Source of the DNA: a virus | Length of the DNA: 51,731 nt | Direction: 5' to 3' (one strand) | Virus record (IMG/VR): IMGVR_UViG_3300009024_000018 | Coordinates: 1 to 51,731 of that record | Part shown: piece after piece, positions 1 to 51,731 of the stretch | Numbering within the stretch: the stretch's first letter is position 1 | Layout of the letters: each line of letters opens with the position of its first letter | Translations under genes and position numbers: made by a program | Notes under the pieces: generated by a model | What the model saw: the letters and a program-made list of their open reading frames with translations, nothing else | Databases searched by the model: none | Told to the model about the DNA's origin: nothing

Positions 1-88
1 ACTTAGTATTACTATTCCATAAGGAAATTGCTTCACCATCGAGGGAAGAGACATGAACGCTTGCTACGAATGTTTTATTCTTTATCAT
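1..88 (-). CDS. small early-type protein, N-terminus only (cut by window edge)
   Basis: Twenty-nine codons are visible from the ATG at 88 down to the window edge, beginning MIKNKTFVASVHVSS. No family is recognised. The gene is supported by its context: the five bases before the ATG, the promoter hexamers and the first codons (MIKN) are nearly the same as for the next two minus-strand genes, at 350 and 619. It belongs to the array of tiny, individually promoted genes at the left end. No Shine-Dalgarno sequence is visible before the start. Confidence 0.6.
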   Translation of the reverse strand, partial: MIKNKTFVASVHVSSLDGEAISLWNSNTK

Positions 89-123
89 ATATACAATCTA
101 ATCTAGTTTTGGTTGAAAGTCAA
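89..123 (-). promoter_or_regulatory. sigma70-like promoter of the gene starting at 88
   Basis: Read on the minus strand: TTGACT (118-123), a 17-bp spacer, TAGATT (95-100), 6 bp, then ATG. The -35 matches five of six consensus bases. The distance to the ATG predicts a transcript starting at or very near the start codon. Confidence 0.7.
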
Positions 124-149
124 GTATTATTTTACTTTTTTTTTTCTTA

Positions 150-350
150 TTATTGAAAGACGACATTGAAGCGAAACTGATTTAAGCCTTCGTCTCGCAT
201 GATCTTATTGAGATGCGATTGACTTGATGCCGTGCGAACTCGTGGGCGATCATTGCCGTTTGAGTCGATGCCTTGATCGAAGATCTTTACTGATGTATGG
301 GTTGACCATTCTTTTATTCTTACTTGTATTTTTTTATTATTCTTAATCAT
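150..350 (-). CDS. small early-type protein, 66 aa
   Basis: Short basic protein of 66 residues beginning MIKNNKKIQVRIKEWS; no family is recognised and no membrane segment or signal peptide is present. The start at 350 is fixed by a well-formed promoter directly upstream and by the shared opening MIKNNK, which also starts the gene at 619. The shared promoter plus first codons suggest that these neighbours arose by duplication of an expression cassette with different coding bodies. A role in early host takeover would fit the position but is only a guess. Confidence 0.65.
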   Translation of the reverse strand: MIKNNKKIQVRIKEWSTHTSVKIFDQGIDSNGNDRPRVRTASSQSHLNKIMRDEGLNQFRFNVVFQ

Positions 351-385
351 ATGTATAATCTAATGCATTTATTTGTAAAAGTCAA
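351..385 (-). promoter_or_regulatory. sigma70-like promoter of the gene starting at 350
   Basis: Minus strand: TTGACT (380-385), 17 bp, TAGATT (357-362), 6 bp, ATG. The layout is identical to that of the gene at 88. Confidence 0.7.
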
Positions 386-388
386 ACT

Positions 389-619
389 TTATTTTGATTT
401 ATTTTGTTTTATTTGTTGAAAGGCTTTTCTAGCTTTTTGTACTGCGTTTAATGCGTCAAGGATTGTCATGCCTTGCGTGATTGTGCCTTGCCAATCGGAT
501 GAATTTGACTCACGGGCTAAGTGGTTCAAGTTACCTTCAGCTTCAGCCAATGCCAAGCCAAGGTCGAGATCCAAATTTAATTCTTGTCTTATTTCTTCAA
601 CTTTATTATTCTTAATCAT
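389..619 (-). CDS. small early-type protein, 76 aa, helical
   Basis: A 76-residue protein starting MIKNNKVEEIRQELNLD, rich in Leu, Ala, Glu and Gln and therefore probably mostly alpha-helical. No family is recognised. It shares the MIKNNK opening and the promoter-to-ATG layout with the genes at 350 and 88. It ends four bases before the -35 element of the next gene, so the array is tightly packed. Plus-strand frames over this gene are shadows. Confidence 0.65.
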   Translation of the reverse strand: MIKNNKVEEIRQELNLDLDLGLALAEAEGNLNHLARESNSSDWQGTITQGMTILDALNAVQKARKAFQQIKQNKSK

Positions 620-654
620 ATATACAATGTATCAGACAAAACGGCAAAACACAA
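620..654 (-). promoter_or_regulatory. sigma70-like promoter of the gene starting at 619
   Basis: Minus strand: TTGTGT (649-654), 17 bp, TACATT (626-631), 6 bp (gtatat), ATG. Weaker hexamers than its two neighbours but identical geometry. Confidence 0.55.
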
Positions 655-864
655 GCTTTTTCTCACTTACCTTTCAACTATGTTTTTGCACAATCCTGTT
701 GCGATTTTGTTGCGAAGTTGGCACGGAATCTGTATCGATTCTGTTGTAAGTTGTTGCTATTCAACGAGTTACGGAAAACCGCCCAGGGATTTTTTTCCTA
801 AGTCGTTGATGTTCAAGACCTTACGACATAACTGACTGCACAATGCTATGGCAGGATAGGACAC
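655..864. other. non-coding stretch with short repeats and palindromes
   Basis: No convincing gene on either strand. The region is less AT-rich than its surroundings. It holds a direct repeat GTTGCGA at 698-704 and 709-715 (11-bp period, one helical turn), an interrupted palindrome GAATC/GATTC near 726-741, GTTG/CAAC arms near 752-765, and GTCGT/ACGAC arms near 802-827. It lies just upstream of the promoter at 620-654. Operators, a small RNA or an origin-like element are all possible; nothing visible decides between them. Confidence 0.35.
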
Positions 865-886
865 AAAAAAGCCCACATAGTGGGCT
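865..886 (-). terminator. intrinsic terminator for the gene at 913-1221
   Basis: Perfect 7-bp stem AGCCCAC / GTGGGCT with a 3-base loop (870-886), followed on the minus strand by a run of six T (865-870). It sits 26 bases past the stop of the upstream minus-strand gene. Confidence 0.85.
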
Positions 887-912
887 GTTGTATAGGTCAA
901 CTATGTGAGAGC

Positions 913-1221
913 TTAGAACACTAGGAGATCGGGTAACTTGGGTGGCGAAATGAACCAATCGGATGAGTCAATCACTTGACCATTTAGTACAGGCTCGAAT
1001 TTGAATTGGCAAACATCTGCATTTGCTATGCCGTTGACGCGTTCGCGTGTGGTGGGTGTGTTCCAACCTGCAAGCGACCATTTGACCAAGCCGTCAGCGT
1101 CACGCTTGACGATAGCGTTACCATGCAACCAAACGGTCTGACCGTCCGTGCGTGTATTGCCCACCTTTAAGGATGTGCCTTGATTAAATGCTTGCTTAAT
1201 TTGTTGTGTTACTTTTCTCAT
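913..1221 (-). CDS. conserved phage hypothetical protein (TTRERxNG type), 102 aa
   Basis: A 102-residue protein with a central block GNTRTDGQTVWLHG followed by SLAGWNTPTTRERVNG. I recognise this pattern from small hypothetical proteins of many phages and prophages, where a GW..TTR.R.NG core is conserved, but no function is established. It has no membrane segment. It has its own promoter upstream and a strong terminator downstream, so it forms a one-gene transcription unit within the small-gene array. Confidence 0.75.
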   Translation of the reverse strand: MRKVTQQIKQAFNQGTSLKVGNTRTDGQTVWLHGNAIVKRDADGLVKWSLAGWNTPTTRERVNGIANADVCQFKFEPVLNGQVIDSSDWFISPPKLPDLLVF

Positions 1222-1259
1222 GATGTTATTATAGTATAGTGTTTAAATGATAGAGTCAA
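1222..1259 (-). promoter_or_regulatory. sigma70-like promoter of the gene starting at 1221
   Basis: Minus strand: TTGACT (1254-1259), 17 bp, TACTAT (1231-1236), 9 bp, ATG. A perfect TATAAT also lies 6 bp before the ATG but would need a 20-bp spacer to the same -35. Confidence 0.7.
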
Positions 1260-1262
1260 GCT

Positions 1263-1433
1263 TTAAGCGAATAAAGGGTGTATTCTAATGTTGCGAGGAT
1301 ACCAAGCCACTCTCTTCTGTGAGCGATACAGACGGCAAAGTACTTGTTTGCCTAGGCGATCGTCTGAGAACTCTTTGATCACTTGGTAAGTTTTATTATC
1401 TCTTGCGAGTACGATATCATTTTTCTTATACAT
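1263..1433 (-). CDS. small hypothetical protein, 56 aa
   Basis: A 56-residue open frame beginning MYKKNDIVLARDNKTYQVIK and ending IRIHPLF-Ala. It is basic and rich in beta-forming residues, with alternating hydrophobic positions typical of a small SH3-like barrel; that is only a visual impression. Its stop lies a few bases before the -35 of the downstream gene. The leader upstream of the ATG is an AT-rich stretch of about 25 bases resembling the leader of the gene at 1637. Confidence 0.6.
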   Translation of the reverse strand: MYKKNDIVLARDNKTYQVIKEFSDDRLGKQVLCRLYRSQKRVAWYPRNIRIHPLFA

Positions 1434-1511
1434 ATTTTTTATTATTTTATTGTTACTATTTAATTTATCTTATACATACAATGTAACACATAAACCAAGG
1501 AAACGCAAACT

Positions 1512-1637
1512 TTATTTTACTTTATTTTCGTTATTATTATCTTTAAAAAGATCTGCTTGTTTGTCAGTCATAGACCGAAACATTAGGAAGAAAGGAAACA
1601 ACCAAGGAAGGATTAAAAGAAGTATGTCGTAATTCAT
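1512..1637 (-). CDS. small single-pass membrane protein, 41 aa
   Basis: A 41-residue open frame starting MNYDILLLILPWLFPFFLMF: a hydrophobic helix of about 17 residues followed by a short polar tail rich in Asn, Asp and Lys. The composition is that of a genuine tiny inner-membrane protein rather than a chance frame. No family is recognised. It is the first gene of the left minus-strand array; a TTGACT box lies about 55 bases upstream, but the matching -10 is not clear. Confidence 0.55.
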   Translation of the reverse strand: MNYDILLLILPWLFPFFLMFRSMTDKQADLFKDNNNENKVK

Positions 1638-1757
1638 ATTATTTTTTTATTGTATTATTTATTGTTAACTATACTTAAAGAGTATCAGATTGAGTCAGTA
1701 AGTCAAGCAAAACGAAAAAAAAAGTGAAGAAAGATTCAATTATTTTATTGCACTATA

Positions 1758-1783
1758 CCCCCTACCCCCTTTAGACCCTACCC
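1758..1783 (-). other. G-quadruplex-capable segment
   Basis: The minus strand carries four G-runs in 26 bases: GGG-TA-GGG-TCTAAA-GGGGG-TA-GGGGG. This satisfies the usual G3-plus with loops of 1 to 7 rule. It stands out in an AT-rich genome and lies in the gap between the divergent small-gene array and phoH. Confidence 0.6.
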
Positions 1784-1913
1784 ATTAAATGGATTCATTT
1801 TTTAATTGTATTGTGCACAAAGTGCGGGGGGTGCCTTTTTTCAATATGAAAATGAGTCTAATAAATTATAACATATTCGTCGATCCAAAAAAAATCCGAC
1901 CACTATCAAAAAA

Positions 1914-1920
1914 TAGTGTA
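1914..1920 (+). promoter_or_regulatory. late-type GTGTA motif before phoH
   Basis: TAGTGTA at 1914-1920, 15 bp before the ATG at 1936. One of sixteen such motifs in the window. Confidence 0.5.
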
Positions 1921-1935
1921 TTTTTATATAATCAA

Positions 1936-2667
1936 ATGGCTCGAAAACGTAAAAAACCCGAGATAACAGACGAGGATGAGATTAAGAAAATCGCATCCTC
2001 TCTGCACAAAAGAAACGTCAAGCTGAAAAAACTAAGTCTAACCGACAAACAACTAGCTTTATTAAAAATAATATTTGATAAAGAGACCAGTATTGTATTC
2101 ATCAGTGGCCCTGCGGGCACAAGTAAGACTTATATAGCAATATATGGAGCATTACAATTATATAATATGAATAATGATCGCGGCATCACATATGTACGCA
2201 CAATCGCAGAAAGTGGCGAAAAAAGCCTTGGCGCACTTCCTGGAGAAATGGCCGAGAAGATCAATCCATATATGATGCCCATGAATGAAAAGCTTGATGA
2301 GCTTTTGGTTCCTGGCCAAGCCAGCATTTTAAAAGAAAAGGATATTGTAAAAGGTATGCCTGTAAATTACCTTCGCGGCGCCAGTTGGATGGACGAAATC
2401 GTAATCGCGGACGAATCTCAGAATTTCACATTCAAGGAGCTTACTACTTTAATGACCCGACTTGGTCGCGGCAGTAAATTAATCATTTGCGGCGATCCAA
2501 TGCAAAGCGATATCAATGGAAAAAGTGGATTTGCAGATATGTATTCTATTTTTGATGATCAAGAAAGCAAAGAGCGAGGAATTCATACATTTCATTTTGG
2601 AGCAGAAGATATAATGAGAAGTGAAATATTAAAATATGTAATAACAAAAATACAAAATAAAAAATGA
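1936..2667 (+). CDS. phoH: PhoH-like ATPase
   Basis: PhoH-family P-loop ATPase, common in marine phages; its role in infection is not settled. The Walker A motif GPAGTSKT lies near residue 60, the Walker B region is IVIADESQN, and the sensor-like ICGDPMQSD follows, all typical of PhoH. I place the start at 1936 (243 aa, MARKRKKPEI) because a GTGTA late-type motif ends 15 bp upstream. The frame is open back to an ATG at 1789 (292 aa), and the extension contains a stretch, KKIRPLSKN, similar to the start of some phage PhoH proteins, so a start at 1849 or 1789 remains possible. The stop overlaps the next gene by four bases (ATGA), implying coupled translation. Confidence 0.9.
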   Translation: MARKRKKPEITDEDEIKKIASSLHKRNVKLKKLSLTDKQLALLKIIFDKETSIVFISGPAGTSKTYIAIYGALQLYNMNNDRGITYVRTIAESGEKSLGALPGEMAEKINPYMMPMNEKLDELLVPGQASILKEKDIVKGMPVNYLRGASWMDEIVIADESQNFTFKELTTLMTRLGRGSKLIICGDPMQSDINGKSGFADMYSIFDDQESKERGIHTFHFGAEDIMRSEILKYVITKIQNKK

Positions 2668-3719
2668 ACGAAGAAACATATTTACCAAAAATAGAAGTTA
2701 ATGAAGAATTAACCAGCCTAAGTCAAAGAATTGACTGGGGATTAACTCAATCAAACGTTCCAGAAACTTGGAAGATAACCCAAGGAGAGGGAATTACCGT
2801 TCTTGTAATAGACACTGGAATGGTTGAACATCCAGACGTCGGGGATAACGCAATTCCCGGAGAAAATTTCGTCCCAAACGAACCCCTCAAGGATGAAAAT
2901 GGGCATCAAACGCATTGCGTGGGAATCATTTGCGCAAAAAATAATGAAGTTGGAATGGTTGGCGTTGCTCCAAAAGCAAAGGTTATCTGCGTAAAAGCTT
3001 TAGGTAAATCTGGCGGAGGAAATTACAATGGTCTCGCGGCTGCTCTTGATTATGCTATAAAAGTTAAACCTGATATTGTATCAATGAGCTTAGGAGGCGG
3101 AAGCCCCTCTAATCTTTTACATGAAAAAATAAAAACATTATATAAAATGAATATACCTGTCATTTGTGCTGCAGGAAACACTGGATCTGGCGGAGTTAAT
3201 TGGCCCGCTGCATTTGAGGAAACAATCGCGGTCGCTGCCCATGATCGCTATGGAAAGATTGCAAATTTCTCTTCTCGCGGAGAAAAAGTAGAATGGGCTG
3301 CTCCTGGCGTAGGAATATATAGCACATTTATAAACAATATATATCGAAGTCTGAGCGGCACAAGTATGGCGTGTCCTTTTTTAGTTGGTGTTGTAGCATT
3401 AATGTTATCAAAACATAAAAAACAAGAAAAAACAGAAAATAAAAATGACTGCCAAACTGTAGAACAAATAAGAGAACATTTATTAAAATATACAAAAGAC
3501 AAAGGCGAAATTGGTAGAGATAACGACTGGGGATATGGAATTATTGATGTTGAAAAACTGATCGGAGGAGACGAACCAGAGTTGAAACCAGAGCCAAAGC
3601 CAGAGCCGAAACCAAAGCCAGAGCCAGAGCCAGAGCCAAAGAAAAAATTTGTTCATCGTCTTCCTTGGATCGTTGTGGGGCTAGCTGTTGTTATTGGGTT
3701 ATTAATATTTTTAAGTTAA
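2664..3719 (+). CDS. subtilisin-like serine protease (S8) with C-terminal membrane anchor
   Basis: A 351-residue S8 peptidase. The catalytic triad is visible: Asp50 in VLVIDTG, His81 in GHQTHCVG and Ser234 in SGTSMACP, with the oxyanion Asn172 in CAAGNTG. The usual HGTH is HQTH, a departure at a normally invariant Gly. After the catalytic domain (to about 300) comes a Pro-Glu-Lys repeat linker (305-325), then a hydrophobic helix (334-350) ending the protein. There is no N-terminal signal peptide. The layout is that of a tail-anchored protease on the cytoplasmic side, or one placed across the membrane late in infection. It may mature virion proteins or degrade host proteins; the target is unknown. 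Overlaps phoH by ATGA. Confidence 0.92.
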   Translation: MNEETYLPKIEVNEELTSLSQRIDWGLTQSNVPETWKITQGEGITVLVIDTGMVEHPDVGDNAIPGENFVPNEPLKDENGHQTHCVGIICAKNNEVGMVGVAPKAKVICVKALGKSGGGNYNGLAAALDYAIKVKPDIVSMSLGGGSPSNLLHEKIKTLYKMNIPVICAAGNTGSGGVNWPAAFEETIAVAAHDRYGKIANFSSRGEKVEWAAPGVGIYSTFINNIYRSLSGTSMACPFLVGVVALMLSKHKKQEKTENKNDCQTVEQIREHLLKYTKDKGEIGRDNDWGYGIIDVEKLIGGDEPELKPEPKPEPKPKPEPEPEPKKKFVHRLPWIVVGLAVVIGLLIFLS

Positions 3720-3726
3720 TAAATTA

Positions 3727-3733
3727 ACGTGTA
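3727..3733 (+). promoter_or_regulatory. late-type GTGTA motif before the RCC1-like gene
   Basis: ACGTGTA, then 9 bp, then the ATG at 3743. Confidence 0.55.
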
Positions 3734-3742
3734 ACACTTTAT

Positions 3743-6589
3743 ATGGAAACATTCTCAGATTCAGAAAAATCAATAAATGCTATTCGCCAATTTCTAAACG
3801 GTAAAGATGGAATTAATATAGGAGAAAGCGATGTTTCCCTAGTTGGCTTATTTTCGACTTCTCAGGCGAATGATGTCTTACTTCCGAATGGTAATTTTAT
3901 CGAACCGCACGCTCTTAGTGAATTTTCTGGAGCGAACTATACGAATAGCCCATCGCCAGTCCAGAGTGCAAGGCTAATACCTGGGGAGAATTTACTATTG
4001 TACGAAAATTTCGTCCCTACTAGTAGCGAAATCAAAGGAACTCAAGCGGGTGGGGGCGGTATTTTTTATACTCCCAATGCGTTTAACTCCACAAATAGCA
4101 TAGCAATTAAGGCTGCTCCAGGTTATTTTACCGATATAAAGGATGACTTACCATCGGGTATTCCTGGAATAAAGGATTACTTTTATCTCAATGGGGTTGA
4201 AGTTATAATAACTTTCACAGGGAGCGTATATTCTCGTTATGGAAATGGCGAACAATGGAAACAGGTTATGGAATTGACAGTTGGGACTGGTAGTCCCACT
4301 AATCCTTACACAGAGGCGGGAGTATGGTTGTCAACTGATACGGAAAGTGGTAGTGGGTGGTCCGCTAATGGAACAACGGCATTGCCGTCAACTTATGTTG
4401 GTGCCGGAGGAGATTGGTCCGTTACATTAAATAACGGATTGAATTTTATCGATGATTCCCGAGCAGCTGGGATAGCAATCCGTACAGTCAATGGTATCCA
4501 TTTTATTCAAACCGGTAGCTTTAGGCATAACTCCGTATACGACCCTCCAATTTGGGAAGGCCTTTTAAATTTCCCACAGAAAGAAAATTGGAAGATATCT
4601 TCACCGTTTTCCTCTCTTTATTTGCCTCATTTCCAACAGTGGAAGAATGTCGGGAAAGTGCAAAACTCGTCAAGTGGTACACCAGTTGCCTACATGTACT
4701 CAAAGAATAAAATGCTTAAGTCCTCCGGTAAAGGAGGCATAGGATTTCATGTAACCCCAATGAAGGGTGACTCAGTCTGGAAAGGATACCATGTAGAAAG
4801 CGCAGGGCCGGTAGGATACAAGATAATGATAGTGCAGGGAGGATATTCATCTCTTAATTACATGAATCGAAATTTGCAACTCGGGGCCAATATTACCAAG
4901 GAACAATACGAAGCCAACCCTGATGCGTACAATCAACTTGCTAGTCTTGACTATTGGGAAAGTCAGATCTACGCCAAGTTAGACGCTGACGGTGGGTTCT
5001 CCTACACCAGGCAGTTGGGTTCGGACACTTACAAGGCAATGTCGCACGCCCCGAGACTAATTAATCCCGGTAAGTCTGGTACATTTAATATTACAGACAA
5101 AAGCAATGATTATAATTTCAGCAACACCAGCTCCATACAGGGGCAGGATTGGGTACTCACCAGAACCGAAAAGCCTGCGCCATATATGCATCCAACTCAT
5201 AAAGCATTATGGGATAGTTTGCATGACGCTAGTGGATATATAAAAAAACCAGATACTGTTAAACTTGCAAAATCTAATCGCCGACAGTTAACAGGGACAA
5301 CCGATAGTTACCATTACGAATCTCACTTTCAATGGCATTGGTCATATTGGTTAAATCACAATTATCCTTTTTTGGAAGAATGCTTTAATAGCACTAATGG
5401 TCGACAGCCCGGTGATGCTGGAATATATGAGTGGTATGATTCTAGATACACGTTTTCCAAGCAGTCAACTGACGCCTGTTCTGACATGATGAATGAAAGT
5501 TCATATGTAGCTGTAATTGATGGAAATTTATTCGCTTGGGGTTCTAATAAATATGGCAAGCTTGGGGTTGGTGATTACGGAATAAATAGAGATTATGTTA
5601 ATAAAACTTATACTTCAGGTCCAGCGCCGAGTAATCAGTGGACTGATACACTGCAAGTCTCGCCAGCGGTTAACATTACCCCGTATGCGGGCTCAACACT
5701 TGAATCCATAGCTCACGAAAGAAAACAGTTCAGTGAGGCTTACTCTTCAAACACGAGTGAAACTGTGATGCACAGGTGGTCACCATGGGGTCAATGGTTT
5801 GCGCGTCCGGTGCATATAAAATACGACCATCACGGAAATCAAATTACGGGCATCAAGGATATCGCATGTACTGAATCTGCTATTTTTATATTAAAATCTG
5901 ACGGGACATTACTTGCTAGTGGTGCGGTGTGGAGGCCAATTGGCTATGTTGATAGATTTAGCTTTTTAAATCCGACAAATCAAACTACTAATACTTTCGA
6001 CCCTAATATGGCAACCGACAAGACTAACGGGGTTACATTCGTAAGCGGTACAGCTATTACCGCCGGTAGTGCGTTTAATTATGGCCCCATAACTCAAAAC
6101 ATTACCACCCCTAACCTTCTTGTTGATACATCAGAAGGATTTGACTGGAATCTTTACATAAATGGAAGGATTGCTGGCTTTAATACTAGATACAACTTTC
6201 TGACCAAGTATTATACCTTAGACTCATATAAAAAACAGGCTTGGCCGGAGTTTGCGGGCTACTACAATTCTAATAATCCAAATCAATCTTGGAGTGAAGA
6301 TTTCTCAACAAGAAATCCCGTTCAGACTAATCCTGTGTACCCTAGCAGATTTGAAAATCTTGGACTTACTGACGTGTCTGAAATCTCAGCAATTGGCAAT
6401 AGTACATTACTTGTTAAGGATGGATCAGGAAGGGTATTCCAATTAAATACAGACCCGAGGGAGCGACATTTAATAAATGGTTGGGATGCAAATTTAACTA
6501 TAGATGAAAACTTCACCTCGACCCAACAGTTTGAAAGTGCTCAGACTATAAGCTCAAGCGATACGGGGAATCACCCAACAGGATTGTAG
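3743..6589 (+). CDS. large tail-fibre/appendage protein with RCC1-like repeats
   Basis: A 948-residue protein, among the largest in the window. The N-terminal part resembles a phage fibre attachment segment. The C-terminal half contains RCC1-type beta-propeller blade signatures: VIDGNLFAWGSNKYGKLGVG near residue 600, FILKSDGTLLASGAVW and LLVKDGSGRVFQL further on. It is rich in Gly, Ser, Thr, Asn, Trp and Tyr, as expected of an extracellular beta-rich adhesin, and has no signal peptide. It is followed by further fibre-like genes, so a receptor-binding or tail-appendage role is likely. The exact function is inferred. Base use is slightly less AT-rich than its neighbours, suggesting acquisition. 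Confidence 0.7.
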   Translation: METFSDSEKSINAIRQFLNGKDGINIGESDVSLVGLFSTSQANDVLLPNGNFIEPHALSEFSGANYTNSPSPVQSARLIPGENLLLYENFVPTSSEIKGTQAGGGGIFYTPNAFNSTNSIAIKAAPGYFTDIKDDLPSGIPGIKDYFYLNGVEVIITFTGSVYSRYGNGEQWKQVMELTVGTGSPTNPYTEAGVWLSTDTESGSGWSANGTTALPSTYVGAGGDWSVTLNNGLNFIDDSRAAGIAIRTVNGIHFIQTGSFRHNSVYDPPIWEGLLNFPQKENWKISSPFSSLYLPHFQQWKNVGKVQNSSSGTPVAYMYSKNKMLKSSGKGGIGFHVTPMKGDSVWKGYHVESAGPVGYKIMIVQGGYSSLNYMNRNLQLGANITKEQYEANPDAYNQLASLDYWESQIYAKLDADGGFSYTRQLGSDTYKAMSHAPRLINPGKSGTFNITDKSNDYNFSNTSSIQGQDWVLTRTEKPAPYMHPTHKALWDSLHDASGYIKKPDTVKLAKSNRRQLTGTTDSYHYESHFQWHWSYWLNHNYPFLEECFNSTNGRQPGDAGIYEWYDSRYTFSKQSTDACSDMMNESSYVAVIDGNLFAWGSNKYGKLGVGDYGINRDYVNKTYTSGPAPSNQWTDTLQVSPAVNITPYAGSTLESIAHERKQFSEAYSSNTSETVMHRWSPWGQWFARPVHIKYDHHGNQITGIKDIACTESAIFILKSDGTLLASGAVWRPIGYVDRFSFLNPTNQTTNTFDPNMATDKTNGVTFVSGTAITAGSAFNYGPITQNITTPNLLVDTSEGFDWNLYINGRIAGFNTRYNFLTKYYTLDSYKKQAWPEFAGYYNSNNPNQSWSEDFSTRNPVQTNPVYPSRFENLGLTDVSEISAIGNSTLLVKDGSGRVFQLNTDPRERHLINGWDANLTIDENFTSTQQFESAQTISSSDTGNHPTGL

Positions 6590-6615
6590 CACAGAAGATA
6601 GCGAAGGCTGATATT

Positions 6616-6622
6616 GTGTGTA
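6616..6622 (+). promoter_or_regulatory. late-type GTGTA motif
   Basis: TTGTGTGTA ends at 6622, 9 bp before the ATG at 6632. This spacing is what fixes that start. Confidence 0.5.
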
Positions 6623-6631
6623 ATTTTTTAC

Positions 6632-6943
6632 ATGATTTTGATTATAGAGTCTTGCTTAAGTGAGCCGCCCAGCGAAATCTCGTGTTTTCGCGATGTTACA
6701 TTATTTAGTAAATTATTTATTTTTGAAGATATTTTACTTGAATGTAAACCTGGCACTCGTGCGATATACTGGAATTGGTTAAAATCTCATGGTGCGCATG
6801 ATTTTATTTCTCAATTAGTTCTTGATAGTGAAAAACAACGTGGATATACAATAAAAACTACTCATGGAGCAAACTATAAAACAGATCGTATAAACTATGA
6901 AAATTTAAGCGATATAATTTATAGATTAAAAAAATTAAAATAA
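6632..6943 (+). CDS. hypothetical protein, 103 aa, in the tail region
   Basis: A 103-residue protein starting MILIIESCLSEPPSEISC. The start at 6632 is chosen because a GTGTA motif sits 9 bp before it, as for the neighbouring genes; an upstream TTG at 6614 would give 109 residues but would begin inside that motif. No family is recognised. The middle of the protein (KPGTRAIYWNWLKSHGAHDF) looks globular and the C-terminus is basic. It lies between two tail-fibre genes and is probably a small virion component or assembly factor. Confidence 0.6.
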   Translation: MILIIESCLSEPPSEISCFRDVTLFSKLFIFEDILLECKPGTRAIYWNWLKSHGAHDFISQLVLDSEKQRGYTIKTTHGANYKTDRINYENLSDIIYRLKKLK

Positions 6944-6949
6944 AGTGTA
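6943..6949 (+). promoter_or_regulatory. late-type GTGTA motif before fibre gene 1
   Basis: AAGTGTA, 9 bp, ATG at 6959. It lies inside the segment duplicated at 7849. Confidence 0.6.
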
Positions 6950-7110
6950 TACATAAACATGTCAATCGATCCACTTCCGGTTAGCCCAAATCAAGTTGAT
7001 TCTGATGCCATGCGCACAAAGATTAATCAATTAATTTCTGACAATTCAAGCGTTACTGTTGGAGATACTCCTCCAGCTAGTCCAGGAGAAGGAGATTTAT
7101 GGTTTGATGA
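6945..7110 (+). repeat. direct repeat copy 1 (late motif plus fibre N-terminus)
   Basis: From the GTGTA motif through about the first 50 codons this stretch is nearly identical to 7849-8014; the two copies are separated by about 900 bp. It encodes the shared anchor starting MSIDPLPVSPNQVDSDAM. Confidence 0.85.
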
Positions 7111-7843
7111 AAGTGTTGCGAATCTATACGTTTACGTTAATACCCCAACTAACGCGTGGGTTCAAGCAGATTCTTTTATATCAACGACTAGTCAAGACAC
7201 TAGTCAAGACACTAGTCAAGACACTAGTCAAGACACCGGAGAGCTAAGTGTAACTGCAACTATGCAACTGCACTCCACGGTCGCGACGCACGATGTCTAC
7301 AATGGACCTACTAGTTCACCAGGTAGCTTAAAGTATACACACAACGCTGATGGGACTGCAACTTTTGATTGGGGAACAATTCCTTTTGGACCTAGGATGG
7401 GCCAGCAAAATATAGTTAACACCACTTGGAATTTAAGATACGCAGATGGATCTTTATTATTTCCTGATAATTGGGGAGGTGTAACCGCAATATACAATAA
7501 GTCCAATGGTTTTGGCGGAAACACTGCGAAAAATTTGCTAGAATGGCTGCACGAGACAAGGAGTTTTACGTTAAATCAAGACAGATACTGGGCGAGAGGA
7601 TATTATAACGCCCAGGGAATTGAAGCTTATAACTCAGACCCTCTTGCAGAAGGAAGTATGTTATACTATATTTGGATCAATGAGCCAGTTATTGGTCAGC
7701 AAAATTTACCTTATTTTTGGGCCCCAACGACAAAGCGGGAATCCCTAGCGTCAAACTACGCGCAAACCGAAATTTTTGGAAGTGCTTGGTCTGACGGCAA
7801 CACTAATTGCGGCTCTTTTTGTCCAGGCTATTGGTTTACTTAA
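6959..7843 (+). CDS. tail-fibre-like protein 1 with TSQD repeats
   Basis: A 294-residue protein. Residues 1-70 are almost the same as in the next gene and include a motif typical of phage fibres and collar proteins, P..SPGEGDLWFDE then YVYVNTPTNAWVQA. Next come four exact tandem copies of a 12-bp unit encoding TSQD (about residues 77-92), acting as a flexible linker. The C-terminal domain (Trp/Tyr/Asn-rich, ending CGSFCPGYWFT) is unrelated to that of its paralogue, as expected if the distal part binds receptor. The start is fixed by the GTGTA motif 9 bp upstream. Confidence 0.8.
   Translation: MSIDPLPVSPNQVDSDAMRTKINQLISDNSSVTVGDTPPASPGEGDLWFDESVANLYVYVNTPTNAWVQADSFISTTSQDTSQDTSQDTSQDTGELSVTATMQLHSTVATHDVYNGPTSSPGSLKYTHNADGTATFDWGTIPFGPRMGQQNIVNTTWNLRYADGSLLFPDNWGGVTAIYNKSNGFGGNTAKNLLEWLHETRSFTLNQDRYWARGYYNAQGIEAYNSDPLAEGSMLYYIWINEPVIGQQNLPYFWAPTTKRESLASNYAQTEIFGSAWSDGNTNCGSFCPGYWFT
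7187..7234 (+). repeat. four tandem 12-bp repeats in fibre gene 1
   Basis: ACTAGTCAAGAC repeated exactly four times, in frame and coding for a TSQD linker. Copy number could vary by slippage without changing the frame. Confidence 0.95.
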
Positions 7844-7846
7844 AAA

Positions 7847-7853
7847 AAGTGTA
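7847..7853 (+). promoter_or_regulatory. late-type GTGTA motif before fibre gene 2
   Basis: AAGTGTA, 11 bp, ATG at 7865. Confidence 0.6.
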
Positions 7854-8014
7854 TATATATAAACATGTCAATCGATCCACTTCCAGTTAGCCCAAATCAA
7901 GTTGATTCTGATGCCATGCGCACGAAAATCAATGAATTAATTTCTGACAATTCAAGCGTTACTGTTGGAAATGTTCCTCCGACCAGCCCAGAAGAAGGAT
8001 ATTTATGGTTCGAC
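7849..8014 (+). repeat. direct repeat copy 2 (late motif plus fibre N-terminus)
   Basis: Second copy of the segment at 6945-7110, with a few substitutions. Recombination between the copies would delete or swap a fibre gene. Confidence 0.85.
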
Positions 8015-8698
8015 GAGAATAATGCAGCCACGTATGTTTATGTTGGCGCCCCAACGAACGCGTGGATTCAAGCTAATTCAAGCACCCCAGAAGATGAAGA
8101 ATATTTAACTGGAGATAGGCATTCAACTAATCCAAAAAATGTTGCAGGATATGGTTGCCTTTGGAACGCAGATCTAGCGTGGAAAGTTTATCGTTTAGAT
8201 GGAATTCTTTATATCGCAATTGGTACAGGGTCTACTGTCAATCACGGAAACGGAGACCCAAACTCTTTGACTATGGCTACTGAACAAAGTATAAAAGATC
8301 ATTACGATAGCAATAATGGGCACTACTCTGTTTTTGTAGAGATTACAAGGTTTCCTTTAACTGAAGCTGGCGAATGGATCTATGGAACAAGAGATCGAGT
8401 TATATGGCCAAGTTCGATTTCTTACTATGGTAGTAGTCGTTGGGATATTTGGTTTGGCCAAGGCCATCACAAGTATGGCCAGGGTTATGATCCAAGCAAT
8501 GAATATGATACTCGCTGGATGGTCGCTGCCCGTTGGAATGGCGGATCTAGTATTTCAGTAAATTTAAACCCAGTTAGGTATGGAACTGGCGATGACGGTT
8601 CTACTATGTCCGTTGCTGCAATGGGTTGCGCCTTTAATATAATAGCAGGTCGACCAAATGGAACTGCAATAACCCCATACACTTTTGATTATGAATGA
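7865..8698 (+). CDS. tail-fibre-like protein 2
   Basis: A 277-residue paralogue of the preceding fibre. The first 70 residues, including the EGYLWFDE and YVYVGAPTNAWIQA motifs, are duplicated; the TSQD linker is absent. The distal domain (from about residue 80) is a different beta-rich, Trp/Tyr/Gly-rich module with SAAMGCAFN-type patterns near the end. The pair looks like one anchor fitted with two receptor-binding heads. The gene ends eight bases inside the next gene, so the two are probably translated together. Confidence 0.78.
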   Translation: MSIDPLPVSPNQVDSDAMRTKINELISDNSSVTVGNVPPTSPEEGYLWFDENNAATYVYVGAPTNAWIQANSSTPEDEEYLTGDRHSTNPKNVAGYGCLWNADLAWKVYRLDGILYIAIGTGSTVNHGNGDPNSLTMATEQSIKDHYDSNNGHYSVFVEITRFPLTEAGEWIYGTRDRVIWPSSISYYGSSRWDIWFGQGHHKYGQGYDPSNEYDTRWMVAARWNGGSSISVNLNPVRYGTGDDGSTMSVAAMGCAFNIIAGRPNGTAITPYTFDYE

Positions 8699-8930
8699 TA
8701 TTCCCAATGATATAATAAATGAAGACGAATTACATAAAGCTCTCAAAGAAAACGAAGCTAAAGTCTTATATAATATGTATAAATGCACAGCAAATCTAGG
8801 CGAGATTGGCGAAATCCAAGACGTTACTTACAAAAACCCTAGAGATGGAATTTCAAAAGTTGTTATTGAGGGCAAAAATTGCAAGGTATTTTATGAAAAT
8901 GGGACAACTAAATCATATACAGAGGAATAA
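8691..8930 (+). CDS. hypothetical protein, 79 aa
   Basis: A small acidic-basic mixed protein (MNDIPNDIINEDELHKALKE...). The ATG at 8691 overlaps the end of the fibre gene by eight bases. The second half, with GISKVVIEGKNCKVFYENG, reads as a short beta-hairpin domain. No family is recognised. Its tight coupling to a fibre gene suggests a small fibre-associated or chaperone-like role, which is only a positional inference. Confidence 0.6.
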   Translation: MNDIPNDIINEDELHKALKENEAKVLYNMYKCTANLGEIGEIQDVTYKNPRDGISKVVIEGKNCKVFYENGTTKSYTEE

Positions 8931-8949
8931 AATTATAATACAACAATAA

Positions 8950-9471
8950 ATGAGCATTAAAACCACAATAACAGACAACTCAACGGCCTCCGTAACAGTC
9001 GCAGGCAAAACATTAACAAGGCGTACAGCAGGCGGCCAAGTAATTTATGATGGAATTGTGAGTTCAGGAAGTGGCGGTAGCGGAATTGTCGGTGGCGGAA
9101 CTTCCCCCGGTGGTGTCAATAGATACGCTGTCACCGCGGGTGGTTTAAGCAGTTTCGGTGGCAACCACAACTTATCTAGTCTCGGAACCGGCATTACCGT
9201 ACCCCCTGGGACATCAACCGTTTTAATTTTAGGTGCGGAAATGCCAGATTACAGTAATTTTCCAACAGGGGCGAGTATTCCTCAAAATACAGGAATCCTT
9301 GCGTGGCAACACTCAGCATACCGCGTAATTGCAAGTGTTAATGGTCATCAATCTCGTGTCTACTGGGGAATGGGCCCGGCGGCGACCGGCGGTGGTCAGG
9401 TTGATGATAAAATTTATGTGGCCTGTTCCCCCACGAATATTGTTACTAGTTTAGTACTTATGTTTATTTGA
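8950..9471 (+). CDS. glycine-rich tail-associated protein, 173 aa
   Basis: A 173-residue protein with an N-terminal domain (MSIKTTITDNSTASVTVAGK...), a Gly/Ser-rich linker around residues 38-55 and a C-terminal beta-rich domain. Phage tail-tip and fibre proteins often have this anchor-glycine linker-head layout, and the gene follows the fibre cluster. No catalytic motif is visible. It ends at the convergent junction with the minus-strand island 9505-10990; no good terminator is visible there. Confidence 0.6.
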   Translation: MSIKTTITDNSTASVTVAGKTLTRRTAGGQVIYDGIVSSGSGGSGIVGGGTSPGGVNRYAVTAGGLSSFGGNHNLSSLGTGITVPPGTSTVLILGAEMPDYSNFPTGASIPQNTGILAWQHSAYRVIASVNGHQSRVYWGMGPAATGGGQVDDKIYVACSPTNIVTSLVLMFI

Positions 9472-9504
9472 ACAGCGGGTGCAATAACCCCAGAGTCTAA
9501 AAGC

Positions 9505-9807
9505 TTAATTCTGAAGCTGAGCAGCTTGAGCTTCTGCTAGAGCGGCATCTCCTTCTTCGATTGCTTTTTTAATTTCTTCGTCGCTCATATCTTCAACTTG
9601 CTTTTTTGCTTGTTGAATAACTTGTTGTTGAACTAAATTAATTATTTGACCAAGTGGAATAAGCGAGAATGCTTCTGATAAATTTACATTACCAAGCATT
9701 TTGTTTGCTAAATGAGTTATTGCAATATTTTGCTCTGGAGTATATTGCCCTTCTTCGGCCGCGTTATCTGTTTCTTCTTGTTTTTGTTCTGTTGTTGCTG
9801 TTGTCAT
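9505..9807 (-). CDS. hypothetical protein, 100 aa, Gln/Glu-rich
   Basis: A 100-residue protein with a disordered acidic N-terminus (MTTATTEQKQEETDNAAEEG) followed by a helical segment with VQQQVIQQAKKQVEDMSDEE. A Met-Leu-Gly-Asn-Val segment in the middle is hydrophobic but too short for a membrane span. No family is recognised. It is last in a four-gene minus-strand island that includes a fibre-like protein and an assembly-chaperone-like protein, so it may assist tail assembly. Confidence 0.6.
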   Translation of the reverse strand: MTTATTEQKQEETDNAAEEGQYTPEQNIAITHLANKMLGNVNLSEAFSLIPLGQIINLVQQQVIQQAKKQVEDMSDEEIKKAIEEGDAALAEAQAAQLQN

Positions 9808-9835
9808 ATTATATAATATAAGTTATTTTTGAAAA

Positions 9836-10234
9836 TTAAAGTGGTTTTTGAGGAAGATTTATTTTTTTTAAATTTAAATTTCCATGTTCATCAATTTCTG
9901 GAGCTTCTGTTTTTGGAAGGTCTCTAAGTTTTTGTCTATATTCCTTCCATTCTTTGGGGACAGGCTCTTGTTTTTCAATCGACTTAACTACCACCCAGTC
10001 GGATTCAGATAAAACTTGATCTCTCAAACTTCGTAATTTTTTAAAAGGAACTATGTTTGATTTGCACTCTTCAATTGCTTGTTCAATTTGTTCTTGGGTT
10101 GGTTTTTCTCGCCCGTTTAAATTCGTCCACTTGATTTGTTCGATTAAGTTTTTTTCGGATCCATCTGGGCATAATGTCCAGCGCGCTCCAGGAACGAGTA
10201 GTTCAATTGCGTCAAATATAAAATTAGTTTGCAT
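9836..10234 (-). CDS. tail-fibre assembly chaperone-like protein
   Basis: A 132-residue protein whose C-terminal half has the signature LRSLRDQVLSESDW, then EWKEYRQKLRDLP. The R.RD..L..tDW and YR..LRdlp pattern is characteristic of phage tail (fibre) assembly chaperones. These proteins help the adjacent fibre fold or assemble and often end up in the virion. The gene lies directly downstream of a fibre-like gene, overlapping it by 11 bases, which is the usual arrangement for such pairs. Confidence 0.78.
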   Translation of the reverse strand: MQTNFIFDAIELLVPGARWTLCPDGSEKNLIEQIKWTNLNGREKPTQEQIEQAIEECKSNIVPFKKLRSLRDQVLSESDWVVVKSIEKQEPVPKEWKEYRQKLRDLPKTEAPEIDEHGNLNLKKINLPQKPL

Positions 10235-10763
10235 AACCTATGACATGATATTCATATACGCTAGAATGTCCAGCATCTCCGGCTGGATCATGGATTTTAA
10301 ATTGTAGAAATTTAGTTCCATTTGAATCTGTGACTACTGGTACGATTGCAAAACTACCCATGGTTTGAGATTTGTCTGAATTATTTTGAAATACTCTATG
10401 AGCAAGCCCTCCATAACTCGACGGGTTGGCCGAATAGCTTGTAAATGCGTAGCATGCATGTGCCGGATAAGCATTTCCCTGATGAAGTATAGATAATAAA
10501 ACGTTGTTTTCTCCATTGTAAGTGTTATCTCCTGCGCTACTAAAGTGAGAGGCTAAATTTATATTAACAAACGACGTAGCATTTCCTGAGGCAATAATAT
10601 TTGAATTAAACCCAAAAGGTCCAAAAAGAGCATAATCAATTATTTTAATTGATCTGTGATCCTCAATTAGGGTTTCGTTCGAATTTGTCTGGGCAACTAA
10701 TTCGTTTAGTTTTGATGCAATCTCAGAACTTTTGATCTTGCTGGTATCTATCGTTGATATCAT
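10224..10763 (-). CDS. fibre-like protein, 179 aa
   Basis: A 179-residue protein starting MISTIDTSKIKSSEIASKLN, with a short helical anchor segment and then a beta-rich body (SFVNINLASHFSS, TKFLQFKIHDPAG). The helical opening (K-x-x-x-SKLNEL) loosely resembles the TKINELISD segment in the two fibres at 6959 and 7865. A chaperone-like gene follows immediately, supporting a fibre or tail-tip role. It overlaps the chaperone gene by 11 bases and lies 2 bases after the membrane protein gene upstream. Confidence 0.65.
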   Translation of the reverse strand: MISTIDTSKIKSSEIASKLNELVAQTNSNETLIEDHRSIKIIDYALFGPFGFNSNIIASGNATSFVNINLASHFSSAGDNTYNGENNVLLSILHQGNAYPAHACYAFTSYSANPSSYGGLAHRVFQNNSDKSQTMGSFAIVPVVTDSNGTKFLQFKIHDPAGDAGHSSVYEYHVIGYAN

Positions 10764-10765
10764 GT

Positions 10766-10990
10766 TTAAAATTTAAGGTATTTTTGCGGCGCGTTATATA
10801 TTTGTTTATTAACTGGTTCACTTATATCTTGAAGCGCAGCGTCCAATACTATGTTTTTAAATATTAATTGTTGGTTTAATTTTATTATTTCTTGATTTTG
10901 TTTTTCTATTATTGTTCTTTGGTCCCATGCAAACCATCCCACATAAAATAATAAAAGCAATATACTCGTTACGCCCAATTGATTGTTCAT
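10766..10990 (-). CDS. small membrane protein with coiled coil (possible i-spanin-like)
   Basis: A 74-residue protein: an N-terminal hydrophobic helix (about residues 7-22, VTSILLLLFYVGWFAW) followed by a polar helix with heptad-like hydrophobics (RTIIEKQNQEIIKLNQQLIF) and a short tail. An N-terminal anchor followed by a periplasmic coiled coil is how Rz-type inner-membrane spanins are built, but the protein is short and no o-spanin is nested in or next to it. It may alternatively be a membrane tether. First gene of the minus-strand island. Confidence 0.5.
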   Translation of the reverse strand: MNNQLGVTSILLLLFYVGWFAWDQRTIIEKQNQEIIKLNQQLIFKNIVLDAALQDISEPVNKQIYNAPQKYLKF

Positions 10991-11123
10991 GTAATATAGT
11001 AATGTAATATATAATATATTCTATGTTTGAAATTATTTTTTAATAGAATGTAGTTAAAATAATATGTATTATACAATAATAAAATGCAGAGAGTTTCTGC
11101 AGGAACCTTTTATTAATTAGAAA

Positions 11124-11130
11124 TAGTGTA
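11124..11130 (+). promoter_or_regulatory. late-type GTGTA motif
   Basis: TAGTGTA, 11 bp, ATG at 11142. Confidence 0.6.
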
Positions 11131-11141
11131 TATATGATTAT

Positions 11142-11675
11142 ATGGCAAACAAGCAAATTAAAGACTTAGATTTAATCGGAAGCAATATTGACGCAGCTTC
11201 AGATTTCTTGATCATACAAAAGGCGGATGGCTCAACATATAAAGTAACCGTCGATCAACTCATAAACTCTAGCACAACCGTTTCTTATGGATCTTCGACC
11301 GGCGCACCAACTGTTATCTCAGAAAACTGGACTGGCACCGATAAAACAATCACTGTAACTAATATGTTTGACACTACTTCTGCAGGAGTATTAAATATGA
11401 GAGTAACACGGCATGAGGCACTTAAAGCCATTCAATCCCGCGACTTTGTCATAACCAAAATCGCTGGATTGAATGTGATTTCCTTTGGTGGGCAATCAAT
11501 AACCGTGGGGGGATCAGAGATACAAATACAGTCAGGACTAATGGTCTCGGCACACAGGATGAGAAGAAATTTACTTATGCATGTATCTTGCACGAAAAAC
11601 TCTTTAACCATCAGAACTCAGCTTGGCATCCAAAAATGCGGGCTGACTGGGCAAGTCTCAATCGTGCCAAGTTAG
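11142..11675 (+). CDS. tail-fibre/tailspike leader protein, probably frameshifted at its end
   Basis: The 177-residue frame opens MANKQIKDLDLIGSNIDAAS followed by FLIIQKADGSTYKVTVDQLI. This is the typical leader of phage fibres and tailspikes (a short head-binding domain with D.lliqk...tyKvtv.ql). Up to about residue 122 the protein reads naturally. The last 50 residues (many Met, Arg, Cys and Leu) do not. The -1 frame over the same DNA gives a plausible globular sequence that stays open to 11725, next to the start of the M64 gene. A GGGGGGA heptamer at the switch point suggests programmed frameshifting or a mutation. Confidence 0.65.
   Translation: MANKQIKDLDLIGSNIDAASDFLIIQKADGSTYKVTVDQLINSSTTVSYGSSTGAPTVISENWTGTDKTITVTNMFDTTSAGVLNMRVTRHEALKAIQSRDFVITKIAGLNVISFGGQSITVGGSEIQIQSGLMVSAHRMRRNLLMHVSCTKNSLTIRTQLGIQKCGLTGQVSIVPS
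11507..11513 (+). other. candidate -1 frameshift site (G-GGG-GGA)
   Basis: In the zero frame the codons are GTG GGG GGA. A -1 slip here continues through 70 codons (IRDTNTVRTNGLGTQDEKK...) to the TGA at 11723-11725. The -1 frame reads more like protein than the zero frame. Confidence 0.45.
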
Positions 11676-11686
11676 AAAATATAATC

Positions 11687-11715
11687 TTGACTTGTCTCAT
11701 AATATATGAGATAAT
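11687..11715 (+). promoter_or_regulatory. sigma70-like promoter of the M64 gene with overlapping palindrome
   Basis: TTGACT (11687-11692), 17 bp, GATAAT (11710-11715), 6 bp, ATG at 11722. A perfect inverted repeat, TCTCAT-aatat-ATGAGA (11695-11711), covers the spacer and the first bases of the -10, an ideal place for a repressor. Confidence 0.65.
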
Positions 11716-11721
11716 TCATAG

Positions 11722-13224
11722 ATGAGATATTATTTACTACTTACATTTTTTTATTTTAATTTATTTGCGAATTCTTATGAAACGATTCATAATAGCGGAT
11801 CGTCTGATAATAGACTAGATTTAGTATTTATCGGTGATAGATATTTCGCTGATGAGATGGTTGATTATGAAGAAGATGTTGAAACCATATGGTCGGGGAT
11901 GCAAAGCAACTACGCCTTCTGGAATAGGTATAAAAATTTTGTTAATGTTCATAGAATAGACCTTGTTAGCACTTTAAATAATCCAGACGATATAAAAGAC
12001 GTTAACAATTCTGCATTTGGGCTTGATTTTAATCTTGGATATTGGGATGGCTGGAATGATTGGTTAAAATGCTTATCGATCACAAATGGACTCAACATAG
12101 GGAATGAATGCACCACCATTCTAACAAATAGGGTTTTTGGGCTCGGTACAGCGCTTGATAGAAGCTCTACAAGCTTAATCTATGCTGCACCATGGACAAG
12201 TATAGTCTCGCATGAGATAGGGCATACCCTGGGCATGGCGGGAGATGAATACCAAACTACTATACAAGAATATATGTATGATTATGCTTTTAACATGGCA
12301 AGATCATCAGAAGAAGCAAGGCAGAGATGGGGCCATTGGATTGGGTACAAAGATTCCTTTCGTGGATATGAAATTAATGAGCCATACCAAAAAGAAGGAG
12401 CAAACTATTTTAAGCCAACTTCGTATGACGGATTAATGAACAATTCAAATACTGGAGATTTTCACGCGGTAAATAGAGAGCAAATTATTCTGCAGCTTTA
12501 TAAATATGTTTCGCCAATAGACAGCTATACAGAAACAAACTCTAGCGTAAATAACACTAACACTTTAGAAATTAATGTTGTAGATCCTATCGTGGTCGAT
12601 ATTGCGTGGATCGTTGATAACAAGACCGTGTCAAGCGAATCAACCCTACAAATTAGCCAATTAAATCTATCCCAGGACACATTAATTTATGGGTGTGCAT
12701 GGGATAACTCCTTAAATACAGATTACCAAAAGGATGATCGCGGAGGATGGATCAGGAACGATGAGCATAATCGAACTTTCAGGATATTATCTTGGCAATT
12801 TAAAACCGATAACTCAATCAAAGAAATTCATTCTCAGTCAAGCAATAAAGATTGCCTTTCCTTAGTTCTCGAAACAACAATCGCAGCCCAGTATTTTGAT
12901 CAAGAATTATTGTCTAAATCTACTGGGCCTGACGTCAGCGATGAAACAAATTCTGAAAATACCCAATCAGCTACCCAAGAAGTTGAAGAAGAAGTTGAGG
13001 AAGAAGTTACCTCGCTTGGATGGCAGAGTACTTGGCTTGGAGATTATTTACCATTCTCAAATGGGTGGATTTACCACGCAAAAATCTACTGGATGTATGT
13101 CCAGTCAGACAGTAAGGATGGCGTGTGGGGTTATATCATAAACTATGGGTGGATCTGGGCAAACCCTGAGACCTATCCTTATTTTTACGCAAACAATACT
13201 AAAAAGTGGATATATATTAATTAA
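11722..13224 (+). CDS. secreted zinc metallopeptidase, M64 (IgA peptidase-like) family
   Basis: A 500-residue protein. A signal peptide (residues 1 to about 17, MRYYLLLTFFYFNLFANS) precedes an M64-type domain: LVFIGDRYFADEM (35-46), FVNVHRIDLVST, then the zinc site SHEIGHTLGMAGDEY with ligands His164 and His168, catalytic Glu165 and a conserved Asp-Glu pair downstream. A middle region is probably Ig-like. After an acidic linker (EVEEEVEEEV) the last 65 residues form a Trp/Tyr/Gly-rich domain (SNGWIYHAKIYWMY, YGWIWANPETYPYFY) that I associate with exported proteins of Verrucomicrobiota and relatives. The gene has its own promoter, sits among late genes and looks like host-derived cargo. It may digest host surface protein or be exported. 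Confidence 0.85.
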   Translation: MRYYLLLTFFYFNLFANSYETIHNSGSSDNRLDLVFIGDRYFADEMVDYEEDVETIWSGMQSNYAFWNRYKNFVNVHRIDLVSTLNNPDDIKDVNNSAFGLDFNLGYWDGWNDWLKCLSITNGLNIGNECTTILTNRVFGLGTALDRSSTSLIYAAPWTSIVSHEIGHTLGMAGDEYQTTIQEYMYDYAFNMARSSEEARQRWGHWIGYKDSFRGYEINEPYQKEGANYFKPTSYDGLMNNSNTGDFHAVNREQIILQLYKYVSPIDSYTETNSSVNNTNTLEINVVDPIVVDIAWIVDNKTVSSESTLQISQLNLSQDTLIYGCAWDNSLNTDYQKDDRGGWIRNDEHNRTFRILSWQFKTDNSIKEIHSQSSNKDCLSLVLETTIAAQYFDQELLSKSTGPDVSDETNSENTQSATQEVEEEVEEEVTSLGWQSTWLGDYLPFSNGWIYHAKIYWMYVQSDSKDGVWGYIINYGWIWANPETYPYFYANNTKKWIYIN

Positions 13225-13414
13225 TATTTTTTTTACTTTTTATTCTTTTAATTTCATCTGGTAATATTTTAATTACCTTGTCTGTTTTATTGTCCATCAT
13301 TAATTCAGCTGGAGTCGATCCATTTAGTTTTGCATTTTCTGATTTAAGCCAGCATGTTGATTGATAGGAGTTTAAGCTTTTACTGAGAAGCTGTAGTATT
13401 GATTTTTGCGACAT
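13217..13414 (-). CDS. small protein with an MbcA/ParS/Xre-type C-terminal motif, 65 aa
   Basis: A 65-residue protein with WLKSENAKLNGSTPAELMM followed by a variable acidic/basic tail. The W-L-x5-LNG-TP-EL pattern is that of the toxin-binding C-terminal domain found in MbcA/ParS/Xre (DUF2384) antitoxins. There is no N-terminal helix-turn-helix and no RES-type toxin gene beside it, so it is not a complete toxin-antitoxin pair. It may act as a stand-alone antitoxin-like or regulatory protein. It overlaps the end of the convergent M64 gene by 8 bases and has its own GTGTA motif. Confidence 0.65.
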   Translation of the reverse strand: MSQKSILQLLSKSLNSYQSTCWLKSENAKLNGSTPAELMMDNKTDKVIKILPDEIKRIKSKKNIN

Positions 13415-13424
13415 TAACTTATAT

Positions 13425-13431
13425 TACACTG
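13425..13431 (-). promoter_or_regulatory. late-type GTGTA motif (minus strand)
   Basis: CAGTGTA on the minus strand, 10 bp before the ATG at 13414. Divergent from the plus-strand motif at 13456. Confidence 0.55.
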
Positions 13432-13455
13432 AAATAAATATTTTTAAAATTTAAC

Positions 13456-13462
13456 AAGTGTA
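13456..13462 (+). promoter_or_regulatory. late-type GTGTA motif of the lysis-type cluster
   Basis: AAGTGTA, 9 bp, ATG at 13472. Confidence 0.6.
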
Positions 13463-13471
13463 TATATATGC

Positions 13472-13906
13472 ATGGGCCCAATCATTAACACAATCATTGG
13501 AGCGGGTATAAAACTCGCCTGCAACCTAATTAACTCTTGGTTGGAGCAAAAAAGACAAGATCAATTGGCTTTGGCAGCAAGGGATGATAAAATGCTACAA
13601 GCATTGATTGACGGACAGAATAAAAACTCGAGCGATCCTTTTGTAAAGGTAACGAGGAGAATTTTGTTTATGAGTATCACTTTTACGATGTGTTTTTTAA
13701 TGATATATTATGCAATGAATCCTCACATAGTATATAATGTTGTTGTTCCAAAGGGCGACGGAGCAAAGTGGGGATTCTTTAGTTGGGTATTCGGGGGCAA
13801 GGATTGGGAAATGGTTCAAATGACGGGGGGATTGATGCTTGCCTCCTTTATGGATCTATGCTTCATGGTTGTGGGCTTTTATGCTATTCCAAGCAAAAGA
13901 AGATGA
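13472..13906 (+). CDS. holin-like membrane protein, 144 aa
   Basis: A 144-residue protein. An amphipathic N-terminal helix and a charged helix (SWLEQKRQDQLALAARDDK) are followed by two clear membrane spans (about 65-85, ILFMSITFTMCFLMIYYAMN; about 118-137, GGLMLASFMDLCFMVVGFYA) and a basic end (IPSKRR). The layout resembles the 3TM-type holin family of gene transfer agents and phages, where a charged helix precedes the spans. The next gene, overlapping by ATGA, is a spanin-like lipoprotein, which supports a lysis role. No endolysin is seen nearby. Confidence 0.6.
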   Translation: MGPIINTIIGAGIKLACNLINSWLEQKRQDQLALAARDDKMLQALIDGQNKNSSDPFVKVTRRILFMSITFTMCFLMIYYAMNPHIVYNVVVPKGDGAKWGFFSWVFGGKDWEMVQMTGGLMLASFMDLCFMVVGFYAIPSKRR

Positions 13907-14169
13907 GGTGTTTGTTTTTTGTAACGTTTTTGCTATACTCTTGCAGCCCTAGCAAGACCTTTAAATCAAATCCAGCACCCGAGCCAGCTGCTTCTTCTGA
14001 GTTTAACGATATAGACAAGAATAATGATTTAATGATTTCTGTTAGTGAATATCAAGGCTTGAACCCTGAACCTTACGATTACGAAGGTCCTGTTATGTGG
14101 TTTTTTATTATTTTATTTTTTGTATTTCTATTCTCTTCTGTTTTGGCGTATATCATTAATAGAAAATGA
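13903..14169 (+). CDS. lipoprotein with C-terminal membrane span and EF-hand-like loop (candidate u-spanin)
   Basis: An 88-residue protein starting MRCLFFVTFLLYSCSPSK: a short lipoprotein signal with lipobox LYSC (lipidated Cys14). The middle contains DKNNDLMISVSE, which fits a 12-residue EF-hand calcium loop (D, N, D, I, S and E at the expected positions). The C-terminus is one membrane span (VMWFFIILFFVFLFSSVLAYI). An N-terminal lipid anchor plus a C-terminal inner-membrane span is the defining layout of unimolecular spanins such as T1 gp11, though this one has an unusually short periplasmic part. It overlaps the holin-like gene and the next gene by ATGA. The frame is open further upstream, but that part overlaps the holin-like gene and lacks protein-like composition. 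Confidence 0.6.
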   Translation: MRCLFFVTFLLYSCSPSKTFKSNPAPEPAASSEFNDIDKNNDLMISVSEYQGLNPEPYDYEGPVMWFFIILFFVFLFSSVLAYIINRK

Positions 14170-14756
14170 ATAATGGACTAGATATAATTAGCGTGCTTAC
14201 TGGGCTCGTCTCTGCTGCAACTGCGGTATTGGGAGTCTGGATAAAGTTTAAACTTGACGAAAAAAAACATAAACAATTAAATTATGACCCCGCTTCTCAT
14301 AGCAATATAATTACAGCCTTGCAGTATATAGCTGATGAAACTTTTGCAGATAGGGCTTACATATTAGAATTTCACAACGGAGAGCAGTATTTCTCAGGCA
14401 GAGGTCAACAAAAGCTTAGTTGCACATATGAAATCGTAGGAGATGGAATAAGTGTTGAATGCCAGAACCTGCAGAACTTGAGGATTTCTAATTTACATGG
14501 ACTAATGGAACCAATAGCTCAAGAAAAAACATTTGAATGTATTGACGTTGAAAACTACAAAGGGGACTTCTCTTTTAGAGCTTTTCTTATGAATAAGGGG
14601 GTAAAAAGCATGTTCGCTAGACCCATTAAAACGTTGAATGGTAAAATTATTGGTGTGATTTGCGTGGAGTACGTCAAGGAGAATAGGAAATGGAGCAAAG
14701 ACTCCGAAGATTTCATAAGAAAGCAGTCAAGGGTAATTAGCGGGTATTTGATATAA
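14166..14756 (+). CDS. membrane-anchored GAF-domain protein
   Basis: A 196-residue protein. One N-terminal membrane helix (about residues 5-27, IISVLTGLVSAATAVLGVWI) precedes a GAF-like domain (50-196) with AYILEFHNGEQYFSGRG and, at the end, MFARPIKTLNGKIIGVICVE followed by WSKDSEDFIRKQSRVISGYL. GAF domains bind small ligands such as nucleotides. No output domain is attached, so it may be a sensor or a membrane tether. It is translated with the holin-like and spanin-like genes (ATGA overlap), so a link to lysis timing is conceivable but unproven. Confidence 0.75.
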   Translation: MNNGLDIISVLTGLVSAATAVLGVWIKFKLDEKKHKQLNYDPASHSNIITALQYIADETFADRAYILEFHNGEQYFSGRGQQKLSCTYEIVGDGISVECQNLQNLRISNLHGLMEPIAQEKTFECIDVENYKGDFSFRAFLMNKGVKSMFARPIKTLNGKIIGVICVEYVKENRKWSKDSEDFIRKQSRVISGYLI

Positions 14757-14783
14757 TTTTTTTTAAAGCTATAATATATTATT

Positions 14784-15170
14784 ATGGCTTTTTCTTATTG
14801 TCCCCATTGTGGTTTTAAAAATATGTATTCCCTTCAAGCTCCGAGTTTTTGCGGTGGCTGTGGTGAAGGTTTAAATATATTATCAGCAGCGAAACAAACG
14901 TCATCCTCTCCAGCCAAGGCTAAACCAATCGCAAAAAGATTGTTGCCTAAGCGGAGTAGGCCTATTACCGATATGGATGATGATCCTGAAGGCCTGGATA
15001 TATACGAGGTGCCAAACATATCAAAACTTTCCTATTCAATAGAGAACGATAATAATAAATTTAGCCTAAAGGATATTATGCCTTTGGAGCAGTTTCAGGA
15101 CTTCAAGGAGGAGAAAAATGTAACTAAATCCAAGCAGAAAAAAACTCGTGGCCGACCAAGAAAAAACTAA
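14784..15170 (+). CDS. zinc-ribbon protein with AT-hook-like end, 128 aa
   Basis: A 128-residue protein. The N-terminus has a four-Cys zinc ribbon (YCPHCGFKN, then FCGGCGEGL). The middle is low-complexity and basic, and the C-terminus ends TRGRPRKN, an AT-hook-like RGRPRK core. This combination implies DNA or RNA binding. It lies directly before the sigma-like factor, overlapping it by about 23 bases, so it may work with that factor in late transcription. The function is inferred. Confidence 0.65.
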   Translation: MAFSYCPHCGFKNMYSLQAPSFCGGCGEGLNILSAAKQTSSSPAKAKPIAKRLLPKRSRPITDMDDDPEGLDIYEVPNISKLSYSIENDNNKFSLKDIMPLEQFQDFKEEKNVTKSKQKKTRGRPRKN

Positions 15171-15891
15171 TTGCAGCTACGAGGATAAGTCTTCAGAAAT
15201 TGATTTGGAGATAAAAAAGAGAAGAGGCAAGTGGTTTCTTGACTCGTTAGCTTGGTTTGATTTTGAGGATGTTGAGCAAATAATTAGAGCGCACATTCAT
15301 AAAAAATGGCATCAATGGGACCAAAGAAGATCCCTTAAGCCTTGGATAAATAAAATAATAACCAATCAAATGAAAAATATTTTGCGAAATAATTACAGCA
15401 ATTTTGTTCGGCCCTGTTTGAATTGCCCATTTAATCAATCTTGCGCGACCAAAGATGGGGGAGAGGCTTCATTGTGCGGTTTCACTAAGTCTGGCCTTCA
15501 AGATTCTTCTTGCCCTCTGTATGCAAAATGGGAGCGAACTAAAAAATCAGCATATGGAATAAAAATGGCCCTGACTCTCGAAAACCACTCTAATGAAGTT
15601 CAAGCTATGGAGGATAATAATTATAGCATAATCGACGCACAGAAAAAACTAAATTATTTCATGAAGGAAGAATTATCAGAAAAGCAATTTTTGGTTTATG
15701 AATTATTGTTTATAGACAACGTTGACGAAGAAGATGTTGCTGTAAGAATGGGCTATAAGACTTCCGAAAAAGGGCGAAAGGCCGGCTACAAGCAAATCAA
15801 AAACTTGAAAAAGATATTTAAACAAAAAGCGCAGGAAATTTTGGAAAAAGAAGATGTAATCCCCGATACAAATGTTATAGCATGGATTTAA
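15148..15891 (+). CDS. sigma-factor-like protein with Cys-cluster insert (candidate late sigma)
   Basis: A 247-residue protein from a GTG start (TTG at 15171 is an alternative). Residues 40-85 resemble sigma region 2 (DVEQIIRAHIHKKWHQWD, LKPWINKIITNQMKNILR), the core-RNA-polymerase and -10 binding part. Next comes an insert with Cys90, Cys93, Cys99, Cys110 and Cys122, probably metal-binding. The end (LSEKQFLVYELLFIDNVDEE then a helix-turn-helix-like stretch) resembles region 4. I recall similar Cys-bearing sigma-like proteins in large phages. It is the best candidate for recognising the GTGTA late motif. The next gene overlaps its end by 10 bases. Confidence 0.72.
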   Translation: MADQEKTNCSYEDKSSEIDLEIKKRRGKWFLDSLAWFDFEDVEQIIRAHIHKKWHQWDQRRSLKPWINKIITNQMKNILRNNYSNFVRPCLNCPFNQSCATKDGGEASLCGFTKSGLQDSSCPLYAKWERTKKSAYGIKMALTLENHSNEVQAMEDNNYSIIDAQKKLNYFMKEELSEKQFLVYELLFIDNVDEEDVAVRMGYKTSEKGRKAGYKQIKNLKKIFKQKAQEILEKEDVIPDTNVIAWI

Positions 15892-16934
15892 CAAAAGAAC
15901 AAAAAAGGATCGTCTCCGAAAACGGTTCAATAATAAGTGATTTAACGGAATTGACTAAATTAGCTTTTCCTGGAGAAGAAGGTATAGATGGAAGAAGTAA
16001 GCAGGGCAGGGCTGTTAGGGCATTTATGGTTGAGCAGGGAATTAATTACGACACTAAACATATATACCCAAAAGACAATATACAATTATCAGATCCTCAG
16101 AGAGAGTTTATTTCCAACTCTTCTCAGGACGGTATGAACGCACTGCAAATTGCTACTGTATTATTTCCAGAAATAAGAATCACCCGAAACTCAAAGGAGT
16201 ACTCTTCTGTTTTGGAATATATCGAAAGTCAGGATTCGCTAGATTTGCACCCTTCAGAAAACGCGGTTAATAGAAAATATTCTGCGCCAAAAGCTGTAAG
16301 TAAAATAATCAAAAAAATAAACGACTACTGCCAGAAAAACATTGAAGAAGCAAAGTTGAATATAGGGCAAAAAAAAGCCATCGAATCATTGGGAGCTTTT
16401 TTATCTTCTCCTAGATTTACTCAAGTTATAAATAATTATGATAGCATGGAGGATCGAGATTTATTCGAGGCAGAATTCGTAAGAGCTACCTGGGATAAGC
16501 CCGACCTGAGTAATGATGAAATTAATTTATATATTAATGTTTGTATGGATTACATTCATTTGAAAAACATTCAAGGAGCTATGAGCAAGCTAAACAGGAT
16601 GTTCAATGATGCGGAAGACCAGCAAGATCTAACTGTCAGGCTGGCAGAACTTTTAAAGACCAAGAGCGAAGAATACAATCAGTGCGAAAAGAGAATGGAG
16701 TCTTTGATTCAAAAATTGCAAGGAGATAGGTCAAAAAGAGTATCATCTCAGCAAAAGCAAAATTCTAGCATACTAGCCTTGGTTCAATTATTTCAAGAAG
16801 AGGAGGAGCGCAAGGTGATGATAAAAATAGCAAATATGCAAAGGAAAGCCGCCCGGAAAGAGGCGGACAACCTTGAATCTATGCCAGATTGGAAAGCTAG
16901 GGTTCTTGGGGTCGCTAAAGACGATGTTGCATGA
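15882..16934 (+). CDS. hypothetical packaging-region protein with two HTH-like repeats, 350 aa
   Basis: A 350-residue protein. The N-terminal third holds two related segments of about 50 residues: one from QKRIVSENGSIISDL to RAVRAFMVEQGI, the other from PQREFISNSSQDGMNA to SSVLEYIESQD. Both have a hydrophobic pattern like a helix-turn-helix and a central FPGEEGID / FPEIRITR turn. The middle is helical and the C-terminal part (about 250-340) is a charged coiled coil. It lies two genes upstream of the large terminase, so it could be the small terminase or another DNA-recognition factor. That role is inference. Confidence 0.6.
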   Translation: MDLTKEQKRIVSENGSIISDLTELTKLAFPGEEGIDGRSKQGRAVRAFMVEQGINYDTKHIYPKDNIQLSDPQREFISNSSQDGMNALQIATVLFPEIRITRNSKEYSSVLEYIESQDSLDLHPSENAVNRKYSAPKAVSKIIKKINDYCQKNIEEAKLNIGQKKAIESLGAFLSSPRFTQVINNYDSMEDRDLFEAEFVRATWDKPDLSNDEINLYINVCMDYIHLKNIQGAMSKLNRMFNDAEDQQDLTVRLAELLKTKSEEYNQCEKRMESLIQKLQGDRSKRVSSQQKQNSSILALVQLFQEEEERKVMIKIANMQRKAARKEADNLESMPDWKARVLGVAKDDVA

Positions 16935-17866
16935 ACGAATTAAAGGGTGAATTTGTTTGCAAAGCTTGCTCGCAAAGCTTCTCTTCGGAGAAAAGCATGC
17001 ATGCTCATTTAAAATCTCATAAAATAATACTTGCAGAATATTATACAAAATATTATCCTCGTTATAATTTATTTACTAAAGAGCCCTTGCCGTTTAAAAA
17101 CAAGGATGATTATTTTAATAGAGACTTTTCTACATATGAGCAATTGATAAGTTGGTGCGAGAAAACAGAACCATCAGAGGTAAAAGAATATATAATTAAT
17201 TTATTAAGAAAAAGAGTCGCCGCGAAAAGCTTAGAGTTTGCCCCTTCGCATATTGAGTTGATGATTAATCAAATGCCCACTATAGATATTTTTCAAAAAC
17301 ACTACGGGTCTTATACTGATGCTTGCGGCGCTATAGGAATAAAACCTATGTTTGGCGAAAGATTACCGGAATCATTTAAGCAAAAAATAGACCCACAAAT
17401 GAAGATATTTGTAGATACTAGAGAACAGCAACCCTTAACTTTCCCCAACTCGGAGCTCATGAAGCTCGAATTCGGCGATTACGCTGTTGGTGGAGCGGAT
17501 TATGATTATACTTATGTGGACCGAAAGGGAGAGCAGGATTTTAAATCCACACTCAGCAAAAACAACTTGGAACGCTTTGAGTATGAGCTTCAGAGGACAA
17601 AAGACTTTGATAGTTATTTGTTTGTAGCCGTAGAAAGCGACTTAAGTCAAATAGAATCCAACAATAGGCGCGGAGCGCACAAATCTAATTTAAAATATGT
17701 TTATCACAACATGAGAGTACTAAACCATAAATTCTCGGGCAACTGTCAGTTTATATTTACCGGCAGTAGAGAAAGATCAGAAGAGTTTATACCTAAGTTA
17801 TTGAAGCTTGGAAAGAAACTGTGGAACGTTGACCTTCAATACTACATAGACAAAGGGTTAATATAA
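16931..17866 (+). CDS. C2H2 zinc-finger protein with ERCC4/XPF-type nuclease domain
   Basis: A 311-residue protein. A classic C2H2 finger opens it (Cys10, Cys13, His26, His30 in FVCKACSQSF then HAHLKSH). From about 155 to 300 it has an ERCC4-like nuclease core: IFVDTREQQPL (Asp162, Arg164, Glu165), FGDYAVGG (about 181-188), YVDRKGEQDF (Asp197-Arg-Lys, in place of the usual Glu-Arg-Lys) and NNLERFEYEL. XPF-type nucleases cut branched or flapped DNA. Placed between a DNA-binding-like protein and the terminase, it may process replication intermediates before packaging. Overlaps the previous gene by ATGA. Confidence 0.82.
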   Translation: MNELKGEFVCKACSQSFSSEKSMHAHLKSHKIILAEYYTKYYPRYNLFTKEPLPFKNKDDYFNRDFSTYEQLISWCEKTEPSEVKEYIINLLRKRVAAKSLEFAPSHIELMINQMPTIDIFQKHYGSYTDACGAIGIKPMFGERLPESFKQKIDPQMKIFVDTREQQPLTFPNSELMKLEFGDYAVGGADYDYTYVDRKGEQDFKSTLSKNNLERFEYELQRTKDFDSYLFVAVESDLSQIESNNRRGAHKSNLKYVYHNMRVLNHKFSGNCQFIFTGSRERSEEFIPKLLKLGKKLWNVDLQYYIDKGLI

Positions 17867-19737
17867 TGAGTTGGGAAATCGGCAATCAAGAATCGAGAAG
17901 TCCTAACAAAGACTTTAATGAGAAACTTTTTGAGATGAAGGGATACCTCGAAGAAAGAGAAGCTAAAATACTGCTATATAAATTCTTAAGAGAAAATATA
18001 ACTTTTACTACGGATTTGATTTCAGGGGTAAAGCTGTTTCCTTTTCAGCATATGGCTATAAAAGCTATGTTTGAAACCGATTATTTCATGGGGGTATGGA
18101 GTCGGGGAATGAGTAAGTCTTTTACTACTGCTATATACGCATATCTCGAAGCAATAATGAACCAGGGTGTAGAGATCGGCATACTTTCAAAATCTTTTCG
18201 TCAGGCGAAAATGATATTTAAAAAAATAGAAGATATTGCCTCAAAACCTGAAGCAATGTATCTTTCTCAATGCATAACCCATAAGTCAAAAAGCAATGAT
18301 GAGTGGCTTCTTGAGATTGGTAGCTCAAGAATTCGAGCACTGCCTTTGGGGGACGGAGAAAAGCTTCGGGGGTTTCGCTTTCACAGGATAATTATTGATG
18401 AATTTGCATTAATGCCCGAACGAATTTATAATGAAGTTATAATACCGTTTTTGAGTGTTGTAGAAAACCCAACTCAGAGGGAAGATATTTATAATGTTGA
18501 AACTGAATTAATCAGACAAGGCAAGCTTCAGGAAAGCGACCGACATATTTGGCCAAACAATAAACTGATAGCTCTTTCTTCTGCTAGTTATAAATTTGAA
18601 TATATGTATAAAGCTTATGAGCAGTTTGAAAATTTAATTCAGGTTGGAGGAAACAAACAATCGGATGCTCACAGAACCATCATGCAGTTTAGTTATGACT
18701 GCGCTCCCCGACAGCTATACGATCAAAATTTAATTAGCCAAGCAAAGTCGACCATGAGTCAGAGCCAATTCGATAGAGAGTTTGGGGCTATATTTACTGA
18801 TGATAGTTCTGGATATTTTAAAACCTCTAAAATGGCAGCATGCACATTAAAGGATGGAGAAAATCCATGCACTGAAATAGTTGGAAGTCCTGGAGATAAA
18901 TACATCCTCGCTTTTGACCCTAGCTGGGCAGAAAGCGAGAGTAGTGATGATTTTGCCATGATGGTTATAAAGCTAAATGAAGAAAAAAAGATCGGGGTCG
19001 TAGTTCATAGCTACGCGTTGGCTGGTGCAAATTTAAGACAGCATATAAATTATTTTTATTATTTATTAAATCATTTTAATATTGTATCTATTGTGGGAGA
19101 TTATAATGGAGGTGTTCAATTTATAAACGCAGCCAACGAGAGTAACTTATTCAAGAAAAATAAACTAAATATACAATGCTTAAATACAAACTTTGATGAT
19201 ATAGAAAATTATCAGCAAAAATTAGTAGAGGGAAAGAGAGAGTATAACTTGGAAAATAAAACTATTTGCTACTTAAGGAAGCCTACTAGCCAATGGATAC
19301 GAAGGGCAAACGAGCTTTTACAGTCGAACTTTGACCACAGGAGAATACTGTTTGGTTCCCGCGCTATCGATGATTCATACAACGAACAAAGAAGAAAAAA
19401 AATACCGATAGATAAAATCGAATTCTTGAAAACCTCTCAATCTCAAGAGAAGCAGACTAATTCCGCAAAAATGATAGACTTTGTTGAACACCAATTTGAT
19501 ATGATGAATTTAGTTAAAACGCAATGCTCTTTAGTTCAAATAACAACGTCCTCTGCAGGCACTCAAAGCTTTGACTTGCCTTCGAGCTTGAGGCGGCAAA
19601 CCGGACCTGAGAAAGCAAGGAAAGATAGTTATTCCGCATTGGTTCTTGGAAATTGGATGGTTAAACTTTATTATGATATGATGGACTCAAAAATACAGAA
19701 AGCTCCTGCAACCTTTACTCCCATGTTTATAAAGTGA
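17866..19737 (+). CDS. terL: terminase large subunit
   Basis: A 623-residue packaging motor. ATPase domain: Walker A-like SRGMSKSF (79-86; Ser replaces the usual Gly before Lys), Walker B IIIDEFALMP (Asp178, Glu179) and a coupling motif ALSSASYKFEYMY. Nuclease domain: AFDPSWAESESSDDFA (Asp351, Asp361/362), SIVGDYNGG (Asp412) and a late KARKDSYSALVL acidic site. It pumps DNA into the prohead through the portal and cuts the concatemer. It is the last gene before the head protease and shares one base with the stop of the nuclease gene. Confidence 0.95.
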   Translation: MSWEIGNQESRSPNKDFNEKLFEMKGYLEEREAKILLYKFLRENITFTTDLISGVKLFPFQHMAIKAMFETDYFMGVWSRGMSKSFTTAIYAYLEAIMNQGVEIGILSKSFRQAKMIFKKIEDIASKPEAMYLSQCITHKSKSNDEWLLEIGSSRIRALPLGDGEKLRGFRFHRIIIDEFALMPERIYNEVIIPFLSVVENPTQREDIYNVETELIRQGKLQESDRHIWPNNKLIALSSASYKFEYMYKAYEQFENLIQVGGNKQSDAHRTIMQFSYDCAPRQLYDQNLISQAKSTMSQSQFDREFGAIFTDDSSGYFKTSKMAACTLKDGENPCTEIVGSPGDKYILAFDPSWAESESSDDFAMMVIKLNEEKKIGVVVHSYALAGANLRQHINYFYYLLNHFNIVSIVGDYNGGVQFINAANESNLFKKNKLNIQCLNTNFDDIENYQQKLVEGKREYNLENKTICYLRKPTSQWIRRANELLQSNFDHRRILFGSRAIDDSYNEQRRKKIPIDKIEFLKTSQSQEKQTNSAKMIDFVEHQFDMMNLVKTQCSLVQITTSSAGTQSFDLPSSLRRQTGPEKARKDSYSALVLGNWMVKLYYDMMDSKIQKAPATFTPMFIK

Positions 19738-19742
19738 GTGTA
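19736..19742 (+). promoter_or_regulatory. late-type GTGTA motif before the prohead protease
   Basis: GAGTGTA begins inside the terminase stop codon (TGA at 19735-19737) and is 10 bp before the ATG at 19753. Confidence 0.55.
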
Positions 19743-19752
19743 TTAAACTGAA

Positions 19753-21369
19753 ATGTCTTTACCTTATAAGTATACAACAACGTTCGATAATGTTATTTGC
19801 GCGTCTAGCCAAATGCAAGAATCGCAAATTAGCGAAGCTTCTATAGAGTCTCTTCGCCCATTGATTCCTTCTGATATAAATTTAGATAAGAATATAGATT
19901 TGCTTGCCGTAGCATTTAACGCTGCCGTAGTCAACAAATTCAATAAAAACGGAGACGGTATAGATAGCGAAACAGCGGTAGCTGTTAAGGATTATTTTGT
20001 GCATAAGCCGACAAATATTGAACACGATAGAGATAGAATTGTTGGACATATAGTTTCTGCTGGGTTTTCTGAGTATAGTCAATATTCCGAATTAATCAGC
20101 GACGAGGCAGCTTTGATTAAGAATGAGCCTTTTAATATAGCACTCGCTGCAGTTGTATATAAAACCGCAAGCAAAGAGTTTGCTGAGCTAGTCGTTAATT
20201 CCACGGATCAAGAAAGCGATTTCTTTCAGGCTGTATCTGCAAGCTGGGAGGTTGGTTTTAACGAGTATGTCGTTAGTGTCGGCGGAGATGACTTGCTAGA
20301 CTCTAGCATCATATCTGACCCCGAAGAAATAAAAGCTTACGCCCCATATCTAAAGTCTTCAGGAGGAAAAGGGCAATTAAAAGACGGACGAAAAGTTAAT
20401 CGATTAATTGTTGGAAATATATATCCACTTGGAATAGGCTTTACGTCAAATCCAGCTGCAGACGTAAAGGGGCTTGTCGCCGAGAGCGGGCAGGCTGAAA
20501 CTGACAAGCCTAGCCGCAACCAACCTATAGACAAAATAATTATTAAAAGCAAAAAAACTTCCCAATCAAAAAAACAAGATGTACTAAACAAAGAACAACA
20601 TAAAAATTTAATTATGGACACAAAACAAATTATCAACGAATTCCGAGCAGCTTTAGACGAAAAGCTTGGCAAGCAAGATTTCTCAGAAGAAACTGTCGCT
20701 AGCATTTCTAAGGTTTTTAGTGACGCAATAAAAGAAAAAAGCGAACAGTATATTGCAGATCTAGAAAAAGCCAAGGCTGAAAAAGAAGAAGCTTCTCAAG
20801 CTCAAGCTTCTCTTCAAGAAAAAATGCTTGAAGTGGAAGAGCAATTAAAATCAACCAAGGATAAACTTATAGCTTTAGAGCAAGAGAATTCTTCAAGGGA
20901 GGCTGAAGTTAGATTTAATTCTAGAATGGAAGCTCTTAGCGAGGTTTACGATCTTGACGATGAAGATCTTAAGATTTTAGCTTCAGAGCTTGCTCAAGTT
21001 GATGAATCAGAGGAAGGGTTCGCTTCTTATCAAGAAAAACTTTCCAAAATCTGGAAACATAAAAATAAAGATTTTATCGCTGCAGAACAAAAAGCTTTCG
21101 AGGAAAGAGTGGCTCAAGAAGTCGCTAAGAGAATCGGAACTGTTGAAGCTTCCCAAGCTGAAGACGTTTCAGAAGAAACTGTCCAAGTTGCAGAAGCTTC
21201 TGAAGCAGAAGAACAAGATTCTTCTGACCAAGTCGAAGACGCTTTAGAAAATGTACAGGTTGAAGATGCAGCCGTTATTAATAATAACGAATCTTCTTCC
21301 GAAGCCCCCTCCTCCCTTCGCGATCGTTTCGCAAAGACTTTTAAGGAGTCGGTTAAAATTTCATACTAA
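19753..21369 (+). CDS. prohead protease fused to scaffold
   Basis: A 538-residue protein. Residues 1 to about 235 look like a prohead serine protease: a His-bearing segment HKPTNIEHDRDRIVGHIVSA (likely catalytic His) and later FFQAVSASWEVGF (likely catalytic Ser), as in HK97/T4-type capsid proteases. From about 288 on the protein is a long acidic coiled coil rich in Glu, Gln, Ala and Lys, typical of scaffolding. Such proteins drive prohead assembly and cleave scaffold and capsid proteins. Major capsid and decoration genes follow. An internal Met288 may start a separate scaffold. Confidence 0.85.
   Translation: MSLPYKYTTTFDNVICASSQMQESQISEASIESLRPLIPSDINLDKNIDLLAVAFNAAVVNKFNKNGDGIDSETAVAVKDYFVHKPTNIEHDRDRIVGHIVSAGFSEYSQYSELISDEAALIKNEPFNIALAAVVYKTASKEFAELVVNSTDQESDFFQAVSASWEVGFNEYVVSVGGDDLLDSSIISDPEEIKAYAPYLKSSGGKGQLKDGRKVNRLIVGNIYPLGIGFTSNPAADVKGLVAESGQAETDKPSRNQPIDKIIIKSKKTSQSKKQDVLNKEQHKNLIMDTKQIINEFRAALDEKLGKQDFSEETVASISKVFSDAIKEKSEQYIADLEKAKAEKEEASQAQASLQEKMLEVEEQLKSTKDKLIALEQENSSREAEVRFNSRMEALSEVYDLDDEDLKILASELAQVDESEEGFASYQEKLSKIWKHKNKDFIAAEQKAFEERVAQEVAKRIGTVEASQAEDVSEETVQVAEASEAEEQDSSDQVEDALENVQVEDAAVINNNESSSEAPSSLRDRFAKTFKESVKISY
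20614..21369 (+). CDS. possible nested scaffold protein (internal start)
   Basis: In frame with the protease gene, an ATG at 20614 (MDTKQIINEFRAALDEKLG) begins exactly where the protease part ends and the coiled-coil scaffold begins. It is preceded by a poorly conserved Lys/Gln/Asn linker. Lambda C/Nu3 and related phages make scaffold from such an internal start. No clear Shine-Dalgarno or GTGTA motif precedes it, so this is only a candidate. Confidence 0.35.
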   Translation: MDTKQIINEFRAALDEKLGKQDFSEETVASISKVFSDAIKEKSEQYIADLEKAKAEKEEASQAQASLQEKMLEVEEQLKSTKDKLIALEQENSSREAEVRFNSRMEALSEVYDLDDEDLKILASELAQVDESEEGFASYQEKLSKIWKHKNKDFIAAEQKAFEERVAQEVAKRIGTVEASQAEDVSEETVQVAEASEAEEQDSSDQVEDALENVQVEDAAVINNNESSSEAPSSLRDRFAKTFKESVKISY

Positions 21370-21388
21370 TATATAGAAGAAAAAAATT

Positions 21389-22012
21389 ATGGCAAAAAGA
21401 ATACTACCATACCGAGACTACAGTGAGCACGATGTTGTTAACTTATTCGCTCTTGACGTAACTGGAGAAACCCTTGCGGATTTCAAAAGCAACGGCACAG
21501 GCGACTTTGATGCAGGCGTTGTTGTTTCTGTAAGTGCGGGAGCTCTACCTGGTGAGGTTTCCGAATTGCGCGCAACTACCCCCGATAATCTTCGTGATTA
21601 TTTAGGTGCAAGTTTTAGTGGCGCTCATATTGGATTCAACGGATACCCCGCTAATACAGGTATGACCGTAGCTCCAGCTAATGGCTCCGGACGTGCGCTT
21701 GGAATCACTTTACGTGAAACCTTGGCGTTCGACGAGAACGGAGAAAAGATGATATCATACAAACAAAAACTAGACGAAGCTCAAGGCGTTCTTCCAGGTC
21801 AAACAGTTCCTGTTTTGACCAAAGGACTTATCCTTTTGAGCGGTTCTGCTTTTTCAAGCGCCCCAGCTTTAGGAGACGACCTTGAGGTTTCTTCCACAGC
21901 AGGAAAACTTAAAACAGCAGCTTCTGGCACTGTTGTTGGTTCTGTACTCGCTATCGGAGAAGAAAGCGATGACTCAACCAGCAAAAAATATCTCTGCAAG
22001 ATAAGCTTCTAA
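21389..22012 (+). CDS. head decoration-like protein
   Basis: A 207-residue protein between the prohead protease and the major capsid protein, the usual place for a capsid decoration or stabilising protein. It is beta-rich and compact, with SGRALGITLRETLAFDENGE and VPVLTKGLILLSGSAF segments and a C-terminal GTVVGSVLAIGEE strand. The pattern of small Gly/Val/Ala-rich strands resembles lambda gpD-like proteins, but the length is greater. The assignment rests on position and composition. A purine-rich stretch (gaagaaaaaaa) precedes the ATG. Confidence 0.65.
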   Translation: MAKRILPYRDYSEHDVVNLFALDVTGETLADFKSNGTGDFDAGVVVSVSAGALPGEVSELRATTPDNLRDYLGASFSGAHIGFNGYPANTGMTVAPANGSGRALGITLRETLAFDENGEKMISYKQKLDEAQGVLPGQTVPVLTKGLILLSGSAFSSAPALGDDLEVSSTAGKLKTAASGTVVGSVLAIGEESDDSTSKKYLCKISF

Positions 22013-22029
22013 CACAAGGAAATTTAAAA

Positions 22030-23175
22030 ATGAAAATTACTTTAGAAAGAACCCCCGAGCAAGTCGAGCTTGTAAAAGCTATGGCTTCGAAAAATAGAGA
22101 CGTTTCTTACGAAGCTCAAACTGCATTAGCCGAATTTATCGGTCCAGTTTTAGCGGAAGTCGTAAATAGCGCCCCTACCGTAAGCAACATGTTCTCTTCT
22201 CTTCAGTTTAATTCTGATGAAAGCCCAAGTATTCCATTGGACCTTTATCATGATATTACTGACGAAGATTACATTCAAGTTTGGAGTCAATCAGTTCCTG
22301 GTGGACTTCCAACAAATCAAGTCGCTCCTTCGCAAAGCGAGCTTAAGTTCACAACTTATACTCTCGACAGCGCTTTGAGCTTCGACAAGCGTTATGCTTC
22401 TCGTTCAAGACTTGATGTTGTAAGTAAAACATTCACACGCATGGCTCAAGAAATCCTTCTTAAACAAGAAAAGACTTCTGCAACCATGATAATGACTGCA
22501 CTTGCAAACGCTTCAACCAACAGCGAGCAGCACATAATTCGTTCCGCTCAAGCTGGAAGATTCCTTCTTTCGGACTTAAACAAGCTTTTCACTAAAGCTA
22601 AAAGAATTAATACTTCTTGGAATGGTGGAACTCCTGCTGAGCGCCGTGGTCGTGGAATCACAGATTTACTCGTATCTCCTGAAATCGTAGAAGAAATTCG
22701 CGGTTTAGCTTATAACCCAATAAACACTATTGGTGGAGCAGGCGGAGCCCCAACTGCTGGTGACGGCATCGCAGGTACAGATACTATGCGTGACGCTGTT
22801 TTTAATAGCGCTGGAATTCCTGAGTTTTACGGAGTATCCATTCAAGAGTATAATGAAATGGGCGTAGGGCAAAAGTGGAACACTGTTTTTGGAACAGCTG
22901 CTGGAACAACAACTTTTGCTGATAACTATTCAGTTCAAGCAAATGGTGGTGCAGCTCAAGCTATTCTAGGAACAGAGCAAGCTATTGTTGGTGTTGACTT
23001 ATCACGTGAATCAATGATTCGCGCAGTCGCTACCGACTCCGATTCCGGCGAAGAGTTCTCTCTTATTGCTGACGATCAATTCGTAACACGTCAATCTAAG
23101 ATTGGTTATTACGGTTCTCTTGAAGAGGGTCGCATGATCATCGACGACCGCGTATTACTTGGTCTCATCGTTTAA
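22030..23175 (+). CDS. major capsid protein (HK97-fold type)
   Basis: A 381-residue protein. Position after protease/scaffold and decoration genes, size, and features of HK97-fold capsid proteins support the call: a charged N-terminal helical segment (delta-like domain, MKITLERTPEQVELVKAMAS), an E-loop-like region (about 60-130, with IPLDLYHDITDEDYIQVW), a spine-helix-like stretch (FTRMAQEILLKQEKTSATMI) and a C-terminal hydrophobic-basic part (IIDDRVLLGLIV). Codons are less extreme than elsewhere, consistent with high expression. A Shine-Dalgarno-like AAGGAAAT lies before the ATG, and a strong terminator follows. Confidence 0.9.
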   Translation: MKITLERTPEQVELVKAMASKNRDVSYEAQTALAEFIGPVLAEVVNSAPTVSNMFSSLQFNSDESPSIPLDLYHDITDEDYIQVWSQSVPGGLPTNQVAPSQSELKFTTYTLDSALSFDKRYASRSRLDVVSKTFTRMAQEILLKQEKTSATMIMTALANASTNSEQHIIRSAQAGRFLLSDLNKLFTKAKRINTSWNGGTPAERRGRGITDLLVSPEIVEEIRGLAYNPINTIGGAGGAPTAGDGIAGTDTMRDAVFNSAGIPEFYGVSIQEYNEMGVGQKWNTVFGTAAGTTTFADNYSVQANGGAAQAILGTEQAIVGVDLSRESMIRAVATDSDSGEEFSLIADDQFVTRQSKIGYYGSLEEGRMIIDDRVLLGLIV

Positions 23176-23203
23176 TTTTAATAAAATTAACGTTTTATAA
23201 AAG

Positions 23204-23233
23204 TCCACCTCAGGCAACTGGGGTGGATTTTTT
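23204..23233 (+). terminator. intrinsic terminator after the major capsid gene
   Basis: TCCACCTC / GGGTGGA stem with loop (23204-23227) followed by a run of T. It separates the capsid genes from the next late unit, which has its own GTGTA motif. Confidence 0.85.
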
Positions 23234-23252
23234 ATTTAAAATCATTATTATA

Positions 23253-23259
23253 TAGTGTA
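23253..23259 (+). promoter_or_regulatory. late-type GTGTA motif
   Basis: TAGTGTA, 28 bp before the ATG at 23288. Here the leader is long enough to hold a Shine-Dalgarno-like AAAGGAAAAGG. Confidence 0.5.
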
Positions 23260-23287
23260 TTAACACACAAAGGAAAAGGTACAAATT

Positions 23288-23695
23288 ATGGCAAACAAAA
23301 AAACAACAAAAAAATCGAGTAAAGCTAGCGCAGGAAAACGCGCAAAACTTGAAGAACTGAACCAAACCACAGGCAAGAGTTACGAAGAGCAGGTCTCTAG
23401 AGCTAGGGAGTTAGAGGACATATTAGGAGTCAAAAAAATAAGTCCTTTCAAGACAAATGACAAGAGAATATTTAAAGAAATGCTTGAAGATATGAATTTA
23501 ACAGACCTTCAGTCTTTCGCCGTAAAAGCCGGGGTATTTCCGTCTGGAAATAAAACCGTCCTCAAGAACAAAATCAAAAGAGCTTTTGAGTCAAGCCTGG
23601 TCGGACAAGGAAGTATTCAAGTAATGGGAGAACCTGTTAAGCTCGACCCCAATAACCCAAAACACAAAGAGGTTCTTGATTATTTAGGAGGCTAA
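23288..23695 (+). CDS. SAP-like domain protein, 135 aa, head region
   Basis: A 135-residue basic protein. The N-terminal 20 residues are Lys/Thr/Ser-rich and disordered. Residues 70-108 (DMNLTDLQSFAVKAGVFPSG then KTVLKNKIKRAFESS) match the SAP motif pattern (two helices with a Gly turn and a basic second helix), associated with DNA binding. A DNA-binding protein beside the capsid gene could be an internal or packaging-associated protein. The purine-rich AAAGGAAAAGG upstream is the probable ribosome site. Confidence 0.6.
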   Translation: MANKKTTKKSSKASAGKRAKLEELNQTTGKSYEEQVSRARELEDILGVKKISPFKTNDKRIFKEMLEDMNLTDLQSFAVKAGVFPSGNKTVLKNKIKRAFESSLVGQGSIQVMGEPVKLDPNNPKHKEVLDYLGG

Positions 23696-23696
23696 C

Positions 23697-24188
23697 ATGG
23701 CTCACCCACCAATTAATCCACAAACAAATATAGGAAAGCTTGCTTTAAATCTTTATGATCAAGATTTAGGTTTTCACGATCATGGGGCGCAAAGAGATAC
23801 CGATATAGGGCTAATATCTGGTTGGCTAGAAGGTCATCTGGGCGAACTCAACACCGTAATATTTACTTCGTTCAGCGGAGATAGTCCAGATGGATTAATG
23901 CTAGAAGAACAGGCTATACTAAGAGAGATGTATTTGTCCGACTATAATCGAAAGGCAGAAAGAAACGCCCTTAGGAAAATAGACGGAGACGGTAAAACTG
24001 CGGGATGGATAATGATACAAGAAGGAGATTCTGTAATAAAAAAACCAAATACCCCGACTCCAAAATATTATCATGATGCATATTTAGCTTCCCAGGAAAG
24101 ATTAAAGAGCTTAATATATGCTTACAATCTTTACGGAGCTAAACCAAAACAAGTAGCGGGCAAGGACTCACCCATAAATCAAGAATAA
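23697..24188 (+). CDS. hypothetical head/neck region protein, 163 aa
   Basis: A 163-residue protein directly behind the SAP-like gene, with the start clearly marked by AGGAGG seven bases upstream. Content is mixed alpha/beta: LNTVIFTSFSGDSPDG, then a helical segment MLEEQAILREMYLSDYNRKA. No family is recognised. Genes placed just after capsid genes often encode head completion (neck) proteins, which is a positional inference only. Confidence 0.55.
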   Translation: MAHPPINPQTNIGKLALNLYDQDLGFHDHGAQRDTDIGLISGWLEGHLGELNTVIFTSFSGDSPDGLMLEEQAILREMYLSDYNRKAERNALRKIDGDGKTAGWIMIQEGDSVIKKPNTPTPKYYHDAYLASQERLKSLIYAYNLYGAKPKQVAGKDSPINQE

Positions 24189-24202
24189 ATTTATAAAATA
24201 TT

Positions 24203-24712
24203 ATGACAAACGAAATGAATGAAACCAAGGCCGACTCAAGCTATAAAAAAGTAAAATCAGAGCTTTTTCATATTTGGAAAAAAGCCAGACTGCTTTACGA
24301 TATGATCACCGAAGAAAAAGACCTGCACGATTCGGTAAAGAAAAATATCACTTCTGCGTACGAAGCTATTGATGAATCTATAAGATATATTGAGTATGAT
24401 GAGATATTCCCGAATAAAAAAGAGGAAACCCGGGAAGATAATGAAAATAATTTTTTAACAAATCAGGACAAAAGGTATCCTGTGCCAGTCAATTCGGAAA
24501 GCGGCGATCAGTTTGTTACGAGATGCATTTTAGACGCTAATATGAAAAAAAGATATCCAGTGCAATCAGACAGGTTTCAGGCATGTATGCAAGTATTTAA
24601 CTCAACTAAGGACCAGCCTAATTTAAGCCGAAATCCTGGAGAGAAATTTGAAGATCCCATGAATCCTAATTCTCCAGAAATCAACGACCCAGTTAAACCT
24701 CTTCTTCCTTGA
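24203..24712 (+). CDS. hypothetical protein, 169 aa
   Basis: A 169-residue, mainly helical protein. Residues 1-80 are charged helices (SYKKVKSELFHIWKKARLLY, EEKDLHDSVKKNITSAYEAI). The second half contains two related segments, DKRYPVPVNSESGDQFVTRC and KRYPVQSDRFQACMQVF, which look like a short internal repeat (K-RYPV ... D-F...C), then a Pro/Asn-rich tail. Similar R-YPV...C motifs occur in phage proteins of unknown role. It is last in the plus-strand block and overlaps the convergent ClpC-type gene by 20 bases. Confidence 0.55.
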   Translation: MTNEMNETKADSSYKKVKSELFHIWKKARLLYDMITEEKDLHDSVKKNITSAYEAIDESIRYIEYDEIFPNKKEETREDNENNFLTNQDKRYPVPVNSESGDQFVTRCILDANMKKRYPVQSDRFQACMQVFNSTKDQPNLSRNPGEKFEDPMNPNSPEINDPVKPLLP

Positions 24713-27158
24713 TTTTATAAACAACCTCTCCTTTAATAAAGGAGAAACTTATTGACTGATTCTCTGTAAGTTCTTTATTTAAAAGAAGGGTTGATAGTTT
24801 GTTTTCTATATTTTTTTGAATCAATCTTTGTATTGGCCTTGCTCCCATTTTTTCCTTCTCTGCTTCTTCGGATATATACTTATTCAAGGAGGGGGTTAGG
24901 GATATTTTTATATTTTTATATATAAGTTTTTCTTGTAATTTATGTATTTCTAGCTTTGTTATTTTTATTAAGTCACCTATGTTAAAATTATCAAACATAA
25001 CTATCTCGTTCAGTCTATTTAAGAATTCAGGCTTGAAGAAAACTTTCAATTCTTCCTTAAGCTTATCTTTAGCATGAGATGCCGAATGCCCGAAGCCTAT
25101 TGAAGGTTTTGTGATTTTTTCGCTACCCACGTTTCCTGTAAGTATAATTATACAATTATTAAAATTAACCTTTCGGCCTGAGTTGTCCGTTAGGAAGCCC
25201 TCTTCAAGAATTTGCAATAATATGTTTAATACGTCTGGGTGAGCTTTCTCTATCTCGTCGAATAGCACCACACTGTATGGGGTTCTTCTTACTTTTTCAG
25301 TTAACTCTCCGCCCTCCTCGTATCCCACGTAGCCGGGGGAGGCTCCAACCAGCCTGCTCGCAGAAATTTTCTCTGAGAATTCGCTCATATCCAATTGGAT
25401 AAGCTTGTCTTCTCCTCCGTATACGAATTTTGCAATGCATTTTGCAGTATGAGTCTTGCCTGTTCCGCTCGCCCCAACCAGCAAAAAACTTCCAACTGGT
25501 TTCTTAGGATCCTGAAGGCCAGATTTTGATCTCAGAATCGATTCGGAAATCTCATCAATAGACTCTTTTTGACCAATAATTTTTTTATTTAAACCCCCAG
25601 CTAGAGAAAGAAGCTTTGAGGATTCTTTTGTGGACATTTGAGTTACAGGCACACCCGCTCTCGCTGAGATCACCTCAAATATATCTCTTTTTGTTACTTG
25701 TATTTTAGATTTTATAGTCTTTTTGGCCCACTTCTCTATTACTCTATCATATTCTTCCAATAAAAAAATCTGCTCATCTTCGATCATACCTTTCGAAGCC
25801 CCAATCATTTCGACATTAGCTTCCCTAATGCTTAGATCTTCTAGCTTTTTCTCTATTTCTTTTGCCGCATCGGGTCTTTGTATATTTTTTATTTTAACTT
25901 TAGATCCAGCTTGATCCATAACATCTATCGCCTTGTCTGGGAATTGTTTATCAACCATATACCTAGACGTTAATTCAATAATTAAATCAAGAGTCTCTTC
26001 TGGGTAATTTATACTGTGAAACTGCTCGTATTTCTTTTTTATGCCTAAAAGAATTTGTTTAGTTTCTTCCTTGTTTGGTTCGTTAACTTTTACTGATTGA
26101 AACCTTCTATCTAAGGCTCCGTCCTTAAGTATGGTTTTCTTATACTCGTCTTGGGTTGTAGCTCCAATACATTTTAACTCCCCCCTTGCCAGCAAGGGTT
26201 TGAGCATGTTTGCAGCGTCCATTGAGCCTTCTGCCGCTCCAGCCCCAACGAGGGTATGTATTTCATCGATAAATAGGATTATATTTTTATTTTTTTTAGC
26301 CTCATCTATGATGTTTTTCAGCCTCTCTTCGAACTGTCCCCTATATTTAGTTCCAGCTATTAAAGACCCTAGGTCTAGAGAATATATCACCTTCGCTAAT
26401 AAAAAATCAGGAGCTTCAGCTTTTACTATTCTCTGAGCTAAACCTTCAACTATAGCCGTCTTACCAACGCCTGGCTCACCTAATAAAACGGGGTTGTTTT
26501 TAGTTCTTCTGCATAAAATTTCACACACACTGCTGATCTCTTCTTTTTTCCCTATTATGTCGTCAAACTTTCCTTTCGAAGCTAGAGAGTTAAGGTTTAA
26601 TGCGTGTTTCTCTAGGTTTTGTAGGCTAGTATCCTTCACCTTGGGTTTTGGTGGAGAGTAATAACTTTCTTTTTTGTGGTTTGTGTTTTCTTTAGATAGA
26701 TGCAAATATTCTCTTACCTCTGATATGATATCTTCTTCTGAAGCATTAAAAGATTTGAAGAAACTAGGTATGGGCGAACCTTCGAATTTTAATAACGCTA
26801 GCAACATATGTTCTAGCCCTACATATTCGTGATCTAATTTTTCGCTTATTGATGCTGAAACTTTTAATATTAAATGAAATTCTTCATCGAAAGAAGGGTC
26901 TATGTCCGATTCGATCGAAAACCCTGCAGTATCTAAGCTCTGAGAAAAAGAGTCTTCTATCTCGTCTTTTAGCGCGATTTGGTCAATATTCAATAAGTAT
27001 AGTATCTCACTAAGTATTCCTGCATTTAATTTTACCATTCCGAAGAATAGATGGTCTATGCATACAAATTCGCTGTTATATTTTTTTGCAACTTTCTTGG
27101 CTTCATTTATCGCTTGCTGCGCACGTGGCGTAAAGTTAGGTTTTGGCGTCATCTTCAT
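24693..27158 (-). CDS. ClpC/ClpA-type AAA+ unfoldase with ClpP-docking loop
   Basis: An 821-residue protein: Clp_N repeats (1-150), AAA1 with GEPGVGKT (227-234) and FIDEIHTLVGAG, a short middle part (about 425-500), AAA2 with GASGTGKT (562-569) and LFDEIEKAHPD, and the D2-small domain to the end. The middle is too short for the long ClpB coiled coil. Residues 687-689 are IGF in a Ser-rich loop, the place of the [LIV]-G-[FL] tripeptide by which ClpA/C/X dock onto ClpP. It could thus redirect the host ClpP protease; no ClpP is in the window. It has its own GTGTA motif four bases before the ATG. Confidence 0.93.
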   Translation of the reverse strand: MKMTPKPNFTPRAQQAINEAKKVAKKYNSEFVCIDHLFFGMVKLNAGILSEILYLLNIDQIALKDEIEDSFSQSLDTAGFSIESDIDPSFDEEFHLILKVSASISEKLDHEYVGLEHMLLALLKFEGSPIPSFFKSFNASEEDIISEVREYLHLSKENTNHKKESYYSPPKPKVKDTSLQNLEKHALNLNSLASKGKFDDIIGKKEEISSVCEILCRRTKNNPVLLGEPGVGKTAIVEGLAQRIVKAEAPDFLLAKVIYSLDLGSLIAGTKYRGQFEERLKNIIDEAKKNKNIILFIDEIHTLVGAGAAEGSMDAANMLKPLLARGELKCIGATTQDEYKKTILKDGALDRRFQSVKVNEPNKEETKQILLGIKKKYEQFHSINYPEETLDLIIELTSRYMVDKQFPDKAIDVMDQAGSKVKIKNIQRPDAAKEIEKKLEDLSIREANVEMIGASKGMIEDEQIFLLEEYDRVIEKWAKKTIKSKIQVTKRDIFEVISARAGVPVTQMSTKESSKLLSLAGGLNKKIIGQKESIDEISESILRSKSGLQDPKKPVGSFLLVGASGTGKTHTAKCIAKFVYGGEDKLIQLDMSEFSEKISASRLVGASPGYVGYEEGGELTEKVRRTPYSVVLFDEIEKAHPDVLNILLQILEEGFLTDNSGRKVNFNNCIIILTGNVGSEKITKPSIGFGHSASHAKDKLKEELKVFFKPEFLNRLNEIVMFDNFNIGDLIKITKLEIHKLQEKLIYKNIKISLTPSLNKYISEEAEKEKMGARPIQRLIQKNIENKLSTLLLNKELTENQSISFSFIKGEVVYKIKEEEV
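24727..24745. terminator. palindrome at the convergent junction (weak bidirectional terminator?)
   Basis: TCTCCTTTA-A-TAAAGGAGA, a perfect 9-bp stem with a one-base centre. It lies inside the 3-prime end of the ClpC gene, just past the stop of the plus-strand gene. No good T-run follows on either strand, so termination is uncertain. Confidence 0.3.
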
Positions 27159-27162
27159 GTTT

Positions 27163-27169
27163 TACACTC
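27163..27169 (-). promoter_or_regulatory. late-type GTGTA motif before the ClpC-type gene
   Basis: GAGTGTA on the minus strand, only 4 bp before the ATG at 27158. The closest spacing of the set. Confidence 0.45.
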
Positions 27170-27172
27170 TAT

Positions 27173-29734
27173 TTACTTAACTTCAGACATTTTCATATAT
27201 ATCTTTTCGTCCATAATCTTAATAGAGTCTAGGAATATTATATCTTCAGCCTTTCTTCCATAGGCTATTACAATATTCTTTTTTGCTGGCGCTTTTTCAT
27301 TTTTTTCAAAATACCTATCATAGAAATTTCCCCTTCTTGAGTTCAATAGCATTGCGTCCCATTTTCCATTTTCGTCAGACATTGAAAGCTTTATGTATTT
27401 ATTTCCATTTCTTGATGTAGCCTTTAAGCAATCATCAACTACTCCTATAAATTTACCACCATCGTCTTTGTCCATAAGCTCAAGATCTCTTGAATCTTTT
27501 AAGTCTTTAAAAACGTCTTTAAAACAGTTTTTTAATTTTGAACTATGGCTGTATCCTAGCAATTCATTTTCAAAGTACCAATTAGCAAACTTTTCATAAG
27601 ATTTGTTTTTATCATAAATAGATTTATAAAGATCATATTTCTTTTTGAAAGTTTTAAACCTAGACTCTTTCATCAAGGGCTTTCCGTCGTCCCCGACCAA
27701 CTCTTGGCTTTTAGCGTCAGCTATACAATTTAATAATTTATGATCGTACTTTTCTCCAAGAAGTATGAAATTTCTCTTTTCCCTATCTGTTAGAAGATTA
27801 AATGCTTGAGCTTCTAACGCCATTAAGGATCTGTTTGGGCCTTTGCTTTGGAGAGCTCCAGCCTGACACAAAGCCGATAGTATTCCTATGTTAAGCCCCG
27901 CTTGTTTCGCCGCCAAGAAAATATCGTATTTTGTTGGGGTCTCGCTAGACCTAAAGTCCCTAAGGGATTGCAAAGACTTTTCGCTAACGCCTTTGACGCT
28001 ATTAAGTCCAAACCTTATATCTTTCCCTTCCGTGGAGAAGTCCATTTTGGATTTCGCTAAATCTGGAGAAAGCAATTTGATTCCAAAATTAGATAATTCC
28101 CTTGATATAGACGCTATTTCTTCTTGTGGTGCTGGTTCGTACTTAGTCATCTTCAGCAAAGACATGAAAAACTCTTGTGGGTAATTAAATTTAAGATAAG
28201 CGGTCCACGCCGCTAACGTTGCGTATGCCAATGAGTGGGATTTGTTAAAAGAATAGTTTGCGCTATCTTCCGCAACTCTCCACAAAACTTCTCCAACTTC
28301 TGTTGGTAAATCGTTTTCTATTATTTTTTGCTGAATTTTAGCCTTCCACGCAGGCATTTGGTCAACTTTCTTTTTGCCAACGATCCTCCTTAATTGCTCG
28401 GATTCGTCTAAGGTAAACCCAACCTTAACTGCCATCTGCATTAATTGCTCTTGATAAAGAGGTATTCCTCCAGTATAATCCAAGACGTCCCTAAAAAATT
28501 CATGAATTACTTGAGGTTCTTCTGTTTCAGAGTATTTAACGTAAGCATCTAAGAAATCTAAAGCTCCCGGTCTTCCGATAGCGACCACAGCACTCAACTG
28601 CTCAAGGCTCTTTGGCTTGATTTTTTTACAAACCTTAAAGTTTGTATCTGATTCAAGCTGAAATAATCCATGAGGAGTTTTCAAGGACTGTAAAGGCTTG
28701 AATATTTTTGGATCATTAAGGTTCATTTTGGATATGTCTTCCCCGATAGTTTTGCATACATCATAAATAACGCTTAAGGTTCTTAATCCAAGAATATCAA
28801 ATTTAACCATTAATTCTGATACCCAGTTCATGTCGTAACCCGTGACTAAGTTTCCGTCATGTGTTTTTTGAACAGGGCAAATGTCCGTTATAGTGCTGTG
28901 AGAAATAGCTATTCCGCTAGGATGCACTCCCGTGTTTTTGTTTAAACCTTCAATCTTTAATGCGATTTCGAAAGTCTCTGGATTTTCAGAAGCCCAATCT
29001 GCAAATTTTTCGCTTTCTTGTACCGCAGAAAGCAGCGGAAGTACTACTCCAAATTTTTTAGGTATTGTTGAACTAACCAAATTAACATCCTGTTCGCTAA
29101 GTTCTCCTACTATCTTGCCACATTCCTTGACGCATAACTTGCCGCTTAAAGTGTTAAGGGTTAATATTTTAGCCGTTCTAGAGGGGTGCTTCCTTTCGAT
29201 GTATTCTATAACTTCAACTCTTCTTTCGTAAGCTATGTCATTATCAACGTCAGCAAGAAGACTTCCGTCCAAAAATGTCACTCCGTCTTGAATAGTTTTC
29301 TTTGCTCGACTTTTAGAAACAAATCTCTCAAAAAACAGGTTGTATTTTACTGGGTCAACATCTGTAACGCCAATTAAATATAGCACAAGAGACCCCGCCG
29401 CTGACCCTCTTCCTGGCCCGGTAGGAATGTCTTGTTCGTGGCAAAAATTAATTATATCCCAGTTTAATAAAATATAATCTATAAATCCCAACTCTTCTAA
29501 TATCTTTAATTCTGACTTTGCTCTATCGAAATAATCTTTCTTATTTTTAAACTTATCTATTCCTTTATCGTAAACCCCTTTGTGGCAAAGTTTTCTAAGA
29601 AAGTCAAAGTTGGATATTTTATTATCCGCTTCAAGCATATCGTAATATTTCTGCTCTATTTGAATTTCTGGAAGGCGTACCCCTGGAGGGCAGCAATCTT
29701 TATACTCTGTGAACTGTTGTGTAAAGCTACTCAT
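27173..29734 (-). CDS. dnaE: DNA polymerase III alpha, polymerase core without PHP domain
   Basis: An 853-residue DnaE core that begins where normal DnaE leaves the PHP domain: the first recognisable text, PGVRLPEIQIEQKYYDMLE, matches the palm entry. The motif GPGRGSAAGSLVLYLIG (about 106) is present, and so are the three catalytic aspartates: Asp164 and Asp166 in DVDND and Asp313 in VKFDILGLRTL. About 15 residues between FERFVS and ADVDND differ from the usual NPERVSMPD region. Fingers, helix-hairpin-helix and an OB-fold (about 750-845) follow. The missing PHP domain is encoded at 30867-31634. The start at 29734 is chosen for its ATGA overlap with the exonuclease gene; ATG at 29749 is an alternative. 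Confidence 0.93.
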   Translation of the reverse strand: MSSFTQQFTEYKDCCPPGVRLPEIQIEQKYYDMLEADNKISNFDFLRKLCHKGVYDKGIDKFKNKKDYFDRAKSELKILEELGFIDYILLNWDIINFCHEQDIPTGPGRGSAAGSLVLYLIGVTDVDPVKYNLFFERFVSKSRAKKTIQDGVTFLDGSLLADVDNDIAYERRVEVIEYIERKHPSRTAKILTLNTLSGKLCVKECGKIVGELSEQDVNLVSSTIPKKFGVVLPLLSAVQESEKFADWASENPETFEIALKIEGLNKNTGVHPSGIAISHSTITDICPVQKTHDGNLVTGYDMNWVSELMVKFDILGLRTLSVIYDVCKTIGEDISKMNLNDPKIFKPLQSLKTPHGLFQLESDTNFKVCKKIKPKSLEQLSAVVAIGRPGALDFLDAYVKYSETEEPQVIHEFFRDVLDYTGGIPLYQEQLMQMAVKVGFTLDESEQLRRIVGKKKVDQMPAWKAKIQQKIIENDLPTEVGEVLWRVAEDSANYSFNKSHSLAYATLAAWTAYLKFNYPQEFFMSLLKMTKYEPAPQEEIASISRELSNFGIKLLSPDLAKSKMDFSTEGKDIRFGLNSVKGVSEKSLQSLRDFRSSETPTKYDIFLAAKQAGLNIGILSALCQAGALQSKGPNRSLMALEAQAFNLLTDREKRNFILLGEKYDHKLLNCIADAKSQELVGDDGKPLMKESRFKTFKKKYDLYKSIYDKNKSYEKFANWYFENELLGYSHSSKLKNCFKDVFKDLKDSRDLELMDKDDGGKFIGVVDDCLKATSRNGNKYIKLSMSDENGKWDAMLLNSRRGNFYDRYFEKNEKAPAKKNIVIAYGRKAEDIIFLDSIKIMDEKIYMKMSEVK

Positions 29735-30378
29735 ACTTCTATTTCCCATATCATTTTTTTAAAAACTTCATAATTAACTCTAATATCATATAATGCGTCA
29801 TGTAATTTCGTTGCGTCGAAAGGAACATCAAAGTCCTTACAGCATTGTTTAAGGTTACAGGACAAGCCTCTTTCTATTAAATGGTTCAATCTATACTGCC
29901 AAGATAGGAAGTCGTCTTCGTTGTTTAATTTAATTTGTTTCTTTAAGGCCTTTGCTAAAGAAAGAGTGTCTACTAAGTTATCCATGTATGAAAAATCTGA
30001 TTTCGCTTTCGGGTTAATTAGTTTTCTGTGAAGATTGTGCATGTATACGTCAAACCCTAATAAATTGTGCCCCACTTTAACGTAAGAATCATCATAAAGG
30101 TATTTTTCAAAATCGTCAAGAGCTAATTGGGGGTCCACAGCATTCTTTTTGTATTTTGCTTGAGTGAATCCTGTGATTTTTGCAGCTTCCGGAGATACCC
30201 TCAAGTCGTCCCACTTAAGCCAGTAATCTTTTTCTTCTACAATTTTATTGTTTTCTATAACAAGAAAGGCTAATTGCCATGGTTTATTGTGTCCCGAAAT
30301 TAAATTTAAATTACATGTTTCGTAATCGAAAAGTAAATATTTTTGTTTATTTTTAAATCTGAGTAGCTGTTCCTTCAT
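29731..30378 (-). CDS. DEDDh 3-prime to 5-prime exonuclease (proofreading type)
   Basis: A 215-residue DnaQ-like exonuclease. Exo I: LLFDYETCN (Asp18, Glu20). Exo II: VGHNLLGFDVYMH (Asp110). Exo III: KLHDALYDIR (His193, Asp198), giving the DEDDh set. Such proteins remove misincorporated nucleotides for the replicase. The gene lies between the SET-domain gene (26-bp overlap) and the polymerase core (4-bp overlap), inside the split DnaE operon. In bacteria epsilon binds the PHP domain of alpha, so co-expression of PHP, exonuclease and core from one mRNA makes a three-part replicase plausible. Confidence 0.9.
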   Translation of the reverse strand: MKEQLLRFKNKQKYLLFDYETCNLNLISGHNKPWQLAFLVIENNKIVEEKDYWLKWDDLRVSPEAAKITGFTQAKYKKNAVDPQLALDDFEKYLYDDSYVKVGHNLLGFDVYMHNLHRKLINPKAKSDFSYMDNLVDTLSLAKALKKQIKLNNEDDFLSWQYRLNHLIERGLSCNLKQCCKDFDVPFDATKLHDALYDIRVNYEVFKKMIWEIEV

Positions 30379-30877
30379 GGTTTTTCCAATATTGTTCTCC
30401 GTAGTTTATTAATAATTCTTCTCCTTTTTTTATTTCTTTATTTGCTGTGTATTCAAATATCATATTTTTAATGTCAACTTCATAGTTTATATTATTGTTT
30501 TTTGCGTGGTTATATATCATTCCGTTTCCGAGTACTGTCGCTGAATTAAAAAGCTTGTTTATATCTGCGTATCCCAAGTCTTCTAAAAAGTTTTTTAAAT
30601 GCTCTGTAATTTCTTCATCTTCGAATATAGAAAGAAGCTCGATCTTGAAGGAAATCTTTTCGTTTTCTTCTTTGGATAAATTCTTATCAAAAAATATATT
30701 AAATGCAAACCTTGCCAGCTCTTTATCTTGCATTTCCCGCATGCATCCAGAAACTATAAAGTGGCACTGCTCTATTAACTCTCCTTCTTTGATGTCTTCT
30801 GCCGCAAAAACACCTCTGCCTTTAATTTTTGATTTATCAACATATATCTTATTTGGCTGTATTAGTTTATGCTTCAT
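30353..30877 (-). CDS. SET-domain protein (putative lysine methyltransferase)
   Basis: A 174-residue stand-alone SET domain. The start is GRGVFAAEDIKEGELI (20-35). The end holds the catalytic and SAM-binding signature: NGMIYNHAKNNNINYEV (pseudoknot NH motif, 119-135) and IKKGEELLINYGEQYW (149-164, GEEL-x-x-x-YG). I set the start at 30877 because GGAAGGAGC lies eight bases before that ATG; the frame is open further upstream inside the PHP gene. SET proteins methylate lysines. Here the gene sits between PHP and exonuclease genes of a polymerase operon, so a replisome or host protein may be the substrate. The substrate is unknown. Confidence 0.88.
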   Translation of the reverse strand: MKHKLIQPNKIYVDKSKIKGRGVFAAEDIKEGELIEQCHFIVSGCMREMQDKELARFAFNIFFDKNLSKEENEKISFKIELLSIFEDEEITEHLKNFLEDLGYADINKLFNSATVLGNGMIYNHAKNNNINYEVDIKNMIFEYTANKEIKKGEELLINYGEQYWKNHEGTATQI

Positions 30878-31634
30878 TTTTTTGCTCCTTCCAGCTTTCA
30901 AAACAAAACTCATTGCTTCCAAAATGATCCAAGTTGGGTTTTGATAGGGTTTTATTTCCAAAGGTTCTTCCTGTAATGCACTTATATGTTTGGAGCGCAG
31001 ACACATCTTTCTTCTTTCTATAATAAATGCTTTTTACCATTTCTGTTTTGCATTTGCTTTCTTCTGCGAATTTAATAACTCTAGATCTTAATAACAGATC
31101 AAATGGCAAGCTATTATTTTCTATAAAATATACTGGCTTTGTGAAAGAAAAGTTGGGCGTGCAGTTCGAGAATTTTATATTATTATTAAATATAAACGAA
31201 TCATAAAAAGGAATTGCTAATATTAATTTTTTATTATCCCAGTGTTTTTTCAACATCTTTTCATCTACTGAATTAAATGCTTCTGAGTAAGCTTCGCTGT
31301 ATATCGAATTTAATAACTTACATCCTTCGGAGTTCTTTGCGAAAATAACTATCTTGTGTCTGGATTTTACAGATTCTTCCTTTGGGTTTAGTTTTGAGTC
31401 TTCACACATGTCGATCCTTAATCCAAACACCAATTTTACCCCTATTAACTCAGACACTTTTTTTGCTTGAAGGAAGCCTGTTAGGGAATCTTCCACCAAT
31501 ACGACCTCTTTTAAGTTGTTGTCTTGAGCTATGGAAAAAACACTATCTGTTTTGCCGTCATCTAGTGATGATGGATTATTTAGCGTTAATATACTTTTCC
31601 CAATTGAGAAATGGCTTTTGAATAATGGTATCAT
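30867..31634 (-). CDS. stand-alone PHP domain of DNA polymerase III alpha (degenerate metal site)
   Basis: A 255-residue protein that follows the DnaE N-terminal PHP domain from end to end: LFKSHFSIGKSILTLNN in place of the HLHVHSEYS motif, VVLVEDSLTGFLQAKKVSEL in place of the ALTDHGNMYG motif, then GVKLVFGLRIDM (usual G-KPI-GCE) and HKIVIFAKNSEGCKLLNSIY. The metal-binding His and Asp residues of active PHP domains are mostly gone (only His8 remains in motif I), so it is probably structural, for example as the docking site for the exonuclease. It is first in the polymerase operon behind a strong promoter, and its stop overlaps the SET gene start. Confidence 0.82.
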   Translation of the reverse strand: MIPLFKSHFSIGKSILTLNNPSSLDDGKTDSVFSIAQDNNLKEVVLVEDSLTGFLQAKKVSELIGVKLVFGLRIDMCEDSKLNPKEESVKSRHKIVIFAKNSEGCKLLNSIYSEAYSEAFNSVDEKMLKKHWDNKKLILAIPFYDSFIFNNNIKFSNCTPNFSFTKPVYFIENNSLPFDLLLRSRVIKFAEESKCKTEMVKSIYYRKKKDVSALQTYKCITGRTFGNKTLSKPNLDHFGSNEFCFESWKEQKNEA

Positions 31635-31641
31635 GTAGAGT

Positions 31642-31670
31642 ATTTTACCAGAATTTCATTAAGTTGTCAA
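31642..31670 (-). promoter_or_regulatory. strong sigma70-like promoter of the split polymerase operon
   Basis: Minus strand: TTGACA (consensus -35, 31665-31670), 17 bp, TAAAAT (five of six, 31642-31647), 7 bp, ATG. Drives PHP, SET, exonuclease and dnaE core. Confidence 0.82.
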
Positions 31671-31686
31671 TACTAAATTCATAAAC

Positions 31687-31710
31687 AAAAAAACCGCTAA
31701 TAGCGGTTTT
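31687..31710 (-). terminator. intrinsic terminator after the DUF1501 gene
   Basis: Stem ACCGCTA / TAGCGGT with a minimal loop (31693-31707), followed on the minus strand by seven T. It ends the nrdB-DUF1501 unit before the polymerase promoter. Confidence 0.88.
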
Positions 31711-31726
31711 GAAGTGTTGTTTTTAA

Positions 31727-33028
31727 TTATTTACTAAGTATGTCAAGCAAAGGCTTTCCGTCGTGAGCCACCTTGAACGGCCTGCCAGAAGGAGATGTTT
31801 GTATTTCTTCCAGGGGTAGACCCATTGCGTATGCTATTGTAGCATTTAGGGAAGCTGGGTCAATAAATTTTCCCTCTGCTGGGTTTCTTCCCAGATCGTC
31901 CATTTTTCCGTAAACCGTCCCCCCTTTGATTCCTCCTCCTGCGAGAAAAGCTGTAAATCCATAGGGCCAATGATCTCTTCCGTCGCGCTTGTTTATCTTA
32001 GGCGTCCTGCCAAATTCTGAGGTTAAAACAACCATGGTTTCTTTAAGTAATCCCCGTATTTCGAGATCAATTAAAAGAGCGCTTAGAGCTTTATCTATAT
32101 CTGCGCAATTATTTGCGACCGCCTCAAAGTTGTTGTCGTGAGTGTCCCACCCTCCCCTGCTTACCTCTACATATCGAACTTTGTTTTCTACTAATCGACG
32201 AGCGAGTAAGCAACCTTGTCCAAAATTTGTTTTTCCATAAAGTTGATGCATAGACTCTGGTTCTTGAGATATATCAAAAGCTTTTAAGTCTTCGCTCCTC
32301 ATTAATTTTAGAGCATCTTTGTACAAATCAGAATAGGCTCTAACCTGCTTTTGGTCGTATTGGTTTAAATAAGCTGCGTTCATTTTTTGAGCCACCGCCA
32401 GCCTTCCACCGAAACGGCTTTCATCTAAGTAGCTTGCAACTTTGCTGTTTGCTAGTCCCGCAGAAGGATTTCCAATTGGAAGTGGGCCATGCCTGGATTC
32501 AAGAAAGCCTGCTCCCGCTGGACTCGCGCCAATTTGAACGTTCATTGGGAGGGTTTGATTTATACTACCAGAAAGCTTAGATACCCAACTTCCAAATGTA
32601 GGGTGAGCAATTGTTCCTCGCTTTAGATAGCTTGTATGCATTAAATAACTAGCTTGTTCGTGAGCCCCTTGGCTTGATACCATTGTCTTAATGACTGCCG
32701 CATTATGCATCTGTTTTGCTGTTTTTGGTAAATGCTCTGAAAGTAAAATTCCGTCTGCAGAAGTTGCAATTGACTTGGTCGGCCCCTGTATCTCTGTAGC
32801 TTCTGGATTTGTTCCAAAGGTATCTAGGTGAGACATAGCTCCAGACATATTAAGATATATTATATATCTCGCGCTCGCAGCTCTAGCGCCAACCTTAAGA
32901 GCATTAAGTTCATTATGCACATAAGAACCCGCCATGGGAAGCAGGCCAACACCAAGACATGCTTTTGCAGCACTAGCAACAAATTCTCTCCTACTTAGCT
33001 CATCTAATTTTAGTATTTCTGATTTCAT
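31727..33028 (-). CDS. Tat-exported DUF1501 protein
   Basis: A 433-residue DUF1501 protein, a family found mainly in Planctomycetota, Verrucomicrobiota and some others, related to alkaline-phosphatase/sulfatase-type enzymes. A twin-arginine signal opens it (LSRREFVASAAKACLGVGL, Arg13-Arg14, with a hydrophobic core to about 33). Conserved blocks follow: MSGAMSHLDTFGTNP, ATSADGILLSEHLPK, EVSRGGWDTHDNNFE, LTSEFGRTPKINKRDGRDHW and FLAGGGIKGGTVYG. It is exported folded, probably to the periplasm. It lies 8 bp after nrdB in the same transcription unit and has a terminator behind it. It is a host-type gene and very unusual in a phage; the substrate is unknown. Confidence 0.9.
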   Translation of the reverse strand: MKSEILKLDELSRREFVASAAKACLGVGLLPMAGSYVHNELNALKVGARAASARYIIYLNMSGAMSHLDTFGTNPEATEIQGPTKSIATSADGILLSEHLPKTAKQMHNAAVIKTMVSSQGAHEQASYLMHTSYLKRGTIAHPTFGSWVSKLSGSINQTLPMNVQIGASPAGAGFLESRHGPLPIGNPSAGLANSKVASYLDESRFGGRLAVAQKMNAAYLNQYDQKQVRAYSDLYKDALKLMRSEDLKAFDISQEPESMHQLYGKTNFGQGCLLARRLVENKVRYVEVSRGGWDTHDNNFEAVANNCADIDKALSALLIDLEIRGLLKETMVVLTSEFGRTPKINKRDGRDHWPYGFTAFLAGGGIKGGTVYGKMDDLGRNPAEGKFIDPASLNATIAYAMGLPLEEIQTSPSGRPFKVAHDGKPLLDILSK

Positions 33029-33036
33029 CGAACTGA

Positions 33037-34050
33037 TTAAAAATCATCTTCTAGGGATCCGCTTTGTTGATATTCCCTAACTCTCCTCTCGAAGAAGTTT
33101 CCCATTGCTTGAACATCGACCACTTCTCCTAGCCAGGGAAATGGGTTTTTGTCGCTTGGAAATCTATAGTCTAGCCCTATAGCCTCCAGCCTGCGATTAC
33201 CAATATAGTGCATATAATCCACAAACATATCTGCGTTTAAGCCGAGAATGCCAGTTGGAAGAACATCGTGGGCATAAGCTATTTCCAGTTCTACGGCTTT
33301 TTTCATATGCTCAACAAATTCGTTTTGCATTTCCTTGGTCCAAACTTCGGGCTCTTGCTCTATGATTGTATTAATTAGATAAGTGCCAAAAGCAATGTGA
33401 GAACTCTCATCCCTGAGAGTATATTTGATTTGGTCTGAGATGCCTTGAAGCTTGTTTTGTCTACCTAGCGCAAGGAGCATTGCGAAGCCGCTAAAAAAGA
33501 ATGTTCCTTCGCACACTATCCAGTAAGTTAAGAAGTTTCTTAGTATTTCTTGTTTGCCTTCTATTGAGTTAGCGTCAAAATCTTGAGCGCTAATATCATT
33601 AGTTATTTGCATTAAGAAGTCATCCTTGGCTTTTATACTAGGAATCGTCTCATAAGCATTAAAAACTTCGTCTATGTCGAGATCGAGACTATCGCAAATA
33701 TAAACTACCGTAAGGTTGTGAAGGCTTTCTTCAAACGCTTGGCGAAGGATGTATTGACGGCACTCAGCGTCCGTAACATAGCGAAAGGCAGATAACAAAA
33801 GATTATTACCAACCAGAGACTCAGATCCAGCAAAAAACCCAAGGCAGCGTTTAACAAGTAATTTTTCATCTTCTGTGATTTCATTGTTTTTCCATTGTTT
33901 AATATCTCCCTGCATCGAGATTTCTGTTGGCATCCAATTGTTTGCGCAGCTTTTTAGAAATAAATCCCATGCATATTTATGCTTGTGGGGCAATATTCTG
34001 TTTACGCCCGCTACATCTTCAGTTAGTAATTTTCCTGTTTTATCTTCCAT
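33037..34050 (-). CDS. nrdB: ribonucleotide reductase small subunit, class Ic-like
   Basis: A 337-residue NrdB. Metal ligands are all visible: Glu77 (GSESLVGNN), Glu108 and His111 (EESLHN), Glu181 (VCEGTFFF), Glu215 and His218 (RDESSHIAFG). At the position of the E. coli radical Tyr122 (seven residues after the second Glu ligand) stands Val115; a Tyr follows at 117. The text around it closely matches the Chlamydia-type class Ic protein, where Phe replaces that Tyr and a Mn/Fe centre holds the oxidising equivalent. With NrdA it makes dNTPs for phage DNA synthesis. Confidence 0.94.
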   Translation of the reverse strand: MEDKTGKLLTEDVAGVNRILPHKHKYAWDLFLKSCANNWMPTEISMQGDIKQWKNNEITEDEKLLVKRCLGFFAGSESLVGNNLLLSAFRYVTDAECRQYILRQAFEESLHNLTVVYICDSLDLDIDEVFNAYETIPSIKAKDDFLMQITNDISAQDFDANSIEGKQEILRNFLTYWIVCEGTFFFSGFAMLLALGRQNKLQGISDQIKYTLRDESSHIAFGTYLINTIIEQEPEVWTKEMQNEFVEHMKKAVELEIAYAHDVLPTGILGLNADMFVDYMHYIGNRRLEAIGLDYRFPSDKNPFPWLGEVVDVQAMGNFFERRVREYQQSGSLEDDF

Positions 34051-34056
34051 AATTAT

Positions 34057-34085
34057 AATATATCATATATTGATAACGAAGTCAA
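34057..34085 (-). promoter_or_regulatory. sigma70-like promoter before nrdB
   Basis: Minus strand: TTGACT (34080-34085), 17 bp, TATATT (34057-34062), 6 bp, ATG at 34050. It lies in the 51-bp gap after nrdA, so nrdB can be transcribed separately. Confidence 0.75.
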
Positions 34086-34101
34086 CCTCAAAAGAGATCA
34101 A

Positions 34102-36516
34102 TTATTGGCAACTTTCGCAAGTGCCTCCATTTTTCATAGCTTCAATACTACACGCCGACTCTTCTTCCTTGTCTGATTCGGATGTTGATTTTTCAACTTT
34201 AGATGCAGCTCTATTTCTCAGGTAGTAAGTTGTTTTTAATCCAGCTTCCCAGCAAGACATATAAACATCATTTAAGTATTTTAAGGATGTTCCTTTGTTG
34301 TATAAATTGAAGCTTATGGCTTGATCAATCCATTTTTGCCTAACTGCGTTGCATTCTATCAGTTTAAACATGTCTCTATCGAATGCTGTTTTATATTTTA
34401 ACTTTATCCATGAAGGGATGTCTCCATTTAATACAGAGAGATCTCCATCGGCATCTTTAATTAGTTTTGCGGTATTAGAATTCCATAACCCTTCTTTTTT
34501 CATATCATTTATAAAATGCTGGTTAGTGATGTAAAAGTTTCCGCTTTTATTTTCATAAACAAATAACACAGAGAAATTTGGCTCAATGCTTTGTTCAACT
34601 CCGTTTATGTAACCAATTGTTGCCGTAGGGGCAATAGCCATTACATTTGAGTTTCTCATTCCGTGTTCGCGAATGTGATCCCTAACCTCACCCCAGTCTA
34701 AGGAGGACTTAAGGTTTGGCTTTTTACCTTTGTATTTCATCAAATCTGCATAAGAATCGATTGGAAGTTTATTCTGGCTCCACAGGGATCCCTTGTATGT
34801 TTTGTAAGAACCTTTTTCTTTGGCAAGTCGAGAGCTTGCAAGAATAGAATGATAAGAATAGAACTCAAACAGTTCATCATTAAATTTAACAGCTTCATCG
34901 CTATCAATATTTATATTCATTCGGTGCAGCACATCATGTATGGCCATCATTCCTAACCCAATAGGTCTGTTTTTCAAATTGGAATTACTGGCTTCTTTTG
35001 TTGGGTAGAAGTTCAAGTCTATTACGTTGTCTAGAGCTCTGATTGCTGTATGAATTGTATTCTTGAGCTTGTCGTGGTCAATCGTGTCGTCTTCCTTCAT
35101 GTGGTTAAGGATGTTGATTGATCCGAGGTTACAAACCGCTGTTTCTCCTATTTCTGTTTTTTCGCCTTTGTCATACTTTGAAGCTTTTGTGTGGAGCGTT
35201 ATTTCTGTACAGAGATTGCTGCTGTGGACCACCCCTTTGTGTTGATTAGTGTATCGTATATTGCAGGGGTCTTTAAATGTATTCCATGGGTGAGAGGTTT
35301 CAAACAAGACTTTTAACATTTTTTTCCACAATTCTTTTGCGGTGGTTTTTCTGTAATTTTTTATTAAACCTTCTTCTGCTTGATTGCATAGCTGGTTGTA
35401 TTTTTTGTCAAATTCAGCTCCGAAGCAATCGTGCAAATCTGCCTCGGACGGATCAAAGAAGTACCAAGCATCTTCGTTTTGAACTCTTCTCATAAATTCA
35501 TCAGGAATCCAAGACGCAGTGTTCATGTCGTGACAGCGCAGTCGATCGTCGCCAGTATTTCTTCTTAAATTAAGAAAATCTTCGTAATCTAGGTGCCAGG
35601 GCTCAAGGTAAGCGCACCCTGCTCCAGGTCTTTTTCCTCCCTGGTTTACTGCGACGAGAAGGTCGTTGTAAATTTTAAGCCAAGGTATTAAGCCCCCAGA
35701 TATTCCGTTTGTGCCTTTGATGTGAGATCCTGAAGATCTAAAAGGAGTTACATCAAAACCCAAACCGCCTGCAAACTTAGATTTTCTAGCTTCTTGCCAA
35801 GCTCCATCAAAGATGCCGTCTATACTGTCGTCAAAAGTGTTGAGGTAGCAAGAGCTTAATTGGGAGTGGGTGGTGCCGCTATTAAAAAGAGTTGGGGTAG
35901 AAGAGGTGTATAAAAACTGACTAAACATGTCATATATTTTGATCGCGCTCTCTTCTTTGTCTTCTTCGTTTAAGGATAATCCCATGGCAACCCTCATCCA
36001 GAAGCATTGTGGCGCCTCCATGATTTTTTCCTCGTGCCTAATAAAGTATCTGTCGGTTAGAATTTGAATACCCAAGTACTTAAAAGACTCATCCCTCCTT
36101 ATTCTTAAGGCTTCGGATAATTTTGCAAGATCGAATTCAAGCATTTTTGGGTTAAGCTTTTCTAATTTTACAAGTTTCTTTATGTTTTGTATAAAGCTTT
36201 TTCTGTATTGAAGTTTGAACGTGTCCGAATCGACGCCTTCTTTAAAAACTTCTTTATATACGGTGTTTAGCAATAACCTCGCAGCGACAAAGCTGTAGTT
36301 TGGCTCTTTTTCTATTTTCTCTCTAGCAGAAAGAATTAGAGCTGTATCTATTTCGCTCGTTGTTATTTTGTCGAACAATTGTAATTGAGCGTCAAGAAGA
36401 ACTTCGCTGACGGAGGTGTCTTCGATTCCTTTACATGCTCTCTCTACATTTGCGTTTATTTTTTCAACCAAAAAAGGCTGGAGTCTACCGTTTCGTTTTT
36501 TTACGTTTATGTTCAT
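34102..36516 (-). CDS. nrdA: ribonucleotide reductase large subunit
   Basis: An 804-residue class I alpha subunit. Residues 1-90 form an ATP-cone (VKKRNGRLQPFLVEKINANV), the allosteric activity switch. Active-site motifs: SQLSSCYLNTF (first redox Cys), SSNLCTEITLH (radical Cys and the catalytic Glu), TAVCNLGSINI (second redox Cys). The PTATIGYINGVEQSIEP stretch is typical. The tail ends GGTCESCQ, the CxxC pair that passes electrons in from thioredoxin or glutaredoxin. It reduces ribonucleoside diphosphates. Strong promoter upstream; nrdB follows 51 bp downstream. Confidence 0.97.
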   Translation of the reverse strand: MNINVKKRNGRLQPFLVEKINANVERACKGIEDTSVSEVLLDAQLQLFDKITTSEIDTALILSAREKIEKEPNYSFVAARLLLNTVYKEVFKEGVDSDTFKLQYRKSFIQNIKKLVKLEKLNPKMLEFDLAKLSEALRIRRDESFKYLGIQILTDRYFIRHEEKIMEAPQCFWMRVAMGLSLNEEDKEESAIKIYDMFSQFLYTSSTPTLFNSGTTHSQLSSCYLNTFDDSIDGIFDGAWQEARKSKFAGGLGFDVTPFRSSGSHIKGTNGISGGLIPWLKIYNDLLVAVNQGGKRPGAGCAYLEPWHLDYEDFLNLRRNTGDDRLRCHDMNTASWIPDEFMRRVQNEDAWYFFDPSEADLHDCFGAEFDKKYNQLCNQAEEGLIKNYRKTTAKELWKKMLKVLFETSHPWNTFKDPCNIRYTNQHKGVVHSSNLCTEITLHTKASKYDKGEKTEIGETAVCNLGSINILNHMKEDDTIDHDKLKNTIHTAIRALDNVIDLNFYPTKEASNSNLKNRPIGLGMMAIHDVLHRMNINIDSDEAVKFNDELFEFYSYHSILASSRLAKEKGSYKTYKGSLWSQNKLPIDSYADLMKYKGKKPNLKSSLDWGEVRDHIREHGMRNSNVMAIAPTATIGYINGVEQSIEPNFSVLFVYENKSGNFYITNQHFINDMKKEGLWNSNTAKLIKDADGDLSVLNGDIPSWIKLKYKTAFDRDMFKLIECNAVRQKWIDQAISFNLYNKGTSLKYLNDVYMSCWEAGLKTTYYLRNRAASKVEKSTSESDKEEESACSIEAMKNGGTCESCQ

Positions 36517-36528
36517 ATTGATTTGTTA

Positions 36529-36557
36529 ATAGTACCATTTTTATGAGCATATGTCAA
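36529..36557 (-). promoter_or_regulatory. sigma70-like promoter of nrdA
   Basis: Minus strand: TTGACA (36552-36557), 17 bp, TACTAT (36529-36534), 12 bp, ATG at 36516. Confidence 0.78.
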
Positions 36558-36640
36558 TAAAATATTGAGCGTTGTAAATAACTTTTTCGGAACTACGGAA
36601 TACTAAATACACAATAAATTCAGCGGAAGTTTTGAGGCAC

Positions 36641-36667
36641 AAAAAAAAGCCGCCCGAAGGCGGCTTG
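36641..36667 (-). terminator. intrinsic terminator of the membrane-protein cassette
   Basis: GC-rich stem AAGCCGCC / GGCGGCTT with a CGAA/TTCG tetraloop (36648-36666), followed on the minus strand by a long T-run. Among the strongest terminators in the window. Confidence 0.93.
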
Positions 36668-36691
36668 ATTGTTTTTGGGGTAGATTATTTA

Positions 36692-36931
36692 CTAGCCTTT
36701 ATCTGAGCTTGGTTTCAATAGAGCGACCAACAGCAACAAGGTGATGATTCCCGCTAAGGACGCGCCTTGCCCGACAAATCCAGTTACGACATCTTGGAGA
36801 TTGCCGATTACGTTAATAGGAGCTCCTTCGCCAAAGACGACTTGAGTTACGACCAGAAGGCCGATTATTGACAAGAGAACACTTGTGACGCCTCCTGCAT
36901 ATGATTTAATCGTATCGATTGTGTTTTTCAT
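36692..36931 (-). CDS. small two-span membrane protein, 79 aa
   Basis: A 79-residue protein with two membrane helices (about 14-34, GGVTSVLLSIIGLLVVTQVVF; about 54-73, GQGASLAGIITLLLLVALLK), a Gly-rich turn between them and a short polar tail (PSSDKG). Size and layout fit a holin or pilin-like subunit, but there is no lysis gene beside it. It lies 8 bp after an outer-membrane protein gene in the same unit and ends before a strong terminator, so it more likely acts with that protein in the envelope. Confidence 0.6.
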   Translation of the reverse strand: MKNTIDTIKSYAGGVTSVLLSIIGLLVVTQVVFGEGAPINVIGNLQDVVTGFVGQGASLAGIITLLLLVALLKPSSDKG

Positions 36932-36939
36932 AATTTATA

Positions 36940-37593
36940 TTAGAATTGTGTTGAAACGCCTAGTGCGAAAATATATTCGGCCTCAATCAAGTCCGAGTCA
37001 ACCCTTTTGACCCCGAAGCTGATTTCGGATTTTTCTCCAATAGATCTTGACGCGTTCGCTCCTAATGAATAATAAGTTTCACTGTTCGAGTTTGTCAGGT
37101 CAGACGTTCCAATAGAACCCAGAATAGCTAGTGAAGCAAAATCTAGATCAAGGTCGTGAGACAGCGATAACTCTGAGGTGTATAGAGACTCATCAAGGTT
37201 CCTAAAGAAAGAAACGGTTGGAGATAATAAAGTGTCAATACTTAGCCTGACGCTTGCTTCCATCAAAGCTTCTCCAGAAACATTTTCTACGTGACCGATG
37301 CCTACGTAAGCATTCATTAGGTCCCCTAAGAAACTTGTTGATAAACCTGCGTCAAGAATATAACTATCTACTCCCGAATCTATCGATTGATTTGTGAATG
37401 CGCTTGCAGAATAATCCAGGCCAAAAACTTTTCCATTCACTCCTAAATCTGCCTGAATAGACTCTTGAGTCATTAGGGATCCTCGGAAGAAATAATCGGA
37501 AGCATATTTTGTACCTAAAGAATAGGTTTCTGCTGATGCGGCGTTAATAAAAAGCCCTAAAAGGGCGGTAATGATTAATTTTGTTTTCTTCAT
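36940..37593 (-). CDS. outer-membrane beta-barrel protein
   Basis: A 217-residue exported protein. A signal peptide (KLIITALLGLFINAASA, cut after residue 21) is followed by amphipathic strands, starting LGTKYASDYFFRGSLMTQES. The S-D-Y-x-F-R-G opening is typical of a family of small bacterial outer-membrane proteins (Gcw_chp type). It ends in a strand closing with Phe (FALGVSTQF), the C-terminal signal read by the BAM complex. An outer-membrane barrel is odd cargo for a phage; it may alter uptake or block superinfection. It has a consensus promoter and shares its unit only with the two-span protein. Confidence 0.82.
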   Translation of the reverse strand: MKKTKLIITALLGLFINAASAETYSLGTKYASDYFFRGSLMTQESIQADLGVNGKVFGLDYSASAFTNQSIDSGVDSYILDAGLSTSFLGDLMNAYVGIGHVENVSGEALMEASVRLSIDTLLSPTVSFFRNLDESLYTSELSLSHDLDLDFASLAILGSIGTSDLTNSNSETYYSLGANASRSIGEKSEISFGVKRVDSDLIEAEYIFALGVSTQF

Positions 37594-37609
37594 AATATTA
37601 AAGAGGTAT

Positions 37610-37638
37610 ATAATAAAGCGTTTTTATACAAATGTCAA
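37610..37638 (-). promoter_or_regulatory. near-consensus promoter of the outer-membrane cassette
   Basis: Minus strand: TTGACA (37633-37638), 17 bp, TATTAT (37610-37615), 16 bp, ATG at 37593. The -35 contains the TGA stop of the upstream hsp20 gene. Confidence 0.82.
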
Positions 37639-38030
37639 GTTATTTTTATTTTTGCAGTTGTTTTGTTTTTAATTTTGGGTATTTTTATATATAGTAATCC
37701 ATTGTTCATAGTCGCGGATACATTTTTTGAATCCATGTCGTTTTGTAGTTTGTATTTATTTTCAAAAGAACCAAATGATATTTGTTGCTGTGAATATTTT
37801 GTATCATCTTTTATTTTGTTTTCGTATGATACATGTAATATATTTTCTTTTACTTGTATATCTATATCTTTTTTATTTAATCCTACTGCTTCAATTTGAA
37901 TTAAGATATGATCTTCTTCTTTTATAATGTTGGATTTTCTTTTAGGGTTTAAATCTTCATAGTAGATATCATCTAATAAAGAATTAAAAAATGAATCTAA
38001 AGAATTATCGTTTTTAATATAATATGACAT
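37635..38030 (-). CDS. small heat-shock protein (Hsp20/alpha-crystallin)
   Basis: A 131-residue Hsp20. The alpha-crystallin domain spans about 35-125: IKEEDHILIQIEAVGLNKKD, ISFGSFENKYKLQNDM and the signature SATMNNGLLYIKIPK (A-x-x-x-N-G-L motif). It holds unfolded proteins in a refoldable state. The start at 38030 is set by AAGGAG six bases upstream; an in-frame ATG at 38081 would ignore this site. Small heat-shock proteins are common in T4-like and marine phages. No clear promoter hexamers are seen before it. Confidence 0.92.
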   Translation of the reverse strand: MSYYIKNDNSLDSFFNSLLDDIYYEDLNPKRKSNIIKEEDHILIQIEAVGLNKKDIDIQVKENILHVSYENKIKDDTKYSQQQISFGSFENKYKLQNDMDSKNVSATMNNGLLYIKIPKIKNKTTAKIKIT

Positions 38031-38131
38031 ATTGTCTCCTTGTTTTGATTGTGGTTTATATAGTGTGTAAATGTGTCTCAATAAAGACTGTATTATTGAA
38101 TTTACAATACTATATTTGCTATAATCGTGCC

Positions 38132-38162
38132 AAAAAAACCCCGCCAGAATAAAGCGGGGTTT
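38132..38162 (-). terminator. intrinsic terminator after the gene at 38178
   Basis: Stem AACCCCGC / GCGGGGTT with a 9-base loop (38138-38161), followed on the minus strand by a T-run. It ends the long dnaB-to-fcl block and the 38178 gene. Confidence 0.9.
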
Positions 38163-38177
38163 TAGGTTGTTAAAGTT

Positions 38178-39230
38178 TTAAGCCTTGGGCTTCTCGTGAG
38201 TATATCCCATTTTCTTCATTTTTAAATGATCTTCCATGGTTTTAGCTTTATAAGCTTTTCCTGTTTTTGGGTCATACATCATATGGGGTTTAAATTCATC
38301 TTCTGCTGCGTAATCTTTTTTCATTTTTTTAGATTGAGCTTTTTTCCAGGCCTCTTTACTTGGACGATCTTTGTCTCCAGGTTTTGCGGCTTTGTATTTT
38401 TTGCCCATTCTTTTTTTCTTGTCTCTGATATTTTCCCAGAGTCCTTTTTTTGCTTCGGATTCTTCTTCGAGAATTTGCTCTTCAAGCCCCTCTGTATCCT
38501 CAGCTTTTGTCATTTTTGTGACGCTCTTCTTGCTCCACATCTTGCAGCTCCAATACCTAGCTTTTGTTTTGGGGCCTGGATTTTCGCAGTTATGTCTTGC
38601 TCTAAAACTTTTTCTTCGGGCAGGATTGTCGCGCTTAATCTCCATGTTGGGATCTCCAAAGTTAACTTTTACTACATTACCTTTTTCGTTTTTAACGTAA
38701 ACAGAAAATTTCTTTGGGCCTTTAGATGTTCTAAAAGGTTTGTTTAATTTTTTTCCTTTGTTTTTTTCTGCAGCCCACGCTTCTTCGTTTATGTACTCTT
38801 CAAAGCCCAGTTCGTCAACGTCGATAAAAATTGTAGCCCACATTTCTGAAGTAAAGGATGGGTCTTCTTGGAGCTGGTTTCGTCTTATTTCTATGCTTGC
38901 CTCTATTAAATTCTCTTCAGAAAAGAAATTTTCATCCCTAACTCCGTCGTCAATTAGAAATCCAGCATCCGCTATATCTTGATCGGCCTTCCTATAGGAA
39001 TCTTTAACGCGAGAACCTTGGACCATTTTTAAAAACATATTTACTCTAGCAATAGCCCATTGACCTCGAGCTTTTCCAGGCTTGCCGAATTCTGCAAACG
39101 CAGCTACTCCTCGCCGATAAACCTTTTGTAATTGAGAGAGAGTTATCTTGCTCGCACACCTTGCATTGTGCATTTTTACTTTTTCTTGAAGCGCTTCAAG
39201 AATTCTATTTGGAAAGTATTCGTTGTTCAT
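38178..39230 (-). CDS. conserved large-phage protein with Cys/Trp-bearing domain (possible virion protein), 350 aa
   Basis: A 350-residue basic protein. The N-terminal part (about 1-90) is helical (LSQLQKVYRRGVAAFAEFGK). The centre has KKFSVYVKNEKGNVVKVNFG, then ARRKSFRARHNCENPGPK and KARYWSCKMW, a domain I recall from many large marine phages with no known function. The C-terminus is Lys-rich (KKRMGKKYKAAKPGDKDRPS) and repetitive. I set the start at 39230 because a GTGTA motif ends 11 bp upstream, although an in-frame TTG or similar lies further back. The late-type motif suggests a structural or late protein even though the neighbours are metabolic genes. Confidence 0.65.
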   Translation of the reverse strand: MNNEYFPNRILEALQEKVKMHNARCASKITLSQLQKVYRRGVAAFAEFGKPGKARGQWAIARVNMFLKMVQGSRVKDSYRKADQDIADAGFLIDDGVRDENFFSEENLIEASIEIRRNQLQEDPSFTSEMWATIFIDVDELGFEEYINEEAWAAEKNKGKKLNKPFRTSKGPKKFSVYVKNEKGNVVKVNFGDPNMEIKRDNPARRKSFRARHNCENPGPKTKARYWSCKMWSKKSVTKMTKAEDTEGLEEQILEEESEAKKGLWENIRDKKKRMGKKYKAAKPGDKDRPSKEAWKKAQSKKMKKDYAAEDEFKPHMMYDPKTGKAYKAKTMEDHLKMKKMGYTHEKPKA

Positions 39231-39240
39231 GAGTATTGTA

Positions 39241-40197
39241 TTACACAATTTTTTGTTTGTTTTCTATATACCAATTATATGTTCTTCGCAGACCTTCTTC
39301 TAGGGAGGTGCTTGGTTTGAATCCTATTTTTGAAATTCGAGTATTGTCCATTTTTTTTCTATATGTTCCATCGGGCTTTGAGCTGTCGAATGTAACATCT
39401 CCTTTATACGCAATGATGTTTTTAATTAAAGACGCTAATTCAAGTATGGAAATTTCTTTATTGGATCCGCAATTGAGGTGAGATATCTCTTGTTTGTAAA
39501 TATCTGAGGCGTTCACATTTTTTAAACAAAAAGATATTGCTTCAGCGAGATCCTCGACATAAAGAAATTCCCTTAATGGTTTGCCCGACCCCCAGACCTC
39601 AATGCTATCTGCGCCGCTTTCTTTTGCTTCGTGAACCTTGCGAATTAATGCAGGCAAGACATGAGAGCTTTTTAGGTCAAAATTATCTCTCGGCCCGTAC
39701 ATATTACACGGCATTATCGAATAGAAATTATTACCGTATTGTTCGTAAAGGCTTTCGCATAGTTTTATAGCTGCTATTTTAGCTATTGCATATGGCTCAT
39801 TTGTTTTTTCTAGTACGCCCGTTAATAAGCTCTCTTCTTTAATGGGTATTTCTGCATCTCGAGGATAAATACAAGAGCTTCCAAGGTTTATCATTTTTTT
39901 AACATTGTAAATGTGCGAAGCGTGGATTAAGTTTGTTGCTATTTGCAAATTTTGATATATAAAGTCGGCTTTTTTAGTGCTGTTCGCTAATATGCCTCCT
40001 ACCTTAGCTGCGCAAATAACAACCATTTCAGGCCTCTCTTTTTCGAGCAGCTTATTAACTTCAGCTTGTTTTGTTAGATCCAGTTCTCTTCGAGTTTTTG
40101 TGATGATATTATTAAAGCCTTCGCTTTTTAATTTATTTAAGACGGCTGAGCCAACCATTCCATTGTGTCCCGCGACGAAAATCTTATTCGATTTCAT
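39241..40197 (-). CDS. fcl: GDP-L-fucose synthase
   Basis: A 318-residue short-chain reductase. The Rossmann motif VAGHNGMVGSAVL (Gly10, Gly13, Gly16) binds NADP. The catalytic YAIAKIAAIKL supplies Tyr and Lys, with Ser in the NLGSSCIYP strand. The enzyme epimerises and reduces GDP-4-keto-6-deoxy-D-mannose to GDP-L-fucose, the step after GMD, whose gene lies directly upstream with an ATGA overlap. The product would serve fucosylation of phage or host surface structures, but no glycosyltransferase is visible in the window. Confidence 0.94.
   Translation of the reverse strand: MKSNKIFVAGHNGMVGSAVLNKLKSEGFNNIITKTRRELDLTKQAEVNKLLEKERPEMVVICAAKVGGILANSTKKADFIYQNLQIATNLIHASHIYNVKKMINLGSSCIYPRDAEIPIKEESLLTGVLEKTNEPYAIAKIAAIKLCESLYEQYGNNFYSIMPCNMYGPRDNFDLKSSHVLPALIRKVHEAKESGADSIEVWGSGKPLREFLYVEDLAEAISFCLKNVNASDIYKQEISHLNCGSNKEISILELASLIKNIIAYKGDVTFDSSKPDGTYRKKMDNTRISKIGFKPSTSLEEGLRRTYNWYIENKQKIV
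39242..39248 (-). promoter_or_regulatory. late-type GTGTA motif before the 39230 gene
   Basis: TTGTGTA on the minus strand, 11 bp before the ATG at 39230, overlapping the last codons of fcl. Confidence 0.5.
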
Positions 40198-41225
40198 TTG
40201 CTTAGCGCAGCATAATCGCTTTTGTACATTTTCTTAACCAAGCCTTGAAAGTCGGTTTGCCTTGCCCAACCCAACTCTTTCTCTGCGAGAGATGGATCTC
40301 CGCATAGTTCATGAACTTCTGCCGGCCTATAAAACTTTTGATCAACTTCAAAAATTAACAGTCCGTCTTTTGTGTGATATTTTTCATCCTCTTCTTTCCC
40401 TGAGGGTTTAAATTCTATACCAGCGCACTTTAAAGCTTCCTCCATGAATTCTCTAACGGTGTGCATTTCTCCACTTCCGAGAACATAGTTTTTTGGTTTT
40501 TCTTGATTAAGCATTAGCCAAACCCCGTCCATAAAATCTTCTGCGTCACTCCAGTCTCTCTTTGCTTCTATGTTTCCAAGTTTCAGGGTTGGAGCTTTTT
40601 CACCTTTCTCTATGGCTATTTTTATTCTTGCTACTGTGTGCGTTATTTTTCGAGTTACGAAATCAAGCCCTCTTCTACTCCCTTCGTGATTAAATAACCA
40701 TCCTTGCACTGCATATAAATTATAAGATTCCCTGTACACCCTTACGATGTGCCTAGCTCCACATTTTGCGGCTCCATAAGGAGATTGAGGCCTAAGTGGG
40801 TGATTTTCGTTTTGCGGACTAAAGGCTACATCCCCAAACTCCTCGGAAGATCCGGCGTTATAAAATCTGCATTGCGGAGCAAATCGGCGAATTGATTCAA
40901 GAATGTGAAGTACTGCATTTGCATCGGTGTCCCAAGTTTGAATCGGAAAATCCCAGCTTCCAGCCACAAAAGACTGTGCTGCAAAATTAATAAAAAAGTC
41001 TGGCTGAATGTCGATTACTACATCACGAATACTATGAGCATCGTTCAAGTCCATGCTGATTAGCTCAAATCGAGACTCATCCTCTAGATGTAATATATTT
41101 TCGTGATTCTTAACGCTTAATCTTCGAGCGGTTCCGTATATTTTATGCTCGGTATTCTTTAATAAATAATCTACCATATGACTTCCGTCTTGGCCCGTTA
41201 CTCCTGTTACTATTATTTTTTTCAT
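40194..41225 (-). CDS. gmd: GDP-mannose 4,6-dehydratase
   Basis: A 343-residue SDR dehydratase. Rossmann motif VTGVTGQDGSHM (Gly8, Gly11, Gly14), AAQSFVAGSW, a catalytic Ser in YNAGSSEEFG, then SPYGAAKCGARH (Tyr150, Lys154). It converts GDP-D-mannose to GDP-4-keto-6-deoxy-D-mannose. The start at 41225 overlaps the Nudix stop (ATGA); 18 further codons are open upstream but read through that gene. The nudix-gmd-fcl order forms a compact nucleotide-sugar module within the replication operon. Confidence 0.95.
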   Translation of the reverse strand: MKKIIVTGVTGQDGSHMVDYLLKNTEHKIYGTARRLSVKNHENILHLEDESRFELISMDLNDAHSIRDVVIDIQPDFFINFAAQSFVAGSWDFPIQTWDTDANAVLHILESIRRFAPQCRFYNAGSSEEFGDVAFSPQNENHPLRPQSPYGAAKCGARHIVRVYRESYNLYAVQGWLFNHEGSRRGLDFVTRKITHTVARIKIAIEKGEKAPTLKLGNIEAKRDWSDAEDFMDGVWLMLNQEKPKNYVLGSGEMHTVREFMEEALKCAGIEFKPSGKEEDEKYHTKDGLLIFEVDQKFYRPAEVHELCGDPSLAEKELGWARQTDFQGLVKKMYKSDYAALSK

Positions 41226-41632
41226 TTTAATTTTAAAATTGTATCTCTTGTTTCTTTTGTCATCGGATTGGGAAGGCAATTTTCTTCTATTTTAAAAAAA
41301 CCCCATTCTTCATGCTCTATTGAATCTACGGCCTCATTGCTTGGAAAGATTAAAGATTTTATATTGGTGAAATATGCGTAAAAAGTGCCCCCGTTTTTCA
41401 TTGGGAACGAATTCAGATATTCTATTTCGTTTGAGATATTTATTCCGGCTTCTTCTTTGAATTCTCTAATACAGGCGTCTAAGGAGGACTCTCCTTTCTC
41501 TACAGCTCCACAAGGAAGCGACCAATATCCAGGGAAATTAGTACAAACCTTAGATCTTTTACCCAGCAGAACTAAATCGTCTAGTTTTACGAGTAGCCCC
41601 GCTGCGTCATACTTATCCGTCGAGGAAGTCAT
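41222..41632 (-). CDS. Nudix hydrolase
   Basis: A 136-residue Nudix protein with a full Nudix box, GAVEKGESSLDACIREFKEE then AGI. The flanking LPCGAVEKGE and PGYWSLP are typical of family members acting on nucleotide-linked compounds. It precedes gmd with an ATGA overlap, which suggests work on a nucleotide sugar (for example GDP-mannose) or cleansing of the nucleotide pool. The exact substrate cannot be read from the sequence. It overlaps the nuclease gene upstream by 20 bp. Confidence 0.92.
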   Translation of the reverse strand: MTSSTDKYDAAGLLVKLDDLVLLGKRSKVCTNFPGYWSLPCGAVEKGESSLDACIREFKEEAGINISNEIEYLNSFPMKNGGTFYAYFTNIKSLIFPSNEAVDSIEHEEWGFFKIEENCLPNPMTKETRDTILKLK

Positions 41633-42698
41633 CTATTTTTACTTTGTTTTGCCAGTGCGGACATCCATCATAATTCATTTTTACGACTTTTTCTCCAAGG
41701 CCCTCATCTGGATCAAGGGAGTCTTTCTTTTCAATAAATGATGTTTTTAAAACTTTTCCGTCTTTGTCTTGTATTGCGTAGTATTCCATAGGTTTTCTGT
41801 ATGGGCAAATAAAAGCTTTTATTGGCTCGCCAAGCTTATCAAGCACAGGCTGCCCGTAAGAAACTTTAAATCCATCTTTTCCGCAGGCAAGTGGCCCGCC
41901 AAACGTTCCGTCTCTTGGGTAATCTTGTTTTGCTGCAAAATTAGACTTTGCGCAATCTTCATCAAATCCGTCTATGTATTTTTGAAATTCAGTAAGCTGA
42001 TATTCAAAACCTTCTAATTCTTCTTCGGTGATTTTATCCATCCTTACGTAACCCTTTCCGCGTTCTCCCAAAACGTCTTTTTCTAGGTCAAATCTTAAAA
42101 AAATAAATTCACTCTGAGGCTCTGTTTCTGGCATTAGGTTTTTGACCGCTAGGCTATATATTAGGTTTTGTAAATTATCGGTTATTTCTTTTCCTTTAAA
42201 AACCTGCTTGCTGCTTTTGAAGTCTCGAATTATTACAGAATTATCCTTATATTTAAATAACTTATCTATGTACCCTCTGACTGCATAGCGAATGCCTTTT
42301 TCTGGCTTATCTATTTCTAGGTCAAAAAACCTTTCTGATTCCGCTTCTTCAGGCTGTTCTTCTGTATCCCCAAAAAAATCACAACGAAGTCCAGCAACAA
42401 TCATTTCGTCAATCAGATCTAAATTTTCTTGATCGTCAACCTTTAGCTCTTCAGCTTCTTCTTTAACTTGAGAGGCAACAACCTTGGTATTCCATATTGT
42501 TCCTTCTTTTATTATTTTATTAAATTCAGCCTTATGCTTGTCTCCTAGAAGTTCAAATATATTGTGACATATAGTTCCTCTGCTCGAGCCGTCATTTCCT
42601 GCCTGAGGAAGTTTTAATTTATAATTGCACCAGTATGTCCAGGAGCAAGTTTGCGCGGTCTTAATTCTACTCGCGGATAATTTAGTTAATTCACTCAT
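41613..42698 (-). CDS. PD-(D/E)XK nuclease, RecB/Cas4-like
   Basis: A 361-residue nuclease. N-terminal LSASRIKTAQTCSWTYWCNY and SRGTICHNIFELLG (His) match Cas4/AddB-type openings. The catalytic core has VRGYIDKLFKYKD, then VIIRDFKSSK (Asp and Lys) and LQNLIYSLAV (Gln and Tyr of the QxxxY motif). Cysteines near the start (TCSWTYWC) and end (ICPYRKP, CPHW) could hold an iron-sulfur cluster. Such nucleases resect DNA ends in recombination-dependent phage replication, fitting the nearby recA. It is not near any cas gene, so it is not read as CRISPR adaptation. Confidence 0.85.
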   Translation of the reverse strand: MSELTKLSASRIKTAQTCSWTYWCNYKLKLPQAGNDGSSRGTICHNIFELLGDKHKAEFNKIIKEGTIWNTKVVASQVKEEAEELKVDDQENLDLIDEMIVAGLRCDFFGDTEEQPEEAESERFFDLEIDKPEKGIRYAVRGYIDKLFKYKDNSVIIRDFKSSKQVFKGKEITDNLQNLIYSLAVKNLMPETEPQSEFIFLRFDLEKDVLGERGKGYVRMDKITEEELEGFEYQLTEFQKYIDGFDEDCAKSNFAAKQDYPRDGTFGGPLACGKDGFKVSYGQPVLDKLGEPIKAFICPYRKPMEYYAIQDKDGKVLKTSFIEKKDSLDPDEGLGEKVVKMNYDGCPHWQNKVKIDDFLDG

Positions 42699-43728
42699 TG
42701 GTTATTATTTTTTTATTTTTTAATAAAGATTTTGGTAAAGTTTTGTGCATTTTGCTTATCTCTTTGACTATGAATGATCTTTGTTTTTTTGCGTCAGAGG
42801 ATAATAGCTTTTTCTTCCAAGAATTAAAATCATCAATAGACATTTCTCCAAAATCTTTTGCGGTTGGTAAGCATATTAAAATTTTATCTGGTTCGAAGTA
42901 ATTTAATAATTTAAGATAGTTTTTTACACACGCCTCCAACCCTCTGTTTTTTGTGGATGTGGAATCGTTGTTTAATGATAGTATTATTCTGGAGATTCCT
43001 AGCGAGACTAAGGAGCATATTAACTTATTAGAAACGTCCAGCCCAAAGGTAACTAAAACATTAAAATATCCGTTTTCATTTAATTGCAGTAAGTCGCCAA
43101 TGCTCTCAACCAAAATAACTTCGCCCCTCTCTTTTATATCTTTTAGGGTTTTAGGGTTATTGTGCAAAGGGTAAACCCATGATTTTTTCTTTCCTATATG
43201 TTTCCATTTAGGGCGACCTTCTATAGATGTCATATCTCTTCCTGAGAACCCATATATCTGAGAAAGCTCATTATAAATAGGGAATATAAATCTTTTATTT
43301 AATTTTCCTGCAGTGGCGAATCCGCCCTTTAAGTTCGCTAGAACTTCATCGCTAACACCCCTGTCGTTATAAAATTTATAATGTGGGAGTAATTTTTTTA
43401 AGCAGTCTTCTGGGTATATTTCTTCCATTTCTATTTTTTCTCTTGATTCTATTTTGTTATAGTGTGAACCTATATCCTCTTCTTCTAGGTATTTCTTGAT
43501 TACATTTTTATCATTTGTGCCAAGCGTAATTTCAACCAACCTCTTTAGGGGAGAAAACACGCTTCCTTGCACGTGATCTTTCCAAACTCCGCTGTTTTTA
43601 TATATCTGAATAGCTGTAGAGTTATCTCCGTTTCTGAATATTGCATTGGTTTGCCAATAAGGCCCTCGGTCATTAAGTTTATAGCCTAAATTAATTAAGC
43701 AATCTTTTATTTTGTCTGTAGATATCAT
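42691..43728 (-). CDS. DnaG-like primase lacking zinc ligands
   Basis: A 345-residue primase. Residues 1-70 align in pattern with the CHC2 zinc domain (GPYWQTNAIFRNGDNSTAIQ, then GVWKDHVQGSVFSPLKRLVE) but the zinc-binding Cys/His residues are missing. The Toprim part has Glu208 in VILVESIGDLL; the second acidic motif is SLNNDST, with Asn253 where the first Asp of D-x-D is expected. It makes RNA primers for the DnaB fork or has lost part of that activity. The gene directly follows the helicase, overlapping by four bases. Confidence 0.82.
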   Translation of the reverse strand: MISTDKIKDCLINLGYKLNDRGPYWQTNAIFRNGDNSTAIQIYKNSGVWKDHVQGSVFSPLKRLVEITLGTNDKNVIKKYLEEEDIGSHYNKIESREKIEMEEIYPEDCLKKLLPHYKFYNDRGVSDEVLANLKGGFATAGKLNKRFIFPIYNELSQIYGFSGRDMTSIEGRPKWKHIGKKKSWVYPLHNNPKTLKDIKERGEVILVESIGDLLQLNENGYFNVLVTFGLDVSNKLICSLVSLGISRIILSLNNDSTSTKNRGLEACVKNYLKLLNYFEPDKILICLPTAKDFGEMSIDDFNSWKKKLLSSDAKKQRSFIVKEISKMHKTLPKSLLKNKKIITNE

Positions 43729-45239
43729 ATATTCGGGAGCTCATCTAAGAAACCTTCAACCGCGCCAACGCCTTCCGAGTTTAAATTGTCAACAAGATCT
43801 TGTAAGTCGCCCTTTTCTTCAATGCCAAAATTCTCCATATGCAGGTTTACATAGTTATTTCTTTTTGTTCCGTCCGGCATTTCCACGGGTTGAAGAGCCC
43901 TGTGGACGTCCCTACCTAACCATCGGTATTTTAGGGATATTAATTTGTGGGTTCCAAAATCTTCCGGCTCGGATTGTATCTCATCCATAGTCTTTTTTCT
44001 AAGCAAAAACAAATGGGAACAAAATTGAGTTATTTGATCAGACAGGGAGACAACGCTCTCGTCGTCAACTATGTTATCTGAGCTTCTGTTATTTGTTATA
44101 CCTAATCTATTACTCTGCACGCTGGTTAGCATCGACACTGTAGGGCCTTCGCTAAAGCAAAGTTCTTTTTGTATTAATTGTTTAAACTTATCGACCATTC
44201 TACCAACGGTTTCCCAAGAGCTTAAACCGTTTTGTTTTTCATAAGAGGTTTTAATGTAGTCAAAACTAAATATCATCTTGTTTCCCCTGCCCACCTCAGA
44301 GAAATAAAACCTTCTTATAATATTGATCATGCTTTCTATCGAGTGCCCTGCTACGTTATAATAGAAGAATTTAAAATCCTTGACCTTCTTCCAAGTATCT
44401 CTTACTTTATCTATTACTTCTTGGCCCGCCTGCCTCCATCTGCCCGTCTCCAACAAATGCATGGGAACTCCGGATAGAGCGGAGCATTGCCTTACAATAA
44501 GCTCTTCTTTACTCATCTCGCCATTGTCAAAATGAAGGATAGGTACGTTGTTATTGATTGCAGAGACTTTTGTGCAGAAATCCATACAAAATTGCGTTTT
44601 ACCTACTCCAGCCCTAGCCACAACAACCGTAATGTTTCCAGGTCTAAGTAGCGATCCGTAGCACTCATTTATTCTTTTGTGTGGCCCCATTAGCCCGAAT
44701 TCATCGATAGGGTTGTTTCCTCTATCCTCAATCCAGTCTTCCATATCGTCAAAAAGGTTTTCGGGGTTACTTGAACCTATCTCGTAAAGATTGATTTTTT
44801 CATTGTATATTTTATCTGCCTCAGATACTATTTGATCGTAGGTTGAGCTAGCAGAAATACTTTTCATGCTTTTTGCGACATCTATAGATGCGTCGTGAAT
44901 CTCCCTCCTAACTGTAATTTTTTTTAATTCTTTAGCCGCCTTAACAACCCCTTCTTTTGATATTTGCCTCATTGACAAAGCTTTAATATAATCGCCAATA
45001 TTTATATTATCTTCGAAGGACATACCTAGAGATTTAACCCTTTGCGATAATAAAACTTCGTCTAAGATTTCAGAAGCCTCTAGGGACTGACGAAGTACGC
45101 AGAATATTGTTTTATTAACAGCTGTGTTTTGGGAGAAGAAATCGTCTTTAGTTATAAAGGCTGCAATTAAGGGGTAGGACTCTGGGTATTTAATTAACCC
45201 TGCGAGCAAATGTTGTTCTAGTTCATATGAATATACCAT
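43725..45239 (-). CDS. dnaB: replicative DNA helicase, DnaB family
   Basis: A 504-residue helicase. The N-terminal domain (1-110, YSYELEQHLLAGLIKYPESY) is the primase/loader-interacting part. The RecA-like motor has Walker A ARAGVGKTQF (about 208-217), HFDNGEMSKEELIVRQ, Walker B-like FSFDYIKTSYEKQ and a sensor TSVQSNRLG. It unwinds DNA at the fork and is followed by the primase gene (four-base overlap). The promoter in front has the 17/6 spacing seen for several other genes. Confidence 0.93.
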   Translation of the reverse strand: MVYSYELEQHLLAGLIKYPESYPLIAAFITKDDFFSQNTAVNKTIFCVLRQSLEASEILDEVLLSQRVKSLGMSFEDNINIGDYIKALSMRQISKEGVVKAAKELKKITVRREIHDASIDVAKSMKSISASSTYDQIVSEADKIYNEKINLYEIGSSNPENLFDDMEDWIEDRGNNPIDEFGLMGPHKRINECYGSLLRPGNITVVVARAGVGKTQFCMDFCTKVSAINNNVPILHFDNGEMSKEELIVRQCSALSGVPMHLLETGRWRQAGQEVIDKVRDTWKKVKDFKFFYYNVAGHSIESMINIIRRFYFSEVGRGNKMIFSFDYIKTSYEKQNGLSSWETVGRMVDKFKQLIQKELCFSEGPTVSMLTSVQSNRLGITNNRSSDNIVDDESVVSLSDQITQFCSHLFLLRKKTMDEIQSEPEDFGTHKLISLKYRWLGRDVHRALQPVEMPDGTKRNNYVNLHMENFGIEEKGDLQDLVDNLNSEGVGAVEGFLDELPNI

Positions 45240-45245
45240 AATAGA

Positions 45246-45274
45246 ATGGTATCACACATGAATAAAAATGTCAA
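45246..45274 (-). promoter_or_regulatory. sigma70-like promoter of dnaB
   Basis: Minus strand: TTGACA (45269-45274), 17 bp, TACCAT (45246-45251), 6 bp, ATG at 45239. The -35 contains the TGA stop of the gene at 45271-45549. Confidence 0.72.
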
Positions 45275-45549
45275 GAGCTTTCTTCGTCCCCGAGGTCTGT
45301 AGAATCTAGATGTAAATCTTGGGTAGCTACTTGTTCTAGGTACTGCTCTAAAGCCTTCCTGAGTCCCATTTCTACAATAGGAGAAGAAGCTTTTGTTATT
45401 ATAGAGGGGGTTCCCATCTGGTTTACGTGGGCTAAGATAAAACCGCTGTCTCCACCTGTGGAACCTGTAAACTCAAAAATCTGAGAGAGAACACTCTCAG
45501 GAAAATTGAATTCACTTAAATTTTCTGGATCAATATTTTCGTCGTTCAT
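45271..45549 (-). CDS. hypothetical acidic protein, 92 aa
   Basis: A 92-residue acidic protein (MNDENIDPENLSEFNFPESV..., ending LGDEESS). The centre, TGGDSGFILAHVNQMGTP, followed by a helical MGLRKALEQYLEQVATQ, suggests a small mixed fold. No family is recognised. It lies between the endonuclease-like gene and dnaB, and is preceded by a GTGTA motif, so it may be expressed late unlike its neighbours. No function is assigned. Confidence 0.55.
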   Translation of the reverse strand: MNDENIDPENLSEFNFPESVLSQIFEFTGSTGGDSGFILAHVNQMGTPSIITKASSPIVEMGLRKALEQYLEQVATQDLHLDSTDLGDEESS

Positions 45550-45558
45550 ATGTTATAT

Positions 45559-45565
45559 TACACAA
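45559..45565 (-). promoter_or_regulatory. late-type GTGTA motif
   Basis: TTGTGTA on the minus strand, 9 bp before the ATG at 45549, close to the stop of the upstream gene. Confidence 0.5.
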
Positions 45566-45566
45566 A

Positions 45567-45977
45567 CTATAGATCTACTCCAAATTTAGCGAACAATTCT
45601 TTATTAACAGCATCACTCTCATATATCTCTATTAATTTAATGTTGTTTATTTTACAAAACTCTAATTTGTCTGCGTCTCTTTTTAGCTGATTTATGTAGT
45701 TAATCTTGTTTTTTCCGTGAAAAAAGGGTACATACTGCGTGTGTTGCCGGCCCTGGACTTCTATTGCTATTTTTTTATTGGCATTGTAAAAATCCAACGA
45801 CAATCTAGTCCCCACAACCGGAAACTCCTCAAAGACAATATGCTTGTGCCAGTATTTTTTTAAGAACGCCTTTGTTGCTTTTTGGAGCTTGCTTCTGCTG
45901 GACCCGTCCCAGTCGACAAGGTATTTTTTAGATTTAGATACGGTTCTTTCTGAGCCAATCAGGGTTTTAAATCGCAT
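45567..45977 (-). CDS. small PD-(D/E)XK-type endonuclease
   Basis: A 136-residue protein with a compact nuclease core: VFEEFPVVGTRLSLDFYNAN (Glu, then Asp), KKIAIEVQGRQHTQY (Glu-Val-Gln with a following His) and a helix with INQLKRDADKLEFCKINNIK. This arrangement resembles Vsr/DUF559-like very short nucleases and phage homologues of unknown target. It overlaps the end of recA by 11 bases, so it is probably a recombination or repair nuclease working with RecA. Confidence 0.72.
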   Translation of the reverse strand: MRFKTLIGSERTVSKSKKYLVDWDGSSRSKLQKATKAFLKKYWHKHIVFEEFPVVGTRLSLDFYNANKKIAIEVQGRQHTQYVPFFHGKNKINYINQLKRDADKLEFCKINNIKLIEIYESDAVNKELFAKFGVDL

Positions 45978-47079
45978 CAGTTAAGCTCTTGAAGTCTTTA
46001 TATAAAAAATCACTAAGAGCTTGGTTTTCTTCTAAGAAGCTTATAATCTTCTGGTCCCCTTGGAACTTTTCAGGAATCTCTATTTTTTTAGAGCCTAGCT
46101 CTTTAATTAAATCGTCGGAAACCGATATCCAGGCTCCGCTTTTACTGATTAACTTAAACAAATACAACATGTCGAGGATCTCTCTAGCTCTCCACACCGA
46201 ACTGCCCTTTTTCTGCCCGTACTTGATTGGGTACCTTACGACAGACCCAGTTTTCTCATTGACACTTTTTCTGAATTTTATTTTGCAGTAGTGGCCTATA
46301 GGCTCACCTTTAGCCTCTAATGTGGTAGCGCTAGGGTTTTTAAATATCATATCAGAGGTGTACCTCTCTTGGAATTCGAGAATGAAGTTTGCGTAGTGCT
46401 TGACCGCGTTTCCCCCGGCTTCTTTTGTCTTTGGGCCGCCTCTTGCGGCATAAGGGTTTGTTGCGACCTCTACCCTGACTTGGCTCGTCAGTATCATCGT
46501 GTGTCCCATTTTAGATATTGGTAACACCATCTTTTTTAAAAAAACTGAAGTTATAAGAGCTCCTCCTGCTACCTGCTCTGATTCGGCAAATGGCTTATTT
46601 ATATCCCCAACCCTGCACAGGGCGTCAACGCTATCAATAATGAACATATATTTCTTGCTTTCTTCGTTTTGAAAAACAAGCTCTCTTACCAATTCAAAAA
46701 CTTTTTCAAAAATATTACAGTCAAAGATGAAAAATTTATCAGGAGAGAGGTCAACCCCTGACCTCTCTAGCATTTCAGGACTCAACCTTCCCTCGCTCTT
46801 GATGTATATAATCATGCCCTCTTTTTTGAAGTGCTTCTGAAAGTTTCTTGCAAAGGATAATGCGCAACTAGTTTTGCCTCCTTCGTTTATACCTGTAAAT
46901 CTATGAGCTCCAGACGGCAAGCCTCCACCTAGGGCCATGTCTAAATTTAGACTTCCGCTTGATATTTTATAATCTTCTGATTCGTGAAAGTTGTAGTGAT
47001 ATTTCTGATTATCTTTATCGTTTAAAAATTTAGAAATTTGATCTGTAGTTTGCGGCTGTTCTTTTTTTGTTTTACTCAT
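45967..47079 (-). CDS. recA: RecA/UvsX-like recombinase
   Basis: A 370-residue RecA-type ATPase. Walker A TGINEGGKTS (62-71) replaces the common GPESSGKT; Walker B is YMFIIDSVDAL; loop-type segments EQVAGGALITS and TSQVRVEVATNP..ARGGPK follow, where DNA-binding L1/L2 lie. It forms filaments on ssDNA for recombination-dependent replication and repair. The C-terminal domain (about 300-370) is divergent. The gene overlaps its upstream neighbour by 8 bases and the endonuclease gene by 11. Confidence 0.92.
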   Translation of the reverse strand: MSKTKKEQPQTTDQISKFLNDKDNQKYHYNFHESEDYKISSGSLNLDMALGGGLPSGAHRFTGINEGGKTSCALSFARNFQKHFKKEGMIIYIKSEGRLSPEMLERSGVDLSPDKFFIFDCNIFEKVFELVRELVFQNEESKKYMFIIDSVDALCRVGDINKPFAESEQVAGGALITSVFLKKMVLPISKMGHTMILTSQVRVEVATNPYAARGGPKTKEAGGNAVKHYANFILEFQERYTSDMIFKNPSATTLEAKGEPIGHYCKIKFRKSVNEKTGSVVRYPIKYGQKKGSSVWRAREILDMLYLFKLISKSGAWISVSDDLIKELGSKKIEIPEKFQGDQKIISFLEENQALSDFLYKDFKSLTDAI

Positions 47080-47407
47080 CTATGAATTGTCTAATTGTTT
47101 TTGTTTTTTTTAAGATTTTCTTGTCTTCTCCCTCTTTTTTTCCCAGGGTTATTGTTGCTTTTTCGGGAATCTTGTAAGAGAATTCTCTGAACTTCTTTTT
47201 GATGATAAGTAAACCTTTAGTAGATTTCAATACCGCCAAAGAGGGAACCTTCCTTATTCTTATCCTTTCCCAAAAATCTAGATCTTCAAAGATGGACATG
47301 AGGTCGTTAAGAAGCTTCATTTCCTTGGCCCAAAACATCCTTTTTTGAAACTTAGGTTCGACAACGAGCTTTTTAATTAAGTCTCTTTTGTTTATTTTTT
47401 TTTTCAC
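47072..47407 (-). CDS. hypothetical basic protein, 111 aa, ahead of recA
   Basis: A 111-residue Lys/Arg-rich protein from a GTG start at 47407. The start is supported by a promoter whose -10 ends 6 bp upstream. It contains AVLKSTKGLLIIKKKFREFS and ends TIRQFIDE, overlapping the recA start. High basic content suggests nucleic-acid binding. No family is recognised. As first gene of the recA unit it may be a recombination mediator, but that is a guess. Confidence 0.6.
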   Translation of the reverse strand: MKKKINKRDLIKKLVVEPKFQKRMFWAKEMKLLNDLMSIFEDLDFWERIRIRKVPSLAVLKSTKGLLIIKKKFREFSYKIPEKATITLGKKEGEDKKILKKTKTIRQFIDE

Positions 47408-47413
47408 CTAATC

Positions 47414-47442
47414 AGTATAAATGATAAGGCGGTCTTTGTCAA
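47414..47442 (-). promoter_or_regulatory. sigma70-like promoter of the recA unit
   Basis: Minus strand: TTGACA (47437-47442), 17 bp, TATACT (47414-47419), 6 bp, GTG at 47407. The -35 contains the TGA stop of the gene at 47439-49466. Confidence 0.78.
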
Positions 47443-49466
47443 GGCATAAATTTATACTCAGGTTTGCTTTTTTTGTATTCTCTATTATCTAACCTATTGT
47501 CGAGGTATTTTTTAATATTAGATTCAAAAACCTTCAATAAGAGGGGGCCTTTTCTCTCGGGGCAGATCTCGTCAATTTCGCACCCTATCGCTTGGCAGTT
47601 TAGCATTTCAGCTTTATTGAAATCGCCAACCTTGGTAAATGTGTGAGATCCACCTATTTCAGAAACCACTTCAATAGAGAAGTTTCCGTTTCCTAGGTTG
47701 TTTTTTATTATCAAAGAGCTTTGTGATCCCGCTTTTTCGGATAACAACTTATCTCTTTGTTCTTTTAGCTGTTTGATTTGAGTTGAGAGATCTGAGCATT
47801 GTGCGTGTTCTGATTTTACGGTTTGGTTTTCGCTTTTAAGTGAATCCAGTTCGGATATTAATTTATTTGTATCTACGGCCCGCTCTTCGAGCTCGGAGTT
47901 TCTTTCCTCAAGGAGCAAGGTTTTAGTTTTAAGTTTGGTCATTTGAATCAAACTTTCTTCCAGTTTTTCTTTTAACTTTGTTATTTTGTCTTTGTTCGCT
48001 CCGTGTTTAGTGAAGACGCTTTTTATTTCCCGACAATCTTCGTCAAATTTGTCAAGCTTACAGAGGATTTTACTCTTTTCGTTTTTTAATTTATTTAAAA
48101 TGTTCGACTCCTCTTCTTTCTCTTTTATTAAGTTTTTAATTTCTTGTTTTATTGGAGAGTGTTTTTCCATCTCAATGATACCTTTCTCTGTCTCTAATTT
48201 AATTAGTCTAATTGCATCTTTATTTTCGGCAATCTCTTCTTGGTACTGTTGGATTTGATCTTCGTGAAGCTTTATGATCTTAGAGTTTTCTTCAATATCT
48301 TTTTGTCTTTCTGTGAGTTCCAGCTCCTTTGAGCTTATTTCTCTTTCCTTGATCTCTAGCTCAGATGTTTTTTTGATGTAGGATTCTTCGTCTATAACTA
48401 TGTTTGGGAATCTTTTTGATAAGCTAATATGTGCCGCGAGTACCAGAAGTATAGCTAGCGGATCAAATACGAAAATCAATATTAATATTACCACCCTTAC
48501 AGCCTTACTTATGTCAAAAGAAGATCCTGTTATGTCTGAAATAAATTCTGCGACATATTTAATGGGCCCAATTTCAGCTTCTAGCTGTCGCGTTCCGTCG
48601 CTGTAATTAAATTTCTCTTGCTCTAGTGTATCAATCTCGTCTAGAGCTTTAGATATATTCATGTTAAATAATTCAACCCTAGAGTCTGCCTCGCCTGGAT
48701 CCTCAAAACCTAATGATTGGTATTCTTGTATTCTTTTTCTTATGTTAGATATTATTTCAGAAGTTTCTGCTCTTTGCTTGGATATGTTGTCTTCGGCAGT
48801 TTTTATTTTTTTAGCTATGTTTTCTCTTTCGCTTTTTTGTTCTAATATTTTAGCTTCGACATCTTTCTTTTTACTGGAGAATAAACTGCCAGACTTATTT
48901 TTTAAATCATTTAATTCTTTATCTAATATAGAAAGTTTGTTGTTTAGGGATTTTAGTATTTCGTTGTCAATGTTTATATCTCTATCTAGTTGATTTGTTA
49001 ATTGAGATATTTTTTCTTGTTCAAGTTTTATGTTTTCAGAAGTTTTTCCTCCGAGATTCTCTGATTCCTCTTCTTTTTTACTTATCAAGTCTTTTTGTCT
49101 TTGTATGTATTCTCTCTGCCTTTCTATTTTACTTTCTACTTGAGTCACTAAGGCTTTAGATTTTTCAGCGGTTTGCTCGTGTTCTATATGAGATTTGGAT
49201 AGAAACCCAAAAATCCCCATGCTTGTTATACCCATCAGTATAAGTATTGCCGAAAAAAGATAAAACTTTATCAATTTTGGCGCCGACTTCCAGTTTTTGT
49301 GAAGCCAGATTGACGCTATGATTTTGCCAATTTCCAGTACAGACCCCATGGCTATCACTGCGTACATGGATCCTGGAAAAATGGTTGCAAGACCTATTAT
49401 GCTGAAATAGGCCGCAATGATAGAAATGCTGAGAGCTGAAATTAATGTTGTTATTGCAAAAATCAT
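47439..49466 (-). CDS. large membrane protein with long coiled coils, 675 aa
   Basis: A 675-residue protein. N-terminal membrane spans (about 1-26, 32-50, 66-90) precede a first coiled coil (about 95-290). A further membrane region near 320-345 (AVRVVILILIFVFDPLAILL then VLAAH) is followed by a second coiled coil (about 360-570) and a small Cys-containing C-terminal domain (LNCQAIGCEIDEICPE). The segment GPIKYVAEFISD ... FVFDPLAILLVLAA is one I recognise from T4-like and other marine phage proteins of unknown function. It may be a membrane-bound scaffold for replication or virion assembly. A GTGTA motif lies 36 bp upstream. Confidence 0.75.
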   Translation of the reverse strand: MIFAITTLISALSISIIAAYFSIIGLATIFPGSMYAVIAMGSVLEIGKIIASIWLHKNWKSAPKLIKFYLFSAILILMGITSMGIFGFLSKSHIEHEQTAEKSKALVTQVESKIERQREYIQRQKDLISKKEEESENLGGKTSENIKLEQEKISQLTNQLDRDINIDNEILKSLNNKLSILDKELNDLKNKSGSLFSSKKKDVEAKILEQKSERENIAKKIKTAEDNISKQRAETSEIISNIRKRIQEYQSLGFEDPGEADSRVELFNMNISKALDEIDTLEQEKFNYSDGTRQLEAEIGPIKYVAEFISDITGSSFDISKAVRVVILILIFVFDPLAILLVLAAHISLSKRFPNIVIDEESYIKKTSELEIKEREISSKELELTERQKDIEENSKIIKLHEDQIQQYQEEIAENKDAIRLIKLETEKGIIEMEKHSPIKQEIKNLIKEKEEESNILNKLKNEKSKILCKLDKFDEDCREIKSVFTKHGANKDKITKLKEKLEESLIQMTKLKTKTLLLEERNSELEERAVDTNKLISELDSLKSENQTVKSEHAQCSDLSTQIKQLKEQRDKLLSEKAGSQSSLIIKNNLGNGNFSIEVVSEIGGSHTFTKVGDFNKAEMLNCQAIGCEIDEICPERKGPLLLKVFESNIKKYLDNRLDNREYKKSKPEYKFMP

Positions 49467-49502
49467 GGTATTTATAATTTGTTTTAAGGATGTTTATATT
49501 TA

Positions 49503-49509
49503 TACACCA
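49503..49509 (-). promoter_or_regulatory. late-type GTGTA motif, distant from its gene
   Basis: TGGTGTA on the minus strand, next to the stop of the small gene at 49511; 36 bp before the ATG at 49466. Confidence 0.35.
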
Positions 49510-49510
49510 A

Positions 49511-49687
49511 TCAACCCTCGACTTCTGACATTCTTACTGTTATTATCTGTCCGTTGTCCAGTTCTATCGTAGCAAAGACAGCTCCGTCATCTGGCCCCCC
49601 AATCTCTTCGTATTCGTTAACTATAGTGCCCTCGATCTCCCCTTGGGCTGTAGTAACTAAGCATCTTTTCTGTTTTTTGTTTTGCAT
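49511..49687 (-). CDS. small hypothetical protein, 58 aa
   Basis: A 58-residue frame, MQNKKQKRCLVTTAQGEIEG ... ELDNGQIITVRMSEVEG. Alternating hydrophobic residues and a Gly/Asp-Asn-Gly turn give a beta-barrel impression (Sm- or SH3-like), not a confirmed fold. It is well supported by an ACGTGTATATATA element ending just before the ATG. It is the first minus-strand gene next to the divergent portal gene. Confidence 0.65.
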   Translation of the reverse strand: MQNKKQKRCLVTTAQGEIEGTIVNEYEEIGGPDDGAVFATIELDNGQIITVRMSEVEG

Positions 49688-49696
49688 TCTTATATA

Positions 49697-49703
49697 TACA
49701 CGT
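49697..49703 (-). promoter_or_regulatory. late-type GTGTA motif before the 58-aa gene
   Basis: ACGTGTA on the minus strand, 9 bp before the ATG at 49687. It stands back to back with the portal motif at 49765. Confidence 0.6.
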
Positions 49704-49764
49704 TTAACTATAATTCAAAAGTTAAATGTTAACTTTCAACTTTCAGTAGACTTTACTTTAACTT

Positions 49765-49771
49765 TTGTGTA
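49765..49771 (+). promoter_or_regulatory. late-type GTGTA motif of the portal gene
   Basis: TTGTGTA, 9 bp, ATG at 49781. Confidence 0.55.
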
Positions 49772-49780
49772 CCATAAGAG

Positions 49781-51731
49781 ATGAGTAAAAGGAAATATAA
49801 TAAAAAGTCTAATTATTGGAATAAGTTCGAAAAGCAAGAGCCCTCCTCTATTAGCGATTATATTAAAGCTCAAGAAAGCCTTGGCCCCATTACTCCTATG
49901 TCTGCGGGAGAACCGTTTTACTCAGAGTCAAAAGCCAACTATTCGAGATCGCCAAGCAAAAACGAAGATACCGTATCTCGGAGAAACTATATACATAGCA
50001 ACAATAAAAAGGACAGGTTTGCCAATATATCTGGAGGGTTATTACCTTACACTTATGGCTCGGACGGAGTAAGCGTAAGAGAGTCTATCGAATTGTGCCA
50101 AAAGGCCTACGCTAATGTATCTGTATTTAGAAACGCTATAGACGTTATGTCTGAGTTTGCTAATGCAGAGGTATACCTTGAAGGAGGAACTCAAAAATCA
50201 AGAGATTTTATAACTAAATGGTTTGACAAAATCAACCTATGGAATCTAAAGGATCAGTATTTTAGAGAATATTATCGAAGCGGTAATATATTTTTATACA
50301 GAGTTGATGGCTCTTTTTCTAAGGACGATTTCGATAAATTAAGTAAAGTTTACGGGTCAACCATATCGCTGCAACCCGGCAAACTGCCGGTTAGGTATGT
50401 TATGCTTAACCCTTTTGACATTACAGCGAATAAAGCAAGCTCTTTTGAGTCGGGGGCGTACGAAAAAGTACTTTCAGAGTACGATATAGAGAGATTAAAG
50501 AATCCAAAGACCGACTATGATCAAGAAGTATTTGATTCTTTAGATAAAAGCGTTAAGGATAAAATTGTTAACGGAAACTATAACTCAGACGGAATAAATA
50601 TAAAGCTTGACCCGTCTAAATTAATATACTCATTTTATAAAAAGCAGGATTACGAACCTTTTGCTATTCCATTTGGTTATCCAGTACTAGACGATATCAA
50701 CTTCAAATTAGAACTAAAAAAAATAGATCAAGCTATCTGTAGAACTATTGAGAATGTTATACTTCTCATAACAATGGGTGCGGAGCCCGATAAGGGAGGT
50801 ATTAACCCGAGAAACATGGAGGCCATGCAAAACTTATTCAAAAACGAAAGCGTGGGCCGAGTTTTAGTTAGCGATTACACCACTAAAGCTCAATTTATAA
50901 TTCCAGATATAGGCAAGGTTGTTGGCCCCAGCAAGTACGAGGTTATTAACGCTGATATAAAAGAAGGGCTTCAGAACGTTATAGTAGGAGACGAAAGGTA
51001 TAGCAATACGCAGGTCAAAACAACAATCTTTATGGAAAGGTTAAAGGAATCTAGGAACGCTTTTTTGTATGATTTTCTTCAACCTCAAATAAAAATGGTT
51101 TGCCAGAATTTAGGTTTTAGAAAATACCCCGTCGTTAAATTTCAAGAGACAGACGTTAAGGATGAGGTCCAATTACAAAGGGTCGCAACAAGACTTATGG
51201 AGCTGGGTGTTATCACTCCACAGCAAGGAATGGAGGTTCTAAACAAGGGGACATACCCCAATTCGGAGGATTTGGATTCCGCTCAAAAAGAATTTATCAA
51301 ACAAAGAAAAGATGGGATGTTTAACCCTATCGTTGGCGGAACCCCAATGATAAATCCCCCTGATCCGCCCCAAGGAAACGTTCAGAAGCCAAAAGCTAAG
51401 TCTGAAGTTGGAAGACCTATCGGGACTTCTGACATACCGCAAGAGTCCAGGGCAAAGGATTTATACAGCAGAGAATCTCTTCAGAGCGTTATATACCAAA
51501 CCGAAGCTTTGAAGAAAACCGCTCAATCAGAGATGAAAAACAAATCATCAAAGAAGAGGTTAAGTAAGTCGGAAAAAAACATGCTTGACGAATTGTGCGC
51601 TTCCGTTATTATCTCTGAAGACTCGTCCAATTGGGACGAAAAGTTAAAACAGTGCATTGCTTCTTCTGCTAATATAGCAAAATTAGGCACTCAAATAGGA
51701 GTTCAAGATATAGCTTCCGAGCATCGGCTCG
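49781..51731 (+). CDS. portal protein, 3-prime end outside the window
   Basis: An open frame of 650 codons from the ATG at 49781 to the right edge without a stop. Features of a phage portal: an N-terminal segment (KAYANVSVFRNAIDVMSEF) typical of the DNA-channel side, RNMEAMQNLFKNE and VGRVLVSDYTTKAQFIIPD in the clip/stem region, and NVIVGDERYSNTQVKTTIF then RLKESRNAFLYDFLQPQIK, as in other large-phage portals. It forms the twelve-fold ring through which DNA enters and to which the terminase docks. It lies far from the terminase in this window. Confidence 0.85.
   Translation, partial: MSKRKYNKKSNYWNKFEKQEPSSISDYIKAQESLGPITPMSAGEPFYSESKANYSRSPSKNEDTVSRRNYIHSNNKKDRFANISGGLLPYTYGSDGVSVRESIELCQKAYANVSVFRNAIDVMSEFANAEVYLEGGTQKSRDFITKWFDKINLWNLKDQYFREYYRSGNIFLYRVDGSFSKDDFDKLSKVYGSTISLQPGKLPVRYVMLNPFDITANKASSFESGAYEKVLSEYDIERLKNPKTDYDQEVFDSLDKSVKDKIVNGNYNSDGINIKLDPSKLIYSFYKKQDYEPFAIPFGYPVLDDINFKLELKKIDQAICRTIENVILLITMGAEPDKGGINPRNMEAMQNLFKNESVGRVLVSDYTTKAQFIIPDIGKVVGPSKYEVINADIKEGLQNVIVGDERYSNTQVKTTIFMERLKESRNAFLYDFLQPQIKMVCQNLGFRKYPVVKFQETDVKDEVQLQRVATRLMELGVITPQQGMEVLNKGTYPNSEDLDSAQKEFIKQRKDGMFNPIVGGTPMINPPDPPQGNVQKPKAKSEVGRPIGTSDIPQESRAKDLYSRESLQSVIYQTEALKKTAQSEMKNKSSKKRLSKSEKNMLDELCASVIISEDSSNWDEKLKQCIASSANIAKLGTQIGVQDIASEHRL

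Follow-up and report, generated by a model that had tools for sequence, protein, structure and literature searches.

The window analysed here, a stretch of 51,731 bases that makes up the whole of one virus record, likely carries the replicase operon of an uncultured clade of tailed phages, in which the PHP domain of DNA polymerase III alpha would be a free structural subunit that re-docks on the polymerase core. The record is classed as linear and is therefore probably a fragment. Judged by its gene content, the virus is a tailed phage, because a DnaB-like helicase, a primase, UvsX, a Cas4-like exonuclease, a ribonucleotide reductase and a terminase are also encoded in the window. On the minus strand, transcription runs from PHP through SET, the DEDDh exonuclease (EXO) and the Pol III alpha core to a ClpA/B-like ATPase, with the following features:

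31690..31710, minus strand: terminator-like hairpin
31642..31670, minus strand: sigma-70-type promoter TTGACA-17-TAAAAT whose -10 box is preceded by TG, located 7 nt from the PHP ATG
30867..31634, minus strand: PHP domain of DNA polymerase III alpha as a separate protein of 255 aa that has lost its metal ligands
30353..30877, minus strand: SET-domain protein, 174 aa, best read as an accessory cargo gene in the PHP-EXO junction
29731..30378, minus strand: DEDDh 3'-5' exonuclease (EXO), 215 aa, without C-terminal tail
27173..29749, minus strand: Pol III alpha core (palm, thumb, fingers, HHH, OB), 858 aa, without PHP and apparently without the C-terminal domain; an alternative start, the ATG at 29734, gives 853 aa
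24693..27158, minus strand: ClpA/B-like AAA+ ATPase directly 3' of the core, a conserved neighbour not counted as a replicase part

The four ORFs that an earlier note had described were each recovered in place, except that SET starts at about 30877 and not at 31006, the ATG at 30877 having GGAAGGAG just upstream. Both the overlap of all four genes (PHP/SET, 11 bp; SET/EXO, 26 bp; EXO/core, 19 or 4 bp) and the common near-consensus promoter claimed there are present, and the promoter is conserved in relatives as well. We propose that an ancestral DnaE-type polymerase, originally a single chain, was split within its PHP-palm linker, that the DEDDh exonuclease gene was placed between the two halves, and that PHP, without catalytic metals, was retained as a free structural subunit. 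PHP most likely re-docks on the core at the place it holds in single-chain DnaE, where it would stabilise the polymerase and, as a scaffold, hold the proofreading exonuclease.

First, the two halves were assigned to one polymerase. The PHP protein matches the PHP part of the phrog_405 DNA polymerase (query residues 28-250, profile positions 61-293, 1.6e-13), and the core matches positions 330-1073 of the same profile (query residues 30-833, 2e-164); in a profile-profile search against nine aligned DnaE proteins, PHP fell on template positions 11-254 and the core on 293-1045. PHP and core are colinear with one ancestral chain, because both match one polymerase profile in order; the alignment check suggested in the earlier note gave this order on phrog_405 and on the nine-DnaE profile alike. 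The Pfam PHP match of the PHP protein falls just below the Pfam cut-off. Searches of the PDB with phmmer and the single PHP sequence returned chance matches only, and the PHP family profile gave a weak PolC match only, so that structure comparison was needed to identify the protein. Its AlphaFold model reached a pLDDT of 90.7 (83 relatives in the alignment), and the top 18 Foldseek matches of this model in the PDB were all Pol III alpha chains or an alpha-epsilon chimera (E 2e-10 to 3e-7, TM-score at most 0.75 of the query). Among other PHP proteins, the free PHP phosphoesterase 3o0f ranked first, far lower at 1e-4. The phrog_405 match, the profile alignment, the predicted fold and Foldseek thus agree that the ORF is a DnaE PHP domain, as had been proposed.

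The polymerase could also be restored if a split intein or frameshifting joined PHP and core again as a single chain, and a split-intein DnaE is cited as known from cyanobacteria in PMC3919608. We regard this as extremely unlikely, since no intein domain was found and there is no space for one: the PHP fold extends to residue 254 of 255 in the model, and the disordered stretch in front of the core fold has just some 15 residues. In many relatives, moreover, inserted genes totalling up to 1.8 kb lie between the two pieces, which makes frameshifting impossible there.

The detached PHP has lost the metal site. The motif of an active PHP nuclease comprises nine ligands, HHDHEH[C/H]DH (PMC12926913), and the window protein keeps none of these positions in the profile alignment: the changes are H>L, H>K, D>E, H>D, E>R, H>K, D>S and H>Y, and the Cys position, the least certain of the nine, aligns near PFYDS. 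The earlier description of the site as largely lost was right about the loss and understated its extent, as the motif is gone at all aligned positions; this loss is general across 32 diverse PHP relatives. The protein is accordingly predicted to be catalytically dead and to bind no catalytic metals. It nevertheless remains under purifying selection (dN/dS 0.02-0.16), evolving faster than core and EXO.

The absence of the metal site, together with conserved motifs that are PHP's own and missing from DnaE PHP domains (LFKSHYSIGKSIL, VEDSLTGF, PFYDSF, KSIYY), could also suggest that PHP works outside the replicase, for example in regulation or by binding a host factor, with the core working alone. 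We consider this improbable: PHP stands beside the core in every locus, is the first gene of the operon and has a DnaE-type fold. In addition, the PHP domain is reported to be universal in C-family polymerases, even if catalytically dead (PMC12926913), and to be structurally needed, with PHP mutations destabilising E. coli Pol III (Barros et al. 2013, PMC3666897). The same study found that a dead PHP goes with a separate exonuclease acting in trans, a pattern that the dead phage PHP and the intact EXO match. In all likelihood, the free PHP acts in trans as a structural component of the one replicase that the phage has.

Second, the catalytic parts are preserved. The core contains the Pfam DNA_pol3_alpha, finger and HHH_6 domains in order and an OB fold in its model, which matches 7pu7/3e0d (TMq 0.70). 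D167, D169 and D318 are invariant in 27 relatives and align with the three catalytic Asp of DnaE, so that the claim that all three are kept holds. The core probably lacks the C-terminal (tau-binding) domain, because phrog_405 extends about 117 positions past the end of the match, and no QxxLF-type clamp motif was evident by eye in the loop before the OB fold. Its dN/dS is about 0.015-0.03.

The exonuclease gene between the halves is likewise complete, as previously described. EXO is a Pfam RNase_T protein with best PDB matches to the PolC-type exonuclease and epsilon, its DEDDh residues (D18, E20, D110, H193 and D198) are invariant in 23 relatives, and its dN/dS is 0.01-0.045. Since EXO keeps DEDDh, proofreading most likely rests on it. 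In all 23 aligned relatives, EXO stops where the exonuclease domain ends and has no C-terminal tail; its N-terminus carries an invariant LLR[F/Y] motif. The C-terminal tail of E. coli epsilon is important for binding PHP (PMC3666897), thus the E. coli mode of docking on PHP cannot apply to this protein and its docking must differ. Candidate docking elements may be LLR[F/Y] in EXO and the conserved motifs of PHP.

Third, the arrangement is fixed across the clade. Scans of viral contigs returned 160 stretches with the core query, at least 476 with the core alignment and at least 565 with the PHP alignment; the best 80 from each scan yielded 126 distinct PHP and 130 distinct core sequences, and about 90 sequences below 85% identity were available for 1,100 PHP and core columns, a number too small for coevolution statistics between the two proteins. 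PHP, EXO and core kept this order and a common strand in all 121 distinct loci. Every locus with a complete PHP ORF of 225-285 aa (232/232) had PHP separate from the core, never fused. Wherever 2.6 kb or more is available upstream of the core (221 loci), PHP and EXO are present, and wherever 3.5 kb or more is available downstream of PHP (222 loci), EXO and core are; some loci of either set come from the same contig. All contigs of the clade are uncultured and classed as linear, and many are therefore fragments. Two records were set aside: MT836709.1, tried as a distant relative, was rejected for its bacterial-looking DNA, intact PHP site and broken polymerase frame, and that of Acinetobacter phage MD-2021a looks like a bacterial chromosome within a phage record. 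The appearance of a broken gene is the sole point in favour of an error in sequencing or assembly, or of gene decay, and the probability of either is negligible: the same anatomy recurs in more than 120 distinct sequences and dN/dS lies far below 1, which refutes both.

The polymerase complement of the clade was also surveyed. PF07733 occurred once per contig in 24 related contigs, and no second C-family gene, such as a complete dnaE elsewhere, was found in them. PolA, PolB (PF00136) and the DnaN clamp were not found in 16 contigs of 112-211 kb, which are possibly incomplete. A replicase formed in trans appears well supported by these genomic data, since the split, the dead PHP, the intact EXO and core, the common promoter, the lack of a second polymerase and the fixed co-occurrence all fit it, and we infer that PHP, EXO and core physically assemble. 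A more specific version, possible rather than probable in our judgement, is an obligate PHP-EXO-core heterotrimer in which the dead metal pocket of PHP, with the conserved motifs peculiar to this protein, would have been remodelled to dock the tail-less, LLR[F/Y]-bearing EXO. If true, C-family polymerases would have another means of linking proofreading to synthesis, one that needs neither the epsilon tail nor the DnaN clamp nor tau.

The SET gene had been suggested to be a further functional part, methylating PHP, EXO or core. Its place in the operon with overlapping ends, a Pfam SET match over the cut-off, the retention of the NH and Y motifs seen in active SET enzymes, PBCV-1 vSET as closest solved relative and purifying selection (dN/dS 0.06-0.22) would be compatible with such an activity. 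This role is nonetheless quite unlikely, as the gene is present in the PHP-EXO junction of only 17 of the 121 distinct loci (33 hold other or unassigned sequence and 71 nothing) and no SET domain occurs anywhere in 11 of the 16 large contigs. Furthermore, vSET methylates a host histone and not a polymerase. The EXO-core junction holds an insert in 28 of 121 loci, and neither junction holds one in 48. Eighteen inserted proteins are IMPDH/GMP reductase-like, and others are JmjC/cupin-like, cupin, HNH or nuclease-like. Both junctions are insertion sites. Since SET is missing from most relatives and unrelated genes occupy the same junction, it and the other junction genes are best read as cargo and not as replicase parts; SET perhaps acts on a host protein. 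The search for the four-gene order in other viral genomes upheld PHP, EXO and core at every locus with enough flanking sequence but not SET as a constant member, and the methylation proposal is not supported. At one locus, L038, a 250-aa extension is fused in frame to the core, with a PD-(D/E)XK look by eye and no Pfam match.

Among known systems, bacterial Pol III (DnaE and DnaQ) shares the order of palm, thumb, fingers, HHH and OB, the three catalytic Asp, the PHP fold and a separate DEDDh exonuclease with the phage proteins, and that of E. coli also shares a dead PHP paired with an exonuclease in trans. In contrast, the phage PHP is a protein of its own, the phage EXO has no C-terminal alpha-binding tail, and the phage core has neither the tau-binding domain, as judged from the profile, nor an evident QxxLF (by eye), with no DnaN seen in related contigs. 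In the group 2.2 jumbo phages, a split minimal Pol III alpha occurs beside a family B replicase (Iyer et al. 2021, PMC7824862). These phages also encode the C-family polymerase in pieces, but there the split lies within the catalytic domain, between NTP-binding and Mg/DNA-binding parts, and the genes are far apart, whereas the clade described here has an undivided catalytic core and a detached PHP, both belonging to one operon that codes for the only polymerase found. Microbacterium phage Erudite (Krampusvirus) has adjacent PHP and core genes (gp55/gp56) split near the same linker, yet its PHP metal site is intact and no exonuclease gene lies between them. Cellulophaga phage phiST (gp044/gp045), Rossellomorea phage phiT1 (gp20/gp18) and Mycobacterium phage MrMiyagi (gp83/gp84) encode a DnaE-like polymerase in two nearby genes, but the cut lies elsewhere, the first piece of 525-600 aa comprising PHP and part of the catalytic domain. 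Wifcevirus WFC carries a DEDDh-type exonuclease gene (DnaQ) directly upstream of a C-family polymerase (DnaE), which in that phage is a single chain.

A tree built from palm-to-finger regions united the clade in one group (100/100) on a long stem, and the Krampusvirus core was placed elsewhere with strong support; with weakly supported deep joins and long branches coming together, the tree gave no reliable sister group. The Erudite split is independent of that of the clade, and the PHP/palm split has arisen at least two times. A split phage Pol III alpha is therefore not new as such, and the earlier statement that no described replicase is built like this stands only for the specific build: a fixed dead-PHP/EXO/core cassette as the sole polymerase of a large clade was not found in the papers searched.

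For the question of why C-family polymerases retain PHP, a clade in which PHP is detached and has lost its chemistry, yet is kept at every examined locus, amounts to a natural experiment in domain separation, and the scaffold function could be assayed by omission and add-back of one small protein. At about 1,330 residues, the C-family replicase would also be compact enough to suit structural work.

The promoter of the operon is conserved in its position. In most relatives, a near-consensus promoter lies 6-8 nt before the PHP ATG, and scores of at least 10 of 12 were reached at 68 of 104 PHP starts, compared with 3 of 112 EXO starts, 9 of 129 core starts and 10 of 600 random 90-mers. The strict promoter-ATG arrangement was found at 96 distinct places in the loci, all of them (96/96) at the start of an ORF of at least 60 aa, against a baseline of 19% of ATGs; before removal of duplicates it occurred 181 times, compared with about 7 in shuffled DNA. 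From the promoter-ATG spacing, transcripts would begin at the ATG, and the PHP-operon transcript is probably leaderless. The genes behind the strict arrangement are mainly PHP, NrdB and DnaB, and a conserved, probably leaderless class of promoters serves replication genes across the relatives. EXO has its own promoter of this kind at the loci where the cassette is broken up by genes on the opposite strand, namely L038/L207 (same contig) and L048. Upstream of the operon promoter in the window, the hairpin at 31690..31710 would terminate the DUF1501 transcript.

After the gene of the polymerase core, nearly all related loci (L-numbers) carried a ClpA/B-like AAA+ gene, the product of which measured only 458-502 aa in the L052/L056/L058 clade. 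A DUF1501 gene was found in many relatives at variable positions, at times in two copies (L026).

24693-27158 of the window: ClpA/B-like AAA+ gene, also in L052-L059
31727-33028 of the window: DUF1501 gene adjoining the replicase operon

Sigma-70-like promoters near the ATG were identified in the window and related loci. The ATG in this class lies 5-8 nt past the end of the -10 box, with a somewhat larger gap at 1219-1259, and such spacing implies leaderless mRNAs. All distinct strict matches in related loci (96/96) were located at ORF starts, and the replication genes PHP, DnaB and NrdB were the main users.

31632-31670 (-), 45237-45274 (-) and 1219-1259 (-) of the window: sigma-70-like promoters near ATG

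Two core polymerases possessed N-terminal extensions; that of L038, approximately 250 aa joined in frame, had a PD-(D/E)XK-like look, which Pfam did not recognize.

L038:7251-10583: extended core polymerase
L122:216-3263: extended core polymerase

Replicase contigs of the clade (L241-L247) sat inside MAGs labeled Woesebacteria, Halobacteriovorax, Verrucomicrobiales, Flavobacteriaceae and Lokiarchaeota; they are probably mis-binned phage contigs, and thus these labels give no host inference.

The sole SET match across the phage records searched (29% identity) was at about 692210-692581 of LR756501.1, a 735-kb uncultured phage genome with two depositions. The PHP-EXO junction, which holds SET in other phages, was occupied in L046 and L070 by a JmjC/cupin-like hydroxylase gene, possibly another protein-modifying enzyme carried as cargo.

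L046:6503-7375: JmjC/cupin-like hydroxylase gene, PHP-EXO junction
L070:5502-6383: JmjC/cupin-like hydroxylase gene, PHP-EXO junction
L035, L041, L042, L049, L050, L051, L061, L070, L105 and others: GMP reductase/IMPDH-like gene, PHP-EXO junction

The GMP reductase/IMPDH-like insertion into the replicase operon, a phage nucleotide-pool gene, accounted for 18 proteins of the junction set.
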